From Pseudanabaena sp. BC1403 (lineage in GTDB: Bacteria; Cyanobacteriota; Cyanobacteriia; Pseudanabaenales; Pseudanabaenaceae): a stretch of 64,000 bases of DNA. The number at the start of each line of letters is the position of its first letter. The first letter of the stretch is position 1. The notes under the pieces were generated by a model that made no database searches, was not told where the DNA came from, and worked only from the letters and a program-made list of their open reading frames with translations. Location: assembly GCF_002914585.1 (NCBI RefSeq), contig NZ_PDDM01000013.1, positions 1 to 64,000 on the forward strand, written 5' to 3'. Position numbers and translations under genes: made by a program. Positions 1 to 64,000 of this stretch are shown here, one piece after another.

Positions 1-1
1 G

Positions 2-100
2 AAATTTTGGGCAAGGTTAAAACATCATGTCAGTAAGATTATAGGAAAATGTGAAAGTTTATGGGATGCCGTACAGCAAGCCTTCTGTCAATTGTCCTAA
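2..100 (+). CDS. IS630-family transposase, 3' end only
   Basis: An open frame enters from the left edge and encodes 32 residues before a TAA at 98-100. The peptide contains WARLKHHV and ESLWDAVQQAF, which resemble the extreme C-terminus of IS630-family (Tc1/mariner-like) transposases. The catalytic DDE domain would lie outside the window, so activity cannot be judged. Enzymes of this family insert at TA dinucleotides, which is relevant because the small family B elements at 12.2 and 39.7 kb are flanked by TA. The family call rests on a short tail. Confidence 0.5.
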   Translation, partial: KFWARLKHHVSKIIGKCESLWDAVQQAFCQLS

Positions 101-222
101 CTATCCCTTTCTTTGCTATAGTTGCAGTCATACCAATTCACAAAAGTGTGACAACACTTCTGTGAATTGGTATGACCAAACCCTGTAAGGGTTTTATAGC
201 AAAAAAAGATCTAGTTAGGACA
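93..222 (+). mobile_element. Inverted-repeat-bounded end region of the IS630-like element
   Basis: An 11-bp inverted repeat TGTCCTAACTA (93-103) / TAGTTAGGACA (212-222) encloses 130 bp and overlaps the transposase stop codon. Inside it, 127-142 pairs perfectly with 161-176, forming a long hairpin ending in GTCATACCAATTC / GAATTGGTATGAC, with a further inner stem. The segment is either the right end of the insertion sequence or a small element abutting it. No clear target duplication is visible. Confidence 0.45.
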
Positions 223-272
223 TAGCATTAGCATCTAAAAGGCTCTATTGCTAGGAAAGCCATATATAAATA

Positions 273-331
273 TGTCCTATCTTTCCCTTTTTTTACTATA
301 CAAACACAAAATGGCTGCGCCACTTTGTGTT
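273..331 (+). repeat. Partial second copy of the element end plus a short hairpin
   Basis: Positions 273-300 (starting TGTCCTAT, then CTTTCCC and ACTATA) echo the left end at 93-120. They are followed by an inverted repeat AACACAAA (303-310) / TTTGTGTT (324-331). This looks like a decayed relative of the element at 93-222. A 78-codon open frame across it has no recognisable protein character. Confidence 0.3.
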
Positions 332-358
332 TTGGTATCACTTGTCTTAGAACAAATC

Positions 359-413
359 AAAACCCAAGAATTGATTGGCGGCGCTTCGCGCCGCCAATCA
401 ATTCTTGGGTTTT
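359..413. terminator. Long perfect hairpin with AAAACCCAA arms
   Basis: A 55-bp near-perfect inverted repeat begins AAAACCCAAGAATT and ends AATTCTTGGGTTTT, with a GGCGC-TTCG-type apex. It lies downstream of the 2Fe-2S protein gene on the minus strand and can terminate transcription in either direction. Its outer arm is shared with the hairpins at 4589 and 36109. Confidence 0.55.
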
Positions 414-480
414 ATGTTCTAGTGCGCTTGGCGACGGCTATAAATGTAAATAAATTTATGAAGTTTAACTCAAACCGACG

Positions 481-801
481 TTAGTTAGGATGTAATCGAG
501 GATGCATCATTGAGGGGATCTCTACATTGCCAAGTAAATGCATTTCAATAATTGCCTGAGATTTTTCAGGCGTAACATGCCAGTAATACACATTATCTGG
601 TAACACAACAACTATTGGGCCAGAGCCGCATAGTCCTATACATCCGCAAGCTTCTACACTTACATTTGCAATTTTTTGCTGTTGTAATGTTGCCAAAACT
701 TTAGCCGCACCATCTTTTGTACAGGTGAGATACTGACAGACAAGAACTTGACGGATGGGATAATTATCCAAGGTATCGATCGCAGTTTTTAATATCGACA
801 A
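481..801 (-). CDS. (2Fe-2S) ferredoxin, thioredoxin-like fold
   Basis: This 106-residue soluble protein has the thioredoxin-like 2Fe-2S ferredoxin cysteine pattern: C22-x4-C27 in the first half and C54-x3-C58 in the second, with an extra C52. Related domains occur in NuoE/HoxE subunits and in standalone cyanobacterial ferredoxins that carry electrons in the cytoplasm. No ATG precedes the conserved region before an in-frame TAG, so a TTG at 801 is the only reasonable start. The UspA gene lies 18 bp upstream on the same strand, so the two may be co-transcribed. The partner enzyme is unknown. Confidence 0.75.
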   Translation of the reverse strand: MSILKTAIDTLDNYPIRQVLVCQYLTCTKDGAAKVLATLQQQKIANVSVEACGCIGLCGSGPIVVVLPDNVYYWHVTPEKSQAIIEMHLLGNVEIPSMMHPRLHPN

Positions 802-819
802 TGTATGGAGATCTAAATT

Positions 820-1272
820 CTAGCGCACGACTAAAACTGGTGAAGCACAATGGTGCAATACGTAATCGCTGACGCTACCCAGCATCAGCCTTTCGACTGA
901 ACCCAATCCTCGCGATCCCACTATTAATAAATCGGGATTTTCCTCTTTTGCCACGTAGCAAATTACATCACGAGGTTGACCTATTTCCAATCTGGTACGA
1001 CCATCGACCTGTGCAGATTGACAAGTGTCTTGAGCCTTTTGCAGCAGAGCTTGACCTGCATTCAAAATTTTACGCTCTAGCTCTATGTCAGGAAGTCCGC
1101 GCCAGCCGACCCAATCACCAGTGGGCAGCATGACTTCAGGAATATAGCTGCTGAGTGGTTCAACTACAGTCAGCAAGACAATTTCGGCTTTTAGCGGAGC
1201 AGCAAAAGTCAAGGCTTTTGCAAGCACATTTTCGCTAGCTTGAGAGCCATCAATAGCAACTAAGAATTTCAT
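820..1272 (-). CDS. Universal stress protein, UspA family
   Basis: The 150-residue product starts MKFLVAIDGS, the usual first strand and loop of a Usp fold. Near residues 117-135 it carries the nucleotide-binding pattern GxxG-x9-GS (GSRGLGSVERLMLGSVS), so it is expected to bind ATP. Length is normal for a single-domain Usp. An AAGGT ribosome site precedes the ATG by about 8 bases. It is the first gene of a likely pair with the downstream 2Fe-2S ferredoxin. Its exact stress role cannot be read from sequence. Confidence 0.85.
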   Translation of the reverse strand: MKFLVAIDGSQASENVLAKALTFAAPLKAEIVLLTVVEPLSSYIPEVMLPTGDWVGWRGLPDIELERKILNAGQALLQKAQDTCQSAQVDGRTRLEIGQPRDVICYVAKEENPDLLIVGSRGLGSVERLMLGSVSDYVLHHCASPVLVVR

Positions 1273-1543
1273 ATGGTTACCTTAATATAGAACTTATATT
1301 GTCTGTAAAGCATCTGTAATGCTTGGTAAGTAATGCATTCGTTGCATATATAGCGATCGCTAATTTTAATTTTCAAGATTTGGTTAATCTAGCGCGTTTA
1401 TTTGCAATAAATGGGGTGTAACTGCAATAAACCGAGAAAACTCAAATTTGCAAATATCTATATAACTAATTACAGACCCAAATATACTGAAGTTAATAAA
1501 CAAGTTGTAAATCTTTGCTGTAGTTCATCTCTTGTAATATTCC

Positions 1544-2551
1544 ATGACACGCGATATTCGTATTGGTTTTGCTAACTCTGTGGGTAATACCCCCCTGATT
1601 AAAATTGAGTCTCTTTCAGAAGCAACTGGCTGCACTATTTTAGGGAAAGCTGAATTTCTGAATCCTGGTGGTAGTGTTAAGGATCGAGCTGCTTTGTTTA
1701 TGGTGTTAGAGGCTGAAAAAGCAGGAACACTCAAAGCTGGTGGCACAATTGTGGAAGGTACGGCAGGTAATACTGGTATTGGACTCGCTCTTGTTGCTAA
1801 TGCGCGTGGTTATCGCAGTGTGATTGTGATGCCTAGTAATCAATCGCAAGAAAAAATTGATTTGCTCAAGACTTTGGGTGCTCAAGTAGAACTCACTAAT
1901 CCTGCGCCTTTCTCTAGCCCTGATAATTACTATCATGTTGCTCGAAAACGAGCCGAAGAAGTTGAAAATGCTTTCTGGGCAAATCAGTTTGAGAATATGT
2001 CTAATTCGGATGCACACTACTACACAACTGCTCCTGAGATTTGGAGTCAAACTGCTGGAGAACTGGATGGGATCGTTATGTCTTCTGGGACTGGAGGCAC
2101 AATTGGTGGTGTGACAGCTTATCTAAAAGAACAAAATTCTGCGATCGCAACTTATTTAATTGACCCGACTGGTTCAGGTTTGTATAGCTATATTACAACG
2201 GGCGAATTTAAGGCTGAGGGTAATTCAATTACAGAAGGTATTGGCATTAACCGAGCAACGGCAAATTTTAACCGCGCTAGATTAGATGGGGCTTTCCAAG
2301 GAACCGACCAGCAAGTAATTGAGATGTCACAATATTTGCTAAAGCATGATGGCTTATTTATCGGCAGTTCGGCGGCGTTGAATGCAGTTGGTGCTGTCAA
2401 GTTGGCGCGAAAACTGGGCAAAGGTCACACGATCGCGACAATTCTCTGTGATGGTGGTGGTCGATATCAGAGCCGAATGTATAACCCAGAATGGTTAGCA
2501 GAAAAAGGCTTAACTCCAGTGTCTAAAGGCTTGGACTTTATGGATGACTAA
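1544..2551 (+). CDS. cysK: Cysteine synthase A (O-acetylserine sulfhydrylase)
   Basis: A 335-residue fold-type II PLP enzyme that makes cysteine from O-acetylserine and sulfide. The PLP lysine is K46 in GGSVKDRAA. The substrate-binding loop TAGNTGIGLA and the phosphate-binding loop GTGGTIGG are intact. It overlaps the following Nudix gene by 8 bp, so the two are probably translated together. The 271 bp upstream, divergent from the UspA gene, should hold the promoter, but no clear regulatory site was recognised there. CysM-type specificity is not excluded; CysK is the usual assignment for this cyanobacterial form. Confidence 0.85.
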   Translation: MTRDIRIGFANSVGNTPLIKIESLSEATGCTILGKAEFLNPGGSVKDRAALFMVLEAEKAGTLKAGGTIVEGTAGNTGIGLALVANARGYRSVIVMPSNQSQEKIDLLKTLGAQVELTNPAPFSSPDNYYHVARKRAEEVENAFWANQFENMSNSDAHYYTTAPEIWSQTAGELDGIVMSSGTGGTIGGVTAYLKEQNSAIATYLIDPTGSGLYSYITTGEFKAEGNSITEGIGINRATANFNRARLDGAFQGTDQQVIEMSQYLLKHDGLFIGSSAALNAVGAVKLARKLGKGHTIATILCDGGGRYQSRMYNPEWLAEKGLTPVSKGLDFMDD

Positions 2552-2987
2552 TTTGATGACTGATTTAACAACTAAAAAGTATCGATGTATCGGTGTTGGT
2601 GTGGTCTGGGATTGCGATCGCCAACGTATTCTAATTGATCGCCGTTTGCCTGAAGGTGAACTGGCGGGATATTGGGAGTTTCCTGGCGGCAAGATTGAGG
2701 GACATGAAACTGCGGCGGAATGCATTAAGCGGGAGTTGCAAGAAGAACTGGCGATCGATGTTGAAGTTGGCGATCATTTGATCACAGTTGATTTTGAATA
2801 TGAAACGCTGCGGGTAAGTCTGATTGTGCATCACTGTCGTCATATTTCGGGAGAACCGCAGACGCTCGCCTGTTCAGAAATTTGCTGGGTAACCGTTGAC
2901 GAATTAGATAGCTATCAATTACCTGCTGCCAATTATCAAATTGTCCATGCTTTAAAAGCATCACAGGCTCTTGGCGAGATGAATTAA
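2544..2987 (+). CDS. Nudix hydrolase, MutT-like
   Basis: A 147-residue protein with a Nudix box from about G49 to A70: a glycine, five residues, E55, seven residues, then REL-QE-EL. The fold and length match MutT-type 8-oxo-dGTP diphosphatases, which cleanse the nucleotide pool. FPGGKIEG before the box is typical. The start overlaps the end of cysK; a second ATG at 2556 is also possible and would remove the overlap. Substrate specificity is inferred from family only. Confidence 0.8.
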   Translation: MTNLMTDLTTKKYRCIGVGVVWDCDRQRILIDRRLPEGELAGYWEFPGGKIEGHETAAECIKRELQEELAIDVEVGDHLITVDFEYETLRVSLIVHHCRHISGEPQTLACSEICWVTVDELDSYQLPAANYQIVHALKASQALGEMN

Positions 2988-3010
2988 CTTATGAAATTTT
3001 TTGTTGATCT

Positions 3011-3928
3011 ATGAAAACCGACAAGCTATTTTACCGAATCTTCTTAAGCCAACCCAGTTTGATTGCCGAATTGTTATCGGATATACCTGAAGATTGTCAA
3101 TTTGAATATAGCGCTCCCGTTGTCAAGGAAAAAGAAATTCGCTTGGATGGATTGCTAACACCAGTTAGTGAAAATCCTGATTTACCGATCATTTTTCTCG
3201 AAGCCCAAATGCAACGAGATCAAGAATTTTATGGTCGTTACTTTAGTGGCTTATTTGTTTATCTGCATCAATATAAAATCACAAGACTTTGGCGAGGACT
3301 TCTGATCTTGCGCGATCGCAGTCAAGATTTAGGCTCAGAAAGAACCTATCAAACCCTTCTCAACAAGCAAGTCCAAAGATTATATTTAGACGATTTACTA
3401 ACTCAAGAAAACCTAAGCCCCAATTTAGCCATCTTGAAACTAATAGTAACACCAGAAAACGAGGTCGTATCATTAGCTCAGAGCATTTTAGGCGGTATCG
3501 AGACAGCTGAAGAATTTCGACAAAAACTAGATTTGGTAGAAGCTATACTAGTAAATAAATTTCCTGAATTAAGCATAGAGGAAATCCAGAAAATGCTCGA
3601 TCTTAGAGAAGCTGACATCACTAAAACTCGTTTTTATCAGGAAGTCCTACAAATTGGTCGCCGCGAAGGTGAACAAATCGGTCGCCGCGAAGGTGAACAA
3701 ATCGGTCGCCGCGAAGGTGAACAATTTGGTTTGCAAATAGGAGAAGCCAATATGGTAATCCGCCAGTTGACTCGCCGTTGCGGTAGTCTCACGCCTCCTC
3801 AAATGCAAAAAGTGCGATCGCTTTCCTTACCGCAGTTAGAATCTCTCGGAGAAGCATTGTTGGATTTTAAAAATGTAGCTGATTTAGAAAATTGGTTTAA
3901 GTCGATTGTCGTTCAAAAACACCCCTAA
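3011..3928 (+). CDS. Rpn-family recombination-promoting nuclease / putative transposase
   Basis: This 305-residue protein has the N-terminal DUF2887-type PD-(D/E)XK nuclease region (LFYRIFLSQPS, then RLDGLL and IIFLEAQ as likely catalytic strands) and a C-terminal DUF4351-like tail (LTRRCGSLTPPQMQKVRSL...LGEALLDF). Between them are three identical 8-residue repeats IGRREGEQ. Such genes are common and variable in filamentous cyanobacteria and resemble Rpn proteins, which nick DNA and promote RecA-independent recombination. It follows the Nudix gene by 23 bp, but functional linkage is doubtful. Confidence 0.7.
   Translation: MKTDKLFYRIFLSQPSLIAELLSDIPEDCQFEYSAPVVKEKEIRLDGLLTPVSENPDLPIIFLEAQMQRDQEFYGRYFSGLFVYLHQYKITRLWRGLLILRDRSQDLGSERTYQTLLNKQVQRLYLDDLLTQENLSPNLAILKLIVTPENEVVSLAQSILGGIETAEEFRQKLDLVEAILVNKFPELSIEEIQKMLDLREADITKTRFYQEVLQIGRREGEQIGRREGEQIGRREGEQFGLQIGEANMVIRQLTRRCGSLTPPQMQKVRSLSLPQLESLGEALLDFKNVADLENWFKSIVVQKHP
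3653..3724 (+). repeat. Three tandem 24-bp coding repeats
   Basis: Three consecutive 24-bp units encode IGRREGEQ each time and differ only at the third base of the first codon (ATT in the first unit, ATC in the others). A fourth degenerate unit starts IGL/FGLQIGE. They lie in the linker of the Rpn-type gene and could expand or contract without shifting the frame. Confidence 0.85.
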
Positions 3929-4000
3929 TTTAACGATTTAGGAGAGAAAGCAAGCACATTGAGAAGGTAAGATGCTTGCGACTAATCATCATATTATTTT

Positions 4001-4516
4001 ATGTCCGAAGAAATCAGTGCTGAGCAACTAGCATCGCAACTATATCAAGAAGGGGTGAGTAACTTTGAGAGTGGCAACTATCAGCAGGCGATCGCCCTGC
4101 TAGATCGCGCTCGCGCTTTAGCTATTTTAGAAACTACATTGGGCGGTGAAATTCTGATCTGGCTAGCCAATGCCTACGATGCGGTTGGTAAAACGGAGGA
4201 AGCGATCGCCATATGTCGCGGCCTCAAAAAACACCCAACTAATAGTGTGCGGAAATCAGCACGTTATATGTTGGGTGTTTTAACTGCACCGCAACTGAGC
4301 AAATTGGATGGAGTTGTCTCTGAAGTGCCGATTTTACAGTCGCCTGATACCTATCAATCTAAACCCGTCGCTAGAAGCAAAAGTTCAAGTGATACTGAGA
4401 AAAAGCCATTTCGTGAAGTGTCTCTAGAGAAACCCAACACCAATAGCAATAATAATTTTTTATGGTTTGCGATCGCCTTTTCTCTCTTGCTTTTAGCCGC
4501 TTGGGCAGCAAAATAA
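4001..4516 (+). CDS. TPR protein with C-terminal membrane anchor
   Basis: The 171-residue product begins with a TPR-like helical region at about residues 8-95 (LYQEGVSNFESGNYQQAIALLDRA, then a second helix pair containing LANAYDAVGKTEEAIAI). A low-complexity linker rich in Ser, Lys and Asn follows, then one hydrophobic segment at about 152-168 with only a few residues after it. That layout is a tail-anchored membrane protein with a cytoplasmic TPR scaffold. Its partner is unknown. It stands alone, ending before a strong hairpin at 4589. Confidence 0.65.
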   Translation: MSEEISAEQLASQLYQEGVSNFESGNYQQAIALLDRARALAILETTLGGEILIWLANAYDAVGKTEEAIAICRGLKKHPTNSVRKSARYMLGVLTAPQLSKLDGVVSEVPILQSPDTYQSKPVARSKSSSDTEKKPFREVSLEKPNTNSNNNFLWFAIAFSLLLLAAWAAK

Positions 4517-4588
4517 ACAGAGGAAGTAGCTTTTAGCGGCGCTATTTTCTCTGTTTAAGGGAGCTCCAAGGAAAAATAATATATAAAA

Positions 4589-4633
4589 CCCAAAAATGTG
4601 GTGGCGGGCTTAGCCCGCCACCACATTTTTGGG
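4589..4633. terminator. Perfect hairpin after the TPR gene
   Basis: CCCAAAAATGTGGTGGCGGGC pairs exactly with its complement around a TTAG-like apex. It follows the TPR gene by about 70 bp and is preceded by TATAAAA, giving the same AAAACCCAA outer arm as the hairpins at 359 and 36109. A terminator role is inferred from position. Confidence 0.55.
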
Positions 4634-4765
4634 AGCAATTATTTTGTATAAGTCCCTAAGCACTGTAAACATCAAACTCAAAAATGAATGGTATGCTAGC
4701 TTATACTTTTGTTAAGTTACTTAAAGCAAAATTCAAACTTACAGAGATTTGCGATCAAGAGAGCC

Positions 4766-4821
4766 GCAATATTTTTGTTGCAGGTGCTGCTTTACAGCAG
4801 CACCTGCAACAAAAATATTGC
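4766..4821. repeat. Long hairpin in the cruF upstream region
   Basis: GCAATATTTTTGTTGCAGG begins a 56-bp inverted repeat with the apex GCTGCTTTACAGCAGC. It ends about 63 bp before the cruF start, so it lies in or near the cruF leader or promoter. It may be an element end or a structural regulator. The rest of 4517-4884 shows nothing else recognisable apart from the hairpin at 4589. Confidence 0.5.
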
Positions 4822-4884
4822 TTCTGGTTTCAGATCAAAATGCAGTAAACAAGTAAATTTCAACTATTTCTGGGAGTAAATGGC

Positions 4885-5811
4885 GTGATGAGGCGAGCGA
4901 TCCCCGCACAATGGCTTAATTTAGGAATGCACCTAATTTCAATGGTGTTTGGTCTTTTTGGCTTGATTTTTGTACTACCAAATACCAAGTTTATTGAAAG
5001 CTTATCTGAAGCTGGTTTGCAGGTCTTTTCATGGGGAATGCAAAATGGCGGCGCATCCTACATGATTTTTGGTGCGATCGCCGCATTTCTTTACGGTAAG
5101 CAAACTATCGGTCTTAAGCGTACTCTTGCGTTTTGCATTCCTGCGATCGGATTGTCAGTAAGCAGCGAATTATTAGGAACTAGTACAGGGTTTCCTTTTG
5201 GTGCTTATGCCTATCTGAGCGGATTAGGTTACAAAATCGCTGGCTTAGTCCCATTTACAATTCCCCTTTCATGGTTCTATATGGGCTTCTCAGCCTTCTT
5301 ACTGTCTGCAACTTTGATGCGCTTCGGTACAGGTTGGGGCTATAGGATTGCCGCGATCGCACTCGGCGCTTTGATGCTGACATCATGGGACTTTGTACTT
5401 GATCCCGCGATGAGCCAAACTCCTTATCCTTTCTGGGAATGGCATCAAGCAGGCGAATTTTATGGAATGCCTTACCAAAACTTTTTTGGTTGGTTTGGAA
5501 CTGGCTCATTATTTATGACCGTTGCATCACTAATTTGGGGCAAAAATAATCAACCAATTCTCAACCGTCAGCAAATCACTTTCCCAGCGATTATATATGC
5601 TGGAAATTTCATGTTTGCATTGATCCTGAGCTTTAATGCAGGATTTTATATCCCGGCTTTGTTAGGGATTGCTGTTGGTGCTTTGCCACTTGTCGTGCTT
5701 TATCTGACCACACCTAATGGTGAAGATGACAATGCGATCACTAACTCTGATGCCAATATTCCAGTTGTAGTAGTCGATACTTCTAAGATAGAAACGATCG
5801 CAACTCGTTAA
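4885..5811 (+). CDS. cruF: Gamma-carotene 1'-hydroxylase CruF
   Basis: A 308-residue integral membrane protein with about eight hydrophobic segments, of the DUF422 carotenoid family. The stretch GTSTGFPFGAYAY followed by GYKIAGLVPFTIPLSWFYMG, and later TSWDFVLDPAMS, are hallmarks of CruF. The enzyme adds water at C-1' of gamma-carotene on the way to myxol glycosides (myxoxanthophyll) in cyanobacteria. A GGGAG ribosome site is 8 bases before the GTG at 4885; the adjacent ATG at 4888 is an alternative. CruG, the usual partner, is not next to it. Confidence 0.85.
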   Translation: MMRRAIPAQWLNLGMHLISMVFGLFGLIFVLPNTKFIESLSEAGLQVFSWGMQNGGASYMIFGAIAAFLYGKQTIGLKRTLAFCIPAIGLSVSSELLGTSTGFPFGAYAYLSGLGYKIAGLVPFTIPLSWFYMGFSAFLLSATLMRFGTGWGYRIAAIALGALMLTSWDFVLDPAMSQTPYPFWEWHQAGEFYGMPYQNFFGWFGTGSLFMTVASLIWGKNNQPILNRQQITFPAIIYAGNFMFALILSFNAGFYIPALLGIAVGALPLVVLYLTTPNGEDDNAITNSDANIPVVVVDTSKIETIATR

Positions 5812-5826
5812 AATAATTGTCAAAAT

Positions 5827-5861
5827 AAAAAAGGGTAGTCGCTTAGCGACTACCCTTTTTT
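5827..5861. terminator. Bidirectional terminator between cruF and the response regulator
   Basis: AAAAAAGGGTAGTCGC and its exact complement flank a TTA apex, giving A- and T-tracts on both sides. The convergent genes cruF and the 5860-6558 regulator both end here, and the regulator's stop codon lies in the T-tract. Confidence 0.85.
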
Positions 5862-6558
5862 ATTTGCCTTGCAAGGATTTTAGCTCTCGCAGAATTACCA
5901 TCAAACCTTTGTTTTGGTGATCAATTTGTTCTGAAATTTTTTCCATGCGTTGATTCAGGGATTTGATCGCGTTGTCTTGATGCTCGATTCGAGTATTTAA
6001 CTCGATAAACCGCGCCACAACTTCGCGCTGAATCAAGTTCTCTATCCCTTGTACTAGCAAAGTCTCAGTCGCGGTCAGGCGATTGACGATCATTTGTAGA
6101 CTAGGCTCTTCAGCACGAGGCATCTCTTTAGGCACAGTAGATACAGGTGCAGTACGAGAAGTTGCCGCAGAACTTGTTTGTTGAGCAGTCTCAGGAGTCA
6201 AAAAGTTCTGAATGCGGGCAACTAATACATCCGCTTCAAAGGGCTTTTCGAGGAAATCAAACTCAGTGAACGGTTCAGGTACATGCTCGGTGACTTGCTC
6301 TTTGAGTCCCGAAATCATGATTACAGGGACTTTTTGTAATCCTTCAACACGACGGATTGCCTGTAAGGTTTGATAGCCATTGTATTTGGGCATCACAAAA
6401 TCGAGCAAAATTAGGTCAGGAAAGGCTCGGCGAGCAGCATCTAAACCTGATTTGCCATCACTTGCTTCTAAGACATCATATTTGCCCGACAAAATGCTTT
6501 TAACCATTTTGCGGATCATGATGCTGTCGTCAATTACCAGTACTTTCTTTGCAGTCAT
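5860..6558 (-). CDS. Response regulator, REC domain with C-terminal coiled coil
   Basis: Residues 1-125 form a CheY-like receiver: KKVLVIDDS provides the acidic pair, LILLDFVMP the phospho-acceptor Asp, and FDFLEKPFE the conserved lysine. After a Ser/Thr/Ala-rich linker, the region from about 150 to 232 is charged and heptad-like (IEHQDNAIKSLNQRMEKISEQ), predicting a coiled coil. There is no DNA-binding domain, so output is probably by protein contact. It stands alone between cruF and rpoZ, with its own divergent promoter region. The cognate kinase is not adjacent. Confidence 0.8.
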   Translation of the reverse strand: MTAKKVLVIDDSIMIRKMVKSILSGKYDVLEASDGKSGLDAARRAFPDLILLDFVMPKYNGYQTLQAIRRVEGLQKVPVIMISGLKEQVTEHVPEPFTEFDFLEKPFEADVLVARIQNFLTPETAQQTSSAATSRTAPVSTVPKEMPRAEEPSLQMIVNRLTATETLLVQGIENLIQREVVARFIELNTRIEHQDNAIKSLNQRMEKISEQIDHQNKGLMVILRELKSLQGK

Positions 6559-6767
6559 GGATTTGAAGAATCCGCCCCAAATAATAGCTATGCGAGACCA
6601 TCATATTACATCACAAAACTTGGTTGATTGAAATTTTTTCTGATCAACTGCTTTGATTAATCATGTACATCTACTTATTAGTGGGAATATTCCAAGTTTG
6701 TAATCTGCATCTGATCAAGATGAGCGCGATCGCGTTAAACTTAAAAGACCCATTTTCTTTCGGTTTT

Positions 6768-6992
6768 ATGGCAAAACGATACACTATTGACTCATCGCAA
6801 ATTATTCGTCGTGTCGAAGAACTGATAAGCGCATCTTCTAACCGTTATCGCATTACCGTTCAAGTTGCGAACCGCGCCAAACTCAGACGATATGAAGATG
6901 ATGACTATGACGATCGCATGATGAAGCCGATTTTACGCGCCATTATGGAAATGTCTGACGAAATTTCCCAGCCTGAAATTTTGAGCGACTGA
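6768..6992 (+). CDS. rpoZ: DNA-directed RNA polymerase subunit omega
   Basis: The 74-residue product [15 protein letters not shown]... with [18 protein letters not shown] and [15 protein letters not shown] matches the cyanobacterial omega subunit, which helps assemble RNA polymerase around beta'. The open frame extends 35 codons further upstream, but those codons have no family similarity and the ATG at 6768 gives the expected length. The 209 bp before it, divergent from the response regulator, show no specific site. A DUF1818 gene follows, an arrangement I recall from other cyanobacteria. Confidence 0.9.
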
Positions 6993-7001
6993 AAGCCCTA
7001 G

Positions 7002-7028
7002 AGTTGGCGGCGCTTAGCACCGCCAACT
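7002..7028. terminator. Hairpin between rpoZ and the DUF1818 gene
   Basis: AGTTGGCGG and CCGCCAACT pair around CGCTTAGCA. It begins 9 bp after the rpoZ stop and ends 12 bp before the next start, so it may weaken read-through or shape the ribosome site of the DUF1818 gene. There is no U-tract of note. Confidence 0.45.
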
Positions 7029-7040
7029 TTGCTAATTACT

Positions 7041-7427
7041 ATGCTAAATTTCGCATCTCAAGATACATCTAAGCAGTTGTTAAGCGGTGAAGGTTGGCGG
7101 ATTGGTCTGCGCTCGGATGTCGATTTGTATAAGGGATTGGTGGGGACTGACAGTTGGGCGATCGAGCTAACTGAACGTGAGTTTAAAGATTTTTGTAAGC
7201 TAGCATCACAACTTGCCGAGACGATGCAGATTATGGCAGCAGAGCTGTCGGACGGCGAGAAGATTTGTTGTACGTTGGAAACTGAAGATATCAGCCTTGA
7301 AGTTAATGGGTTTCCCCATGCTTTTACTTTACATTTACAATTATTGACTGAGCGAAGTTTTGAAGGTTTTTGGGATGCGGCGGCTGTACCTTTTTTAATC
7401 ACGGCGATCGCAAATCTCGTTGGCTAA
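7041..7427 (+). CDS. DUF1818 family protein
   Basis: This 128-residue acidic soluble protein (GEGWRIGLRSDVDLYKGLVGTDSWAIELTEREF...) matches the cyanobacterial and plastid DUF1818 family, whose function is not established. A TTG 12 bp further upstream is open, but the ATG at 7041 is preferred. The location directly after rpoZ hints at a link to transcription, as inference only. No membrane segment or signal peptide is seen. Confidence 0.75.
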   Translation: MLNFASQDTSKQLLSGEGWRIGLRSDVDLYKGLVGTDSWAIELTEREFKDFCKLASQLAETMQIMAAELSDGEKICCTLETEDISLEVNGFPHAFTLHLQLLTERSFEGFWDAAAVPFLITAIANLVG

Positions 7428-7451
7428 TCATCACAGCTAGGAGTTGAAAAA

Positions 7452-8039
7452 ATGACCATTGTTGTTATTGAAAAAACTACGCCTGAATCAGAAGTAAAGC
7501 AAAAGCTGACATTAGAGCAATTTTTGCAATTGCCCGACCTTGATGGAAGTTATGAACTATTTGAAGGAGATTGCATAAAAAAAATGTCACCAAAGTTTTT
7601 TCATTCTTCTTTAACAACTGTGTTTTGGGTCGAGCTTTCGGCATGGTGTGATGGACGTGGGCGAGTGAGGGTCGAGTGGTCGGTAGTCCTCAAACGACGT
7701 GGACAAGATTGGGTTCCTGTACCTGATTTGCTATATGTTTCTCACGATCGCCTTGCTGTAGATTGGCGTGAGGATACTCCTTGTCCTGTATTGCCTGAGT
7801 TGGTGATTGAGATTGTATCGCCCGAACAGACTTTTAATCAGTTAGCCCAGAAAGCGATGGACTATTTGAATGCTGGAGTTGATCGAGTGTGGGTAGTTTA
7901 TCCACCGATGCGAAGTCTGACCGTGTTTTTTGTCGATCGCCCACCTGAGACTTATCGCCGCGATCGGCTATTAACAGATGAGATATTTCCTAACTTGGCT
8001 GTGACATCAGAGCAGTTTTTTGTGAAGGCAGGAATTTAG
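7452..8039 (+). CDS. Uma2 family endonuclease (DUF820)
   Basis: A 195-residue PD-(D/E)XK-fold protein of the Uma2/DUF820 family, very abundant in cyanobacteria. Family marks are LEQFLQLPDLDGSYELFEGD, VPDLLYVSHDR, PVLPELVIEIVSPEQT (catalytic acidic and hydrophobic strand) and KAMDYLNAGVDRVWVVYP. An AGGAG site lies 7 bases before the ATG. The biological role of these nucleases is unclear. This is one of four copies within 13 kb of the window. Confidence 0.85.
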   Translation: MTIVVIEKTTPESEVKQKLTLEQFLQLPDLDGSYELFEGDCIKKMSPKFFHSSLTTVFWVELSAWCDGRGRVRVEWSVVLKRRGQDWVPVPDLLYVSHDRLAVDWREDTPCPVLPELVIEIVSPEQTFNQLAQKAMDYLNAGVDRVWVVYPPMRSLTVFFVDRPPETYRRDRLLTDEIFPNLAVTSEQFFVKAGI

Positions 8040-8058
8040 ATCGCTTGTGCTCAAAACC

Positions 8059-8097
8059 AAAAGAGAGTGGCGGTGCAAAGCACCGCCACTCTCTTTT
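8059..8097. terminator. Bidirectional hairpin terminator
   Basis: AAAAGAGAGTGGCGGTGC and its exact complement surround an AAA loop, with A- and T-tracts outside. It separates the convergent Uma2 gene and the 8107-8592 gene. An almost identical outer stem (AAAGAGAGTGG) is used at 35370. Confidence 0.8.
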
Positions 8098-8106
8098 AGT
8101 TTGCAA

Positions 8107-8592
8107 TTATGCCGAGAGAACGTGTGGCGTAAAATCTTCTATTTCTTGCAAATAAGAATTTGTTTGGAGTAGTCGCGAAGGGTTTGTGAATAAATGAATT
8201 TTGCTCCAAGAGTCGCTATAGTCGGTGTCTGCGATTAAGGAGGATACTAACTCATTGGAGATTGAATGCCACTGTGCATTGGTGGCATTCAATTGTTGCC
8301 ATTTAAATGTGACTTCACTGTACTCTGTGCAAATTTGTCTGCTGTCATAATTAGGGTCATGCTCAATCCAAGTTAGACGATTAGGATTAAGCTGAAAATC
8401 CTGAATAATCTGTGTGGCAAGCTTTTCAATCTGAGATGGAATAAACCAACCAATTTCACAGTTTTGGGGTGAGACGATCACGACTTGCTGTCCAAACTGT
8501 TGATAGATAATGCGTAAATGACATTGCAGTTGCCAAATTGCAGAATCTTGACCAGTAACGTGACATTGATAAAAGAGATTGATGTTTTTCAT
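8107..8592 (-). CDS. Hypothetical protein, 161 residues
   Basis: I do not recognise this protein. It is soluble, tryptophan- and glutamine-rich, with no signal peptide or membrane helix. The N-terminus (MKNINLFYQCHVTGQDSAIW) and a mid-part WIEHDPNYDS look like a compact alpha/beta domain. A plausible ATG start and a strong terminator immediately downstream support a real gene. The signalling genes lie 170 bp upstream, beyond a gap in which nothing is seen. No function is proposed. Confidence 0.5.
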   Translation of the reverse strand: MKNINLFYQCHVTGQDSAIWQLQCHLRIIYQQFGQQVVIVSPQNCEIGWFIPSQIEKLATQIIQDFQLNPNRLTWIEHDPNYDSRQICTEYSEVTFKWQQLNATNAQWHSISNELVSSLIADTDYSDSWSKIHLFTNPSRLLQTNSYLQEIEDFTPHVLSA

Positions 8593-8764
8593 AAAGTTAA
8601 ATTGTGTGACCTAAGCTGCAATATCAAACAACAGAGCTTGATTTAAAAAAGATAATGAGGGAATGATGAGGAGAATCTGTAGTTAGTGAAGTATTTTTCA
8701 AATAATTCGTTGTACTGAAATAAAAATCATTTTTTTGGGCAAAAATGTTGCTAAGCGATCGCAG

Positions 8765-9154
8765 CTACCAGCCTAAAATCTTGGTAATTTCAGGAACGAT
8801 TTTGATCGCACTAAAGGGTTTGGCGATCGCGCCTTTGACTCCCAGTTTGGTAAGTTTTTGGGGCTCCAGCAGATCTACGCGAGCGGTGATAAGTACAACA
8901 GGGATATCAGCAAGTTGAGGATCGGCTTTTAAGTTTTTGAGGAAGGTAAACCCATCCATATTTGGCATCATCATGTCCAGCAAAATTGCATCAGGTTTTG
9001 CCTGAGCTGCTGCGGCTAATCCTTTGTCGCCAGAAGTCGCGATCACTGGTCGCCAATCGCTGAAATTATCTATACAAGCCTCTACAATTTGGAGAATGTA
9101 GTCTTCATCATCAATCAATAAAATCGTTTTACTAGATGCACGTTGCGTTTCCAT
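8765..9154 (-). CDS. Single-domain response regulator (CheY-like)
   Basis: The 129 residues form only a receiver: ILLIDDEDY acidic pair, AILLDMMMPNMDG phospho-acceptor, ITAR and the lysine in GAIAKPF. With no output domain it would act as a phosphate shuttle or by binding a partner. It is very similar in layout to the receiver encoded at 9220-9594, so the pair looks like a tandem duplication. A histidine kinase gene lies upstream on the same strand, separated by a family A repeat and a hairpin. Confidence 0.85.
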   Translation of the reverse strand: METQRASSKTILLIDDEDYILQIVEACIDNFSDWRPVIATSGDKGLAAAAQAKPDAILLDMMMPNMDGFTFLKNLKADPQLADIPVVLITARVDLLEPQKLTKLGVKGAIAKPFSAIKIVPEITKILGW

Positions 9155-9219
9155 TTTGTTTTTTAATTACTAGTCACTAGTGTAAAAAACAAAAATGAGG
9201 ACAATCTGAGAGATCGGAA

Positions 9220-9594
9220 TTACCAACCAAGCATCTCGGCAATTTGATCGGAAATTTTGAGAGGCTCAAAGGGCTTGGCGATTGTTCCTACTACTCCTAA
9301 CTGGGCAAATCGTTCGCGATCGCTTACCTGTACCTTCGCTGTTAAGAAGATTACGGGAATATTTTGAGTAAGTGGATTTTTTTGCAAGTTTTGATAGACG
9401 GTGATGCCATCCATTGTCGGCATCATCACATCAAGGAGGATTGCGTCAGGCTTGAGGGTTTCCAAAAGGCTAAGTCCTGCTTTGCCAGAATTAGCCTTTT
9501 GTACTTTCCATCCTTTAAAGCTTTCTAGGCATACAGCAATGACTTCCGCAATATTTGGCTCGTCATCAATAAGTAAAATTGATTTGGTCGTCAT
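9220..9594 (-). CDS. Single-domain response regulator (CheY-like)
   Basis: A 124-residue receiver with ILLIDDEPN, phospho-acceptor Asp in AILLDVMMPTMDG, LTAK and GTIAKPFEP. It shares its C-terminal ending (IAEMLGW against ITKILGW) with the next receiver, supporting duplication. An AGGAG-like site precedes the ATG. It is the likely first gene of a two-receiver unit downstream of the bilin-type kinase. Partner assignment is inferred from proximity only. Confidence 0.85.
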   Translation of the reverse strand: MTTKSILLIDDEPNIAEVIAVCLESFKGWKVQKANSGKAGLSLLETLKPDAILLDVMMPTMDGITVYQNLQKNPLTQNIPVIFLTAKVQVSDRERFAQLGVVGTIAKPFEPLKISDQIAEMLGW

Positions 9595-9631
9595 AAATTT
9601 AGAATCTCCTCTTAGGATTGCAAATCAAATA

Positions 9632-9752
9632 AATTACTTTCTACTGTGACTCTAAGAAATCCCCCTCAATCCCCCTTAAAAAGGGGGAAGAATTAAATTC
9701 TCCCCCCTTTTTAAGGGGGGCTGGGGGGGATCTAGACAGTTCTTAAATGGTG
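9632..9752 (-). mobile_element. Family A miniature element, truncated at one end
   Basis: The sequence ATTACTTTCT, then ATCCCCCTCAATCCCCCTT, a GAATTAAATTC centre, GGGGGATCTAGACA and TTCTTAAATGGT matches the copies at 12069 and 38326. The left terminal repeat is missing, and the right one ends GTGTCC instead of TTTCTT. The strand given is arbitrary: this copy reads in the same sense as the 12069 copy. It contains no gene. It lies between the kinase and the two receivers. Confidence 0.7.
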
Positions 9753-9763
9753 TCCAAAAAACC

Positions 9764-9804
9764 AATAATTGTAGAGTCGAGCTTCGCTCGACTCTACAAT
9801 TATT
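9764..9804. terminator. Hairpin terminator of the histidine kinase gene
   Basis: AATAATTGTAGAGTCGAGC and its exact complement flank a TTC loop. It starts 2 bp after the kinase stop codon on the minus strand, so it probably separates the kinase transcript from the receiver genes. Confidence 0.75.
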
Positions 9805-9805
9805 C

Positions 9806-11950
9806 TTAGCTTATGCGATGGGGAATGGTAAATGAAAAGGTACTGCCTTCTGACAATACACTCTCGACCCATATCTTGCCACCATGTTGTTGGACAATAC
9901 TGCGACAGATCGCCAAACCTAAGCCTGTGCCTCCCATTTGACGTGAATCGGAAGCATCGACTTGGTGGAATCGTTCAAAAATACTTTCGAGATGATCGGC
10001 TGGAATACCACGCCCGCGATCGCATACTCGAAAGACAATCTCATTAGCAATTTGTTCGGCTTCAAGTTGCACCTGACTTTGAGGTGGCGAAAACTTAACG
10101 GCATTACTGAGCAAATTAACTAAGGTTTGGACGAGGCGATCGCGATCGGCAAAAACTTGCTGTGGCTGGACATTGCATAATATTTCGATCTGGCTTTCGG
10201 CTGCGATCGCCTGCATCGTTTCGATCGCCTGTTGACATAGCTCAAGCACATCATACCAATTGCGATCAAGTGTGACTTTGCTAGATTCTAAACGCTCTAA
10301 GTCCAGAATGTCATTAACCAGCCGCACTAATCTTTCGGTATCTGAGGAGGCAATATTGAGCATGTTTTGGGCAGTCTCAGGTCGATTAGCCAATACACCT
10401 GAAGAGATCAAGCCTAATGCGCCCCGAATCGAAGCTAATGGAGTTCTGAGTTCATGGCTAACAATGGAAATAAATTCACTTTTGATCCGATCAACTTTTA
10501 ATTTCTCAGTAATATCTTCGCCAATACTCAGGGTTCCAATAATTTCGTTTTCTTGATTACGCAGAATAGTATTGTTCCAAGAGATCATTCTTTCTTCGCC
10601 AGCCTTTGTGACTATGGCATTTTGATAATATTTCGGAAAGTCATTAATCAGTAGGCTAGAAAAACCCTCTCTGATCTCCGATTGATCGATCTGGGGTATA
10701 AATTGAGAGAACCAGTCTTTGCCGATTACTTCCTCCATGTCATAGCCTGTAAGCGCTAACAAAAATGGATTGATATATTCCACCTCTCCCCCACAGTTCA
10801 AACCCACTACGATTAAACTGACATTATCTAGTAAATATTGCCAACGACGGTTTGATTCTTGGAGAGCGATTTCATTCAGTTTGTTCTGCGTAATGTCATA
10901 GAAGATCGATAGTATCGTGGCAATTTCGCCATCTGAAGCATATTCAGGAATGAGATGAGCGCGATAATATCCCATGCTCTGATCTTCTGGAAATGGATAT
11001 TCGATTTCATATCGCTGGTCTTGACCAGTTTCGAGCAATCTGTGAGCAGCAGATTCAAGCATGGCTACATTCTTTTCAGGGAATCCCATTTCGCGCAGGG
11101 TTTTACCCAGAAACTCTTTAGCGGGGATACCTGTAGCTCTTTCTACGGCTGGATTAGCATAGAGATAACGCATTTGGTGATCGAGGCGAAGCGTCACGTT
11201 CGGCGAATTCTCGGCAAGGGCGATAAATTCCTGTTGGCGTTGATATAGCTCGGCAGTGCGCTCAACCACACGATTTTCTAAGTTTGCGTTAGCTAGCTGA
11301 AGTGCAAGTTCGACATTTTTGCGTTCCCCAATTTCTTTCTCTAAAGAGAGATTTGCAATCTGAAGATTGCGATAGAGTTCAGCTTGTTGAATCGCGATCG
11401 CTAACTGCACCGATAACTGCTGAAGTAAGCGAATATCTGACTCTTCCCAAATCCGTGGAGACTCACATTGATGGGCGATTAGCAACCCCCATAAAGTTTG
11501 AGTTTGGTTATCAGTTATGAGGATTGGTAAGACTAAATTTGCCCTTACCTGAAACTGTTCCATTAGGTTCAGATGGCATTCATGCAAGTTAGCCTTATAA
11601 ACATCTGAAGTCGAGAAAACTCGCCCTTCTCGATACATTCCACCGAGATTGCCTTGAAAACAGCACTCGTCAATGTGTTGATTTAGACAGGGTTTCCATG
11701 GTGAGAGAACTGACTCTGCGACAACAGTTCCAGTCATGTCAGGATTGAACTGATAAACAATGGAACGATCAGCATTTAAGAATGCACGTACTTCTTGGAC
11801 AATCGAGTTAGCAATATCTTCTATACTGAGATATTGCCGAATATGAAGCGCAATTTTAGCAATTAAAATTTCCTGCTGTTGCGATCGCCTCATTTTGCGA
11901 GTGAATTGAGAAATCGAGCTAGAGATCGGATTGGAAGATGAATCTGGCAT
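9806..11950 (-). CDS. Histidine kinase, cyanobacteriochrome-like GAF, two PAS, HisKA, HATPase
   Basis: This 714-residue sensor kinase has a GAF domain at about 30-195, a coiled coil, PAS at about 240-355, a second PAS at about 360-480, HisKA with SHELRTP near 495, and a HATPase domain with DRGRGIP and GGTGLGLAI to the end. The GAF carries C125-H126 in LHECHLNLME, the bilin-attachment position of cyanobacteriochromes, and ECCF at 95-98, close to the DXCF second-cysteine motif. It therefore probably binds a bilin and senses light. The ATG at 11950 is preferred over an upstream TTG. Two receivers downstream and the REC-wHTH-Hpt-REC regulator upstream are likely partners. There is no membrane helix. 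Confidence 0.85.
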   Translation of the reverse strand: MPDSSSNPISSSISQFTRKMRRSQQQEILIAKIALHIRQYLSIEDIANSIVQEVRAFLNADRSIVYQFNPDMTGTVVAESVLSPWKPCLNQHIDECCFQGNLGGMYREGRVFSTSDVYKANLHECHLNLMEQFQVRANLVLPILITDNQTQTLWGLLIAHQCESPRIWEESDIRLLQQLSVQLAIAIQQAELYRNLQIANLSLEKEIGERKNVELALQLANANLENRVVERTAELYQRQQEFIALAENSPNVTLRLDHQMRYLYANPAVERATGIPAKEFLGKTLREMGFPEKNVAMLESAAHRLLETGQDQRYEIEYPFPEDQSMGYYRAHLIPEYASDGEIATILSIFYDITQNKLNEIALQESNRRWQYLLDNVSLIVVGLNCGGEVEYINPFLLALTGYDMEEVIGKDWFSQFIPQIDQSEIREGFSSLLINDFPKYYQNAIVTKAGEERMISWNNTILRNQENEIIGTLSIGEDITEKLKVDRIKSEFISIVSHELRTPLASIRGALGLISSGVLANRPETAQNMLNIASSDTERLVRLVNDILDLERLESSKVTLDRNWYDVLELCQQAIETMQAIAAESQIEILCNVQPQQVFADRDRLVQTLVNLLSNAVKFSPPQSQVQLEAEQIANEIVFRVCDRGRGIPADHLESIFERFHQVDASDSRQMGGTGLGLAICRSIVQQHGGKIWVESVLSEGSTFSFTIPHRIS

Positions 11951-12068
11951 GATTTCGGGCAATATTGAGAAAATACTTTATTTGCACAACTTGAGACAAT
12001 AAGTATATTTAGCATAGCCTATAAAAATGAAGACAATCTGAAGGAATCAAGTCGATGTGGGGATATTT

Positions 12069-12301
12069 AGAAACCATTTAAGAATTACTTTCTGCGGTCA
12101 AAAGCTCCAAGAGATCCCCCTCAATCCCCCTTAAAAAGGTGGAGGAATTAAATTCTCCCCCTTTTTAAGGGTCTAGCTCAATTCTTACAGCAATTACCGA
12201 TCAAACGAACCACAAGAAAAAATTTAAAAGCGTTGCTTCGCAACGCTTTTAAATTTTTTCTTGGTTTGGGTTTAAGCGCAAAGCGCAGTAAATGGTTTCT
12301 T
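12069..12301 (-). mobile_element. Family A miniature element, interrupted by family B
   Basis: The element opens AGAAACCATTTAAGAATTAC and closes AAATGGTTTCTTA at 12289-12301, the inverted form of the same repeat. Without the 101-bp insert and its TA duplication it is about 130 bp. It carries the same CCCCCTT / AAGGG core as the other copies, with a small internal deletion. Its outer TTA at 12300-12302 is the stop codon of the minus-strand response regulator. The strand shown is arbitrary. Confidence 0.75.
12188..12288 (-). mobile_element. Family B miniature element (101 bp) with TA target duplication
   Basis: The insert begins CAGCAATTACCGATC and ends AAGCGCAG, and both sides are TA (12186-12187 and 12289-12290). 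Removing the insert and one TA restores the family A terminal repeat TTCTTAAATGG. The reverse complement matches the 101-bp copy at 39673-39773 at both ends, but the central hairpins differ. Here the hairpin CAAGAAAAAATTTAAAAGC (12213-12263) has a TTC loop. Confidence 0.8.
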
Positions 12302-13886
12302 AACCATAATGGTGTGTATGCCCATTCCCATCTGCCGCCTGCCTCAGACGACTACGCTCTAAACGGCTGAGAATGCGTGTATACAAATCTTCCTCCACAA
12401 TTGGCTTGCTGAGATAATCATCTGCTCCAGCAACAAACAATTGACGAATTGTCTCGCGATCGTGATGAGCCGACAAAAACACAATTGGTAAATCTTTCCA
12501 TAGCGAAGATGTTCGCATGGATTGACACAAATCCATACCGTTACAGTCTGGCATGATCAAATCCAAAATCAGCAGGTCAGGAGAAGTGGATTCCAAAACC
12601 TGCCAAAACTTCTGCGGATCTTGCAAAGTGATCACCTCAAGATTCCAATTTTCCAGTAAAGCCCGCAAAATCGTCAGAATATGCGGATCGTCATCGACAA
12701 TCATTACTTTGGAGAGATCGCCTTGCTGTTGTTGTGGGTGATGAGATTGGGGCTGAGATGTAGAAATGCTAGGACTTACAGTCTTAAGTGGGTCACAAGT
12801 ACTTGCTTCTAAATCAGTAATTAATTGCTGCAACATCGGCGGATCAGTCTGCACTAAAGCAAAATCACTTTTGAGTTTCTGCTCGATCTGAAATGCGATC
12901 GCCGATCCTTCTGGAAAACCTAAAGAACCCATCGATCCAATGAGCCGATGCGCCTCCATATATCCGTCATAGCGTAAATCTTCGTCCAAGTTGCCCTCAT
13001 CTAAAGCGATCGCTACTCGACGTAAAAGCGCGATCGACTCTGGCAAAATTGCGATTAACTTCTTAGTCACAATCGCAATTACCTCCAGCACTCGCACCTT
13101 ATCTATCTGCGATGGGCTTTCTTCAGACAAAGGATTTGTGACTACAGGCTGAACATCAGGTATCTCCGCAGCTTGAAAAGGCTCAGGTTTGAGGCGATAT
13201 CCCAATCCATATAATGTCTCAATCGGATCTATAGGCAGTCCCGCCGCCTTCAGCTTTTGACGTAATCCCTTAATATGTGTTGTCACCGCCTCCTCACTGG
13301 GAAACTCTCCCGCCGACCACACCTGATCGATCAAAGCACTACGGCTAAATACTCGTTGGGGATGTCTGAGAAACAACTCTAATAGCCGATATTCCTTTTG
13401 GGTTAAGCGGAAAGGTTTCAGGTTATAACTAAATGTATTTGTTCTAATATCCAGATGAAGCCGCTCCCACGTTAATTCCTGAATGAGATTATCGCGATCG
13501 CTATAGCGCCTTAATAACGCCCGAATCCTTGCCAATAATTCCTGAAAGTTATAGGGCTTCACCACATAGTCATCCGCACCTGCCTCTAAACCCATCACGC
13601 GATCGTTGGTACTATCCTTTGCGGTTAGCAATAGCACGGGGGTATTGTAACCAGCAGCACGAAGCTTGGTACATAGTCCAATACCATCACTATCAGGCAA
13701 CATAACATCGAGAATGATCAAATCGTAGGTATAGGTTTCGATGTATTGCCACGCAGTCTTAGCATTGAGAGCAGAATCAATTGTGTAATGCGACTCTGCT
13801 AGTAGCTGCGAAAGTAGCTCCGTAGAATGTAGATCGTCTTCAACTAGTAAAATCTTCAAAACATCTTTTACCTTATTGTGAAACAC
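12300..13886 (-). CDS. REC-wHTH-Hpt-REC response regulator
   Basis: The 528-residue product contains an N-terminal receiver (ILLVEDD, phospho-acceptor in LIILDVMLPDSDG), an OmpR-type winged helix at about 135-235, an Hpt-like helical domain with its histidine in EAHRLIGSMGSLG near 315, and a second receiver at about 395-515 (VMIVDDDP, LLILDLIMPDCNG, YLSKPI). It can therefore bind DNA, carry phosphate on His and be phosphorylated at both ends. The start is GTG at 13886 or TTG at 13859. Its stop codon lies in the terminal repeat of the family A element. The kinase gene follows downstream on the same strand, suggesting one pathway. Confidence 0.85.
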   Translation of the reverse strand: MFHNKVKDVLKILLVEDDLHSTELLSQLLAESHYTIDSALNAKTAWQYIETYTYDLIILDVMLPDSDGIGLCTKLRAAGYNTPVLLLTAKDSTNDRVMGLEAGADDYVVKPYNFQELLARIRALLRRYSDRDNLIQELTWERLHLDIRTNTFSYNLKPFRLTQKEYRLLELFLRHPQRVFSRSALIDQVWSAGEFPSEEAVTTHIKGLRQKLKAAGLPIDPIETLYGLGYRLKPEPFQAAEIPDVQPVVTNPLSEESPSQIDKVRVLEVIAIVTKKLIAILPESIALLRRVAIALDEGNLDEDLRYDGYMEAHRLIGSMGSLGFPEGSAIAFQIEQKLKSDFALVQTDPPMLQQLITDLEASTCDPLKTVSPSISTSQPQSHHPQQQQGDLSKVMIVDDDPHILTILRALLENWNLEVITLQDPQKFWQVLESTSPDLLILDLIMPDCNGMDLCQSMRTSSLWKDLPIVFLSAHHDRETIRQLFVAGADDYLSKPIVEEDLYTRILSRLERSRLRQAADGNGHTHHYG

Positions 13887-14055
13887 TCATCTGTATAGTC
13901 ATTGCATCTATCTTCCTCTTAACAATGACATATTGGGTCTGTCTATACGATTATCCTAGGAAATCAAAAACACACTGTAAATACAAATCGAATTTTTAGC
14001 TGGGTGTTAAACTGAATATTAGGCGTAAGTACTTGGGCTATTAGGAGTTGAATAG

Positions 14056-14703
14056 ATGATTTTAGCGACAAAGCTAAAGCTTCCTCAGCAATGGCATCTG
14101 GCAACTTGGGAAGATTATGAGGCACTGCGAGATGACGAACAGAGCGATCGCTGTAAGTTGTTTTTTGATAATTATCGTTTGTGGGTAGAAATGGGTGCAG
14201 AAGGAATTAATCACGCTAAATTTGGCGATTTATTTGCATTTATTTTGTATATCTGCGCTATCAAATTCCCTGATTTGAAGTTGAGTACTTTTGGTGGCTG
14301 TCAGATGGAAAAAAGAGGGGCTAGGGCGGCAGCACCTGACATTGTTGTGTATGTTGGGGATGATATTCCCACTTGGCAAGACGGACAATCTCGGTTTATT
14401 AATCTCGATCAATGGCGATCACCAGATTTAGTGGGTGAAATTTCAGATACGACTTTGGCAATCGATTTAGATCAAAAGAAGCAAATCTACGCAGATTTAG
14501 GAATTACGGAATATTGGGTAATTGATGTCCGTGCTGATCGCATTTTTGCTTTTCAATTAGATGAATCAGGTGCTTATCAACAATGTGAAACTTCTCAGAT
14601 ATTACCAAATTTAGCGATCGCCTTACTGGAACAAACGATGCAAATGTTATCCACAAAAACTAATACTGAAGCCGCTATCTGGTTTTCACAGCAACTAAAA
14701 TAA
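14056..14703 (+). CDS. Uma2 family endonuclease (DUF820)
   Basis: A 215-residue Uma2-type PD-(D/E)XK protein: LATWEDYEALRD near the N-terminus, PDIVVYVGDDIP, SPDLVGEISDTTLAID and KKQIYADLGITEYWVIDV. A TAGGAGTTGAATAG leader precedes the ATG, much like the leader of the 7452 Uma2 gene. The stop region overlaps that of the next, convergent Uma2 gene by 9 bp, so the two transcripts would be complementary at their ends. Function in the cell is not known. Confidence 0.8.
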   Translation: MILATKLKLPQQWHLATWEDYEALRDDEQSDRCKLFFDNYRLWVEMGAEGINHAKFGDLFAFILYICAIKFPDLKLSTFGGCQMEKRGARAAAPDIVVYVGDDIPTWQDGQSRFINLDQWRSPDLVGEISDTTLAIDLDQKKQIYADLGITEYWVIDVRADRIFAFQLDESGAYQQCETSQILPNLAIALLEQTMQMLSTKTNTEAAIWFSQQLK

Positions 14704-15273
14704 TTCTGACCAGTTAAAAATCATCTCAGGAAAAGCAAGCGGCGACAGAGTATCTCCCTTTTCATAGCGCTGCATTCTCTTATAACCTGATGCTGATGGT
14801 TGTGAATATCCTTCTACTAATTTTTTATTCACATCAAATAGCCACATCTCTGGAACCCCGTTCGCAGCGTAAAGAGGACTTTTGACATCACGATCATAAG
14901 CGATCGTGCTATCCGCAACTTCGATAAGCAACAAAATATCGTCAGGCGTAGGCAAAGCCTCTGCATAAAAATCATCACGTAATTTCAAGATCGCCAAATC
15001 TGGCTGTGGTTCAGAATGATCGCTCAAGCGAATTGGATTCTGCGCCCAGATAATCGTCCGATTGCCTAATTTGATTTGAAAAGCTCTAGTTGTTTTCGCC
15101 ACACAAGCTCCATGTTTTCTACCAATGGGCGACATTACTCTGATTTCTCCATTAATTAGTTCAAGGCGATCGCCTTCAGCAAATACACCCACTTCGTGCA
15201 TCAGCTCATATTGCTGCACTGTGAACTTATACACATTAGATGTGGAGTTTGGTGTAATTAATTGGGCTGTCAT
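14695..15273 (-). CDS. Uma2 family endonuclease (DUF820)
   Basis: This 192-residue protein has the standard Uma2 layout: FTVQQYELMHEVGVFAEGDRLELINGEI, QPDLAILKLRDDFY, ILLLIEVADSTIAYDRDVKSPLYAANGVPEMWLFDV. It resembles the 19435 copy (YHQMIEVGVLDEDDRVELLEGKI) more than the convergent neighbour at 14056. It overlaps that neighbour's stop by 9 bp. Catalytic residues appear intact; the biological role is unclear. Confidence 0.85.
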   Translation of the reverse strand: MTAQLITPNSTSNVYKFTVQQYELMHEVGVFAEGDRLELINGEIRVMSPIGRKHGACVAKTTRAFQIKLGNRTIIWAQNPIRLSDHSEPQPDLAILKLRDDFYAEALPTPDDILLLIEVADSTIAYDRDVKSPLYAANGVPEMWLFDVNKKLVEGYSQPSASGYKRMQRYEKGDTLSPLAFPEMIFNWSELF

Positions 15274-15312
15274 CGTAGTTCACCTAAGATCACGGTGGAT
15301 TTTTATTCGACG

Positions 15313-15335
15313 AAAGGTGCGCTTGGCGCACCTTT
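15313..15335. terminator. Short hairpin with T-tract
   Basis: AAAGGTGCGC and GCGCACCTTT enclose TTG. It lies 19 bp after the stop of the minus-strand small membrane protein gene and upstream of the Uma2 gene, so it probably terminates the former. Confidence 0.6.
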
Positions 15336-15353
15336 TTGGTGATTACATAAATT

Positions 15354-15560
15354 TTATTGCATAGATTTTCGCGCGAGACTGACTGCCTTGACAAAGCTAT
15401 AGACACCTACAGGTAAGCTGATTAGCAAAATTGCCCAAGTGGTAGCAAAGCCGAAATCTGGCGCACCGTATGACAATTCATAAATGCAACCAACAAAGGC
15501 GATCGCTGCAACAATTGAAATCAGCAAAATTAATTGAGCTTTTATATAATCAGGGGACAT
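15354..15560 (-). CDS. Small two-helix membrane protein
   Basis: A 68-residue protein with two hydrophobic segments at about residues 9-28 and 38-58 and a basic C-terminus (KAVSLARKSMQ), giving an inside-positive end. I do not recognise the family. It sits 36 bp downstream of the diguanylate cyclase gene on the same strand, so the two may be co-transcribed, and it is followed by a hairpin. Small size leaves some doubt. Confidence 0.55.
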   Translation of the reverse strand: MSPDYIKAQLILLISIVAAIAFVGCIYELSYGAPDFGFATTWAILLISLPVGVYSFVKAVSLARKSMQ

Positions 15561-15596
15561 GGTTATTTGTAATTTTATTTGTAATTATTATTGAGT

Positions 15597-16577
15597 TTAT
15601 TGTAAGGACTTTGGACGCTTGGTTTGCTTTTGGGCATACATCAAGCGATCGCCATCTTCTAGAAGATCTTCGATTGATTGATGACGATTAGGATCAAACG
15701 CAACAATACCAACACTACAGAGAATATCGTAGCCACGAGCAGCGGTTTTATTAAAGTCTGTTCTGATTTGCTCAAGACGGCTCAAAATTAATTTGCTTTG
15801 TTGATGATCGGCATTGGTCAATAAAACGACAAACTCATCGCCACCCAGCCGACCAATCACATCAGACTCACGAAAAGCTTCTTTTAAGATTTGACTGAAA
15901 CCAATTAAGGCGCGATCGCCTTCAGCATGACCATAGCGATCATTAATTTCTTTAAATAAATCTAGGTCAAAGAAAAATAGTGAAGCTGGCTTTTCTAATC
16001 GTTTGCACAAATTTAGCGCATGAGTAGATAGGGCGATAAATCCCCTGCGATTAGAAATTTGTGTCAATTCGTCAATGGTTGCCATCCGCACAGCCGCCAT
16101 CTCCTGCTCAGCCATCTGCCCAAGATCACGTAACAGCCCTTGATCTTCCTCGCTAAATGTACGTGGATCTCGATCTACTAAACAGAGAGTACCAACCTTG
16201 CAACCATTAGTAATAACGAGGGGAATTCCAGCATAAAAGCGCACTTTAGGATCACCCAGCACAAATGGATTATCCAAAAACCTCTGATCCATTAAGGCAT
16301 CAGGAATAACAAAAATATCATCCCCCAAAATTGCATGACCGCAAAATGATGTCGCTCTGGAATATTCAGATGTTTCTACGCCTATACCTTGAGAAGACTT
16401 GCACCAGAGTCGGTTCATATCAACCATGTTAACCATTGCGATCGATACACCAAATAACCGCTTAGCAAGTCGAGTCAATCGATCAAAGCGTTCCTCTGGT
16501 TGCGTATCGAGAATATTTAGCGATCGCAATGCACTTATACGAATTTCTTCATTTTCTGGGTAATCTGGCACTTTCAT
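15597..16577 (-). CDS. Diguanylate cyclase, GAF-GGDEF
   Basis: The 326-residue protein has a GAF domain at about 20-155 (FDRLTRLAKRLFGVSIAMVNMVD, FCGHAIL) of the type found N-terminal to cyclases and kinases, then a GGDEF domain at about 165-320. The active site is intact (RLGGDEFVVLL), and RESD stands five residues before it, the RxxD inhibitory site for c-di-GMP feedback. It should make c-di-GMP in the cytoplasm in response to a small ligand or redox cue. It is divergent from leuS. Confidence 0.85.
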   Translation of the reverse strand: MKVPDYPENEEIRISALRSLNILDTQPEERFDRLTRLAKRLFGVSIAMVNMVDMNRLWCKSSQGIGVETSEYSRATSFCGHAILGDDIFVIPDALMDQRFLDNPFVLGDPKVRFYAGIPLVITNGCKVGTLCLVDRDPRTFSEEDQGLLRDLGQMAEQEMAAVRMATIDELTQISNRRGFIALSTHALNLCKRLEKPASLFFFDLDLFKEINDRYGHAEGDRALIGFSQILKEAFRESDVIGRLGGDEFVVLLTNADHQQSKLILSRLEQIRTDFNKTAARGYDILCSVGIVAFDPNRHQSIEDLLEDGDRLMYAQKQTKRPKSLQ

Positions 16578-16613
16578 TTTGATCGGGCTGAATGTTTAGT
16601 ATTATTAAGAACA

Positions 16614-16644
16614 AAGGTGAGCGGCGCGGTGTGTTGCTCACCTT
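16614..16644. repeat. Hairpin between divergent genes
   Basis: AAGGTGAGC (16614-16622) pairs with GCTCACCTT (16636-16644) over a 13-base loop. It lies 24 bases before the leuS start codon in the region shared with the divergent cyclase gene, so it may fold in the leuS leader. Confidence 0.4.
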
Positions 16645-16670
16645 CATATTCGCATACAGACTGATACGTG

Positions 16671-19247
16671 ATGGAAACCAGATATAACCCCCAGCAGATC
16701 GAACCCAAGTGGCAAAAAGTTTGGGCACAGATGCAGCTTGACAAAGTAAATAATGATGCAGTTGGCGCGACAGGTAGTAGTCAAAAAAAGAAATTCTACG
16801 CGCTGTCAATGTTTCCCTATCCATCAGGGGATCTGCATATGGGGCATGTCCGCAACTACACGATCACCGATGTCATCGCTCGATATAAGCGGATGCAGGG
16901 CTATCAAGTTTTACACCCAATGGGCTGGGATGCTTTCGGATTGCCTGCGGAAAATGCAGCGATCGATCGCAATACCCATCCTGCCAAATGGACTTACGCA
17001 AATATCGCCAATATGCGATCGCAGCTTCAACAAGTGGGCTTGTCCTACGACTGGGATCGCGAGTTAGCGACCTGTTCGCCCGACTATTACAAATGGACTC
17101 AATGGATCTTTTTGCAATTTTTAGAAGCAGGTTTGGCTTATCAAAAAGAAGCAAAGGTTAACTGGGACCCAATCGATCAGACTGTAATTGCCAATGAGCA
17201 GGTTGATAATGAGGGTAGATCTTGGCGATCGGGTGCGATCGTTGAGAAGCGCAAATTGCGTCAATGGTTCTTGAAAATCACCGACTATGCCGAACAACTT
17301 TTGCAAGATTTGGATAAGCTCACCGACTGGCCATCCAATGTCAAGATCATGCAAGCCAACTGGATCGGCAAATCCACAGGCGCAGAGCTAAGTTTCCCAA
17401 TTGTTGACAGTGACGAAAAAATCACAGTATTCACTACTCGCCCCGATACAGTCTACGGCGTGAGTTATGTCGTGCTTGCTCCAGAGCATCCTTTAGTCGA
17501 GACATTGACTAGCACTGCCCAAAAAGAAGCCGTTGACGCATTTATTCAAGAAGTCAAAAATCTCAGCGAAATCGATCGCACATCTGATGATCGTCCTAAA
17601 CGTGGCGTAGCGATCGGCGCAAGTGTAGTTAATCCGTTTACAGGAAAAGAAGTTCCCATCTGGATTGCGGACTATGTTCTATTTGAATATGGAACAGGCG
17701 CAGTCATGGGAGTTCCTGCCCATGATGTCCGCGATTTTGCCTTCGCAAAACAATATAACCTTCCAATCCAAACAGTAATTAATGCGCCTAACTCCAATGG
17801 TGAAGAACTAAAGGCTGCCTATACTGAATCTGGAACTATGGTCAATTCAGGTGAATTTGACGGATTAGATTCCGTAACAGCGAAAACCAAAATCATCAAA
17901 CTTGCGGAATCAAAGCAATGGGGAACTGCCAAAATCACCTATCGCCTTCGTGATTGGTTGATTTCCCGCCAAAGATATTGGGGCTGTCCAATTCCTGTCA
18001 TTCATTGCCCTAGCTGCGGCATCGTTCCCGTTCCTCATGCAGATTTACCGATCGCATTGCCAGAGGATGTCGAACTCACAGGTCGCGGCGCATCACCCCT
18101 AGCCCAACTAGACTCTTGGGTAAATGTCCCTTGTCCCAAATGCGGCACAGCCGCCAAGCGTGAAACCGACACGATGGATACCTTTATCGATTCATCTTGG
18201 TATTTCTTGCGCTTTGCCGATGCTAAGAACGATCAGGAAATAGGCGATCGCAATGCCATCAATAACTGGATGCCCGTCGATCAATATGTTGGCGGCGTAG
18301 AACATGCGATTTTGCACTTGCTCTATTCGCGATTTGTGACTAAGGTTTTGCGCGATCGGGGCTTACTCAATTTCGATGAACCCTTTATGCGTTTACTCAC
18401 TCAGGGCATGGTACAAGGGTTAACCTACATGAACCCCAACAAAAGCGGCAAAGACAAATGGGTTCCCTCGGCTTTAGTCGATCCTACAGATCCCAAAGAT
18501 CCGAAAACAGGCGAACCTTTACAAGCGCTATATGCCACGATGTCCAAATCTAAGGGTAATGGGGTATCTCCTGAAGTAGCGATCGCAAAGTATGGAGTCG
18601 ATACTTTGCGAATGTTCACACTCTTCAAAGCTCCACCTGAAAAGGATTTGGAATGGGAAGACGCGGACGTAGAAGGGCAACAACGCTTCTTAAATCGAGT
18701 CTGGCGCTTAGTCTCTAGCTTTGCAGAAACTAAACAGCATGGCATCTCCAAAAAGATTGATAAGAACTTGCGCCGCGCCATTCACATCGCAATTAAGGAA
18801 GTATCCGAAGATTTCGATGGTGGTTATCAGCTCAATACCGCAATTTCCGAAATGATGAAGCTCAGCAATGCTTTGCAAGATGCAGAAGATAAGAGTTCCG
18901 CAACTTTCTTGGAAGGTGTGGAAACTCTCTTAACTTTGCTTGCTCCCTTTGCGCCACACATTGCTGAGGAACTTTGGGCGCTCATCGGTCACGAAGAATC
19001 GATTCATTTGCAAACTTGGCGCACTCATGCTCCAGAAGCACTTACTGTTGATGAGATTACGCTCGTAATTCAAATCAACGGTAAAGTTCGCGGCAGCCTC
19101 CAAGTACCATCTAGCGCTAGCAATGACAAGCAAGCCTTAGAGGAATATGCCCGCAGCTCGGAAGCGGCGCAGAAGTATCTTGAAGGTAAGGAGATCAAGA
19201 AGGTGATTGCAGTTGTAGGGAAGTTGGTAAATTTTGTAGTCATCTAG
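16671..19247 (+). CDS. leuS: Leucyl-tRNA synthetase
   Basis: A full-length bacterial class I LeuRS of 858 residues. The HIGH-type motif is [11 protein letters not shown] near residue 50 and the KMSKS motif is TMSKSKGNG near residue 624. The CP1 editing region contains the Thr-rich VFTTRPDT and the conserved GVPAHD. The zinc-like region CPSCGIVP...CPKCG is present. The ATG at 16671 fits the family start [15 protein letters not shown]; an adjacent GTG lies 3 bp upstream. The gene is alone and followed by a strong hairpin. Confidence 0.95.
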
Positions 19248-19250
19248 TCT

Positions 19251-19290
19251 TCTCTTTAATACGCTATCAGCCGATAGCGTATTAAAGAGA
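19251..19290 (+). terminator. leuS terminator hairpin
   Basis: TCTCTTTAATACGCTATC pairs exactly with GATAGCGTATTAAAGAGA around AGCC, starting 4 bp after the leuS stop. Confidence 0.8.
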
Positions 19291-19434
19291 CTTCTATTTA
19301 ATACCAAAGTCTAAAGTGAAAAACATCGCCATCACTCTTTTAGACTTTATTGCCTAAACAAAACTCACACTAAAGTCACACGGCTTTATTATTTTTGCTA
19401 AAATCAACATAACTAGGCTGTGAGCAGAAATATC

Positions 19435-20034
19435 ATGCAAGCGACTGTAATTGAAACAGAACAGGAACAAGAGCCTCAAATTCATCTTTGGTCGATCGCG
19501 GACTATCATCAAATGATTGAGGTGGGAGTTTTGGATGAGGACGATCGCGTAGAACTGTTGGAAGGAAAAATTGTTTGTATGAGTCCACAACGACCATTTC
19601 ATGCGGCAAGTGTGCAACGTAGTAGTAGATTACTATTTAAATTGCTAGGAGATCGCGCCGAAATTCGCATACAGTTACCCGTGACATTAGGGAATGATTC
19701 TGAGCCAGAACCAGATATTGCTGTTATCAGGTTTGATGCTAATGAGTATTCATTTAGACATCCTGAAGCCCCTGATATTTATCTGTTGATAGAAGTTGCT
19801 GATTGGACTATCTCAAAAGATCGCAAGCAAAAGGCGCGTATTTATGGCAAAAACCAAGTTTTAGAATATTGGATTCTCGATTTACAAAAACGACAAGTTT
19901 ACATATTCCGTCAACCAGAGGATGGAAGCTATCGTGAAGAATTGATTTTGAATAGCGATGCTACTGCTACTATGCAAGCTTTTCCTGATGTGGTGATCGC
20001 TTTAGATGCTTTGTTTGCGATCGCGCAAAAATAA
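19435..20034 (+). CDS. Uma2 family endonuclease (DUF820)
   Basis: This 199-residue Uma2 protein contains YHQMIEVGVLDEDDRVELLEGKIV, EPEPDIAVIRF, IYLLIEVADWTISKDRKQKARIYG and VLEYWILDL. The frame is open for five codons upstream to a GTG at 19420, but the ATG at 19435 starts nearer the conserved region. It is the fourth Uma2 gene of the window and the last HIP1-bearing gene before the transferred-looking ATPase pair. Confidence 0.85.
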   Translation: MQATVIETEQEQEPQIHLWSIADYHQMIEVGVLDEDDRVELLEGKIVCMSPQRPFHAASVQRSSRLLFKLLGDRAEIRIQLPVTLGNDSEPEPDIAVIRFDANEYSFRHPEAPDIYLLIEVADWTISKDRKQKARIYGKNQVLEYWILDLQKRQVYIFRQPEDGSYREELILNSDATATMQAFPDVVIALDALFAIAQK

Positions 20035-20068
20035 TTTTGCTTATGCGATCGCCCAACAGTAGTAGCAG

Positions 20069-20140
20069 GTGTTAGCGCAGCGTCACGCATTAATAAATAA
20101 ACATCAAAAATGTGCGTTACAGTTCATTAATGCACTCTAC
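20069..20140. repeat. Degenerate cyanobacterial intergenic repeat
   Basis: GTTAGCGCAGCGTCACGC resembles the common cyanobacterial intergenic palindrome built on TGCGTTAGCG/CGTAACGCA. A second half ATTAATGCACTCTAC (from 20126) is inverted relative to GCATTAAT at 20087-20094. It marks the left side of the HIP1-free ATPase insert and might relate to its insertion. The rest of 20035-20278 shows nothing recognised. Confidence 0.35.
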
Positions 20141-20278
20141 AAGATCGGCGATCAGACTGGATTAGCTTTAATACAGCAAGTGAAAGATCCTTAATCTAAT
20201 TGGAGAAACTTGCTAGCAGTTATATTTCTCTCGTATACTAATCAAAAATAAAAGCTCAAACTTATGGTAGTCATTTAG

Positions 20279-21472
20279 ATGAGATTAAAATCAGTCTCTT
20301 TTTCAGAGTCTTTAGGTGAGCTGAAGGAGTGGTCAATATCCAACTTTACCCTAGAGCATATCAACTTAGTAGTTGGCAAGAATGCTGCGGGTAAGACTCG
20401 CACTCTAAATGTGCTTAGTGGTCTTGGAAAGCTTCTTTCAGGTAGGCAGAAACCAAGTGAGCTAACCTATGGTAGTTTCGATGTCACATTTGAACACGAT
20501 GATCATATTCTTAAGTACATTCTCCAAATTTCAGACCATAAGGTTGTTTTTGAGTCTTTTGCAGATGGTGAAAAAATTCTATTAGAACGTGGTGAAGGTG
20601 GGAAGGGATACATTTTTCATGAGAGAGAAGATAAAAACATAGAGTTTCAGACACCAGAGACTGATGCAGCAGTTGTTGCTAGAAGAGATGCAATACAACA
20701 TGCTTTTCTTAGCCCTTTGAGTGATTGGGGTTCAGGCGTGCGCCATTACTTCTTTGGAGACACCATGGGCAGAAATACGATCAGTTTTCTTGTCGATGGT
20801 GCAGCACAACCTGACCCGACAAATCCTAATGAGGTAATCGGACTATTTCGTAAGGGTACAAAGCAATATCCAGATGTCTTCAAAAAATCAGTCATTAAGG
20901 CGATGAACGATATTGGCTACGACATCGAAGATATTAATGCGACTACTCCTCAAAACATACAAATCCAGTCGAATTCAATCATTCCAGTTACGCCTATCGC
21001 TTTAATTGTTAAGGAGCGATTGTTATCGGGATCGACAGAGCAAATGGAAATGTCGCAGGGTATGTTTCGTGCGCTATCAGTAATCATTCATCTCCAATAT
21101 GCAATTCATGGAGACCATCCCAGCTTTATACTTATTGACGACATCGGAGAGGGATTAGACTTTGACCGATCTTGCCGATTAATCCACATCATTCGGCAAT
21201 GTGCGATGGATTCAAAAATCCAACTGGTCATGAGCACTAATGATCGATTTGTCATGAATAATGTGCCCCTAGAAGAATGGTCTCTATTGAGTCGAGAAGG
21301 CGGGAATATCACGGTACATAATTACAAGAACTCAAAAGCCGCATTTGACAACTTTAAATTTACAGGTCTGAATAACTTTGATTTTCTGGCTATGGACTTC
21401 ATTAACGAAAATGAAGTATTTTTTGCTGAGAATCCAAATGATATAGAGCAAATAGCTGGAATCCATTCATGA
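20279..21472 (+). CDS. AAA/ABC-type ATPase of a putative two-gene defence module
   Basis: A 397-residue SMC/OLD-like ATPase. Walker A is GKNAAGKT at 33-40, an ABC-like signature is MSQGMFRALSV, Walker B is FILIDDIGEGLD, and a switch-type segment QLVMSTNDRFVM follows. Unlike OLD or GajA it has no C-terminal TOPRIM domain; instead the next gene, overlapping by 4 bp (ATGA), encodes a TOPRIM-like protein. ATPase plus separate nuclease-like partner is the layout of anti-phage modules such as PARIS. No GCGATCGC occurs in the pair, unlike the flanks, suggesting recent acquisition. Defence is inferred. Confidence 0.75.
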   Translation: MRLKSVSFSESLGELKEWSISNFTLEHINLVVGKNAAGKTRTLNVLSGLGKLLSGRQKPSELTYGSFDVTFEHDDHILKYILQISDHKVVFESFADGEKILLERGEGGKGYIFHEREDKNIEFQTPETDAAVVARRDAIQHAFLSPLSDWGSGVRHYFFGDTMGRNTISFLVDGAAQPDPTNPNEVIGLFRKGTKQYPDVFKKSVIKAMNDIGYDIEDINATTPQNIQIQSNSIIPVTPIALIVKERLLSGSTEQMEMSQGMFRALSVIIHLQYAIHGDHPSFILIDDIGEGLDFDRSCRLIHIIRQCAMDSKIQLVMSTNDRFVMNNVPLEEWSLLSREGGNITVHNYKNSKAAFDNFKFTGLNNFDFLAMDFINENEVFFAENPNDIEQIAGIHS

Positions 21473-22170
21473 AAAAAATGGCTATTTTTGTCGAAGGTGA
21501 AACAGAGTTGTGTTTCATACACAAACTAATACGAGAGATTGCAAATGAGAAGAATCTACAAATTGTATTGATCAAAGCTTCTGGTGGTGCTCGAAGTACT
21601 CGTGGGTATACAGTTGTCGCTGATAGTGGTAATGCGGCTGACAAGAATTTCTATATCCGAATAGTTAATTCAGGTACTGATAACCGTGTTAGTTCCGACA
21701 TTCGAGATAGCTATGAAGGTCTCATGAATGAAGGCTTTAGTGTGATTATTGGTGTTCGAGATGTCTATCCATTGTTACTATCAGATTTACCTAAATTAAG
21801 AACTGGACTCTGCTATCAATTAAAAACAAAACCTGTCTCGGTTGATTTCGTGTTAGGAGTAATGGAGATTGAAGCATGGTTTCTCGCGGAGCATACACAC
21901 TTTCCTCGAATACATCCAAAACTTGCAGCTTCTCGCATTGCAGCAATGCATGGCTTTGATCCTAGTGTTGACGATATGCAGCTAAGGACCCATCCAGCAC
22001 TTGATCTTCACAATGCGTACTCATTGGAAGGCTTGGCATACAAAAAAACAGGTAGTCAGATTCAACGTACTGTTGAGGCTCTAGACTATGCCAATATGTA
22101 CTTGGAACACAAAGCCAAGTTCCCAGACTTTGCGGTGTTTATACGAGTTATTGATCAATTCTTTTCATGA
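21469..22170 (+). CDS. DUF4276/TOPRIM-like protein, partner of the ATPase
   Basis: The 233-residue product starts MKKMAIFVEGETE, where E9 matches the TOPRIM glutamate. VIIGVRDVYPL holds a single Asp (D98) at the place where DUF4276 proteins have a DxY-G-P motif, and VMEIEAWFLAE (E133, E135) parallels their HEFEALLFSD segment. The assignment to a TOPRIM-type nuclease or metal-binding effector is by these motifs only, and the second Asp of the classical DxD is absent. Translation is coupled to the ATPase by a 4-bp overlap. It may be the nuclease or toxin released by the ATPase sensor. Confidence 0.55.
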   Translation: MKKMAIFVEGETELCFIHKLIREIANEKNLQIVLIKASGGARSTRGYTVVADSGNAADKNFYIRIVNSGTDNRVSSDIRDSYEGLMNEGFSVIIGVRDVYPLLLSDLPKLRTGLCYQLKTKPVSVDFVLGVMEIEAWFLAEHTHFPRIHPKLAASRIAAMHGFDPSVDDMQLRTHPALDLHNAYSLEGLAYKKTGSQIQRTVEALDYANMYLEHKAKFPDFAVFIRVIDQFFS

Positions 22171-22211
22171 TTCTTCCAAGACTGATTTGTATCCAATGAA
22201 GATTTTAAATA

Positions 22212-23645
22212 ATGGCAAAAGCAAAAAGTCGATATGTTTGTAATAACTGCGGTGAAGACTTCCCGCAGATGTATGGGAAATGTCCCGCTTGCTCTAGCTG
22301 GGGAACTTTGCAAGAAGAATTAATACCTGTCATATCCACAAATACCAATGCGATCGCTACATTCTCGCATCTCGGTACAGCAAAATCTACGGGCAAAGCC
22401 AAACCTAGAGAATCCCTAACCCTCTCGCAAATTACCGACAACGACCAAGCGCGATCGCCTTCTGGTTATGAAGAACTCGATCGCGTCTTAGGTGGAGGCA
22501 TTGTCGCTGGTTCCCTTGTGCTGATTGGTGGTGAACCAGGGATTGGCAAAAGTACACTGTTATTGGGCATGGCGCAAAAATTGATGAGTCGCTATCCTAC
22601 GCTCTATGTCTGTGCCGAGGAGTCAGCACAACAGGTGAAACTGCGATCGCAACGGTTAGGCATCTTAGAAGAAAATTCTGATGATCTCTATTTATTAGCG
22701 GAAACTGATTTAGAAACAGTCCTGAGAGAATTACAATCGCTACGCCCCAAGGTTGCTGTAATAGATAGTATTCAAGCTCTCTACTTCTCAAACTTAAATG
22801 CTGCCCCAGGTTCCGTTTCGCAAGTGCGGGAATGTACGGCAGCACTGATGCGTGTAGCTAAGCGCGAGAATATATCGCTATTTATCGTTGGTCATGTGAC
22901 CAAGGAAGGCTCGATCGCAGGGCCCAAAGTTTTAGAACATATGGTCGATACGGTTCTTTATTTTGAAGGCGATCGCTTTGCTACGCATCGACTATTGCGA
23001 TCGGTCAAAAATCGCTTTGGCGCAACGCAAGAAATCGGTGTATTTGAAATGATCGATCGCGGTTTGCGTGAGGTTTCTAATCCTTCTGAACTATTTCTCG
23101 GTAATCGCGATGAATCTGTTCCAGGAACCGCCACAATTGTCGCCTGTGAGGGAACACGTCCGATTGTCGTGGAGTTACAAGCCCTCGTTAGTCCCACCAG
23201 TTATTCTTCTCCACGCCGCACGACAACAGGGATTGAGACTAATCGATTTCTACAAATTTTGGCAGTTCTCGAAAAGCGAATTGGGATTCCTTTGTCAAAA
23301 CTTGATGCTTATGTCGCGGCGGCAGGTGGATTGAACGTGGCGGAACCTGCGGTGGATCTTGGCGTAGCGATCGCAGTAGCGGCAAGTTTTCGCGATCGCA
23401 CAGTCGATCCGCGCACAGTGATGATTGGTGAAGTAGGACTTGGTGGACAGGTGCGTCCAGTATCTCAGCTAGATTTACGACTAAAGGAAGCGGCGAAGTT
23501 AGGATTTAAACGCGCCATTATTCCTAGTATGCAGGTGATGCAGGACTATGGAATAGAGATTATTCCTGTGAGTAAAGTTCTCGATGCGATCGTGGCGGCT
23601 TTGCCACGTACTAAGTTTGAAGTTGCTAAGCCCAGTGAGGAGTAA
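22212..23645 (+). CDS. radA: DNA repair protein RadA (Sms)
   Basis: A 477-residue protein with the RadA order of parts: N-terminal zinc finger C-x2-C...C-x2-C (VCNNCGEDFPQMYGKCPACSSWG), RecA-like ATPase with Walker A GGEPGIGKST and the RadA-specific KNRFG motif, then a Lon-protease-like C-terminal domain lacking proteolysis (GLNVAEPAVDLGVAIAVAASF). It drives branch migration in recombinational repair. HIP1 sites reappear here. Its stop codon lies inside the hairpin at 23641. Confidence 0.95.
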   Translation: MAKAKSRYVCNNCGEDFPQMYGKCPACSSWGTLQEELIPVISTNTNAIATFSHLGTAKSTGKAKPRESLTLSQITDNDQARSPSGYEELDRVLGGGIVAGSLVLIGGEPGIGKSTLLLGMAQKLMSRYPTLYVCAEESAQQVKLRSQRLGILEENSDDLYLLAETDLETVLRELQSLRPKVAVIDSIQALYFSNLNAAPGSVSQVRECTAALMRVAKRENISLFIVGHVTKEGSIAGPKVLEHMVDTVLYFEGDRFATHRLLRSVKNRFGATQEIGVFEMIDRGLREVSNPSELFLGNRDESVPGTATIVACEGTRPIVVELQALVSPTSYSSPRRTTTGIETNRFLQILAVLEKRIGIPLSKLDAYVAAAGGLNVAEPAVDLGVAIAVAASFRDRTVDPRTVMIGEVGLGGQVRPVSQLDLRLKEAAKLGFKRAIIPSMQVMQDYGIEIIPVSKVLDAIVAALPRTKFEVAKPSEE

Positions 23646-23691
23646 TACCAATCGTCAAACTGGCTTTGCCAGTTTGACGATTGGTATTACT
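23641..23691. terminator. Hairpin holding two convergent stop codons
   Basis: AGTAATACCAATCGTCAAAC and its complement enclose a TTT loop closed by GGC/GCC. The TAA at 23643-23645 ends radA and the complementary TAA at 23687-23689 ends the cupredoxin gene, so both stops are in the stem. Confidence 0.8.
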
Positions 23692-24196
23692 CTTCCACCT
23701 TAATTGCTCCATGAAACATATTCATTCCGCATGAGAATTGATAGTTTCCAACAGTTTGAGGCGTAAACTCAACAGGTGTGGTTACATTTAGAGCCAAATC
23801 TTGAGCGATGTGGAAGTCAGGGAATAAAACCTTTTCCAAACAGCTACTAGGATCGCGACGCATGAACTTTAAGCGAACAGGTAGTCCACGTTTCACTGTC
23901 ACTATTGCAGGAATGTAACCGCCATCTACAGTAATACTAACTTCCTGTATACCATCACTAGTTTTTGCTTGTTGAGACTTTGGTTTACTGAAGAGAAACC
24001 ACCAAAGTTGGGCGCTAATTAGAGCTAGCCCACCTGCGGTTAAACCGATTTTAATTGCTAGAGGTTGTTCGACACTTTGAAATTGGGGCGATCGCTTAGA
24101 ATGTTCTTCTGTCATTTCCGCCGCCGATACACTTGAGGCGATCGCACCTACAAGACTGAAGCTAACAATTAGATTGATAAATTTTGTTTTTAGCAT
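23687..24196 (-). CDS. Membrane-anchored cupredoxin-domain protein
   Basis: This 169-residue protein has an N-terminal signal-like helix (LIVSFSLVGAIASSVSAAE), a second hydrophobic segment at about 48-68, and a cupredoxin-like domain at about 80-169. Likely copper ligands are His in DFHIAQ, Cys in FSCGMNMFHG and the Met/His after it. It lies 11 bp downstream of a Cu(I) ATPase gene and the MerR gene, so it probably binds exported copper in the periplasm or thylakoid lumen. Its start is a clear ATG. Confidence 0.75.
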   Translation of the reverse strand: MLKTKFINLIVSFSLVGAIASSVSAAEMTEEHSKRSPQFQSVEQPLAIKIGLTAGGLALISAQLWWFLFSKPKSQQAKTSDGIQEVSITVDGGYIPAIVTVKRGLPVRLKFMRRDPSSCLEKVLFPDFHIAQDLALNVTTPVEFTPQTVGNYQFSCGMNMFHGAIKVEE

Positions 24197-24207
24197 AGTT
24201 GTATTCT

Positions 24208-26448
24208 CTAATTAGTAGAATTGGGGCGAAATCCGCGTAGACGCAAAGCATTAGTAACCACAGAGACGGAACTAAATGCCATCGCTCCACCTGCAATGAT
24301 CGGACTAAGTAGCCAGCCAAAGAATGGGAAGAGAATCCCTGCGGCGATGGGAATGCCTAAAACGTTATAGATAAAAGCAAAGAAAAGATTTTGTTGAATA
24401 TTGCGAATCGTGGCGCGACTGAGTTGAATTGCGGTGACAATCCCTTGCAAATCACCTGATATAAGCGTGATATCACTGGCGGCGATCGCGACATCAGTTC
24501 CAGTACCAATCGCGATACCGACATTTGCCTGTGCTAACGCAGGAGCATCATTGATTCCATCGCCCACCATCGCTACAATTTTTCCTTCGGCTTGTAACTC
24601 CCTGATTTTTGCCACCTTTTGGTCGGGACGTACTTGAGCAAAGACTCGCTTGATCCCAACTTCGCGTGCGATCGCCTCAGCCGTGGGGAGATTGTCGCCT
24701 GTTAACATCACAACTTCGATTTTCATCCGTTGCAAAGCATTAACCGCCGCATGGGAAGAAGTCTTAACTTTATCAGCAATACCAATTGAACCTCGTGCAA
24801 TATGATTAACCGCGATTAGTACCACCGTTTTACCACCGTTTTCCCAAGCATCTTGATATTGATGGAGAGAACTCGTGTCAATGTTTAGCTCATTCATCCA
24901 GTGTCTTGTGCCGACTTGGAGCAGCGCATTATCAACTTTGCCTTGGACTCCGCTACCAGAAATTGCCTCGAACTCAATAACGTTAGGTATATCCAGATCT
25001 TTCTGTTTGGCATATTCCACAACTGCCTCCGCTAAAGGATGTTCTGAATTACGCTCGATCGCTGCGACAAGTTGTAATAATTCTCGATCATCGGGATTGA
25101 GGGTAAAGAAATCTGTGACAGTGGGTTTACCTTCCGTAACCGTTCCTGTTTTATCCAAGACAATGGTTTGGATTTTATGGGCTAGTTCCAAACTACCTGC
25201 ATCTTTAATCAAGATGCCATTTTCTGCACCTTTACCCGTTCCCACCATAATCGAAGTGGGAGCCGCTAAGCCCAAAGCACAGGGACAGGCAATAATCAGC
25301 ACACCAACAGCGGAAATAGTCGCCAAAGTCAAGTTGCCCATGACGTTGAACCAGATCAGAAATGTAGCGATCGCAATGGAAATAACCACAGGCACAAACC
25401 AACCTGTCACTTGATCCGCCAATCTCTGAATCGGCGCTTTCGAGCCTTGGGCTTGCTGCACAAGTTGGACAATTTGCGCTAGCACTGTATCTTTGCCCAC
25501 ATGACTAGCTTTAACCTGTAAGCTCCCAGTTCTATTCATGGTCGCCCCAATCACGCGATCGCCGATTTTCTTCTCGATGGGAATACTTTCGCCTGTCACC
25601 ATTGATTCGTCTACGGTCGAGTTACCTGCGATCGCCTCGCCATCAACAGGGATTTTCTCCCCAGGACGTACAAGCACGACATCACCAATCAGCACATCTT
25701 CAATGGGAATATCATATTCTTGCCCATCACGGAGAACTCGCGCCGTTTTTGGTTGCAAACCCATTAATTTGCGAATTGCATCGGATGTTTCTCCCTTAGC
25801 CCGATTCTCAAACAATTTACCCAGTAGAATCAGCGTAATTACCACCACCGAAACTTCGTAATACACTTCAGGTTGTAAACCCTGAGAAATAAAGAAGTTA
25901 GGATTTAAGGTGACCGTAATGGAATAGGAGAAAGCCGCTATTGTTCCTAAGGCAATCAATGTATCCATCGTCGCTGTGTGATTTTTAAAAGCTTTCCATG
26001 CGCCGATATAAAATGAACTGCCACACCAAATCTGTACTGGTAAAGCCAAACAAAGCTGAAGCCAAGAATTATGTAACCAATCAGGGATAAAGGGAATATT
26101 TAATCCTGTCATCATGGGTAGCGAACCGATTACTAAAATCATGCCAATTACGCCACCTAATCTAACTTTATTAGTTAAGTTTTGTGATTCGGTTAACCTT
26201 GCTTTCTGATCTATATCCTGCGCATCTGCTGATAGATCTGGTAAAAATGCTTCATAACCAAGGTTTGCGATCGCCTTTTTAATTGCATCTGGACTAGTTT
26301 TTTGAGGGTTGTAATCAATCGCTATTTGCTCGATCGCAAAGTTGACATTACTACTAGTCACACCGTCTAGCGATCGGGTCATTGATTCGATGCTACTGGC
26401 ACAAGAGGCACAGTGCATTCCTCGGAGCTTCATGGTGATCTTTTCCAT
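24208..26448 (-). CDS. copA: Copper(I)-translocating P-type ATPase
   Basis: A 746-residue P1B-type ATPase. One HMA domain carries C13-x2-C16 (GMHCASC). The membrane ion site is CPC (388-390), the phosphorylation site is D432 in DKTGT, and [13 protein letters not shown] closes the P-domain. The last two helices contain YN with a following P and MAFSS, the Cu(I) subgroup signature. It should export Cu(I) from the cytoplasm or deliver it to the lumen. It lies between merR upstream and the cupredoxin gene downstream on the same strand. CtaA/PacS-like roles cannot be separated by sequence alone. Confidence 0.9.
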
Positions 26449-26511
26449 TGTTTTTCTTTCCTAAAGAAGTAATGTTTTTGAATGATGATGATTCACCCTC
26501 TGCGAGAATCA

Positions 26512-26943
26512 TCACTTCTTCTGCAAAATTGGACAAATCTCTCCTGTGGTTGCCTTTGCTGGAGGAGTCCAATCTTCGAGCAATTCGTTAATCTCACCAC
26601 GCAAAGTAATCAATTCGGAAATTCGCCGATCAATCTCTAGAATCTGTTGCTCTAGTTGCTGCTTGATTTCATCACAAGGAGCTAAACCGCGATCGTAAAC
26701 TCCCAAGATTTCTGCAATCTCTTGTAAGCTTAAACCCAGTTTCTGTAACCTTTTGACAAAAGAAATTCGCGCGATCGTATTTGGAGAGAATAAACGGAAT
26801 CCTCCTTCAGTACGTTCTGAAGACTTCAGTAAGCCAAGTTCTTCATAATAGCGAATTGTTTTAATCGGTACTTGACTTTGAACAGCAACTTGCCCAATTT
26901 GTAGTAATACTTGATCTTGATCCTGAGATAATTTAGCCGCCAT
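26512..26943 (-). CDS. MerR-family metal-responsive regulator
   Basis: The 143-residue protein has a MerR winged helix (IGQVAVQSQVPIKTIRYYEELGLL) at 15-85, a dimer coiled coil at about 92-122 and a C-terminal tail. Cysteines are C90 (GLAPCDE) and C137 (GEICPIL). The C90 position corresponds to the Cys of divalent-metal sensors such as ZntR, where the Cu(I) sensor CueR has Ser. C137 aligns with the second CueR ligand; the first is missing. It should activate the operator at 27002-27033 and so its own operon with copA. An AGGAGG site precedes the ATG. Confidence 0.85.
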   Translation of the reverse strand: MAAKLSQDQDQVLLQIGQVAVQSQVPIKTIRYYEELGLLKSSERTEGGFRLFSPNTIARISFVKRLQKLGLSLQEIAEILGVYDRGLAPCDEIKQQLEQQILEIDRRISELITLRGEINELLEDWTPPAKATTGEICPILQKK

Positions 26944-27001
26944 ATCTAGCTTTTAGCCTCCTAAAAACTCAAGTGATTTAGATATAAATCAACTCAAATT
27001 A

Positions 27002-27033
27002 CTTATACACTCTCTAGCCAACTGGAGAGTCAA
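27002..27033 (-). promoter_or_regulatory. MerR-type promoter and operator
   Basis: Read on the minus strand, TTGACT (27033-27028) and TATAAG (27007-27002) are 20 bp apart, the over-long spacing that MerR activators correct by twisting DNA. The spacer contains the dyad ACTCTC / GAGAGT (27009-27030). It drives the merR-copA-cupredoxin genes. Confidence 0.85.
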
Positions 27034-27112
27034 GCCCTACTACCTATATTTTCTCAAGCAGTTATGAAATGAGCATGAAATATTTGCAATGATTGATAAG
27101 CTGTAGCCAATC

Positions 27113-27209
27113 TACTCCCTTCCCACCAAAGAAATAGACATCAAAAACCAAGAATTAGCGTTGCGGCGCTTCGCGCCGCAACGTCTAATCCTTCGCTGGG
27201 AAGGGAGTA
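27113..27209. repeat. 97-bp inverted-repeat element with internal hairpin
   Basis: TACTCCCTTCCCA at 27113-27125 is inverted at 27197-27209. Between them a GC-rich hairpin GTTGCGGCGC / GCGCCGCAAC with TTC loop is followed by an imperfect outer stem. It lies between the merR promoter and the VOC gene and may be another miniature element or the terminator of the VOC gene. Confidence 0.5.
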
Positions 27210-27250
27210 TTTAAGATGTACAGGACTTTGTGCTCAATTTTGCTTTACTT

Positions 27251-27628
27251 TCAACTAAATGGTGAGCAAATATCAATCAAGCAACCATTTGGATCAGTAG
27301 TTAAAAATCGTCGCTGACCATAAAACTCGTTGCGTGGTTCTTGGACTATGTGAATCCCCATATCTAAAGCTTTTTCATAGACCTCGTCAACATCTGGAAC
27401 TACAAAAGTTACATACATACCAGTAGGAGCAGTTTGAAACTCTTGTGGAACTAGGTTATGACTGCGAAGAATGATTCCAAACTCTTGTTCATAATTAGAC
27501 GGATTACGAAGTTGTACGTACCAATCGCTATCGTAACTGATTTCAAAGCCGAGTAAAGCCACATAAAAGTCTCGACTTTCAGAAAGCCGATCAGAGCAAA
27601 TATTGGTAAGAATGCGACTAAAACTCAT
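27251..27628 (-). CDS. VOC-superfamily (glyoxalase/dioxygenase fold) protein
   Basis: A 125-residue VOC protein with the expected SRDFYVALLGFEISYDSDWYVQL start and TTDPNGCLIDI end. Two beta-alpha-beta-beta-beta units are visible, sharing a metal or ligand cleft. Function could be a lyase, dioxygenase or drug-binding protein. The next gene upstream on the same strand encodes a second VOC protein, but the two differ considerably. The start is ATG at 27628. Confidence 0.75.
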   Translation of the reverse strand: MSFSRILTNICSDRLSESRDFYVALLGFEISYDSDWYVQLRNPSNYEQEFGIILRSHNLVPQEFQTAPTGMYVTFVVPDVDEVYEKALDMGIHIVQEPRNEFYGQRRFLTTDPNGCLIDICSPFS

Positions 27629-27662
27629 GAGTATTTTTTATTGTAGGACTTATGTAAATACA

Positions 27663-27682
27663 CCAAGAACTCAAGTTCTTGG
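27663..27682. repeat. Short hairpin between the VOC genes
   Basis: CCAAGAAC and GTTCTTGG flank TCAA. It lies downstream of the 27782 VOC gene on the minus strand and may terminate it. Confidence 0.4.
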
Positions 27683-27781
27683 CTAAAAAGCTCAAGTTCA
27701 CTGAAGTGGGCTACAGAAAACTGTTAAGTAAAACGTTTCAACTGGTTTGAGATTTTATTCCGCACTTGAGTGCAGGGCTTT

Positions 27782-28174
27782 TTAAGCTTGTATAGGTGTA
27801 CATAACTCAATTAGCATTCCATCTGGTGCGCGGACATAAGAAACGGTTTGCCCCCAAGGCTTTTGTAATGGAGATGCTATTTCACTTGCACCATATTCAA
27901 GTGCGCTTTGGTGTGCCTCGTAGATATCAGAAGTGACAAATGCAATTTCTATACCAAAAGGCTGTATTGAGTCACTCGCTCGAACATATCCTTTAGATAG
28001 ATTCATCTCGCCGAGCGAGTGAGAGGCAAATGCAAGCGTTGTCTCTCCCGTATTCAGCTCGCCATAGTCACCTGATTCATGCAGAAACTTCTGTTGAAAA
28101 CCAAAAGCTTGACTGAAGAAGTCAAGCGAGGTCTTAACGCTTGGAACATAGATAATCGTGTAGCCAAGTTTCAT
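27782..28174 (-). CDS. VOC-superfamily protein
   Basis: The 130-residue product begins MKLGYTIIYVPSVKTSLDFFSQAFGF and ends YVRAPDGMLIELCTPI, both characteristic of the glyoxalase/bleomycin-resistance fold. Conserved Glu near the C-terminus (LIELC) is a likely metal ligand. It probably acts as a small-molecule binding protein or lyase. The VOC gene at 27251 lies 153 bp downstream. Confidence 0.75.
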   Translation of the reverse strand: MKLGYTIIYVPSVKTSLDFFSQAFGFQQKFLHESGDYGELNTGETTLAFASHSLGEMNLSKGYVRASDSIQPFGIEIAFVTSDIYEAHQSALEYGASEIASPLQKPWGQTVSYVRAPDGMLIELCTPIQA

Positions 28175-28258
28175 AATGGTTTACAGGCTGATAGTTGGGA
28201 TTTGGTGAGTGGAAATCATTTCCAGAAAGTGGTCAGAGAAGTCGATTGTTGTATAACC

Positions 28259-28620
28259 TAAATAGAACCTATAGAAAACTATGGTTTAATTTTGGCATTT
28301 TTAAAGATAAATTACCGTAGATCTTATGTTGAGTCAAATGCGATCGCCTTGTCAATCTTTGCTGCTCAAGGATTTTCTGTAGACGATTTACATATGTACA
28401 TGCAGATGGAGTTTGGCTTATCAAGATCGGGTTTCTCGAAGACAATCTAACGTAGATCACAACCTAAACAGCCCTACCGAGAACAAGCTGAGGTGGTAAA
28501 TCAGCGCTTAAGAGAACGCTACCCTGATGCAAAAAGTTGGACGGGGAGCCGTAGAAACATGGCAGGGCAGATGTTAGGGGGAATTACTAATAATTTCACT
28601 GCGATCGCCTCAATAATAGG
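28259..28620 (+). pseudogene. Degenerate gene with in-frame stop
   Basis: One frame reads IENYGLILAFLKINYRRSYVESNAIALSIFAAQGFSV... to a TAA at 28448-28450 and then continues in the same frame with PYREQAEVVNQRLRERYPDAKSW and SRRNMAGQMLGG. Both halves look like real protein, so this appears to be a gene broken by a nonsense change. There is no start codon or ribosome site. I do not recognise the family. It runs into the 3' end of the next, oppositely oriented gene. Confidence 0.45.
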
Positions 28621-28623
28621 AAT

Positions 28624-29034
28624 TTATCGTGAGCCGCTCCATCGATATACTGGCTCTGAAATTTCCACTCCCCAATATCCATTAAAACTAGAAAAATCTT
28701 CAGAAAATGTAACTTCAAGCTCCCCAGTCCCATATTTGTCATTCCAGATACAACGCATTACCTGAATCTTTATCGCTCGACATTTAGACAACTTACCTTG
28801 TACTATTTCTCCTTCCTCATTCATAGTATAAATACCGACTAAAGAGCCGTTACTATTTTTTCTGAATTCTGTTTTTCCAGAAGCGAGAATATCTGCGTTC
28901 AAAATTTGACTTTGATAGCTTCCTAAAGCTTGCTCTACCCAATTATTTGAGGACTGAGCATTTGCACTTAGATTGGAAGTACTAGTTAAGAGCGAAACAA
29001 CTAGAGAGGTAATAACTAATCCAGAACTTTTCAC
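28624..29034 (-). CDS. Secreted hypothetical protein
   Basis: This 136-residue protein starts at a GTG preceded by GGGAG seven bases upstream. That start gives a clean signal peptide (VKSSGLVITSLVVSLL, cleavage near ANA-QS). The frame extends 26 codons upstream but without a ribosome site. The mature part contains SKCRAIKIQVMRCIW, GTGELEVTFSEDFSSFNGYWG and could be a small beta-rich extracellular domain. I do not recognise the family. Confidence 0.5.
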   Translation of the reverse strand: MKSSGLVITSLVVSLLTSTSNLSANAQSSNNWVEQALGSYQSQILNADILASGKTEFRKNSNGSLVGIYTMNEEGEIVQGKLSKCRAIKIQVMRCIWNDKYGTGELEVTFSEDFSSFNGYWGVEISEPVYRWSGSR

Positions 29035-29286
29035 GAATTTCTCCCAATGAACTTTAATATTAAAATAGGAAAGTATCATGTCAAGTTTAACTGCGATCGC
29101 AATAAACACCATGACTCAAAATATTAAAGAACACAAGACTTAATGCAAGAATGGGGTGAGTCATGCTTAAAAAAGGTTTTCTTTTTCCTTTCATGAGTTG
29201 ACCCTATATTTTTTTGGTCACGCTTAACTGAAGATGGCTATATCTCAGGAGTTCTATCTGCCTAAGGTAAGCTAGGACAAGTAGAT

Positions 29287-29727
29287 TTAAGCTGTAAGTG
29301 GAAGTTCTAAGTTAGCGATCGCATTACGTGCAGCATCTAAATCATAGGGAAAAGGATGACGACGGGGTTGGTAATCTTTGGGATAGGGCGCACCATGACG
29401 TAAGACAGCATTCACCATTACACAAGGTTGAGCGCTGAGATTAATCGCAGCATGGGGTACATTGGGCGGAATTGTCACCACCGCAGGACGATATTCGCTT
29501 AAGGGAATGTATTGATATTGGCGATCGCTTAGCACCACCAAAACAAAGCTACCGCGCACCACCAAAAGTTGATCGGTCTGGAAATGATGGACAAACAAAT
29601 CATCAATCGCCCCTGCCGCTACCTGAACAAGCATAGTTTCATCGCTTGTCTGTGGCGTATAAAACTCTGCCATCCCATTTTTGATCGAAGTGAGATAGCG
29701 AATTTCGACTTTTCTGTTTGCAGCCAT
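29287..29727 (-). CDS. Cupin-domain protein
   Basis: A 146-residue single-domain cupin: FVHHFQTDQLLVVRGSFVLVVL provides the first motif and VVTIPPNVPHAAINLS the second. Such proteins bind a metal and act as isomerases or sensors; resemblance to sugar 3,5-epimerase-like cupins is possible but not certain. A GGAG site six bases before the ATG at 29727 decides the start; the frame is open nine codons further. Confidence 0.65.
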   Translation of the reverse strand: MAANRKVEIRYLTSIKNGMAEFYTPQTSDETMLVQVAAGAIDDLFVHHFQTDQLLVVRGSFVLVVLSDRQYQYIPLSEYRPAVVTIPPNVPHAAINLSAQPCVMVNAVLRHGAPYPKDYQPRRHPFPYDLDAARNAIANLELPLTA

Positions 29728-29934
29728 TGAGATCTCCGCAATATATCGCGACATGTTTAGGTTAGTCGATAATTTTTTAATTTTTGTTACAAAGAAAACG
29801 AATGTATTTTTTTATGCATATAGGAATAGACGTATTTTGCGATCGCATTGTATGGAAAGAGATGCAAAAGCTCTCTCGGCTTACTTTATGCGATAAAATC
29901 CCAAGTTAATTTACTATCTGCGCGATCGCAAAAC

Positions 29935-31188
29935 ATGATGTTTAGCTTTCTAAAAAGACAACGTGGTTTGCTAACGCCTGAATATCAACTATGGCGACAG
30001 CAGTTTATGCAAAAGAGGCTGAGTTTAGGAATGCGAATAGCCTTCTTTTACTTTGTCACATTACTGGGGGAGCAACTTGTCTATTTGTTATTTAGATCCA
30101 CGCAATTTTCTCAAATTTGGTTGATTACCATTCTTGTGATTTTGACGGGACTGGTATATGGACTAAATTATCTAAAAAAAATACGTCCACCTATACAAAT
30201 TTCACTGGTTTTCTTGATCCTTTCTTGGACGATCACGATCTTAATTCAACTAGTTGATACCATTGGCAAGCAAGTTAAACCAGACATGATTTTAATTTGG
30301 TGGATGGTAACATTCTTCTCACAAGCAACTCTAGTCCCAGTACGTTGGCGATTTCATCTCATTTCTCAATTAGGCGGATTAGCATATTATTTTTCAGTGA
30401 ACAGTGCCTTGGGTATTGAAATATTTCCAGATGATATGCCTGCTATTTCTTGGCTTATTAATATTTTTTGGACTTGTTTTATTAGTAATCTCTCTGTCTA
30501 TCTCTATGAGAAATTAGCAAAATCAGAATTCTATGCTCGCAGTACTTCCGAAAAGCTATTACTAAATATTTTGCCTGAATCGATCGCTATAAGACTCAAA
30601 GATGATGAGAATACGATCGCTGATAGTTTTACTGATGTCACAGTTTTATTTGCAGATATTGTCGGATTTACGCAACTTTCCAGCCATTTACCTCCCGATC
30701 AAGTCGTTGGCTTCCTCAATCAAATTTTCTCGCGTTTCGATCGCTTAGTCGAAATTCATCAACTAGAAAAGATTAAAACTATTGGGGATGCTTATTTAGT
30801 CGTTTCAGGACTTCCCTATCCACGAGTTGATCATGCTGACGCGATCGCCAACATGGCACTCGATATGCAAAAAGCGATCGCTGATTTCAATCAAGAAACA
30901 GAAAAAAATCTCAGCATTCGCATTGGTATTCACACGGGTCCAGTTGTTGCTGGTGTAATCGGACTCAAAAAATTTGCCTATGATCTTTGGGGAGACACAG
31001 TAAATACTGCCTCACGAATGGAATCTCATGGCATCGCTGGCAAAATCCAAGTTAGCGAAGCTACCTACGATCGCCTGAAAAAAAATTATAACTTTGAGGA
31101 AAGAGGCGCAATTACCATCAAAGGCAAAGGAGAAATGACTACTTACCTATTATTAGGTCAAAAAAATTCGGAGTCAGAAAAATTTTAA
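29935..31188 (+). CDS. Membrane-anchored class III adenylate cyclase
   Basis: The 417-residue protein has an N-terminal membrane domain of about six hydrophobic helices up to residue 195, then a class III cyclase domain from about 230. VLFADIVGFTQLSS gives the metal-binding Asp residues, LEKIKTIGDAYL the adenine-reading Lys and YDLWGDTVNTASRM the Asp, the Lys/Asp pair typical of adenylate rather than guanylate cyclases. It should make cAMP in the cytoplasm. The frame continues upstream to 29848; the ATG at 29935 was chosen because the membrane region begins soon after. Confidence 0.85.
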   Translation: MMFSFLKRQRGLLTPEYQLWRQQFMQKRLSLGMRIAFFYFVTLLGEQLVYLLFRSTQFSQIWLITILVILTGLVYGLNYLKKIRPPIQISLVFLILSWTITILIQLVDTIGKQVKPDMILIWWMVTFFSQATLVPVRWRFHLISQLGGLAYYFSVNSALGIEIFPDDMPAISWLINIFWTCFISNLSVYLYEKLAKSEFYARSTSEKLLLNILPESIAIRLKDDENTIADSFTDVTVLFADIVGFTQLSSHLPPDQVVGFLNQIFSRFDRLVEIHQLEKIKTIGDAYLVVSGLPYPRVDHADAIANMALDMQKAIADFNQETEKNLSIRIGIHTGPVVAGVIGLKKFAYDLWGDTVNTASRMESHGIAGKIQVSEATYDRLKKNYNFEERGAITIKGKGEMTTYLLLGQKNSESEKF

Positions 31189-31279
31189 TCCTGTTAGACT
31201 AGACAAGGCGCGAAATTGTCTATATTGGCAAGTTAACGCATAAACTTAACTCTTGAAAGACCTTCGGATAATTACCACT

Positions 31280-32881
31280 ATGTTTTGGGCGGATAAATTT
31301 GCAGCAGATGCAAGCGGCGATCGCATTATAGTTAACGATTCCAAAACCCCCTCTGGGCGCGTTCATGTCGGCTCATTGCGCGGGGTTGTGATTCACGATG
31401 CCATTTATCGCGCCCTCAAACACGCAGGTAAACCTGTAACTTTTACCTACGGCGTTGACGATTACGATGCGCTCGACACTGTACCCCACTATTTAGATCA
31501 AGCTAAATTTGCACCCTATCTGGGACAACCTCTCTGCAATGTTCCTTCACCTGATGAGACAACAGCTACCGATTACGCCAAATACTTCATGGGCGAATTT
31601 CTAGAAGTATTCGAGCATTTAGGCGTGCGTCCCGAAATTTATTACCTGCGCGATCTCTACCGTTCAGGCAAGATGAATCAATATATTGATTTGTTCCTGA
31701 ATAATGCTCACCTCGTGCGCGAAGCTTACAAAGAAGTTAGCAAAGCCGATCGCCCCTCCAATTGGTATCCCTTCCAAACCATTTGCGAAAACTGTGGCAA
31801 GATCGCGACTACGGTTGTCACTGACTACCAAGACGGCAAAGTGTTTTACACCTGTCAGCCCAACGCGATGGAGTACGTCAAAGGCTGTGGTCATACAGGC
31901 TGGATCTCGCCCTTTGATGGCAATGGCAAATTGCCTTGGAAAGTAGAATGGGTCGCTAAATGGGAAGTTGTTGGTGTATCGATCGAATTGGCGGGCAAAG
32001 ACCATTCCCAAAAAGGTGGCTCTCGCGATGTCGCTAACTCCATTTGCCGCAAAGTTCTCAAAAAGAATCCACCTACCCATGCACCCTACGAATTTATTTT
32101 GGTAAATGGAACCAAGATGAGTTCTTCTAAAGGTGTCGGTTCCAGCGCTAAGGAAATCGCAACTCTTTTACCACCTGAACTACTGCGCTTCTTGATGCTG
32201 CGGACTCAGCCTCGCAGCGTGATCAATTTCTCGCCGAACTACGAGACAATTACTCGTTTATTCCGTGACTATGACACCTTGATTGATAAATATCAGGCAG
32301 ATACAGTCAAAGATGAAAAGACGCTGGAAGACTTGGTTCCTTTAATCTATTCGCAATTAAATACAGAGGAAAAAGTCTCAGGTTATCAAGCTTTTGATTT
32401 CAGCACCTTAATTTCCTTGCTGCAAATCCCTCACCTCGACCTCGAAGCTGAGATTGCTGACAGAAGTGATAATCCCCTCAGCGATCGCGACTGGGAAGTA
32501 GTACGCGATCGCATCCGCGTCGGCAAGAAATGGTTGCAAGACTATGCCGATGAAGAAGAGAAGTTGGTTCTCTATCTGGACTCGATGCCTGACAAAGCAA
32601 GTAACCTCACTGCCGCGCAGATCAATTATTTTGAAACACTAGTGACTAATCTCGAAGCTGCTGATCATTGGGATGGAGAAAAGTTGCAAACCTTGCTATT
32701 TAGTACCTCAAAGCAGGTAGAAATTTCGCAAAAAGATGCTTTTGCCGCAGTGTATTACACCTTCTTAAATAAGGAGCGTGGGCCAAAGGCAGGAAGTTTA
32801 CTTTCTTATCTGGATAAACCATTTGTGATTCAGCGCATCAAAGATGCGATCGCGCTTAATCTCACAGCTAGTAAATCCTAA
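31280..32881 (+). CDS. lysS: Class I lysyl-tRNA synthetase
   Basis: A 533-residue archaeal-type class I LysRS, not the class II enzyme usual in bacteria. HIGH-like PSGRVHVGS is at residues 24-32, KMSSSKG at 279-285. A zinc-like element C-x2-C...C...CGH (ICENCGKI, TCQPN, KGCGHTG) is in the insert. The start MFWADKFAAD matches the family; an in-frame TTG lies nine codons upstream. It is followed directly by a hairpin terminator. Whether the genome also has class II lysS cannot be seen here. Confidence 0.9.
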   Translation: MFWADKFAADASGDRIIVNDSKTPSGRVHVGSLRGVVIHDAIYRALKHAGKPVTFTYGVDDYDALDTVPHYLDQAKFAPYLGQPLCNVPSPDETTATDYAKYFMGEFLEVFEHLGVRPEIYYLRDLYRSGKMNQYIDLFLNNAHLVREAYKEVSKADRPSNWYPFQTICENCGKIATTVVTDYQDGKVFYTCQPNAMEYVKGCGHTGWISPFDGNGKLPWKVEWVAKWEVVGVSIELAGKDHSQKGGSRDVANSICRKVLKKNPPTHAPYEFILVNGTKMSSSKGVGSSAKEIATLLPPELLRFLMLRTQPRSVINFSPNYETITRLFRDYDTLIDKYQADTVKDEKTLEDLVPLIYSQLNTEEKVSGYQAFDFSTLISLLQIPHLDLEAEIADRSDNPLSDRDWEVVRDRIRVGKKWLQDYADEEEKLVLYLDSMPDKASNLTAAQINYFETLVTNLEAADHWDGEKLQTLLFSTSKQVEISQKDAFAAVYYTFLNKERGPKAGSLLSYLDKPFVIQRIKDAIALNLTASKS

Positions 32882-32910
32882 AAAAAACGGCGCTTCGCGC
32901 CGTTTTTTTT
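32881..32910. terminator. lysS terminator
   Basis: AAAAAAACGGCGC and GCGCCGTTTTTTT enclose TTC. The stop codon of lysS shares its first A. It serves the convergent gene at 32915 as well. Confidence 0.85.
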
Positions 32911-32914
32911 GTTG

Positions 32915-33628
32915 CTATTTTCTTTTTCTAGGTTTAGGAAGAACTGTTTCAATTGAGATATCTTCGCTGAGTAGATAAGTAGCGGCTTTTTCACTGAGAA
33001 GCATTGCTTTAGCAAGTAGCGATCGCGCTGTACCACTCGCGGGCAAATAAAGCTGGATAATTTTGCGCTTGATCAATGGCGATGTTGCCGAAAGCGTACT
33101 ACGCGCATTACGCCATTCGGCATCGGAGCGACAAAAGAGCCGCAGTGCTAAATCAACGGTCGGCTGTCGGCAATTAGTTTCATCATTATTGAGGAAAGTA
33201 TAAATCCTTTCATAACGGCGACTAATCTCAGGTGCGAGACAGAGAATTAACAGATCGCGCTCAAAATGCCCTAACTCTAAGCGATCGCAAAGTGTAGGAA
33301 TTGCGAGGTGGATATTTTGAGCGCGATTCACTTCAAGGCGATCGCCATAGCGCCCAAGAGGATGGATAATCTGTGGTGTATTTTTGGGTGCAAGACTGCC
33401 ACCTTTAGATGGGTCGATCGCAATAAAACCTTTCCACCAATGACTAGTCGAGCGATCGGCGGCGGATTTTGCCACGCGATCGACTTCTTGATTGTTTTGA
33501 CGTTGCTTAGCCAGCGATCGCATCAATACGCGATCGAGCCAAGCTAATTCCGCTTTCAGATATGACCAGTTATCGGCAAAGGGTTGAACCTCAGGAAAAG
33601 CAGGGACTTCACCTGTTTCTGGAATCAT
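32915..33628 (-). CDS. Conserved protein resembling the N-terminal region of a AAA+ ATPase
   Basis: The 237-residue sequence contains NWSYLKAELAWLDRVLMRS, LGHFERDLLILCLAPEISRRYERIYTFL and QPTVDLALRLFCR, which resemble the helical and winged-helix N-terminal region of cyanobacterial AAA+ ATPases. No Walker A or B motif follows, and a strong terminator lies immediately downstream, so it is either a truncated ATPase or a standalone relative. It overlaps the upstream ABC-2 permease gene by 4 bp (ATGA). Function unknown. Confidence 0.55.
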   Translation of the reverse strand: MIPETGEVPAFPEVQPFADNWSYLKAELAWLDRVLMRSLAKQRQNNQEVDRVAKSAADRSTSHWWKGFIAIDPSKGGSLAPKNTPQIIHPLGRYGDRLEVNRAQNIHLAIPTLCDRLELGHFERDLLILCLAPEISRRYERIYTFLNNDETNCRQPTVDLALRLFCRSDAEWRNARSTLSATSPLIKRKIIQLYLPASGTARSLLAKAMLLSEKAATYLLSEDISIETVLPKPRKRK

Positions 33629-34518
33629 GCTACGCCTCGGCGCAAAGTACCACGGATAAATATGCTAACGAATATACCGAAACTCAATAAAGCGATCGCA
33701 GCATTAGCGATCGTCATATTTCCCCAAGGAGCCGTAAACACAACGCTATCCCATGCCCATGTGCTATGGCTGTACACATAACGAATTGGCTCGATCGCCC
33801 AAGATAGAGGATTGAGGCTCGCAATCCATTGCAACCAAGTCGGCATAAAAGCCAGTGGTGCAAGAGCTGTACTAGAGAACATCAAAGGCAAATTCACCAA
33901 GAAGATAAAGGCAAGCATCTCTTGATGTCCAGGCATAGCGAAAGCAAGTCCCAAACTCAACATCGTAAAGTCTACGATTAGCAACATCAAGATTAAAGAC
34001 ATTACCGCTAAACCACTTAGGCTCGGCAACCCCGCACCCATAAGTCCACTGACCGCTACGATCGCTAAAGTCTGCACCATACTTAGGGCAATGATAAAAA
34101 TCGCGGAAGCGGCAATAATCGAAAATCGGGATACTAGGGGCGCGACTAAGATGCGATTGAGGAAACCAAATTCGCGATCGAATAGCATCGGCAATCCCGA
34201 ATTAAGTGCGCTGCTAAAAGCCGTAAATACAATGATCCCCGCCGCTAAAAACTGCACATAGGTCTGACCGTCACCGACTAAACCTTTGGGCAACCCACTA
34301 AACAATGCGCCAAACAGCAATAACCACATCAATGGCTGCAACACCCCTGCGATCAAAGTTGTAGGGCGGCGACGTAGTTGGATAAATAGGCGCGTAGTTA
34401 AAGCTGTCACTTCTTGACGAAAATCAGCCCACCATAAGCTTGGCTGCGGACTTTCTGGTTGCGAGAATTGATGGCTTTGTGGTTCTTGGATTAAAGGTGG
34501 AAGGGGAGTTTGAGTCAT
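33625..34518 (-). CDS. ABC-2 type transporter permease
   Basis: A 297-residue permease with about six membrane helices, typical of the ABC-2/DrrB family: after a cytoplasmic N-terminus, LIAGVLQPLMWLLLFGALF begins the first helix, and NPLSWAIEPIRY is the family signature near the end. The ATPase subunit is not adjacent. The ATG at 34518 is preferred to a TTG at 34545. It is translationally coupled to the 32915 gene and preceded by the GUN4-domain gene. Substrate unknown. Confidence 0.8.
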   Translation of the reverse strand: MTQTPLPPLIQEPQSHQFSQPESPQPSLWWADFRQEVTALTTRLFIQLRRRPTTLIAGVLQPLMWLLLFGALFSGLPKGLVGDGQTYVQFLAAGIIVFTAFSSALNSGLPMLFDREFGFLNRILVAPLVSRFSIIAASAIFIIALSMVQTLAIVAVSGLMGAGLPSLSGLAVMSLILMLLIVDFTMLSLGLAFAMPGHQEMLAFIFLVNLPLMFSSTALAPLAFMPTWLQWIASLNPLSWAIEPIRYVYSHSTWAWDSVVFTAPWGNMTIANAAIALLSFGIFVSIFIRGTLRRGVA

Positions 34519-34551
34519 ATCGTTATCTGTACAGATGAGCCACAATATCTA

Positions 34552-35256
34552 TCATAATCCACACATAGCCGAGCGCTTTGCAAACTCACGATAGGTATAG
34601 GGCTGGAAATTGTCAAAATCCGTTTTCCAATAAATACCCCAAGAAGGATAATAGCCCTCTGGTAATTGAAGCCCTTGTTTCAAAAACTTGGTATCCCCTC
34701 GTCCCATTCTGTCTGGGATTCCAGTTGTAAAGTTCCAGATATCATCAGCGAGGCAAGTCTCCGCACATCTTCCTGGTATTGTAGATTTACATTTCTGCCT
34801 ACAAATTTCCCTGGATTGTCCAGAATTGGATAAATTTTCCTCTCTTTCCACAATTAGTCTTTGTGCATTAAAGCCAAAGCGTCCTAAGCTAGCTTTTTGC
34901 CATAGGCGATCAATTGTTGTGAGATCGGTGCAAGGAAAATTAAGGATATCTTCCCTACTCATTGGCATAAATATCTCCAAATCACTAGCTTTCGCTAATA
35001 ATCGTCCTGTTTCTCGATCTGCTTTTTCCCATTGTTTTGCTTCTAGTAGCGATCGCAGTGGGCGATAGTCAATATTTCGCACCGATGGCAAGGATTGCAT
35101 AATCGTTTCATCTGATGGTTTGTTAAACTGCCAGATCGGATTTTCTAGTAAGTAGGGATAGGCATTTTTTAACCAAAGCCATCCTGCGCCAGTAGCGATC
35201 GCTGTAAATACACCAATGAATATCCATTGCGTTTTCCCCAGTTTAGGAATTGCCAT
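34552..35256 (-). CDS. Membrane-anchored GUN4-domain protein
   Basis: This 234-residue protein has a single N-terminal membrane helix at about 10-30, then a GUN4-type porphyrin-binding domain (YRPLRSLLEAKQWEKADRET, then CTDLTTIDRLWQKASLGRFGF). An inserted stretch with four cysteines (ICRQKCKST...RCAETC) interrupts the second half before YPSWGIYWKTDFDNF. Classical Gun4 is soluble, lacks this anchor and activates Mg-chelatase; this relative may bind a tetrapyrrole at the membrane. It is followed by the ABC-2 permease gene. Confidence 0.75.
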   Translation of the reverse strand: MAIPKLGKTQWIFIGVFTAIATGAGWLWLKNAYPYLLENPIWQFNKPSDETIMQSLPSVRNIDYRPLRSLLEAKQWEKADRETGRLLAKASDLEIFMPMSREDILNFPCTDLTTIDRLWQKASLGRFGFNAQRLIVEREENLSNSGQSREICRQKCKSTIPGRCAETCLADDIWNFTTGIPDRMGRGDTKFLKQGLQLPEGYYPSWGIYWKTDFDNFQPYTYREFAKRSAMCGL

Positions 35257-35369
35257 TATGAATTTACTTTTTAGAAACTGAAACGATTAAATACTAGATT
35301 TTTAAAGAGATATAGGGGTTTTACATAATTCTTATCGCTATTGCCCTTTTAGCTTAGACATAAAGCTTA

Positions 35370-35406
35370 AAAGAGAGTGGTGCTGCAAAGCAGCACCACT
35401 CTCTTT
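35370..35406. terminator. Hairpin terminator
   Basis: AAAGAGAGTGGTGCTGC and its exact complement enclose AAA. It follows the 35422 membrane protein gene and uses nearly the same outer stem as the hairpin at 8059. Confidence 0.75.
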
Positions 35407-35421
35407 CCAAATTGGAGATAG

Positions 35422-35979
35422 CTAATTCTCCTCTGTCTTGGGTGGTCTGCGTAGTCGGATACCGATCGCGACAAGTCCTATACCAGATATGACATAAATG
35501 GGCGCAATGGAAGCAAAGCCAATTGTGGAGCCGAAGATAGACAAAATCCCAATAGGAAAAAGAACAGCCCCCGCACCAGATGTAATACACATTCCACTGA
35601 TAATCTTTTTCGCTATAACAATGGGGTACTTTGGTTTGAGCAATGTCCAGCCCAAAGTACCAGCCGTTAATCCTGGCAGCCCAACCAACATAATCATATT
35701 GAGGAGATCTCCCCCTACCACCATTACAAATAGAGTAAAGGCAATCGCTGGTAAACCTCCCAAGATCAGCATCCAAGAGGCAATAGCACGAATTACTTCT
35801 AGGAAGCTAGTAGATCGATAAACCAAAACAGCGATCGCAATCATTGCCAATCCACCAACTGCAAACATCAAGGCAGCAAAGGAATTATTAAGACTGCTGG
35901 TATACAGCCACACCCCAAAAATTAATGAGGCTGTGCCAAAGACAAAAAGAAGTAATGCAAAAATTCTTCGTAAGCTCAT
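35422..35979 (-). CDS. Multi-pass membrane protein, unknown function
   Basis: The 185-residue product is almost entirely hydrophobic, with about six predicted helices separated by short loops and a basic, charged C-terminus (RLRRPPKTEEN). The layout resembles small HdeD-like or DUF308-like proteins, but no signature confirms that. A plausible ATG and downstream terminator support the gene. It stands alone; no neighbour gives a clue. Confidence 0.6.
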   Translation of the reverse strand: MSLRRIFALLLFVFGTASLIFGVWLYTSSLNNSFAALMFAVGGLAMIAIAVLVYRSTSFLEVIRAIASWMLILGGLPAIAFTLFVMVVGGDLLNMIMLVGLPGLTAGTLGWTLLKPKYPIVIAKKIISGMCITSGAGAVLFPIGILSIFGSTIGFASIAPIYVISGIGLVAIGIRLRRPPKTEEN

Positions 35980-36048
35980 AGCTAATAAATTTTCTGCTAT
36001 TCAAATGTAACCAAGTAAATTAAAGCGCTCTGTACTGCGAAACGTAGA

Positions 36049-36073
36049 ATGGGTTAGCGATCGCGTAACCCAT
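36049..36073. repeat. Palindrome with HIP1 in the loop
   Basis: ATGGGTTA and TAACCCAT flank GCGATCGCG, so the HIP1 octamer sits at the tip of a hairpin of the common cyanobacterial GGGTTAGCG/CGTAACCC type. Confidence 0.5.
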
Positions 36074-36108
36074 AATTCTTGATCATATAGATGTAGATGC
36101 GTTAAGAC

Positions 36109-36155
36109 ATAAAACCCAAAATAGAGTTGCGACGCAACTCTATTTTGGGTTTTAT
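36109..36155. terminator. Perfect hairpin with AAAACCCAA arms
   Basis: ATAAAACCCAAAATAGAGTT pairs exactly with its complement around a short GCGACGC apex. It lies just downstream of the antitoxin-like gene on the minus strand, in the place where a toxin gene would be expected. The same AAAACCCAA arm occurs at 359 and 4586. Confidence 0.6.
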
Positions 36156-36201
36156 ACTACATTGGCTATAGCTATATAACTAGCGCAGAATAATCAGACT
36201 T

Positions 36202-36426
36202 TTAACCATTACTTCGACTACGAATTCTTGCTTTCACTGAATCCCAAGAACTTGCTTCACTTACATCTTTTAAATGAGCGGCTTTTCTTTTTGTTAATTC
36301 TTCTTTCTGCCAATCAAGTATAGGAATATTTGCTGGTTGAGATGCAATGTTATCCCAAAGATCTTCAAGAAGCTGTAGTTTCTCAGAAGTCTCTAGTTCA
36401 AAAATTGGCGCAAATTCTACTGGCAT
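36202..36426 (-). CDS. Orphan addiction-module antitoxin-like protein
   Basis: A 74-residue protein (LETSEKLQLLEDLWDNIASQPANIPILDWQKEEL...) of the short RelB-type addiction-module family (TIGR02574-like). In this family a RelE/ParE toxin gene normally follows, overlapping or adjacent. Here the next 220 bases downstream contain only a hairpin and no open frame, so the toxin is absent. It could be a remnant, or a protective anti-addiction gene against plasmids. The start is an ATG. Confidence 0.65.
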   Translation of the reverse strand: MPVEFAPIFELETSEKLQLLEDLWDNIASQPANIPILDWQKEELTKRKAAHLKDVSEASSWDSVKARIRSRSNG

Positions 36427-36491
36427 AAATTTATCAGGTGTAGAAATTATGTTGCTATTTTACGTTATTCCTATCTGAGATGACAGCCAAC

Positions 36492-36526
36492 AAAAAAAGA
36501 GACTCGCAAAGCGAGTCTCTTTTTTT
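36492..36526 (-). terminator. Terminator of the pnt operon
   Basis: AAAAAAAGAGACTCGC and its complement enclose AAA, with a T-tract. It begins 3 bp after the pntB stop codon. Confidence 0.85.
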
Positions 36527-36528
36527 CG

Positions 36529-37941
36529 TTAAATTTGCTTTAACTCATTTGCAAGTTTGCCAACCATGTCCTTTGCACCACCAAACAACATCATCGTTTT
36601 TTGTTGATAGAACAGGTCATTTTCCACACCTGCAAAACCAGCACTCATGCCTCGCTTAATCACGATCGCATTTTTGGCTTTATCCACATCTAAAATTGGC
36701 ATCCCATAAATGGGGCTAGCTTGATTAGTTCTTGCCGCAGGATTGACCACATCATTCGCGCCGATAATCAATACCACATCGGTATTCTCAAATTGAGTAT
36801 TGATATCGTCCATGTCATAGAGTTGCGAGTAAGGCACATTAGCCTCCGCTAGCAACACGTTCATATGCCCTGGCATCCGCCCCGCAACTGGATGGATGGC
36901 AAACTTTACTTCTACACCTTTGCGTTCGAGCATATCCGATAACTCACGCACAGCGTGCTGCGCTTGAGCGACTGCCATGCCATAGCCAGGCACAATTACC
37001 ACCGATCGCGCATAGCCCAACATCATCGCGCATTCTTCAGGGTCAATAGTTTTCACGGTTTTGTTGCTGCTGTCGCCTGCGTCACCATCTGTGACTAAGG
37101 TTGTACCAAAGCCACTAAATAGCACATTGGGAAGAGTACGGTTCATAGCCTTACACATAATTTGGGTAAGGATCAAGCCTGAAGCACCGACTAATGCACC
37201 TGAAATAATCAACACATTATTCATCACCACAAAGCCAGCGGCACTAGCAGCAACCCCTGACAGAGAATTCAGCAGTGAGATTACCACGGGCATATCACCG
37301 CCGCCGATGGGGATCACAAACAATACACCAACTAGGAGGGAAATGATATTTATGCCAATGAATGCGACCAGATCAGCAGGATTGGCAATCAGCATCGCTG
37401 CACCAACGACAAAAGTGGCTAGCAGCAGAATATTGATGGTTTGCTGATAGGCAAATCGAATCGGTGCGCCCTTCATGATTCCTTGCAATTTAGCAAAGGC
37501 AATCATGCTACCCGTAAAGGTAATATTGCCGATGAGAACACTAGCGGTAATTGAAAGATTATCGACCAATGGCAATGTCAACCCATGACTGACTACCCGC
37601 CAATATTCGCCTACAGCTACTAAAGATGAAGCCAAACCGCCCAACCCATTGAGCAAGCCGACCATCTGGGGCATATCGGTCATCGCAACTTTGTAAGCAA
37701 TCAGAGAACCGATCGCCGAACCGATCGCGATCGCTACCAAAATCAGGCTATAGCTCAACACTTGCTTGTCAAGTAAAGTAGCTACAACCGCTAGCAACAT
37801 GGCGATCGCACCCAGCAAATTTCCCTGACGTGCTGTAGCAGGCGATCCCATCTGTTTGAGACCAATCATAAATAAGGAAGCTGCCACCAAATAGGTAAGC
37901 TGAATCCCCGTCGGGACATAATCCAAAATATTTTCTAGCAT
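36529..37941 (-). CDS. pntB: NAD(P) transhydrogenase subunit beta
   Basis: A 470-residue PntB with about nine membrane helices in the first 270 residues and a C-terminal NADP(H)-binding domain (VVIVPGYGMAVAQAQHAVRELSD, ADVVLIIGANDVVNPAAR type). With PntA it couples proton flow across the membrane to hydride transfer between NADH and NADP+, in cyanobacteria at the thylakoid. It is the last gene of the three-gene pnt unit, 6 bp after the alpha2 subunit gene. The terminator lies immediately downstream. Confidence 0.95.
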   Translation of the reverse strand: MLENILDYVPTGIQLTYLVAASLFMIGLKQMGSPATARQGNLLGAIAMLLAVVATLLDKQVLSYSLILVAIAIGSAIGSLIAYKVAMTDMPQMVGLLNGLGGLASSLVAVGEYWRVVSHGLTLPLVDNLSITASVLIGNITFTGSMIAFAKLQGIMKGAPIRFAYQQTINILLLATFVVGAAMLIANPADLVAFIGINIISLLVGVLFVIPIGGGDMPVVISLLNSLSGVAASAAGFVVMNNVLIISGALVGASGLILTQIMCKAMNRTLPNVLFSGFGTTLVTDGDAGDSSNKTVKTIDPEECAMMLGYARSVVIVPGYGMAVAQAQHAVRELSDMLERKGVEVKFAIHPVAGRMPGHMNVLLAEANVPYSQLYDMDDINTQFENTDVVLIIGANDVVNPAARTNQASPIYGMPILDVDKAKNAIVIKRGMSAGFAGVENDLFYQQKTMMLFGGAKDMVGKLANELKQI

Positions 37942-37947
37942 GGTGCT

Positions 37948-38238
37948 TTACGCCTCTTTCTTTTTGAACATTTGCAACATGCGATCGGTAACCAGAAATC
38001 CGCCAACAACATTGATCGTGGCGCAGACTACCGAGATCAGTCCTAAAATTACAGAAAGATTGGGATTCACATCGCTACCTGCCACAATCAAAGCACCAAT
38101 GACGGATATACCTGAAATGGCATTAGACCCTGACATCAGGGGAGTATGTAATGTTGGCGGAACCTTGTTAATTACTTCAAATCCTGCAAAGGAAGCAAGA
38201 ACAAAGACAAATAGAGCACTAATTAATGATTCGTTCAT
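37948..38238 (-). CDS. NAD(P) transhydrogenase subunit alpha part 2
   Basis: The 96-residue membrane part of the alpha subunit, split from the NAD-binding part as in other cyanobacteria. Three helices are predicted; LHTPLMSGSNAISGI is the family signature between the first and second. It lies 6 bp before pntB. The distance to the alpha1 gene, 229 bp, is enlarged by a family A miniature element that lies between them. Confidence 0.9.
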   Translation of the reverse strand: MNESLISALFVFVLASFAGFEVINKVPPTLHTPLMSGSNAISGISVIGALIVAGSDVNPNLSVILGLISVVCATINVVGGFLVTDRMLQMFKKKEA

Positions 38239-38325
38239 AGTTGTTTAACGAACTTGTTGACTTCAGTGCCAACAAGTTCAAATCAATTGAATGTGAATTA
38301 AAACTTAAACCCAGTAAGGGTTTTC

Positions 38326-38469
38326 AAGAAACCATTTAAGAATTGTCTAGATCCCCCCCAGCCCCCCTTAAAAAGGGGGGAGAATTAAATTCTTCCCCCT
38401 TTTTAAGGGGGATTGAGGGGGATCTCTTAAAGCTTTTGACCGCAGAAAGTACTTCTTAAATGGTTTCTT
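38326..38469 (+). mobile_element. Family A miniature element, full length (144 bp)
   Basis: The termini are AAGAAACCATTTAAGAA at 38326 and its exact inverse TTCTTAAATGGTTTCTT at 38453-38469. The core repeats GATCCCCCC...CCCTTAAAAAGGGGG and the mirrored arm. There is no open frame, so a transposase must come from elsewhere. It lies between pntA and the alpha2 gene, and its right edge overlaps the stop codon of pntA. It is opposite in orientation to the copies at 9632 and 12069. Confidence 0.8.
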
Positions 38470-39613
38470 AGACAGCGACTGCTAGTTGAGATAGAGCATC
38501 TTTAACGCGCTGATTGCGAATTTCGCCAGCATGAGTGATACAGGTACTGCTGATAATATCGTCATCAAAATCAAGATCCAGTTCGCCTTTCTTAATCAAG
38601 TGATTGAGAAGGTTGAGCAGATTTTTAGCGTATTTTTGAGAAGCATGAATTGGCATTGATGATGGCAAATTGATTGGTGAAATAATCATTGCGCCATGAC
38701 ACATTACATCCTTGCCAGCTATCGTACCTTCGCAGTTACCCCCCTGTTCGCCTGCCATATCCACAATGATCGAGCCACGCTTCATATGGGCAATCATGGC
38801 ATCAGTCACCATTACTGGAGCTTTACGTCCAGGGACTTGGGCAGTGGTAATGACTATATCCGCTTCTTTAATATGTTTAGCGAGAATGACTTGAGCATGT
38901 TGTTTCGCTGCTTCGGAAATTTCTTTCGCATATCCACCATCGGCGGTCGTATCCTCATCCAAGGTTACATCGATGAACTTTGCACCAAGGCTCTGCACTT
39001 CTTCACACACCGCAGGACGAATATCATAGGCTTCCACCTGTGCTCCGAGACGACGCGCCGTAGCGATCGCCTGAAGCCCTGCCACACCTGCACCCAATAC
39101 CACCACTTTTGCAGGTGGGATCGTTCCTGCTGCGGTGGTCAACATGGGGAGATATTTGGGCAATGCTGCGGCTGCGATCAGTACAGCTTTATAACCAGCG
39201 ATCGAGGCTTGCGAGGAGAGCGCATCCATACTTTGAGCCCGACTGCTGCGGGGGATCATCTCCATACTCATTGCTGTTACCCCCTGATGCGCGAGGCGGC
39301 GGATTAGTTCAGGTCTACCTAAAGGATTTAGAAAACCAATTGTGATTTGTCCAGATTTAAACATGCTCACTTCTTCTTCGCGAGGTGCTCCCACTTTGAG
39401 CAAAATATCTGATTCATTAATCAGAACACTCTTGTCAAAAATAATCTTGGCTCCAACTTCTTCATAAGCTGCATCCGCAAAAAAAGATGATTCGCCAGCA
39501 TGACTCTCGATCAAGACTTCCAAACCATTTTTGACCAAGCGACTCACCACTTCAGGAATTAGAGCGACTCTACGTTCTCCAAATTCTATTTCTTTGATTA
39601 CGCCTATCTTCAT
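38468..39613 (-). CDS. pntA: NAD(P) transhydrogenase subunit alpha part 1
   Basis: A 381-residue NAD(H)-binding subunit: MKIGVIKEIEFGERRVALIPE at the start, the GxGxxG-type loop VLGAGVAGLQAIATARRLGA, and GGNCEGTIAGKDV near the end are standard for PntA/alanine dehydrogenase folds. It forms the soluble dimer above the membrane subunits. The TAA stop (38468-38470) is partly made by the terminal repeat of a family A element, so the native C-terminus may have been trimmed or changed on insertion. It heads the pnt operon. Confidence 0.95.
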   Translation of the reverse strand: MKIGVIKEIEFGERRVALIPEVVSRLVKNGLEVLIESHAGESSFFADAAYEEVGAKIIFDKSVLINESDILLKVGAPREEEVSMFKSGQITIGFLNPLGRPELIRRLAHQGVTAMSMEMIPRSSRAQSMDALSSQASIAGYKAVLIAAAALPKYLPMLTTAAGTIPPAKVVVLGAGVAGLQAIATARRLGAQVEAYDIRPAVCEEVQSLGAKFIDVTLDEDTTADGGYAKEISEAAKQHAQVILAKHIKEADIVITTAQVPGRKAPVMVTDAMIAHMKRGSIIVDMAGEQGGNCEGTIAGKDVMCHGAMIISPINLPSSMPIHASQKYAKNLLNLLNHLIKKGELDLDFDDDIISSTCITHAGEIRNQRVKDALSQLAVAV

Positions 39614-39672
39614 TCATGCACCTTATTCAATTATCTTCACTTACCGAAATATATGATCGGGCAACCCAGATA

Positions 39673-39773
39673 CAGCGCTTTGCACTTAAACCCGAACCAA
39701 GCAAATTTCTATAAGCGTCGCAAAGTAACACTTATAGAAATTTGCTTGTGGCTCTTTCGATCATAAATTGCTG
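39673..39773 (+). mobile_element. Family B miniature element (101 bp)
   Basis: Flanked by TA at 39671-39672 and 39774-39775, it begins CAGCGCTTTGCACTTAAACC and ends CATAAATTGCTG. Reverse-complemented it matches the 12188 copy at both ends and has the same length. Its central hairpin CAAGCAAATTTCTATAAG (39698-39748) has a different sequence from the other copy, so the family keeps ends but varies its middle. Confidence 0.75.
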
Positions 39774-39816
39774 TAAGTAGAGACAATTCATGAGTTGTCC
39801 TTACTTACAGCAATTT
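39765..39816. repeat. Second inverted repeat built on family B ends
   Basis: AAATTGCTGTAAGTA (39765-39779) is inverted at 39802-39816. The left arm contains the family B end and the TA, and an inner near-palindrome GACAATTCATGAGTTGTC follows. This could be two element ends fused tip to tip after excision or a second, shorter element. The remaining part of 39817-39957 shows nothing recognised. Confidence 0.5.
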
Positions 39817-39957
39817 ATTTAGGATTGCTATATGTGTTAGCTTCATTGTAAGAACCTAAATGTGCTCTTTTGGATACTTCTTCGGATAATCTTTAACTGT
39901 CTTAACGAAAGTACCGTAGAAATATTTACTTTCAATAACTTTTGCAAACAAGTCTAA

Positions 39958-41016
39958 ATGATCAAGACCTACACACAACGCAAAAAAGCCAAGACTTGGC
40001 TCAAAAACTACCGTGGAAAACGTCCAGTATTTGCTTGTGTGCTGGGATTTACAGAGACAGGATTAATACCCAATATTTCCGCCGCAGGAGCAACTCCTGA
40101 GGATCGTAAATATACAGCGATCGCTGATGCTGAATTTCTTGCTACAGGAATTAACACCAGTTTCCCTTTACCACCCCTAGTTGCAGGAGCCTCACCAGTC
40201 CTAATTTCCCGTGCTGTTGTCGCCGCCCAAGATTTGCCGCTATTTATTTTTGATGCTGGTTTAGCGATCGCGCCGACTATTCAAGCGATCCCCCTCTCTG
40301 GATCACCTGCAAAATGTCTAAGTACAGGTAAAGCTTTGCCAATTGAAACTGTGCTGCAATTATTTGTCCAAGGTTTAGTATGGGGCGAAAAACTAGCCCA
40401 ATCAGGCGCTTATGTAATCTTGAGTGAATGCGTAGTAGGGGGTACAACCACAGCTTTAGCCGTGCTGACAGCATTAGGAATTGCTGCTAAAGATAAAGTA
40501 AATAGCTCTCATTCCACTTGTAACCATGCGCAAAAGTGGGAAATTGTGCAAGCGGGATTACAGCACCTAGAGCAAACAGTCACTCCATTTGAAATAGTGG
40601 CGGCAGTGGGTGATCCCATGCAAATTGCGGTAGCTGGAATGGCGATCGCGGCCAGTCGTCATGCAGGAGTATTGCTGGCAGGCGGGACTCAAATGTTAGC
40701 GGTATACGCATTAGCAAGAGCGATCGCTGCCCATCAAAATCTTGTCTGGAATCCTGATGCGATTATTGCAGGCACAACCAGATGGGTTGCTGAAGATCCC
40801 ACAGGTAATACCGTCGATCTAGCCCTAGCTGTGCAAGATGTGCCTTTACTAGCCACACAGCTAAGTTTTGCCAAGTCTAAGTTTGCACAGTTGCGCGCCT
40901 ATGAACAAGGTTTTGTCAAAGAAGGTGTTGGCGCTGGTGGAGCAGCGATCGCTGCGCATTTATATCAAAATTGGACACAAGAAAAATTGCTGAGTGCGAT
41001 CGAAGCCCAGTTATAA
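39958..41016 (+). CDS. TIGR00303 family CobT-like protein
   Basis: A 352-residue protein of the TIGR00303 family, related to nicotinate-nucleotide:dimethylbenzimidazole phosphoribosyltransferase (CobT) and widespread in cyanobacteria and archaea. Family segments are ACVLGFTETGLIPNISAAGATPEDRKYTAIADAEFL, ILSECVVGGTTTALAVLTALG and GDPMQIAVAGMAIAA. A role in assembling the lower ligand of pseudocobalamin is inferred from relatives. It converges with the glycan cluster, with a hairpin between. Confidence 0.75.
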   Translation: MIKTYTQRKKAKTWLKNYRGKRPVFACVLGFTETGLIPNISAAGATPEDRKYTAIADAEFLATGINTSFPLPPLVAGASPVLISRAVVAAQDLPLFIFDAGLAIAPTIQAIPLSGSPAKCLSTGKALPIETVLQLFVQGLVWGEKLAQSGAYVILSECVVGGTTTALAVLTALGIAAKDKVNSSHSTCNHAQKWEIVQAGLQHLEQTVTPFEIVAAVGDPMQIAVAGMAIAASRHAGVLLAGGTQMLAVYALARAIAAHQNLVWNPDAIIAGTTRWVAEDPTGNTVDLALAVQDVPLLATQLSFAKSKFAQLRAYEQGFVKEGVGAGGAAIAAHLYQNWTQEKLLSAIEAQL

Positions 41017-41018
41017 TG

Positions 41019-41039
41019 GTGCGCGGCTTTGCTGCGCAC
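41019..41039. terminator. Hairpin between convergent genes
   Basis: GTGCGC (41019-41024) and GCGCAC (41034-41039) pair over GGCTTTGCT. It separates the CobT-like gene from the last gene of the minus-strand glycan cluster. Confidence 0.55.
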
Positions 41040-41057
41040 TATTACACTATTAATCAT

Positions 41058-42266
41058 TCACTGGGAAGGGTGTAGCACAGAACCATATATTTTCATTAAT
41101 TGCTGATAGTTCGTAGAACGGGTGTAGAGTTCTTGGTATGTTTGATATGCATTCTTACCAAGAGTTTGCATGGCTTCGGGATTTATGCCGCACCAGTGCA
41201 ATTTTTCTGTCCATGCACTAATGAGATCGCAAGGAATAAGAAATCCATTGTATTCTGAGGTGATTAGTTCCGATAAAGCACCCAAATCAGAGGCAATTAC
41301 AGGTTTGCCACAAGCAAAGGCTTCGACAACCACACGTCCGAAGGTTTCATACCATTGAGAAGGTACAACGATCGCAGTAGCAGATCTCATAGAGATCGTC
41401 ACTTGCGAAGGAGTCAAGTATCCTAAGAACTGCACATTTTTTAATTTCATCTCATCAACAAATCGCTGCAAATTTGATTGTTCAGAACCATCTCCGATAA
41501 TCTTTAATTGCCAATCGAGCATGTTCAATTCAGCCCATGCTTGCAGCAGCGTCATTATGCCCTTCTCTGCGGATAACCTTCCCACAAATAAGAAGTTAGG
41601 ATTTTCGAGCTGTACAGAGGGTAAAACTTCAACATCTACGAGATTAATCACATTTGGATTCACATAAAGACGATCGCTTCTAATACCGATCTCCTTAAGC
41701 TTTGCCGCAGCAAAGTGACTAGGTGTAATGAATGCATCCACATCTTTTTGCCATGTGCGCCGCCACCGATTGAATGTCACCATTGTCCAGACTGCTAAAG
41801 AGGCAATAGACGAATCCCGATAACAGCCATAACCAACGCCGCGCCAAGGATTGCGACCCACACAAGCTTCACAAATTTTGTCTTTTCTAAATAAGTACCC
41901 ATTCAGACAACCTAACCGAAAGTTATGAAGATGCTGCACAGTCGGAATTTTTAGCGATCGCGCAGCAGCATGAATGGAAGGAGAGAACAATGGAAAAAAA
42001 TTCTGGACATGGACAAGATCGGGTTTTAGTTTTTGAAGCTGCGATCGCATCTCGCGATAAACCTTAAAGCTCCAGACAGTTTCTACAAACAGTTTAAATT
42101 TATCGAACTTGGAATAAGTTTTAATAATGTCATTGTGCACTTCAATCAAGGTGACTCGATGACCATATTCACGCAGCATTTCCACGTCCGCTTTGGTAGC
42201 AGCATCTTCGCCTCCAGCATATTGATAGCGATTATGAAACATCACAATATGCAGTGGTTTAGACAT
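41058..42266 (-). CDS. Glycosyltransferase family 4
   Basis: A 402-residue GT-B retaining glycosyltransferase. Its N-terminal half begins IVMFHNRYQYAGGEDAATKADVEML, and the donor-binding half carries FVGRLSAEKGI and VVPSQWYETFGRVVVEAFACGKPVIAS with the E-x7-E motif. A cysteine cluster (KICEAC) around residues 127-137 is common in some glycan-cluster members. It is the last gene of the cluster, overlapping the preceding GT2 gene by 8 bp. Donor and acceptor are unknown; it probably adds a sugar to the nonulosonate-bearing glycan on the cytoplasmic face. Confidence 0.85.
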   Translation of the reverse strand: MSKPLHIVMFHNRYQYAGGEDAATKADVEMLREYGHRVTLIEVHNDIIKTYSKFDKFKLFVETVWSFKVYREMRSQLQKLKPDLVHVQNFFPLFSPSIHAAARSLKIPTVQHLHNFRLGCLNGYLFRKDKICEACVGRNPWRGVGYGCYRDSSIASLAVWTMVTFNRWRRTWQKDVDAFITPSHFAAAKLKEIGIRSDRLYVNPNVINLVDVEVLPSVQLENPNFLFVGRLSAEKGIMTLLQAWAELNMLDWQLKIIGDGSEQSNLQRFVDEMKLKNVQFLGYLTPSQVTISMRSATAIVVPSQWYETFGRVVVEAFACGKPVIASDLGALSELITSEYNGFLIPCDLISAWTEKLHWCGINPEAMQTLGKNAYQTYQELYTRSTNYQQLMKIYGSVLHPSQ

Positions 42267-43083
42267 AAAAGCGAATTAACCAAGAAAACATTTTAATAGT
42301 GAATAGAGGTAGTCCAATCAAAATACCATATTTATAAGTATGGTAATGAAACTGCGTAGGTAAATGATAGGGAGATTTATAATCCCAGAATATTGATTTT
42401 AAGGTGCGAGATTTTGCTTTCTGGACATAATTAGTAAAATTGTGAATAGCATCTTTTTCTTCAACCAAGTTTACCTTTGCAGCGCCTAAAATATAGGCTT
42501 TAAAACCTGATCTAGTAGCTTTTAACGTATACATACCGTCGCCAGCATATTGTCGAAATTTATCAGCATCTGGAGCACCAATTTTTTCAAATACATTCGC
42601 TGACATAGCAACACAATAGCCACTCAAACCATCCACATCCATAACTTCATTTTCTAATGCTTTAACTCTTATTTTTCCTTTAAATCCTGTTTCCACTAAT
42701 AGCCTTGATTCAGCCTCATAACAAGCAGCACCAACAATTAAATTAGGATGTTTTTGTAAGAAATTCACTAATAGCTCTAGAGTGTTTAATTCAGTAAGAC
42801 AATCATCATTTAGCCAAATAAAATGCGTTGCTCCTTGGTTATAGGCATATGTCATACCTAATGCGATCGCCCCTGTCCACCACAAATTCCCATCCCCCTT
42901 GAGAATAGTAACTTCAGGATAGTTTTCTGCAACTTCTTCGGCTGTGCGATCGCTAGAGCCATCATCAACAATAATCACATGATACTTCTGTAAATCACCA
43001 TTAGTTTTTAGATTTTTAAGACAAGCTAAAGTAATCTTTTTGCGATTATAGACAGGGATAATTATATAAATTAATTTCTTCAT
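42259..43083 (-). CDS. Glycosyltransferase family 2
   Basis: A 274-residue GT-A enzyme. The family start is YIIIPVYNRKKITLACLKNL, VIIVDDGSSDRT gives the nucleotide-binding aspartates and FIWLNDDC the DXD-like metal site. The C-terminal part has a hydrophobic stretch (ILIGLPLFTIKMF) that may touch the membrane. It overlaps its neighbours by 8 and 4 bp, so it is part of one transcript. It resembles rhamnosyltransferase-type GT2 enzymes, but the sugar cannot be stated. Confidence 0.85.
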   Translation of the reverse strand: MKKLIYIIIPVYNRKKITLACLKNLKTNGDLQKYHVIIVDDGSSDRTAEEVAENYPEVTILKGDGNLWWTGAIALGMTYAYNQGATHFIWLNDDCLTELNTLELLVNFLQKHPNLIVGAACYEAESRLLVETGFKGKIRVKALENEVMDVDGLSGYCVAMSANVFEKIGAPDADKFRQYAGDGMYTLKATRSGFKAYILGAAKVNLVEEKDAIHNFTNYVQKAKSRTLKSIFWDYKSPYHLPTQFHYHTYKYGILIGLPLFTIKMFSWLIRFYV

Positions 43084-44330
43084 GATTTTGAAGAATGACT
43101 AGACATAATTTCTTCAAACAAAGATAGATATCGTTTGGCTTGCAACTCTTGCGAGAATTCTTGTTCGGCTTTTTCTCTTGCTCGATATGATAATCTTTGC
43201 AGACGATCACTATCTTCTAAAACCCAATTAATTCCCTTTGCTAAATCATATGTATCAAGTGGCTTTGCTAAGTATCCATTCTGCTGATGATTAATAATAT
43301 CACTTAACCCATTCCCATCAAATGCAACAACGGGTGTCCCACAAGCAAGAGATTCAGAAGCCGTTTGACCGAAGGCTTCCTGAAGTGAGGGAACAATCAT
43401 GACATTTGCGGCTGAGTAAATAATTTGTAGGGTAATATCGTCATGTAGTTGTCCTAAATAGTGAGTTCTAAAACCCAAGTCTACAGGGGGATCTGGTTGT
43501 GAAGCCCCAAATATTGCTAACTCGATTTTGTCTTGATATCCAAATTGTCTAAGATGTTGCAAAGCAATTTTCAAAAGTTGAAAACCTTTTCTCAAATCAT
43601 TGGTCGCTTGTATGGCTCCAAATAAGACAATCAGTTTATGCTGTGATAGATGTAATATATCTCGTGCAATTTTTTGAGGAATAGGCTTATATCGATTTAT
43701 ATCCAAACCGAAGGGAATGACTTCTATCCGTGTATCTTGAAAAATAGAGCTGGACTTAGCACATTTTGCTAACCAGTTACTAGGAGATACAATAGTAATA
43801 TTGATATTCCTCCAAGCATTTACTTTACGCTTCCATACCCAACTTGATAAATCCTGATCTTTATAGCTATGGAGTTGTGGACAAGCACCACACGAATTTA
43901 TATAGCGATCGCATGTATTACTATAATGACACCCTCCTGTAAATGCCCACATGTCCATCAATGTCCAAATCTTAGGTTGAGGTATCTTTGCCAAAGTTTC
44001 GATTTGAAAATAACCATCACAAACCCAATTTAAGTTAACGATATCAGGTTGATTTTGTTTGATTTTTGGCATTATATTATCTGGCAACCACTGCGGGGAA
44101 AAGAGTTGCTGCGTATTATCTAGTGTTAGTTTAGCTAAGCTAGGTCTAAACTTGTTCACTATCTTATCTAACCAAAATGTAGGTGCAATAACTGAGTAAT
44201 CATCACTAACTTTAGTTTGCACCAACATCTTTGACTGCACCCCAATTCCCTGTAATCCTTTATGTAAGCGATAAGCAGCACGAGCTGCTCCACCCACAAT
44301 ATCGTAAGTATTGAGATGTAGAACTTTCAT
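43080..44330 (-). CDS. Glycosyltransferase family 4
   Basis: The 416-residue enzyme begins MKVLHLNTYDIVGGAARAAYRLHKGL, a pattern of GT4 enzymes in capsule and O-antigen loci. It has a central cysteine cluster (HYSNTCDRYINSCGACPQ) and MIVPSLQEAFGQTASESLACGTPVVAFDGNG with E-x7-E. It acts on a cytoplasmic lipid-linked or nucleotide-sugar acceptor. It overlaps the next gene by 4 bp and follows the capsule-type gene by 1 bp. Confidence 0.85.
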   Translation of the reverse strand: MKVLHLNTYDIVGGAARAAYRLHKGLQGIGVQSKMLVQTKVSDDYSVIAPTFWLDKIVNKFRPSLAKLTLDNTQQLFSPQWLPDNIMPKIKQNQPDIVNLNWVCDGYFQIETLAKIPQPKIWTLMDMWAFTGGCHYSNTCDRYINSCGACPQLHSYKDQDLSSWVWKRKVNAWRNINITIVSPSNWLAKCAKSSSIFQDTRIEVIPFGLDINRYKPIPQKIARDILHLSQHKLIVLFGAIQATNDLRKGFQLLKIALQHLRQFGYQDKIELAIFGASQPDPPVDLGFRTHYLGQLHDDITLQIIYSAANVMIVPSLQEAFGQTASESLACGTPVVAFDGNGLSDIINHQQNGYLAKPLDTYDLAKGINWVLEDSDRLQRLSYRAREKAEQEFSQELQAKRYLSLFEEIMSSHSSKS

Positions 44331-44331
44331 A

Positions 44332-45846
44332 CTAGTGATTCCAATGTAAGTACTTGGTACTAAGTTTTCGCAATTTGATTAAAATTCTGGGGACAAAGCT
44401 GAGGGCGACTTCTTTCAAACTAACTTTTGCAAAATATTCTTTCCCTTCCCGATACAAAGAGGCTTTGTTGAGACTATAAACTCTTACATACTCCAGTGGA
44501 TATCCCCACTGCTTTTGAAAAAAACCATACTTAACCACAGCTAACTCAGCATATTCTACACTTGGGAGAGAACGATGCTGCACATAATTATGCAGGATTT
44601 CCACTAGTTCATCGTGACTGCGCGGTTTGATTGAACCTCCTAAATCTTCATATATTGCTCTTCCCATTAAAATCGAAGGCTTACCTTTATAAACAGCTTC
44701 AATACCAACTGTAGAGTTAAAAGTAATGACAACATCACAAGCACTAATCAGATCGTAAGTGCTAATTGGTGATTCAGGTGAGATTATTTCTAAATGATCG
44801 AACTCTTGAGCAAGAACTTGTAAAAACTGTTTCTGGGTATTGTTCGCATTGGCTAGGTTGGGATGAATCCTTAGAAAAAAACGAATACAATCATTCTGAT
44901 AAAAGCTATTGAGTAGTTGGTAGATGCCGTCATTCTGGCTTCTATAAATGGGATTGTCATACTCTGGAATTGTATTAAACTCGCCTTCCGATGAATTAAA
45001 GATGGCGACATTTACTGTTTTAGGCGTTAAACTTTGCGGTAATAAACCTTTTTGCTGGTTCTTCGTAAAATCAAACCACCAACTTTTAATCCGATTATGA
45101 ATTCTTTCTTCGTACCATATATCAGCTATCTGTTTTTTTTCTGTTTCAGGCAATGGCGAAGTATTATAGATAAACTCTATTTCTGCTTTCATCACGTCTA
45201 AATCATGTGGATAAGCATTCTTGGTAAGAGAATATCGTTCTGGAACATCAGATGTTTCATGGACATAGGTGGTAATGTTTAACTTTTGAGCAAGCCTTAG
45301 TGCTGGTCGCATGGCAGCAAAAGAGCCATTAAACAAAATAAATTCGTCAGGTTGCTTTTCGATCAGATGTTTTTGCATAGAAAAATGCACGATCGCGCTA
45401 GTTACTAAGTAATTTCTGATTAAGTCTCTATGCTGATAAACATCTGGACGCGGTTCGTTTAGACAAAAAATCACCGATCTTAACGCTGCTAAGCCAATAT
45501 CAGAACCTTCAAGCTCAATTTTGGTGAGCATATCTAACGAGGGAATTTCCAGTATACTAATTTCCTCAATCTTTCTCTGCTGTTCTTCAGTAATGGCATA
45601 AAAATCTTGCACTTCTATCCTTTCTTTTCCAATCCATTTTAAGCCTGAAAGTAGGCGAGATTGGCAAAAATGACAATTATGTTCGTAATGATAGGGATTG
45701 GGCGCACAAGCAGGTAACTTACCAGAGCAGGTTAGTAAGGTAACACTATATCCCTTTTGTAAATACTTTTCTACTAGTTCTAATCCAGTTTCAAAGTGTA
45801 TGGGTGCAAGAGCAAATGGTATATACAGTAATGTTTTTTTGTTCAC
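44332..45846 (-). CDS. Capsule-type glycan biosynthesis protein (GT-B-like)
   Basis: A 504-residue protein with no single clear family. The N-terminus (LLYIPFALAPIHFETGLELVEKYLQKGYSVTLLTCSGKLPACAPNP) and the later RIHPNLAN...ACDVVITFNSTVGIEAVYKGKPSILMG resemble KpsC/KpsS-like and CDP-glycerol/UDP-sugar GT-B enzymes of capsule loci. Several cysteines (CHFCQSR) lie early. A GTG at 45846 is the start. Possible role: transfer of the nonulosonic acid or a chain modification, as inference only. Spacing to neighbours is 1-2 bp. Confidence 0.55.
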   Translation of the reverse strand: MNKKTLLYIPFALAPIHFETGLELVEKYLQKGYSVTLLTCSGKLPACAPNPYHYEHNCHFCQSRLLSGLKWIGKERIEVQDFYAITEEQQRKIEEISILEIPSLDMLTKIELEGSDIGLAALRSVIFCLNEPRPDVYQHRDLIRNYLVTSAIVHFSMQKHLIEKQPDEFILFNGSFAAMRPALRLAQKLNITTYVHETSDVPERYSLTKNAYPHDLDVMKAEIEFIYNTSPLPETEKKQIADIWYEERIHNRIKSWWFDFTKNQQKGLLPQSLTPKTVNVAIFNSSEGEFNTIPEYDNPIYRSQNDGIYQLLNSFYQNDCIRFFLRIHPNLANANNTQKQFLQVLAQEFDHLEIISPESPISTYDLISACDVVITFNSTVGIEAVYKGKPSILMGRAIYEDLGGSIKPRSHDELVEILHNYVQHRSLPSVEYAELAVVKYGFFQKQWGYPLEYVRVYSLNKASLYREGKEYFAKVSLKEVALSFVPRILIKLRKLSTKYLHWNH

Positions 45847-45848
45847 AG

Positions 45849-46691
45849 CTATGGTTTAATTCCTTCCATAAATAAAGAGTCTGGTCTTTTGACTAAGCCA
45901 TCAAAAACATCTAGTTCATAAGTATTGAAATCCAGTATTTTACTTTCGTTAGCTTGGCAACAATGGATATCAACAAAGCCTACTTGGGTCAGCATTCTTT
46001 GGAGTGAGAATCTGTCATACATCCAGCGATGAACTTCTCCTGTATTACGAAATAATCCTTCATCAAAGGCATTATGTGCTTCTTTGCCAGCCACTAAGAT
46101 GACCAAAGTTCTTGCGATCGCGATTCTGAACTTCTGAAATAGCCATGCCAAATTTTTAGATTTCAGTTTATCCCATACAGATTTTTGCTTGGATATTTCT
46201 TTACTTTGCCAATAGTTCTCTGCCGCAGAACCAATCCGTGACATTACAAAATCCTTATTCTTGATATTGCAATTATCGAGATAACTCCCCATCTCCCCAC
46301 CACTGAAAGTACGTACTGCCTGATCATAAAGTTCCAACAGCATCCAGTCATAGCTAGACTCTGCTTGCAAATCACCTGATTTAACTTGTTCAAGAGCATA
46401 AAGATATTTTTTTGTAATTACTTCTAGGTCAGGTACGATGACTCTAAATATACCTTGAGGTTTTAGTACACGAAAAGCTTCAGCAATTACTTGGTGGGCT
46501 TCTTGCAATGTTAGATGTTCAATCATATGAGAGCTATAGCAAGCATCAAAATAGTTACTAATATAGGGTAAATTTTTACGGATATCATAGGCTTGCACTG
46601 CTGGTGATGCTGCAACCAAATCAATATTTATCCATGTAGGATGAAATGCTGAGCCGCAACCAATGTTTAGGAGTTTTAGATCTTGATGCAT
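45849..46691 (-). CDS. SAM-dependent methyltransferase
   Basis: The 280-residue protein has a class I methyltransferase core: LLNIGCGSAFHPTWINID (motif I), SNYFDACYSSHMIEHLT, then FRVLKPQGIFRVIVPDLEV. The start was set at 46691 because longer frames reach into the ABC transporter gene; the frame is open to 46799. It probably methylates a sugar of the cluster glycan on the cytoplasmic side. The C-terminal half includes a segment FRKFRIAIARTLVILVAGKEAHNAFDEG typical of this subgroup of glycan methyltransferases. Confidence 0.7.
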   Translation of the reverse strand: MHQDLKLLNIGCGSAFHPTWINIDLVAASPAVQAYDIRKNLPYISNYFDACYSSHMIEHLTLQEAHQVIAEAFRVLKPQGIFRVIVPDLEVITKKYLYALEQVKSGDLQAESSYDWMLLELYDQAVRTFSGGEMGSYLDNCNIKNKDFVMSRIGSAAENYWQSKEISKQKSVWDKLKSKNLAWLFQKFRIAIARTLVILVAGKEAHNAFDEGLFRNTGEVHRWMYDRFSLQRMLTQVGFVDIHCCQANESKILDFNTYELDVFDGLVKRPDSLFMEGIKP

Positions 46692-46716
46692 TAGAGTTTT
46701 GGGTGAGTGCAATCTT

Positions 46717-48546
46717 TTACGGAACGTTTGGATAGACTTTGTTGTGAGATTCGGACTGAGCAAGCAACTTGAACTCATTACTTTGAGATAACAGCTCATT
46801 GTATGTGCCTGAGCAAATTACTTGTCCTTGCTGCATTAAATAGAGACGATCGCAGTTTTTTACAGTACTCAAACGATGCGCAATCATAATCATCGTTTTT
46901 TGTCCACTCATAGATTCTAAGGCACACATAAACTCTCGCTCGGTCGTATTATCTAAAGCAGCAGTAGCTTCATCCATAACGATCACCTCTGGATTATGAT
47001 ATAGTGCTCTCGCAATACCTATGCGTTGCCGCTGTCCGCCAGATAATCGAATACCGCGTTCACCAACTAGGGTATCTAGTTGTTCTGGCAAGCCATGAAC
47101 TAGCTCTTCCAACTGTGACGCTTTGATTGCAGCCCACACTTTTTCTTCGTTAATTTCATGACTGGCTAAGCCAAAGGCAATATTGTTCCTAATTGTATCG
47201 TCTGATAGATAGATACTTTGAGGAATATACCCAATTTGTCGTTGCCAACCAGCAAGATTAGTCAGAATATTTTTGCCGTCAACTGAAATTTCACCTTGAC
47301 TGGGTGTGAGCAAACCCAAAATGATATCGACAATTGTCGTTTTACCTGCTCCCGATGAGCCAATAAATGCAATAGTTTGCCCCCTAGAAATTTCTATAGA
47401 TATACCTGATAGTGATGGTTGAGAGACATTTGGATAAAGATAGTGAATATTTCGTAGTTCAATTGATTTTTTAAACCGAATTTCTGGGGCTACGAAATTA
47501 TTTACTTCTTGTAGTGAATTTGATCTTATTTCTAAATAAACCAGATCTTGGTGAATAAGATCGACAGAATGTTTAAAATAACGAATATTAGTAACTGTGG
47601 AGACAATGCGTTTCGCTGAGGGCATAAGGCGTAAAGCCGCGATCGCAAATAAAGACAGCATCGGCAAAATAGATTGAATCTCTCTGCCTTGAATCAGACT
47701 AAAAATCACAATTAACAATACAGATGCAATTAATACTGTATCGATAAATAAATTAGGTAATTGGGTCGCAAGTCCCACAAATAGATTGGCTTTCCCAAAT
47801 GCTCGTGTGCTTTTTGTAAATGCATCAAGAAAGAATGTTTCTCTACCCAATACCTTAGTTTCCTTAATTCCACCCAAACTTTGGTTAACCCATTGGATCA
47901 TTTGTCCACTTTGCTCTTGGCGAATCAATCCCTGCCCACTCATTTGTTTGCGAATCGTTCCATTTAACCAAAATATCGATGCTCCCAAAAACATAGCTGC
48001 GATCGCAGATGATAATGGTTCAGCGATCGCTAGTAATATTCCAAGACAAATCATCACCATTATCTCAGTAACTAAAGTCAGCATTGGTATAAGTATACCC
48101 GCGAAAATTTGTGGAACTTCAGAAGTAACATTGCGAACCAAATCAGCGGAATTACGTTGCAGATGAAATGTATATGAGCTATTTAAGTATGAACGCAACA
48201 GACGACTTGATAAAGAAACTTGTTTTCTATATAGAAAATAATATTGCCAGTAGGTCAAGATCGAGAGGTAAATATTTTTAATTAAATAAATGGCTAATAG
48301 TGCAATACTTACCCACAGCAAAAATATTTGATGAGATGTTGCACCCGATTGGATATATAGCCAATTTAAAGTCTTTTGCTGCTCAATTATTTCAGGATTG
48401 CCTAATAAAGCCACAAATGCAGGAATCAAACCTACTCCAAGCGTCTCCAATCCTGCTCCCATGAGCATGAGCAAAAAAATTATACCTATTTGGATCTTTT
48501 CGCGATCGCTAAATAAATAGAAGAGCTTTTTTACTAATTTGCCCAT
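46717..48546 (-). CDS. ABC transporter (flippase-type), fused membrane and ATPase domains
   Basis: The 609-residue half-transporter has six membrane helices in residues 1-310 and an ATPase domain with Walker A GSSGAGKTT, signature LSGGQRQRIG and Walker B VIVMDEATAALD. PglK/MsbA-type transporters like this flip lipid-linked oligosaccharides across the membrane, so it is the likely exporter of the cluster glycan. The ATG at 48546 starts three bases after the synthase stop; a TTG further upstream is less likely. The end overlaps upstream open frames of the methyltransferase. Confidence 0.85.
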   Translation of the reverse strand: MGKLVKKLFYLFSDREKIQIGIIFLLMLMGAGLETLGVGLIPAFVALLGNPEIIEQQKTLNWLYIQSGATSHQIFLLWVSIALLAIYLIKNIYLSILTYWQYYFLYRKQVSLSSRLLRSYLNSSYTFHLQRNSADLVRNVTSEVPQIFAGILIPMLTLVTEIMVMICLGILLAIAEPLSSAIAAMFLGASIFWLNGTIRKQMSGQGLIRQEQSGQMIQWVNQSLGGIKETKVLGRETFFLDAFTKSTRAFGKANLFVGLATQLPNLFIDTVLIASVLLIVIFSLIQGREIQSILPMLSLFAIAALRLMPSAKRIVSTVTNIRYFKHSVDLIHQDLVYLEIRSNSLQEVNNFVAPEIRFKKSIELRNIHYLYPNVSQPSLSGISIEISRGQTIAFIGSSGAGKTTIVDIILGLLTPSQGEISVDGKNILTNLAGWQRQIGYIPQSIYLSDDTIRNNIAFGLASHEINEEKVWAAIKASQLEELVHGLPEQLDTLVGERGIRLSGGQRQRIGIARALYHNPEVIVMDEATAALDNTTEREFMCALESMSGQKTMIMIAHRLSTVKNCDRLYLMQQGQVICSGTYNELLSQSNEFKLLAQSESHNKVYPNVP

Positions 48547-48548
48547 AT

Positions 48549-49601
48549 TTAAGCCAGCATTTCCCAACTCATAGGAGTTCCTTTCTTTACATCTTGTTTG
48601 ACAGCTTTTCCTAATAAAACATCATAATATTTCGGTGCTAATCCTAATCCTGGCCGAATTGTTCTAAGATTTTCTGGCTTTAGAATGTCACCCTTTTGCA
48701 TATCCTGAGAAATATATAGCGATCGCCGATACATGAGTGATTTCTTCTCAGCTTCAGTAACACCGTAACTAATTTTACCTAGTGCTTGCCACGCTCTTTT
48801 CGTTTCTATTACTAATTGGCGCATTTCTTCTGGCTCCATCGAAAAAGCTGAATCTACGCCTCCATCAGCTCGACTTAGTGTAAAGTGCTTTTCAATGACT
48901 GTAGTACCCAATGCAACGCTGGCTACAGCCACACCGATCCCAATCGTGTGATCTGATAGTCCCACTTGAACATCAAACAAATCACGCAAATGCGGGATCG
49001 TCAAAATGTTCGTATTCTCTGGAGTGGTGGGATAGGTGCTGGTACATTTGAGCAAAATAAGCTCTTCACAGCCTGATTCTCTTGCGGTTCTGACTGACTC
49101 ATCGAGCTCTGCAACAGTCGCCATACCCGTAGAAATAATCATTGGTTTACCAGTCTTAGCAACTTTGCGGATGAGTGGGATATCAGTATTTTCAAATGAT
49201 GCAATTTTATAGCAAGGCACATCTAATGTTTCTAAAAAATCGACAGCCGTGTCATCAAAAGGAGTACTAAAACCGATGATGCCTAGCTCTTTACATCGGT
49301 CAAATATTGGTTTGTGCCATTCCCAAGGTGTATAGGCTTGTTGATAGAGATTATAGAGAGAATTACCTTCCCATAGACTCTGAGGATCGCTAATAAAGAA
49401 TTCTCTCTCACTAATATCGAGGGTCATTGTATCGGCTGTATAAGTCTGGATTTTAAGAGCATCTACGCCAGCCTTAGCTGCAGCTTCAACAATTTCCAGA
49501 GCTTTTCCCAATGATTGGTTGTGATTACCAGACATTTCGGCAACGATCAACGGAGGCTGTTTTTTGCCAATTTTTTTATCTAAAATGTTAATTTCTTTCA
49601 T
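48549..49601 (-). CDS. pseI: Pseudaminic acid synthase
   Basis: A 350-residue NeuB-family enzyme condensing 6-deoxy-2,4-diacetamido-altrose with phosphoenolpyruvate to pseudaminic acid. The family start is PPLIVAEMSGNHNQ, followed by DALKIQTYTADTMTL, STGMATVAEL and IEKHFTLSRADGGVDSAFS; a C-terminal SAF-type antifreeze-like domain (RRSLYISQDMQKGDIL) ends it. TADTMT and the LYxLYxxAYTPWEWH segment favour PseI over NeuB or LegI. The ATG at 49601 matches the family; the frame extends upstream to 49718 through a neighbouring gene. Confidence 0.85.
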   Translation of the reverse strand: MKEINILDKKIGKKQPPLIVAEMSGNHNQSLGKALEIVEAAAKAGVDALKIQTYTADTMTLDISEREFFISDPQSLWEGNSLYNLYQQAYTPWEWHKPIFDRCKELGIIGFSTPFDDTAVDFLETLDVPCYKIASFENTDIPLIRKVAKTGKPMIISTGMATVAELDESVRTARESGCEELILLKCTSTYPTTPENTNILTIPHLRDLFDVQVGLSDHTIGIGVAVASVALGTTVIEKHFTLSRADGGVDSAFSMEPEEMRQLVIETKRAWQALGKISYGVTEAEKKSLMYRRSLYISQDMQKGDILKPENLRTIRPGLGLAPKYYDVLLGKAVKQDVKKGTPMSWEMLA

Positions 49602-49626
49602 AAACTTATCTTGAGGGCTTTCTCGA

Positions 49627-50451
49627 TCATCCATTCGTTTCTGCTGTTGATTTACGGAAAATGTAAAGTCTGTTCTGCCCAAAACCACCAAATGGATAGC
49701 CACATCCTTGGGCTGCAAGGTTCATAGTAACCTCTGCTGCTTTGACAATTGCTGGCTCGTCGTAGTGATCCTTGGTTGGATCAGCAGCAGTAAGTATGAC
49801 GTATAGCATCAGATCGTGAAGACTACCAAAGTCATCTATTTGCAAAAGGTCTAACCCTCTACTACTACAGTAAGGGAGTATAATTTCTTCATCGAAAAAT
49901 AGGTTAAATGATGGAGGATTCCTCTTTGACAGACCAACAGCCTCACGAGCATCATTCTGATTTCTGTAGGTCTGTTGACTATTTTCTAACATTAGAAAAA
50001 CTCCTCCTTGCTTTAAAGCCTTACAACAATTATCAATTGCCTTTTTCTGCAGCTCAATATCTGTAAGGTTGATAATGCAGCGATCTGTCGTGACGATGTC
50101 AAATTCAGCATTGTATGGCAATGTAAGAACGTCTGCAACTTCAAAACCAATCATTTTTTGCTGTTCTTGGCTAAGCTTCTGCGCATTGAGAATAGCATTC
50201 TCAATCATCTCTTTTGAGTAATCTACTCCAACGACAGTTATATTGGGAATGTTTTCGATAAAAGCAATTCCGTTGTAGCCATTGCCACAACCAACATCAA
50301 GAATTTTTGACCCAGGAACTAAATGTTTCATGAGGGCAAAAATCTCAAGCTGTTTGATAGTCATGCTCTTTGTGGTGGCTCTCAAAGAAGTGCCAAATTC
50401 TTTTGCCCAGCTATCCCAGTGTTTCTTAACCTGCCCATAATTCATTGTCAT
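49627..50451 (-). CDS. SAM-dependent methyltransferase
   Basis: A 274-residue class I methyltransferase: SKILDVGCGNGYNGIAF (SAM site), FEVADVLTLPYNAEFDIVTTDRCIINLTD and LKQGGVFLMLENS. A GGAAA site lies 8 bases before the ATG at 50451. It is placed between the PseG and PseI genes, 144 bp after the former, the largest gap in the cluster, so an internal promoter is possible there. Its substrate is probably a sugar intermediate or the product nonulosonate. Confidence 0.75.
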   Translation of the reverse strand: MTMNYGQVKKHWDSWAKEFGTSLRATTKSMTIKQLEIFALMKHLVPGSKILDVGCGNGYNGIAFIENIPNITVVGVDYSKEMIENAILNAQKLSQEQQKMIGFEVADVLTLPYNAEFDIVTTDRCIINLTDIELQKKAIDNCCKALKQGGVFLMLENSQQTYRNQNDAREAVGLSKRNPPSFNLFFDEEIILPYCSSRGLDLLQIDDFGSLHDLMLYVILTAADPTKDHYDEPAIVKAAEVTMNLAAQGCGYPFGGFGQNRLYIFRKSTAETNG

Positions 50452-50595
50452 TGTATTTTCCTAATTTCGCGTTCTCTCAATAGTGAGTTTGCAACTCGAT
50501 ATGCTTTAATAATCAGTTTTGTTATTCTACATATAATGTTTTACTATTTACCCCAGACATTTTTTTGCAAATATATTGCATACAGTAAATTCGGG

Positions 50596-51648
50596 CTAAG
50601 CTATCATATCAGCAATTTTTGAGACAATGCGCATTACGCCCTCTCCATCTACTATCTGCTGTCCTTGCTGGCTCATTTTTTTTTGGTTGAGGCGATCGCA
50701 TATCAACTTCTGCAATGTAAAACTAATCCATTCGATAGACAAATCTTGATGCCATCCTAGATTTGTAATCACTCCTTGTCGATCAAGCTCGGCTATACTC
50801 TCCTTCTGATTATCCGCTACTGTAATCACGAGACTAGGCAATCCCATAAATGCTAATTCCCAATTAGTTGAGCCACCCGCAGCAATCGCTATGTCTGCCC
50901 AAGCCATCAACTCAGGCATATTACTAACATTCCGTTGCAAAGTAATTAGTGTTCTGGATTTTGCAACTTCAGCCTGTAATTTCTCATAGTGTGGGTTGCT
51001 GCCACCGACAACAACAATAACTTCTAAATTATTACTTTTTACTATTTGTAAAGCTTGAATGACTTTAAGGGTGACATTATCAGGATCGCTACCACCTAAA
51101 GTGACTAATATTTTTGAGGCGATCGGATTTATTACTCTTTGCCAATTTTTCCAAGACAAGAATTCTTTTCTAAGTAGAACGTACTGCGTACCTAATAATA
51201 ATTGAGTATATGGTTCTCGACTTTGATATAAGTCTATCTTAGCTGAAATATTTTGATTTAAGATTAGATCAGCGTAGTAGTGATCGGCATGACCATTATC
51301 ATCAAAAAACAATAAGCTAACATCAAAATTCTTAATAGCTTTTTGGTAAGCTGCTCCAAAGTGATATCCATCTAAAATTATCCATTGAGCAGAAAATTGC
51401 TGACACAAATCTAAGGTTTGCTGAGCATCTTCATTACTACCAGCTTCACCTGACAAATATACAACTTCCATTCCTTCAAATCTTAATCTCGCTTCTAAAG
51501 ATGGAGATTTATTTGCTAGCATAAATATAGCTTGACCTCCTAGAACTCGCCATGTCTGTGATAATGCTAAGCAACGCATGACATGTCCTGTGCCAATCTG
51601 CGCAGAAGCATCAGCTCTAACTATGATATTCATGTCCTTAGATTTCAT
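50596..51648 (-). CDS. pseG: UDP-6-deoxy-AltdiNAc hydrolase
   Basis: A 350-residue GT-B-fold hydrolase. It begins IIVRADASAQIGTGHVMRCLALSQTW, the PseG signature with the catalytic His in GTGHVMRC, and contains LVTLGGSDPDN and the MGLPSLVITVADNQ segment. It removes UDP from 2,4-diacetamido-2,4,6-trideoxy-altrose to give the sugar used by PseI. GAGAGG precedes the ATG at 51648 by 6 bases, and the first four bases overlap the stop of the amidotransferase gene. Confidence 0.85.
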   Translation of the reverse strand: MKSKDMNIIVRADASAQIGTGHVMRCLALSQTWRVLGGQAIFMLANKSPSLEARLRFEGMEVVYLSGEAGSNEDAQQTLDLCQQFSAQWIILDGYHFGAAYQKAIKNFDVSLLFFDDNGHADHYYADLILNQNISAKIDLYQSREPYTQLLLGTQYVLLRKEFLSWKNWQRVINPIASKILVTLGGSDPDNVTLKVIQALQIVKSNNLEVIVVVGGSNPHYEKLQAEVAKSRTLITLQRNVSNMPELMAWADIAIAAGGSTNWELAFMGLPSLVITVADNQKESIAELDRQGVITNLGWHQDLSIEWISFTLQKLICDRLNQKKMSQQGQQIVDGEGVMRIVSKIADMIA

Positions 51649-52898
51649 GGATATCCTCTCCCTATCGTTATATATTTTGCATCACCGTTATATTCTAGAT
51701 AGTTATTAGCTGTAAACAGTTGAGGCAGATTTACTTTTGTATCTTCGACTGATTGAGGTTGCTGCATACTCCAGCCAATAAATTCCCATTTATTAGTCTC
51801 AATTTGATTCCAAAATTTGGGGTTGCGATGTTGATCAATCATAAATTGTAGAGATCGTGGTGTCATTCCTAACCATTCACAAAATTGATTGATATAGGTA
51901 AGAGGCGCTAATTCATACTTACGAACAAGAGTTAATCCCTCTTCACGAGAGAGTCTCCCAAATCGAATCTCACGGCAAGCATGATCAGTGACTTTGGAAT
52001 AGCCGTGCTTGTATAGCTTCAATAAATCGTGAAGGTCCATGTAATTGAAGCAGTCAACGTAATCATAACAGTCAAAAGTTCGATTAAAAGATGCGGTTTT
52101 GTAGTCGTATTCATACATCATTTGTTCATGTTGAGTCTTAGAATCCCATCGCACGTAATTACCTAGATATATTCCGCGCACACCGACTGTATGTAAATCG
52201 AGATCGCTAGGATAGCGGTATTGCCAGATATCTTCCACTTTTAGAATGTCGAAGATTGATAGCAAATCATCGGCTTCATGCCCCATTAAGTCATGATCTT
52301 TCCGATATCGACGAGTCATTTCGACTTCATGGGTATGGGAGAACATCCCGACTTGCTCTAGTCCCTGATGAGCCCCCCAAATGATTAGAGGGATTTGATA
52401 ACGAACTGCGGTCTGCACAGGAAAAACTGTTTGCCCTGCCAAAATCGGCCAATAGATACTGCCAAAACGGCGTAAAGTCGTGCGTGTTATTTTCTTGACA
52501 GAAATAGGGTTAACATTTTGGTAAAGAATATCGCAATTAAATTTTATACGCAGATTTGCTAGATTTCGGATACCTAAGGGTGTATTGAAATATTTGTTGT
52601 AGGTGACAAGGAGTGGATTCAGCCCTAATCGCTCTTTCACTAAGTAGACAATGTAGTAAGAGTCTTGAGAACCGCTCACAGGAACAATACAGTCATAATT
52701 TTGTCCGTTCAGGTTTCGATACGGCTGGATCTGATGCTCTAATAATTCCCATCGCGCATTCCAATCAAGGGAATCTTTCTCTTCATGAATGCGGCATCCA
52801 GAACAAATACCATCCGCATCCAAAATTAATCCTAAAGGATGAGCAGTTGAGTAAAGGCATCTCTGACAAAAGTAAATTTCTGGATGAAGTTCAGGCAT
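51645..52898 (-). CDS. N-acetyl sugar amidotransferase, paralogue 2 (altered PP-loop)
   Basis: This 417-residue WbpG/PseA-type protein has an N-terminal C11-x2-C14...C32-x2-C35 metal motif and a PP-loop ATP site that reads SGSQDS at 75-80 instead of SGGKDS. Partner enzymes convert an acetamido group to acetamidino using ammonia from HisH. The second family segment is KVTDHACREIRFGRLSREEG. It overlaps PseG by 4 bp and follows HisF2, suggesting a shared ammonia supply. Whether it is catalytic or a partner or regulator is open. Confidence 0.75.
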   Translation of the reverse strand: MPELHPEIYFCQRCLYSTAHPLGLILDADGICSGCRIHEEKDSLDWNARWELLEHQIQPYRNLNGQNYDCIVPVSGSQDSYYIVYLVKERLGLNPLLVTYNKYFNTPLGIRNLANLRIKFNCDILYQNVNPISVKKITRTTLRRFGSIYWPILAGQTVFPVQTAVRYQIPLIIWGAHQGLEQVGMFSHTHEVEMTRRYRKDHDLMGHEADDLLSIFDILKVEDIWQYRYPSDLDLHTVGVRGIYLGNYVRWDSKTQHEQMMYEYDYKTASFNRTFDCYDYVDCFNYMDLHDLLKLYKHGYSKVTDHACREIRFGRLSREEGLTLVRKYELAPLTYINQFCEWLGMTPRSLQFMIDQHRNPKFWNQIETNKWEFIGWSMQQPQSVEDTKVNLPQLFTANNYLEYNGDAKYITIGRGYP

Positions 52899-53676
52899 GA
52901 GTTAATAGGGAATGGCTTGAGTCATAAACTGGATTACGAAGTTGTGCAGACGAGATCGCTTGCTTGTATGTCTGAATAGTCTGTTCTTTGTAATTTAAAA
53001 AGTTTCCCACGGCGATCGCAACAATATTAGGCTGAAGTAGTAGGTTCCTAATTTGATTAGGATCGCTCAAACCACCAAAGGCGACGATGGGAACATCCTG
53101 CAAAGGGAAATTTGTAATTAGATTTGACTCAAAACCATTGGCTTGTCCCTCATGAGAAAAATCGGAAATGAATACCTCTGAGACTACACCCGAACTAATA
53201 AATGATAGAACTTGATTTGCTATCGCGGTTCTAGTTTGGGTACGATAATCAAACCACTCAATTCTTCCTTCTTGCCAAGATAGCGGCAGAGAAGCAATTA
53301 TCGCCTGTGCTCCTAGTCTCGCTGAGAGATGCTGCACTGCTTGGAGATCGTCATGCAATAGAGCATCAACAACAAGGCGATCGGCTCCATACTGAATCAC
53401 CTTAACGCTATCAGCGACATTCCGAATCCCACCTGCATAGATTAAGGGAGTTGCTAAGCCCAGTTTTCCAATGCTTTCTAATAGACGAAAATCAGGCTCC
53501 CTGTTGCAGCGAGAGCGATCAATAACCTGTACCAAAATTTCATCTGCACCCCAGCGATCCAAATTTTCAATTAAACATTCTGGCTTACCCAAAGGTAAAT
53601 AGCGCCGATATCCAAAGGATTGGACAGCCCAACCATCCTTAACCGTGACAACTCCCATCAATCTCTTTTTTAGCAT
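52891..53676 (-). CDS. HisF-like subunit for glycan amidation (WbuZ-like)
   Basis: A 261-residue (beta/alpha)8 barrel related to HisF: VVTVKDGWAVQSFG start, GGIRNVADSVKVIQYGADRLVVDALLHDD and PIVAFGGLSDPNQIRNLL match phosphate-site loops. Location beside HisH2 and two sugar amidotransferases makes a role in amidination of the nonulosonate more likely than histidine synthesis. The ATG at 53676 starts inside the HisH2 gene by an overlap of about 38 bases. Its amide product would be used by the neighbouring ATP-dependent enzymes. Confidence 0.75.
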   Translation of the reverse strand: MLKKRLMGVVTVKDGWAVQSFGYRRYLPLGKPECLIENLDRWGADEILVQVIDRSRCNREPDFRLLESIGKLGLATPLIYAGGIRNVADSVKVIQYGADRLVVDALLHDDLQAVQHLSARLGAQAIIASLPLSWQEGRIEWFDYRTQTRTAIANQVLSFISSGVVSEVFISDFSHEGQANGFESNLITNFPLQDVPIVAFGGLSDPNQIRNLLLQPNIVAIAVGNFLNYKEQTIQTYKQAISSAQLRNPVYDSSHSLLTHA

Positions 53677-54280
53677 CAACCAACCCCACAATTAAATTTT
53701 TAAGTAGTTCTCGACCAGCAACCTGACTCTTTTCTGGATGAAATTGTAAGCCCACTATACTACCATTGCGGATCACCGATGCGATCGGCTGAGAATGTTG
53801 AGACATAGCTATTTGATATTTATCCACACCTTGATAGGTAAATGAGTGATTAAAATAAAACACCTCGTTATCACTAGCCTGAAGTAATACATCCTCTTGA
53901 ATGCATTTAATCGTATTCCAGCCAATATGCCATTGTGATTCAGGTAGCGGAACGACTTCGCCTGCAATCAAATCTAACCCTAACGTATATTGATATTCAT
54001 GGGAAGCAGTTGTTAAGAGTTGCATACCGAGACAGATCCCAATAATTGGGCGTTGTCTCTCAGCTTGCTGTTGCAAATAACTTACTAGTCTGCGATCGTG
54101 AAGTGCTTGCATTGCTGACGGAAAAGCGCCAACCCCAGGGAGAATTAATACATCTGTACTATCTAAAGCTTGGGGATCAGCACTAACTCGAACTTTCAAC
54201 CCCATATTTTTGAGGCTATGCATCACTGATGCATGATTACCCATACCATAATCCACTATTCCTATGGTCACAGCACTCAT
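53639..54280 (-). CDS. HisH-like glutamine amidotransferase (WbuY-like)
   Basis: A 213-residue class I glutaminase. The nucleophile C83 is in GICLGMQLL, and H181 and E183 in FHPEKS complete the triad. Oxyanion strand PGVGAFPSAM is intact. It releases ammonia that is channelled to the HisF-like barrel and then to the amidotransferase. It overlaps the preceding amidotransferase gene by 4 bp. It is not the housekeeping hisH by context. Confidence 0.8.
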   Translation of the reverse strand: MSAVTIGIVDYGMGNHASVMHSLKNMGLKVRVSADPQALDSTDVLILPGVGAFPSAMQALHDRRLVSYLQQQAERQRPIIGICLGMQLLTTASHEYQYTLGLDLIAGEVVPLPESQWHIGWNTIKCIQEDVLLQASDNEVFYFNHSFTYQGVDKYQIAMSQHSQPIASVIRNGSIVGLQFHPEKSQVAGRELLKNLIVGLVDAKKEIDGSCHG

Positions 54281-55407
54281 AAACCAACTCCAACCTTAAA
54301 TTTGCGAAGGATCGCTCCATTTGGTTCCACCGAAAATAGGTGTAGATTTACTGAAGCATGTACATGATCCCAAAATTCATTTACTGATATATCGATGTAT
54401 GTACAGAAACTCTCTATATATTCATCACTACAAGCATCATCATACTTTTCCACAACAGAGATTCCTTGTTCACGAGTCATTCTTCCAAGACGAATTTCCT
54501 CATTGGCATAGTCAGTTACCCGTCCAAAACCAAATTTATAGTATTTAATCATCTGATTCAAGGTTACCCAGTCTTCATCGAGGGAAGTCACACCATAAAG
54601 ATCACCTGTATTTTCGACTGTATCTTCGCGTATTTCTAGTCCATTAGCACAAGCATAGGCGGCATTATTCACCAGAGACCAATCACCCAAAAACCATCCC
54701 AAATAGACGATTTGCAGTTTCGCAGCCTCAAATTCTTCCGATTGAGGATAACGATAGGGAAGCAGTTCTTGCTGTGGAAATCCTGCTTTTATCATCCATT
54801 CCAGCCCACCACCAGAGAGCGTATTCATATAACGCAAGTTATTGCCGTCATAGCCTGTACGTCCCAGAGTCTTCAAATCCCCTAACTGTAATCCAGGGTT
54901 TTCGCCCCAGAGAATCAGAGGAATTTGATAACGAATAGCGATTTGAGGAACAGAAGTAAATAGAGCCAGTTCAGTGGAACGCGCCCAGTTGGTAAATTTA
55001 TCGAAACTAGCTCTCAGTAAACCTCGCCAAGTCTCAGGTGCGGGCGCAGAGAGGAGTACATCAAAACCTAGTTCAATCAGGTTAGAAATATTATCCACAC
55101 CTCTTTGGCTAACCTGTGGCGGTGGGTAACTAAGACACACTAACAGTGGATTCAATCCTAACTTGTCACGAACATATAGAGCTTGTCTAGTACTATCTTT
55201 ACCACCACTCACGCCAATAATACAGTCAAAATATTGACCTGATTGACGGGGAAATTGTTTTAATAAGTCATTTAGTATTTCATAGCGTTCTTGCCAATCA
55301 GCATCATTTAGCTGCTGAAGATAATTGCAAGCAGGACAAATACCCTCATCTGTAAACTGAGAATTAGGTCGGGTATCTGGTTGAACACAAAACTTGCAAT
55401 ATTTCAT
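54277..55407 (-). CDS. N-acetyl sugar amidotransferase, paralogue 1
   Basis: The 376-residue WbpG/PseA-type enzyme has C4-x2-C7...C24-x2-C27 at the N-terminus and an intact PP-loop SGGKDS at 67-72. Family segments RVTDYANEEIRLGRMTREQG and LILWGENPGLQLGD follow. It adenylates the acetamido group of the sugar and replaces oxygen by ammonia, giving an acetamidino derivative (as in Pse5Ac7Am). It is directly coupled to HisH2 by a 4-bp overlap. A second, altered paralogue follows further down at 51645. Confidence 0.85.
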   Translation of the reverse strand: MKYCKFCVQPDTRPNSQFTDEGICPACNYLQQLNDADWQERYEILNDLLKQFPRQSGQYFDCIIGVSGGKDSTRQALYVRDKLGLNPLLVCLSYPPPQVSQRGVDNISNLIELGFDVLLSAPAPETWRGLLRASFDKFTNWARSTELALFTSVPQIAIRYQIPLILWGENPGLQLGDLKTLGRTGYDGNNLRYMNTLSGGGLEWMIKAGFPQQELLPYRYPQSEEFEAAKLQIVYLGWFLGDWSLVNNAAYACANGLEIREDTVENTGDLYGVTSLDEDWVTLNQMIKYYKFGFGRVTDYANEEIRLGRMTREQGISVVEKYDDACSDEYIESFCTYIDISVNEFWDHVHASVNLHLFSVEPNGAILRKFKVGVGL

Positions 55408-55444
55408 AGTGGTTAGAGATTACATTTAGGTAAAGTCATTTAGT

Positions 55445-56731
55445 TTATTTACCTACTCTAAACTTAGAGTAACTATATGGGAAATGTTTCATAGACTGAG
55501 ATAAAGCATCTGTTAACCCATCACTTAGTTGGATTGAACTATATGTAGCACCAAAAAGATCCATACTAAAAGTAAGCATAATAATGAGACGTTCACTATG
55601 TTCTAACGCTTTACCTTTATGAAATGCTCGCGTATCAGCAGCAATAATAGTTCCTCTCTTACCCACAATTTCGTCCATATGTTCTTTGCCATAAAAGTTT
55701 TCGATTTCTTGATCGGAAAATCGACCATCTCTGAGTAAACTTAAAGGCTTAGTAAGATGGGAACCTCTTACAAAACAATGAGGTCCATTTTGTGATGTAA
55801 CTTCTGTCAAATATATAAATACGTTGATAAACTTAACCGAATCTCCATCCCAATGATAAAGTTGTGCAGATGAAGAATCTGCATCTCCTTTCAAGAACGC
55901 TGTACTCCACCACATACTAAGGTCTCGAAGCGTAGCTCGACATCCAAAATATTCTTGGACGACCGATATTATAGAAGAATCTGCAATAAGATTTTGGATG
56001 TCTGGATTGTTCGCTAACTCTTGCTCGTCAACTCGATAGGTTACGGATTTGGGATTGTCGCTATCATATCTCAAATACTTTTCAGTCGAAATATCAGGAT
56101 AGTGAGGAGCTAGTTTACATAGAGCATTTTCTGCAAATTTAGTTAGGCGATCGCAAATCTCACGACTTAATTTTTCATCAAACAGATGATATCCCTTGTC
56201 TCTAATTTCTTGTACAATATTTTGCAATCCTCGTGATTCCGTAAGCCCCAAGTTTCTTGCTTGATCAGAAAATAAGTATTTTGGATATTTAGGAAAGAAC
56301 AGTCCGTAAAAAGAAACCCAAAAGTTATTGAACTTGCCATCGGTCATCCAATACAACTGCCGAGAACTATGATTTGCCTCTGGCGATGTCATGCCAGTAT
56401 TACAGTATTGCTCATAGCCTTCTACAAAGGCTATCACGTTATCATAAAAGCGGATAGAAATTGATTTTACTTTTTGCTCCGTAGCCCAATTCCATAGAAC
56501 TTTTGGAAAGCTGTTTTTGAACAAAACATATAGAAGTTCTTGCTTTTTAACATCTTCAATTGAACTTTGATGGATATTATTTAGCTCGTGCAATACATTC
56601 AATAAACTTTCTGATATTGTGCCAACGAGATGTTTGTTTTTAGCTACATACATTTGATATCTTTGAATCTTAAAAAAGATTGACTTAATCTTCGGTAGAA
56701 ATGTTTTAGGATTTAATTTAGTCTTTAGCAT
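55445..56731 (-). CDS. Phytanoyl-CoA dioxygenase (PhyH) family protein
   Basis: A 428-residue Fe(II)/2-oxoglutarate oxygenase-like protein. The metal site is the HxD in YHWDGDSVKF, with the second His in DTRAFHKG and an Arg in ERLIIML for 2-oxoglutarate. Other members in carbohydrate loci hydroxylate sugars or lipids. The N-terminal 130 residues are helical and unassigned. Its place in the nonulosonate cluster suggests an oxidation of the glycan, unusual for this pathway. A 37-bp gap separates it from the amidotransferase gene. Confidence 0.75.
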   Translation of the reverse strand: MLKTKLNPKTFLPKIKSIFFKIQRYQMYVAKNKHLVGTISESLLNVLHELNNIHQSSIEDVKKQELLYVLFKNSFPKVLWNWATEQKVKSISIRFYDNVIAFVEGYEQYCNTGMTSPEANHSSRQLYWMTDGKFNNFWVSFYGLFFPKYPKYLFSDQARNLGLTESRGLQNIVQEIRDKGYHLFDEKLSREICDRLTKFAENALCKLAPHYPDISTEKYLRYDSDNPKSVTYRVDEQELANNPDIQNLIADSSIISVVQEYFGCRATLRDLSMWWSTAFLKGDADSSSAQLYHWDGDSVKFINVFIYLTEVTSQNGPHCFVRGSHLTKPLSLLRDGRFSDQEIENFYGKEHMDEIVGKRGTIIAADTRAFHKGKALEHSERLIIMLTFSMDLFGATYSSIQLSDGLTDALSQSMKHFPYSYSKFRVGK

Positions 56732-56741
56732 GATAGACTTC

Positions 56742-57482
56742 TTATTTTTTAATAGTAAATATTACACAAATACGCGAAGGGTTACTAACAAGTCCGTCGG
56801 CAGTATGAGACCTTTTACTAGGAGCATCGTGAGAAAAATAAATATGATCAACATGTGCACTAAAAAGATCAAGAATCTCTTGCACTGAGTTACATTCTCG
56901 GTATCCTTCTTCAACTATTTCATATCCACAGAGTTTTCTGACATCGTCGTTAGTCATCTCTGAATATTCAACGGCAATTCCAAATAACGCACCGTTCTTA
57001 GCAATTCTTAAAGATTCCTGCACCCATTTTTGTGGATCTTTGCTATAACCCAATGTGTAGCCACTAATAATGACATCAAAGCTATTATCCGCATAGGATG
57101 TTTGATGCATATCACCAACATCAATTAGTGGAGAATAACTCATAAGATCGAGTCCACGAATATTATCTTTAGAAAAGCCGTGGCCGATTAAACTGAGCAG
57201 ATCTCCTTCATTTCTGGGTCCAACTACCAATATTTTAGAATCATGATTAAGAAATTCGAGAACTGATATTGGCTTGATCAGAATGTTCATTCTAGGTGTG
57301 TCAAAGTAATGTAATCCTCTAAGATTATGAGCATTGGTATTATCAAATGCATTCTCGGAAGATATTATCTGCCATCTTTTCTGGATTTTGAGGAAATAGA
57401 ATAGGCGAATACGACCTACAAACTGTCTAACAGAGGGAATAATTAGAAGTTGACGTGCTATTTTAGAGAGCTTTGCAAGCAT
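56742..57482 (-). CDS. SAM-dependent methyltransferase-like protein
   Basis: This 246-residue protein contains SKILVVGPRNEGDLLSLIGHGF (SAM-binding loop in variant form: VGPRNEGD in place of GxGxG), LDLMSYSPLIDVGDMHQTSYADNSFDVIISGYTLGYSKDPQKWVQES. This looks like a methyltransferase-fold protein with altered cofactor site. The ATG at 57482 is preferred to a TTG at 57497. It may methylate or act as a scaffold in the glycan pathway. Confidence 0.65.
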   Translation of the reverse strand: MLAKLSKIARQLLIIPSVRQFVGRIRLFYFLKIQKRWQIISSENAFDNTNAHNLRGLHYFDTPRMNILIKPISVLEFLNHDSKILVVGPRNEGDLLSLIGHGFSKDNIRGLDLMSYSPLIDVGDMHQTSYADNSFDVIISGYTLGYSKDPQKWVQESLRIAKNGALFGIAVEYSEMTNDDVRKLCGYEIVEEGYRECNSVQEILDLFSAHVDHIYFSHDAPSKRSHTADGLVSNPSRICVIFTIKK

Positions 57483-57583
57483 TGGATTCTTTGACAAAAG
57501 ATTAGGAACAGATCGCTTATATTTAATTTAACGAGCTAACCGATGGTTTATGTTCTGGATTTTTCAATAAATCTTACAATAGT

Positions 57584-58510
57584 CTAGGTAATAAGATCTG
57601 CTAATTTGATAATTTCGGTTTGAGGTAGAACACAATCCTCTCCGTATGGAGGTATTGAGCATATAACTTGTCTCTCAGCCGCCAATGCGACAACCATAGC
57701 ATAGGTTTGGCAGCCAACTACGACATTTGACCATGCGATCGCCTCAGCTAATGTTCGCGAAATATCTAGAGAAATATCTAGAGAAATATCTAAATTTTTT
57801 TGAGATTCTATCCATTGATCATATTTACCGATACCATCGGAAGGATGGGGACGCATTTTAATCGAGAGTTGTTCTCTAAATTCCAAAAGATTTATATTTT
57901 CGATAAAGAAGTCTAAAGCTTGAAATTCTCCTAGCTGATCACCATTACCCCAAACTTGACGAATCGGTTCGAGAACATAAAGTAATCTTGTTGCTGCGGA
58001 ATTGAGAACAGACGCTTCTTGCAAACGTACTTCGGCAACAATGCTCTCTAGATAAAGATTTGGCAACTGTACTATTCGCAAGTCAGGGAAGTAATTTTCG
58101 GCGAGTTTTTTAGCATATTCATCCGTTACCCAAATTTCGTCTGGTAAAAACTCTTCATTATCACGAATAAAGCGATCGCGGTAGTTTGCCCAATGATCAA
58201 TGACGGCAACTGACTTAATTCCTAAAGATCGCGCTAATTTCCTCGCATCATGCTCTAAATTCGATTGCCAACCAGTACCACTAATCAGTAGTTTACTATT
58301 TGACAAAGTATCTAAAAGATTACCGATTTTTGAGTCGGGAAATGCTCTTAACCAAAGAGAAAGAGCAGGATCGGCTAAACAAACAGTAACTGACCTATTG
58401 ATTGGGTTAGTTTGCTGATTAGCTAAATGCTTGAACCAAGCAATAATGTGATTTACGGCTCCAGCATCATGGGCGGCGATCGCTAGGGGAAAGGATAAAG
58501 ACTCAAGCAT
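57584..58510 (-). CDS. Unknown glycan-cluster protein (GT-B-like)
   Basis: A 308-residue soluble protein of unrecognised family. The N-terminus (LAIAAHDAGAVNHIIAWFKHL) and a C-terminal EAIAWSNVVVGCQTYAMVVALAAERQVICSIPPYGE resemble GT-B-type glycosyltransferases and epimerase/hydrolase folds of surface-polysaccharide loci. Near residues 240-255 it has a small repeat LDISLDISLDIS from a 12-bp DNA repeat. The start is 58510 (overlapping the GNAT gene by 8 bp) or 58552. The function is not proposed beyond a role in this cluster. Confidence 0.5.
   Translation of the reverse strand: MLESLSFPLAIAAHDAGAVNHIIAWFKHLANQQTNPINRSVTVCLADPALSLWLRAFPDSKIGNLLDTLSNSKLLISGTGWQSNLEHDARKLARSLGIKSVAVIDHWANYRDRFIRDNEEFLPDEIWVTDEYAKKLAENYFPDLRIVQLPNLYLESIVAEVRLQEASVLNSAATRLLYVLEPIRQVWGNGDQLGEFQALDFFIENINLLEFREQLSIKMRPHPSDGIGKYDQWIESQKNLDISLDISLDISRTLAEAIAWSNVVVGCQTYAMVVALAAERQVICSIPPYGEDCVLPQTEIIKLADLIT
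57760..57792 (-). repeat. 12-bp tandem repeat in coding sequence
   Basis: GAGAAATATCTA recurs two to three times in a row, encoding LDIS units. Unit number can change without a frameshift. Confidence 0.6.
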
Positions 58511-59045
58511 GGGAAAATTTTGCAAAATGTAGGATATCCACTGCGTTTCCATCAACTAATTCCTGATCAATTCTGATGCCATCTGGTTGCATCCCAGAAC
58601 TCACCATAATATTAACCATAGCCTTGTTACATCTCAAGGTTCCTCCAGTAATTTTCCGAAGTTGGCTCTGCTCAAAAAGTCCTTGCATTAGGGTTGTCCA
58701 TGCATCTTTGCCTACCCCTTTACCCCAATATTGGCGATCTCCAACCATGATACCCATATCCGCAGTTTGATGAATTCTGGAAATATATGCTGTCATTGTG
58801 CCAATAAATTTTGTGTCTTGATAAATTGCGACAAAAATATGATCGGAATTTTCAAAAGAATTGAAGTAAGCCCTACAGGTTTCTTGATTATGTTGACGAA
58901 ATCTTTGATTGCTATACCTAACAACATCGAAATCATTCAGCCAACTAATATATTCGTTCGTAAGATTTTCGGTTGTAAATTTCTGTAATCTCACGAGTTT
59001 TCCAGTTAGAGGAAGATGGATAACTTTACTCAATTGATTAGGCAT
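58503..59045 (-). CDS. GNAT-family N-acetyltransferase
   Basis: A 180-residue RimJ/RimL-type GNAT acetyltransferase. ADMGIMVGDRQYWGKGVGKDAW gives the acetyl-CoA loop (Q/RxxGxG/A type), and LRKITGGTLRCNKAMVNIMVSSGMQ is typical. In a pseudaminic pathway this would be the PseH-type acetylation of the 4-amino sugar. The start at 59045 overlaps the aminotransferase stop by 8 bp, as TATGCCTAA; an upstream ATG at 59060 is open too. The PseH role is inferred from context. Confidence 0.75.
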   Translation of the reverse strand: MPNQLSKVIHLPLTGKLVRLQKFTTENLTNEYISWLNDFDVVRYSNQRFRQHNQETCRAYFNSFENSDHIFVAIYQDTKFIGTMTAYISRIHQTADMGIMVGDRQYWGKGVGKDAWTTLMQGLFEQSQLRKITGGTLRCNKAMVNIMVSSGMQPDGIRIDQELVDGNAVDILHFAKFSHA

Positions 59046-60333
59046 AGGAACGCAAAGCATCTAGGGAATTCCAAACTTTTTGAAATGCTTGAATAATCAA
59101 GTCTATATGTTCATCAGTTAGATCATAAACACACATACCAATACTGAGATAGGAAGTATCATTTAGCTCCTCAGCCACAGGACAGATACCACGCGCATAG
59201 TTGACTGTACGGTGACAAATTTCTGAAGTCCAAGGAAATCCTTTCGAGCCATAGGCGATCTTTTTTTGATACATCGGCAATAAATGTAAGTTCTGATAGC
59301 TTTTACCTACGGGAACACCCTCTGCTTGCAAGGCTTCCCAAATTTTATCGCGGCTCACCCCAAGTAAATTGACATCTAACACCAGAGGATAAACATAATA
59401 AACATGGGTGCAATCTGGCTTGACTACGGGTACTTGCAATCCTGCTAGTTCTCTTAATCCCATGCTTAGGCGATCGCCAAGACATTGACGTGACTCAACT
59501 AATCCTGTGAGTTTTTTTAGCTGCTCAATTCCGATCGCACATTCAATCTCACCCAGCCGAAAATTATAACCAATCATATTCGTGAGATCTTTAACGCCCT
59601 TATCACCAACTACCGCCTCCGCATGGTTACGAATTAGTCGCATTCGTTCGGCTAGTTCATCGTCATCCGTAACTAAAATACCACCTTCACCAGTATGAAT
59701 ATGTTTGTGGTAATTGAGGCTATAACCGCCAATGTGGGCTAGAGTGCCAGCATATTTGCCCTTGTACATTGCCGCAGGAGACTGAGCGCTATCGGAAATA
59801 ACTTTCAGGTTGTATTTATCGGCGATCGCCATTAGAGCATCCATATTTGCCGAATGCCCGAAAATATCCACCGCCATAATCGCTTTGGTGTAGGGAGTAA
59901 TATTTGCTTCCACGGATTTAGGATCTAAATTAAAAGTTTCTGGTTCAATATCTGCAAATACAGGTATGGCGTTCCAATGCAGAATTGCTGTCGCACTAGC
60001 ACACATTGTCCAAGGACTAACAATCACCTCATCCCCAGGCTCAATAGCAATCGCGCCAACCGCCGCGATTAAACCTGAAGTCCATGAATTAACTGTAATC
60101 GCATTTCTGACCCCAAAATAAGACTCACAGGCTCGTTCAAATTCCTGAACCTTAACGCCACCATAAAAGTCTTCGTGCCAAGTTCCCAAAAACTGAGATA
60201 AAACACCGCTTTCAATCACTTGTTTAGCGGCTTCTACTTCTTCTACGCCAATCGGGTTATAGCGTTTAAAGGTAGTTGAGATCGTTTTAGGGCCCCCAAG
60301 CAAGGCAAGTTTTTCGGTGTTGGCTGATGTCAT
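59038..60333 (-). CDS. DegT/DnrJ/EryC1/StrS sugar aminotransferase
   Basis: A 431-residue PLP-dependent aminotransferase with K210 in SLNYHKHIHTGEGG, D181 and Q184 in ISDSAQS. The start LALLGGPKTISTTFKRYNPIG and the segment FGHSANMDALMAIADKY fit the family that adds an amino group to keto-nucleotide sugars, as PseC does. Because it belongs to a subgroup different from classical PseC, an alternative substrate is possible. It is followed by the GNAT gene with an 8-bp overlap. Confidence 0.85.
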   Translation of the reverse strand: MTSANTEKLALLGGPKTISTTFKRYNPIGVEEVEAAKQVIESGVLSQFLGTWHEDFYGGVKVQEFERACESYFGVRNAITVNSWTSGLIAAVGAIAIEPGDEVIVSPWTMCASATAILHWNAIPVFADIEPETFNLDPKSVEANITPYTKAIMAVDIFGHSANMDALMAIADKYNLKVISDSAQSPAAMYKGKYAGTLAHIGGYSLNYHKHIHTGEGGILVTDDDELAERMRLIRNHAEAVVGDKGVKDLTNMIGYNFRLGEIECAIGIEQLKKLTGLVESRQCLGDRLSMGLRELAGLQVPVVKPDCTHVYYVYPLVLDVNLLGVSRDKIWEALQAEGVPVGKSYQNLHLLPMYQKKIAYGSKGFPWTSEICHRTVNYARGICPVAEELNDTSYLSIGMCVYDLTDEHIDLIIQAFQKVWNSLDALRSYA

Positions 60334-60345
60334 AATTTTATAGTT

Positions 60346-61332
60346 CTACTGAATGGGAATGGCTTGCTTAATTTGTTCACACATATATTGGGTAAGTAGG
60401 GCTGATTCACCTGTGCTAGCTAGGCTATCTCCTTGTGCGATCGCCCGATAAATATTATCAACGGCTTGAGACATGGCATGGGGATAATTGCCATGAGATC
60501 TAACACTATCAGCAAGTACTTGATAACCTTTAAAAGTGTCACTATCGGTAACCTGACGACTACGCCAAAACATCCCACCATCTTCCATTACTAATACCCC
60601 TGTTGAGAATATAAATTGCAGCTCAAAGATCGCATAATCTTGAGCATTTGCAGCCACAATATGAACTGGACATCCATCTTTAGTTTCTAACCACATTGGT
60701 ACAGTTGGATCAAGCTCAAAAAAATCTTGAACTGGCTTGCCGACTTTGACAATATGTATTGTACCCAGCAAAAAATTCAGTAGATCTAATAGGTGAGAAC
60801 CATTGTTTAACAGTCCCTTGTTGTAAACCCCGATCACTGACCTTAGATGCCCCAAACGCCCATTCTTGATATCAGTTTGTAATTGAGAAACGTCTTGATC
60901 CCAGCGACGGGTATAGTTTATAGCAAGCTGAATATTAATTTTCTGACATTCTAGAACAAGTCTTTCTGTTTCCAAAGCAGATGTTGTAACGGGCTTTTCG
61001 CAAAAAATCAACTTGGGCTTCAGACTTATAGATATATCAAGATCATGAGCATGGCAGGTGGTAGGAGAACAAATACTGATCACATCAAACTGATGACTGC
61101 AATTCAAGACTTCATCAATTGTCCGAAACCCTACAGGAATAGACCAAAATTCCATGAACTCTTTACGAGCTGAATCATTGGGTTCTACACAAGCTGTAAT
61201 CTGATAACGGCGATCGCGAGTATAGGCTCCCGCATGGGTAAATGGTAAATCCGCACTGGGGCGATTCATGTCAAATCTACCCGCAATATTGCCACACCCA
61301 ACAATCAGAACATTTAGAGGAATTAAATTCAT
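60346..61332 (-). CDS. Gfo/Idh/MocA-family oxidoreductase
   Basis: A 328-residue NAD(P)-dependent dehydrogenase. IVGCGNIAGRFD is the Rossmann loop, FCEKPVT the family EKP motif, and NNGSHLLDLLNFLLG gives the substrate domain helix with the conserved His. It should oxidise a hydroxyl of a nucleotide sugar or glycan precursor. It lies 12 bp before the aminotransferase, which would then aminate the ketone it makes. This pair may replace part of the missing PseB/PseC steps or build another sugar. Confidence 0.85.
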   Translation of the reverse strand: MNLIPLNVLIVGCGNIAGRFDMNRPSADLPFTHAGAYTRDRRYQITACVEPNDSARKEFMEFWSIPVGFRTIDEVLNCSHQFDVISICSPTTCHAHDLDISISLKPKLIFCEKPVTTSALETERLVLECQKINIQLAINYTRRWDQDVSQLQTDIKNGRLGHLRSVIGVYNKGLLNNGSHLLDLLNFLLGTIHIVKVGKPVQDFFELDPTVPMWLETKDGCPVHIVAANAQDYAIFELQFIFSTGVLVMEDGGMFWRSRQVTDSDTFKGYQVLADSVRSHGNYPHAMSQAVDNIYRAIAQGDSLASTGESALLTQYMCEQIKQAIPIQ

Positions 61333-61370
61333 TTCCAGTTCAACTTAAAAATTGATTACTAAGTAAAGTC

Positions 61371-61994
61371 TTAATTCTTTTCAAATAACCACCATGTTAT
61401 GTCATCAAATCCAGCAGAATCATAGATGTGTCCCCATAGAAATCCATAGTCAACTAAGCGCACACTAAAGTTTTTGATAAATAGTTTTCCAAAATCACGT
61501 TTAAACAATTTATCTTTCTCTCCCTGATATTCAAGTGAAATCGGTGTTCGATTAAAATATTCACCCATCAAAATATATTTGGATGAATACCAAAACATTT
61601 TTTCCATATGTGTAAGTAGTTGATCTGGGTTAATATGAATTAGAACCCCCATAGTAAAGACTAAATCAAAAGAGTTAGAGTCAAATGATGAATCTAAAAT
61701 TGCGCCATTAAAAGCATGGTTAAAATTATGGCAAGAGATCACAAAGTTAAAAGCAGGTTCACTAATTTCAATGATTGAAGGCTGAGCATTAGGTAAAATC
61801 TGCTTGATTTGTTCAATATTTCGACCAATATTGCAACCACATTCTAAAAACGTGTTTATCTCCCCGTGAATGTTCGCAAGTATCTTTGCCCATACTTCAG
61901 CTCCAAGATTGTGATCAAACTCATGGTTCTTTTTAATGTAGTCTTCAGCATATGTAGCTGCCCAAAATTCTTCTTGTTCACTATTGAATGACAT
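61371..61994 (-). CDS. Pseudaminic acid biosynthesis-associated methylase
   Basis: The 207-residue protein matches the TIGR03587 family: FNSEQEEFWAATYAEDYIKKN, GAEVWAKIL, FLECGCNIGRNIEQIKQILPNA (SAM site), DLVFTMGVLIHINPDQL. Members occur only or mainly next to pseudaminic acid genes. It lies 25 bp after PseF. Which position is methylated is unknown. Confidence 0.85.
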   Translation of the reverse strand: MSFNSEQEEFWAATYAEDYIKKNHEFDHNLGAEVWAKILANIHGEINTFLECGCNIGRNIEQIKQILPNAQPSIIEISEPAFNFVISCHNFNHAFNGAILDSSFDSNSFDLVFTMGVLIHINPDQLLTHMEKMFWYSSKYILMGEYFNRTPISLEYQGEKDKLFKRDFGKLFIKNFSVRLVDYGFLWGHIYDSAGFDDITWWLFEKN

Positions 61995-62019
61995 AAGATT
62001 ACCGTCCCTAGCAATTATT

Positions 62020-62715
62020 TTAGGATTTCCTATTTATGATCATAGGCGCAATCATCTCAGCTCGTATCCAATCTTCTTCATTATCAATATCCTGCACAGA
62101 CCATCTTGGTATCAGTACGGGTACAGAATGACGATCAAAAACGCGTTTGTTCTCTAGCCAAGCCGATGGTTGTCCCCAATAAAATTGCCCTGCATCATGC
62201 AAAGCTCTAGGTAAGTCTTGAGAACGAGTTGAAAAATGCTCTGGGAAGAACATCTCGATACCGCCATCAGGATGTTCGCTGAATGCCCGAAAGATCGGCG
62301 CGGCAAAATCTGTTGCTGAAAAAGCGTATGCCCAGTTACCAGACTCTAATGTTTGCCAAGCTCGTCTAAGATCTTCTACTTGGATAAAAGGTGCTGTTGC
62401 ATAGATACAACAAACAGAAGAAATTTGCCAACCTTGATCGATAAACCATTGGGTGGCATGGGCAATCACCTCGGTTGTACCTGTGTAATCATTGGCAAGC
62501 TCTGCGGGACGTATGAACGGAACTTCTGCACCATATTTTGTAGCGATTTTAGCAATTTCATCGTCATCAGTAGAAATGATGATTTTATCAAATAGTTCAG
62601 AAGCGATCGCCTTCTTAATTGACCAGGCAATCATAGGCTTTCCAAAAAAAGTCTTAATATTTTTTCTCGGAATGCGTTTGCTTCCTCCTCGTGCAGGAAT
62701 CACAGCAATTTTCAT
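62020..62715 (-). CDS. pseF: CMP-pseudaminic acid synthetase
   Basis: A 231-residue cytidylyltransferase that activates pseudaminic acid with CTP. The nucleotide loop is PARGGSKRIPRKN, followed by FGKPMIAWSIKKAIAS and IISTDDDEIAKIA; YATAPFIQVEDL and RALHDAGQFYWGQP favour PseF over NeuA. AGGTG precedes the ATG at 62715. It is the first gene of the minus-strand cluster, so transcription probably begins upstream of it. Confidence 0.85.
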   Translation of the reverse strand: MKIAVIPARGGSKRIPRKNIKTFFGKPMIAWSIKKAIASELFDKIIISTDDDEIAKIATKYGAEVPFIRPAELANDYTGTTEVIAHATQWFIDQGWQISSVCCIYATAPFIQVEDLRRAWQTLESGNWAYAFSATDFAAPIFRAFSEHPDGGIEMFFPEHFSTRSQDLPRALHDAGQFYWGQPSAWLENKRVFDRHSVPVLIPRWSVQDIDNEEDWIRAEMIAPMIINRKS

Positions 62716-62768
62716 CAAATTTCACCTAAATATGTCCATAAAAGCTACGTATTATCATTCTCAGGTGT

Positions 62769-62797
62769 TGTATGTATTCAGAACAATCAAGAGTCAA
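62769..62797 (-). promoter_or_regulatory. Possible promoter of the glycan cluster
   Basis: Minus-strand TTGACT (62797-62792) and CATACA (62774-62769) are 17 bp apart, about 55 bp before the pseF start. The -35 is good, the -10 weak (three of six). No other candidate in 62719-62904 is better. Confidence 0.3.
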
Positions 62798-62904
62798 TAA
62801 GCAAAAAATTTAGACTAAAACACCTACTAGTTAAGGGATGAAAATCCATAACTGTTTGCAACCATGCTGAATATAGGCAACACCAACGCGATCGCAAAAC
62901 CGCA

Positions 62905-64000
62905 TCAAAAGCTACAAGCTTGGTTTAACCAAATCGTTTCCTCCTCTGTAAGTAAAGGAGATAATTTCTGCACTACAGCCGCATAGTAGCTTTCCAGCCA
63001 TGAGATTTGTTGAGGATTGAGCTTGCTGCGATCGATCAGTTTCTTGTCAAAGGGAATATAGGTCAAGGATTCAAACTCGTACCAAGGAGTTTTATTTGGG
63101 TTTGACTTCTGAGGACTGTCTAATTCAGTCGCGACTTCTTTTACAAAATAGAGATTTTCCAAGCGAATACCACCCCATTGAGGTTCATAGTAGCCTGGTT
63201 CGATGCTATTGATTGTACCCAGATCGAGAGATTGATTAACGCGCTTACTAATACCATTTGGGCCCTCATGGACATTGAGAAATACGCCTACGCCGTGACC
63301 AGTACCATGTCCAAAATCTAGTCCACTTTGCCACATTGAAGAACGGGCAATACCATCGATTTGGCTACCTGTCGTGCCTTTAGGAAATTTTTGCATTGCG
63401 CAATTAATATGTGATTTTAGAACTTCCGTATAGCGATCGCATTGCTCTTCTGTAGGCTTACCAATGCTAATGGCGCGAGTATCATCGGTAGTCCCGCCGT
63501 AAAATTGTGAGCCAGAATCTAACAGCAGCAATTCGCCATGAAGAAGTTTACAATCAGGATTAGGATTGCTGTAATGGACGATCGAGCCATTTGCGCCAGT
63601 GCCTGCGATCGTGGGGAAGCTGAGATCGTAGAAACCTTCTTGCTGTTTATATAAGCCTTCAATTTTATTAGCAACATCACGTTCACTGATGGTATTGCCA
63701 ACACTGATCTGTTCTTCTATCCATTTGAGAGTAAGAGTTTTGGCGAGGCTAGCCTTCAGGTTAGCTTGTTGCATTTGGGCGATTTCCACAGCATTTTTGT
63801 GTGCTTTGAAAGTCTCGATTGGGTGTTCAGCACCAACTATTTTCGCTTTGACATCTTTAAGTTGTAGATATGTGCCATAGGTGGTTTGAGCGATCGCAAC
63901 CAGTACATTCTTCTGTTCAGCAACTAGCGATCTCAAAATGGGAATGTATTGCTCGTAATCAAGAATTTGCACCTGTCCAGCCAGAGCCTGACGCACTGGG
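62905..64000 (-). CDS. M24-family aminopeptidase (Xaa-Pro type), partial
   Basis: The frame is open to the right edge, so the gene is cut there; 363 or more residues of the C-terminal part are present. It contains a complete M24 (pita-bread) catalytic domain: LLLDSGSQFYGGTTDDTR supplies two Asp, GHGTGHGVGVFLNVHE the His, SIEPGYY and RLENLYFV the two Glu that bind the metal pair. It removes N-terminal residues before proline. A GTG near 63996 is within the gene, not a natural start. Confidence 0.85.
   Translation of the reverse strand, partial: PVRQALAGQVQILDYEQYIPILRSLVAEQKNVLVAIAQTTYGTYLQLKDVKAKIVGAEHPIETFKAHKNAVEIAQMQQANLKASLAKTLTLKWIEEQISVGNTISERDVANKIEGLYKQQEGFYDLSFPTIAGTGANGSIVHYSNPNPDCKLLHGELLLLDSGSQFYGGTTDDTRAISIGKPTEEQCDRYTEVLKSHINCAMQKFPKGTTGSQIDGIARSSMWQSGLDFGHGTGHGVGVFLNVHEGPNGISKRVNQSLDLGTINSIEPGYYEPQWGGIRLENLYFVKEVATELDSPQKSNPNKTPWYEFESLTYIPFDKKLIDRSKLNPQQISWLESYYAAVVQKLSPLLTEEETIWLNQACSF

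Follow-up and report, generated by a model that had tools for sequence, protein, structure and literature searches.

A nested pair of miniature elements with IS5-type and IS630-type ends in Pseudanabaena sp. BC1403

Introduction

How does one short repeat come to lie inside the terminal repeat of another, in what order did the two arrive, and which transposases carried them there? These questions are raised by a locus in a 64,000-nucleotide stretch of Pseudanabaena sp. BC1403 (contig NZ_PDDM01000013.1, positions 1 to 64,000; hereafter the window), part of a 5.51-Mb draft genome of 88 contigs. The original prediction, made from the letters alone, had seen here a copy of one family of small repeats (family B) inserted into a copy of another (family A), and had taken B for a miniature inverted-repeat transposable element (MITE) mobilised by an IS630-type transposase and more recently active at this site than A. 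MITEs with IS630-type and with IS5-type ends are a known class. We consider it very probable that the nest arose by two successive insertions of gene-less miniature transposons, A and then B, with helper elements of IS5 type and IS630 type, respectively. The case is built on the observed structure of the nest, the copy families, the target duplications, the related full-length elements and the empty sites of other B copies; from these we infer which transposase would have moved A and which B.

Structure of the nest

The junctions of the nest can be read directly as TTCT-TA-[CAGCAATTACC...GCGCAG]-TA-AATGGTTTC. Family B occupies positions 12188-12288 (plus strand), a 101-bp hairpin framed by TA at 12186-12187 and 12289-12290 and splitting the right terminal repeat of A, exactly as had been predicted. 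When its flanks are rejoined with a single TA they give TTCTTAAATGG, the string present at 38453-38463 in an intact A copy, which confirms that removal of B and one TA restores uninterrupted family A sequence. The second 101-bp B copy that had been proposed is likewise there, at 39673-39773 on the minus strand, flanked by TA (39671-39672 and 39774-39775); it lies in the opposite orientation to the first and is 78% identical to it over 99 aligned bases. The interrupted A copy spans 12070-12299 (plus strand) and has the terminal repeats GAAACCATTTAAGAA and TTCTTAAATGGTTTC. The intact copy that serves as its uninterrupted reference lies at 38328-38467 (plus strand), with unequal 3-bp flanks (CAA on one side and TTA on the other), and a third, truncated copy in the window occupies 9632-9754 on the minus strand.

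The A copy of the nest has a 3-bp target duplication of its own that had escaped the original prediction. Direct reading places TTA at 12067-12069 and again at 12300-12302, in agreement with the TNA rule of the family described below. Read on the minus strand, the right-hand TTA serves as the stop codon (TAA) of a response-regulator gene (12300-13886, minus strand) encoding two receiver-domain stretches and a winged-helix output domain; A thus inserted at the stop codon, its duplication preserving the stop. On the other side of A lies the gene of a sensor histidine kinase with GAF and PAS domains (9806-11962).

The history that fits these junctions would begin with A, bearing IS5-type ends, entering the TTA of the response-regulator stop codon, which the 3-bp duplication would have retained. 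B, bearing IS630/Tc1-mariner-type ends, would later have entered a TA in the right terminal repeat of A and duplicated it. Both elements would have been moved in trans by transposases recognising their ends, A by an IS5-family enzyme with a TNA target and B by an IS630-family enzyme with a TA target. The nest is thus a tidy, rather unremarkable trace of two invasions, one after the other, and it dates them relative to each other. A and B look like elements unrelated to each other, both of them gene-less relatives of well-known bacterial insertion elements.

Family B and its IS630-type relative

A search of the genome showed that A and B are both multi-copy families. A degenerate pattern of the B ends occurs 162 times compared with 5 in the control, and the gene-less 101-bp hairpin itself gave at least 52 match rows, 40 of 104 candidates having been scored. 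B matches were found in all 26 genomes of the genus that were searched. Two recognisable ends were present in 20 of the 28 copies examined in the strain's own genome; TA adjoins both ends in 13 of these 20 and one end in the other 7.

A candidate partner announces itself at the edges of the assembly. Contigs C8 and C32 share their first 87 bases, which finish with a B-like end and TA, and then diverge, the mark of a longer repeated element; contig C52 starts with the opposite end of the same element. Congeners carry such an element whole. It is about 1.06 kb long, has TA-flanked CAGCAAATTCCGATCAAACC ends and contains two overlapping frames with an A-run at the overlap, which encode HTH_Tnp_IS630 (PF01710) and DDE_3 (PF13358) domains and match NF033545 barely above its cut-off (102.8 vs 100 bits). 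The best full-length named relatives of its transposase, at 91% identity, come from Pseudanabaena sp. UBA1465 and UWO311, and the plasmids best matched by A and B are also those of Pseudanabaena. In the strain's own genome the interior of the element was not seen among all but the 20 smallest contigs, while its ends are present at the starts of C8, C32 and C52.

Comparison with the element end on contig C8 shows agreement at 24 of 29 bases for the left end of B (reached by 0 of 20,000 shuffles) and at 18 of 29 for the right end (reached by 1 of 20,000). The left and right ends of B are not the same, and both B and the IS630-family element begin with CAG adjoining TA. The search for an IS630 element with matching termini thus turned up one with related ends. 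Since the ends are related rather than identical, the actual helper of B may be a sister element of this one. The mobilisation of B by an IS630-type enzyme, as originally proposed, is nevertheless supported by the TA duplication, the related IS630 ends, the occurrence of such ends at contig breaks and the single-TA empty sites described below, and B is probably best seen as an IS630-type MITE.

Some groups of the IS5 family also duplicate TA, and several transposase families are represented in this genome. B could accordingly be a MITE of another TA-duplicating type, its likeness to IS630 ends being secondary, and the modest agreement of its right end would fit that alternative. It is hard to reconcile with the left end, whose agreement no shuffle equalled, with the CAG next to TA that starts both kinds of element, or with the assignment of the full element to IS630 by two domain libraries, and we judge it improbable. 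An IS630-type origin of B remains the preferred reading. Like IS630/Tc1-mariner elements and their MITEs, B has a duplicated TA target and CAG-type ends, and here too the gene-less copies outnumber the visible full ones; it is unlike them in that its ends differ from each other and from those of the IS630 element found.

Two other candidates for the partner of B did not hold. Copies of a second IS630 type at the ends of contigs C44, C9 and C14 (L063, L064 and L065) were rejected for their different terminus. This second type also breaks the assembly, and a short B-like hairpin or end lies beside the copy on C44 only, being absent beside those on C9 and C14. The start of the window, where an element with the ends of B had been suspected, contains no recognisable one: ends of A or B (at most 3 mismatches) first appear at 5929 or beyond, three small plus-strand open reading frames in 1-500 matched no Pfam family, and the frame at 3011-3928 belongs to DUF2887/DUF4351.

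Empty and filled sites in related genomes

Comparison with related strains bears directly on the mobility of B. The joined flanks of 11 B copies from the strain's own genome (two blocks being shortened) were searched in 25 genomes of the genus, its own included, and the 5 loci with junction-spanning matches, among the matches listed, were aligned to the relatives for which the locus was returned. The anticipated empty sites with a single TA were found at four B loci other than the nest. At L023, the relative G030 reads CTTGATCTTAAGG where the strain's own genome reads CTTGATTT-TA-[B]-TA-AGG. At L026, one TA replaces TA-B-TA in all six relatives aligned, with flanks less alike near the site; a seventh among the matches listed, G010, is outside the alignment. 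At L011, the G010 sequence contains a single TA and is as long as a perfect empty site would be; B is missing from G008 as well, where the sequence is one T short. G008 also has a single TA at L014, the flank there differing in addition by half a hairpin.

The fifth locus, L015, is of another kind. A 15-bp remnant of B persists there in G010 and G029 (L376 and L377), as would fit a deletion between the GCGCT repeats of the two ends of B, and these two cases thus appear to be losses of B, not absences. Filled sites occur in relatives too, for example at L018 and L026 in G008, with 101 bp between the flanks. Empty and filled sites together show that some species have B insertions that others lack, and such sites are usable as insertion markers. 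At the nest itself, relatives do have an ortholog of the response-regulator gene, but alignment of the left flank does not extend up to the site; the empty state of this locus is presumed through the other copies of A.

Family A and its IS5-type relative

Family A has the features by which MITEs are recognised: its members are short (about 140 bp), gene-less, present in many copies and bounded by terminal inverted repeats. Matches to its 15-bp end, with at most 1 mismatch allowed, number 92 in the genome and 4 in the reversed-pattern control. The 30 copies retrieved, from a search that scored 40 of 98 candidates, are all 91-100% identical to the copy at 38328 over the matched part. The end pattern is present in all 26 genus genomes, with numbers that range from 2 matches, near the control level, to 92.

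Target duplication is a family-wide rule. Equal 3-bp flanks adjoin 32 of the 38 distinct two-ended copies, and TNA stands on both sides in 35, including all 32 with equal flanks, compared with a permuted mean of 16.8 equal pairs and no permutation in 10,000 with as many. An exact duplication is absent from the other 6 copies, the one at 38328 among them.

A full-length relative of A was identified in a congener, G029. This 874-bp element has the ends GAAAGCATTTAAGAATT and GAAAGCATTTAAGAATG and encodes an IS5-family transposase with PF13340, PF01609 and NF033580 above cut-off (219 bits for NF033580, vs a cut-off of 110), and its end matches that of A at 16 of 17 bases. In the one copy that was read the flanks are unequal (TTA left, TAA right). 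Classification of 6 of 8 PF01609-type hits in the strain's own genome (all but the 20 smallest contigs being covered) revealed no IS5 frame; the PF01609-type frames there, set aside as partners of A, are assigned to IS4 or IS1634, receive a class only below cut-off or receive none. Compared with the IS1031-like, TNA-target group of the IS5 family and its MITEs, A is alike in its 3-bp TNA duplication and in 16 of 17 end bases, and differs by a core formed of a C-run/G-run hairpin that is found elsewhere within different ends.

Mobile elements or functional hairpins

Single-stranded B DNA is predicted to fold as a hairpin of -31.9 kcal/mol (z -7.5; 0 of 200 shuffles as good), strong folding is predicted for A as well, and A adjoins a stop codon. 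Such features would suit immobile hairpins retained behind the response-regulator gene as a terminator or an RNA-processing site. Against this stand the target duplications, the very uniform A copies at unrelated places in the genome, the presence or absence of B between species and the lack of any Rfam match in 9600-12400, which together make it distinctly unlikely that the hairpins owe their place to such a function rather than to transposition; a regulatory side effect of the inserted elements on their neighbours is possible. That the pattern reflects repeat recombination or an assembly error, as might be feared in a draft of 88 contigs several of which begin within such repeats, is scarcely credible when the junction gives back the family sequence exactly, both duplications obey family-wide rules and independent assemblies have other B sites in the empty or the filled state.

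Insertion of B into A, which stands as the preferred account, also settles their order at this site, and the claim that B is the more recent here follows from the nesting. Across the genome, pairwise divergence averages 4.8% for A (n=30) and 20.3% for B (n=19), which points to A as the more recently amplified family; these samples consist of the copies most like the queries, and true divergences are therefore probably higher.

Relation to known cyanobacterial repeats

The A and B families are newly seen members of known MITE classes. In the cyanobacterium Anabaena sp. strain 90, 147 MITEs are reported, mostly intergenic and with no evident similarity to the ends of the insertion sequences of that genome (PMC3542288). 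The two cases are alike in that a cyanobacterial genome harbours many short gene-less hairpin elements, and differ in that B can here be linked to an IS630-type partner and A to an IS5-type relative. A literature search for Pseudanabaena together with MITE found no publication, subscription literature being mostly outside its reach, and four core motifs led to just two papers, both unrelated; as sequences are rarely printed, such absence is weak evidence of novelty. A phage collection searched with A and B gave no match. With two abundant repeat families of Pseudanabaena tied to transposase families, intergenic repeats and contig breaks in these genomes become annotatable.

Insertions into the hairpin core of A

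Copies of A are themselves hosts to further elements. A third family, C, with ends CTACNGTGTACACACAAGTC, lies at one place in the core of A, give or take a base, in L066, L067, L068, L084 and L088, where the insert is nearly identical and 174-175 bp long; L069 contains a different insert of 155 bp. At the end of contig C37, a longer element begins at the same place in the core and carries a frame for an IS4-family transposase (NF033590 above cut-off). This place is the centre of CCCCCC-TTAAAAA-GGGGGG. Family C and its IS4-type relative enter the centres of C-run/G-run palindromes, that of the core of A included; the loci with this pattern also comprise L082 and, in G033, L356-L375.

This preference was examined in 37 family C insertions from several genomes of the genus. 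A repeat of 8-11 bp with at most 1 mismatch flanks 24 of them, and the other 13, whose flanks differ by more than one base, were left out of the pairing count. At least 7 of 8 flanking bases pair in 20 of the 24 sites, vs 3.4% of 1,776 shifted positions, a score that mixes hairpin shape with the sequence CCCC-about-10-GGGG and cannot tell them apart. Of the bases beside the repeat, the nearest four on the left are mostly C and those on the right mostly G. With another score, applied to all 37 sites, the excess is smaller (mean 7.5 of 10 vs 5.0 at 1,242 shifted positions).

Precedent for such targeting is provided by ISRm22, an IS4-family element which is reported to insert into REP palindromes (PMC1525189). 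Family C and its IS4-type relative likewise enter palindrome centres; their targets differ from those given for ISRm22 in being varied hairpins with CCCC-about-10-GGGG, several of them inside other mobile elements. Two further nests involve A. At L071 (C1:500752-501200), a fourth element, D, with ends TAGGACTTACGCA and the repeat TAATT, lies in the right end of an A copy, and at L070 (C3:64800-65300) an A copy is nested in an older A.

The core of A in other cyanobacteria

The core of A also occurs without the ends of A, on plasmids of Nostoc, Kovacikia, Leptolyngbya, Oscillatoria and Allocoleopsis. A query with a Nostoc core matched 22 of 72,556 plasmid records, each of which bears a cyanobacterial genus name. 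Nineteen core loci were read (L320-L325 and L406-L418), from 6 of the 10 records of the first search and 13 of the 22 of the Nostoc-core search. Flanking inverted repeats of at least 12/14 were found at 7 of the 19 loci (5 of 95 shuffled controls) and of at least 13/14 at 5 (0 of 95); the remaining 12 loci showed none of at least 12/14. When flanks were paired across loci, 12 was reached in 18 of 141 pairs and 13 in 10 of 141, and we read most of these 10 as joining loci with a common end family. A slightly different span gives 8 loci with flanking repeats, including a doubtful pair at L413.

Several types of ends can be distinguished among the five loci that reach 13/14. Ends of the GATGTTTGAAAAGT type are found in L320 and L407 and, extended outward, are followed by equal TTA or TAA flanks. 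Those of L323 are of the GGCGTGTTTTCAAA type, those of L410 are of the GACTTACGC type and resemble the ends of element D, and the type in L417 is uncertain. The core would thus occur in at least three kinds of ends besides those of A, or would have arisen more than once. It is tempting to view A as one of a set of modular cyanobacterial miniature transposons, in which a core of about 80 bp crosses genera within different ends and the centre of this core, and of similar hairpins, is the preferred target of IS4-type elements; we offer this tentatively, as somewhat less likely to be true than false. Against it weigh the 12 loci without flanking repeats, the scores reached by flanks paired across loci and the smaller excess of pairing when all 37 family C sites are counted. 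Were it true, nesting would be built into the system, every new copy of the mobile hairpin offering further elements a place to insert. The occurrence of the core in several types of ends, along with IS4-type targeting of hairpin centres, would make it a testable question whether bacterial hairpin repeats spread by borrowing the ends of different insertion-sequence families.

A last observation concerns L414 in Anabaena cylindrica PCC 7122 and L416 in Nostoc sp. UHCC 0870, where half of the core adjoins nearly the same sequence. An annotated IS4-family transposase is encoded close by at L416 and a transposase DNA-binding protein at L414, and the arrangement looks like a further IS4 insertion at the centre of the core.
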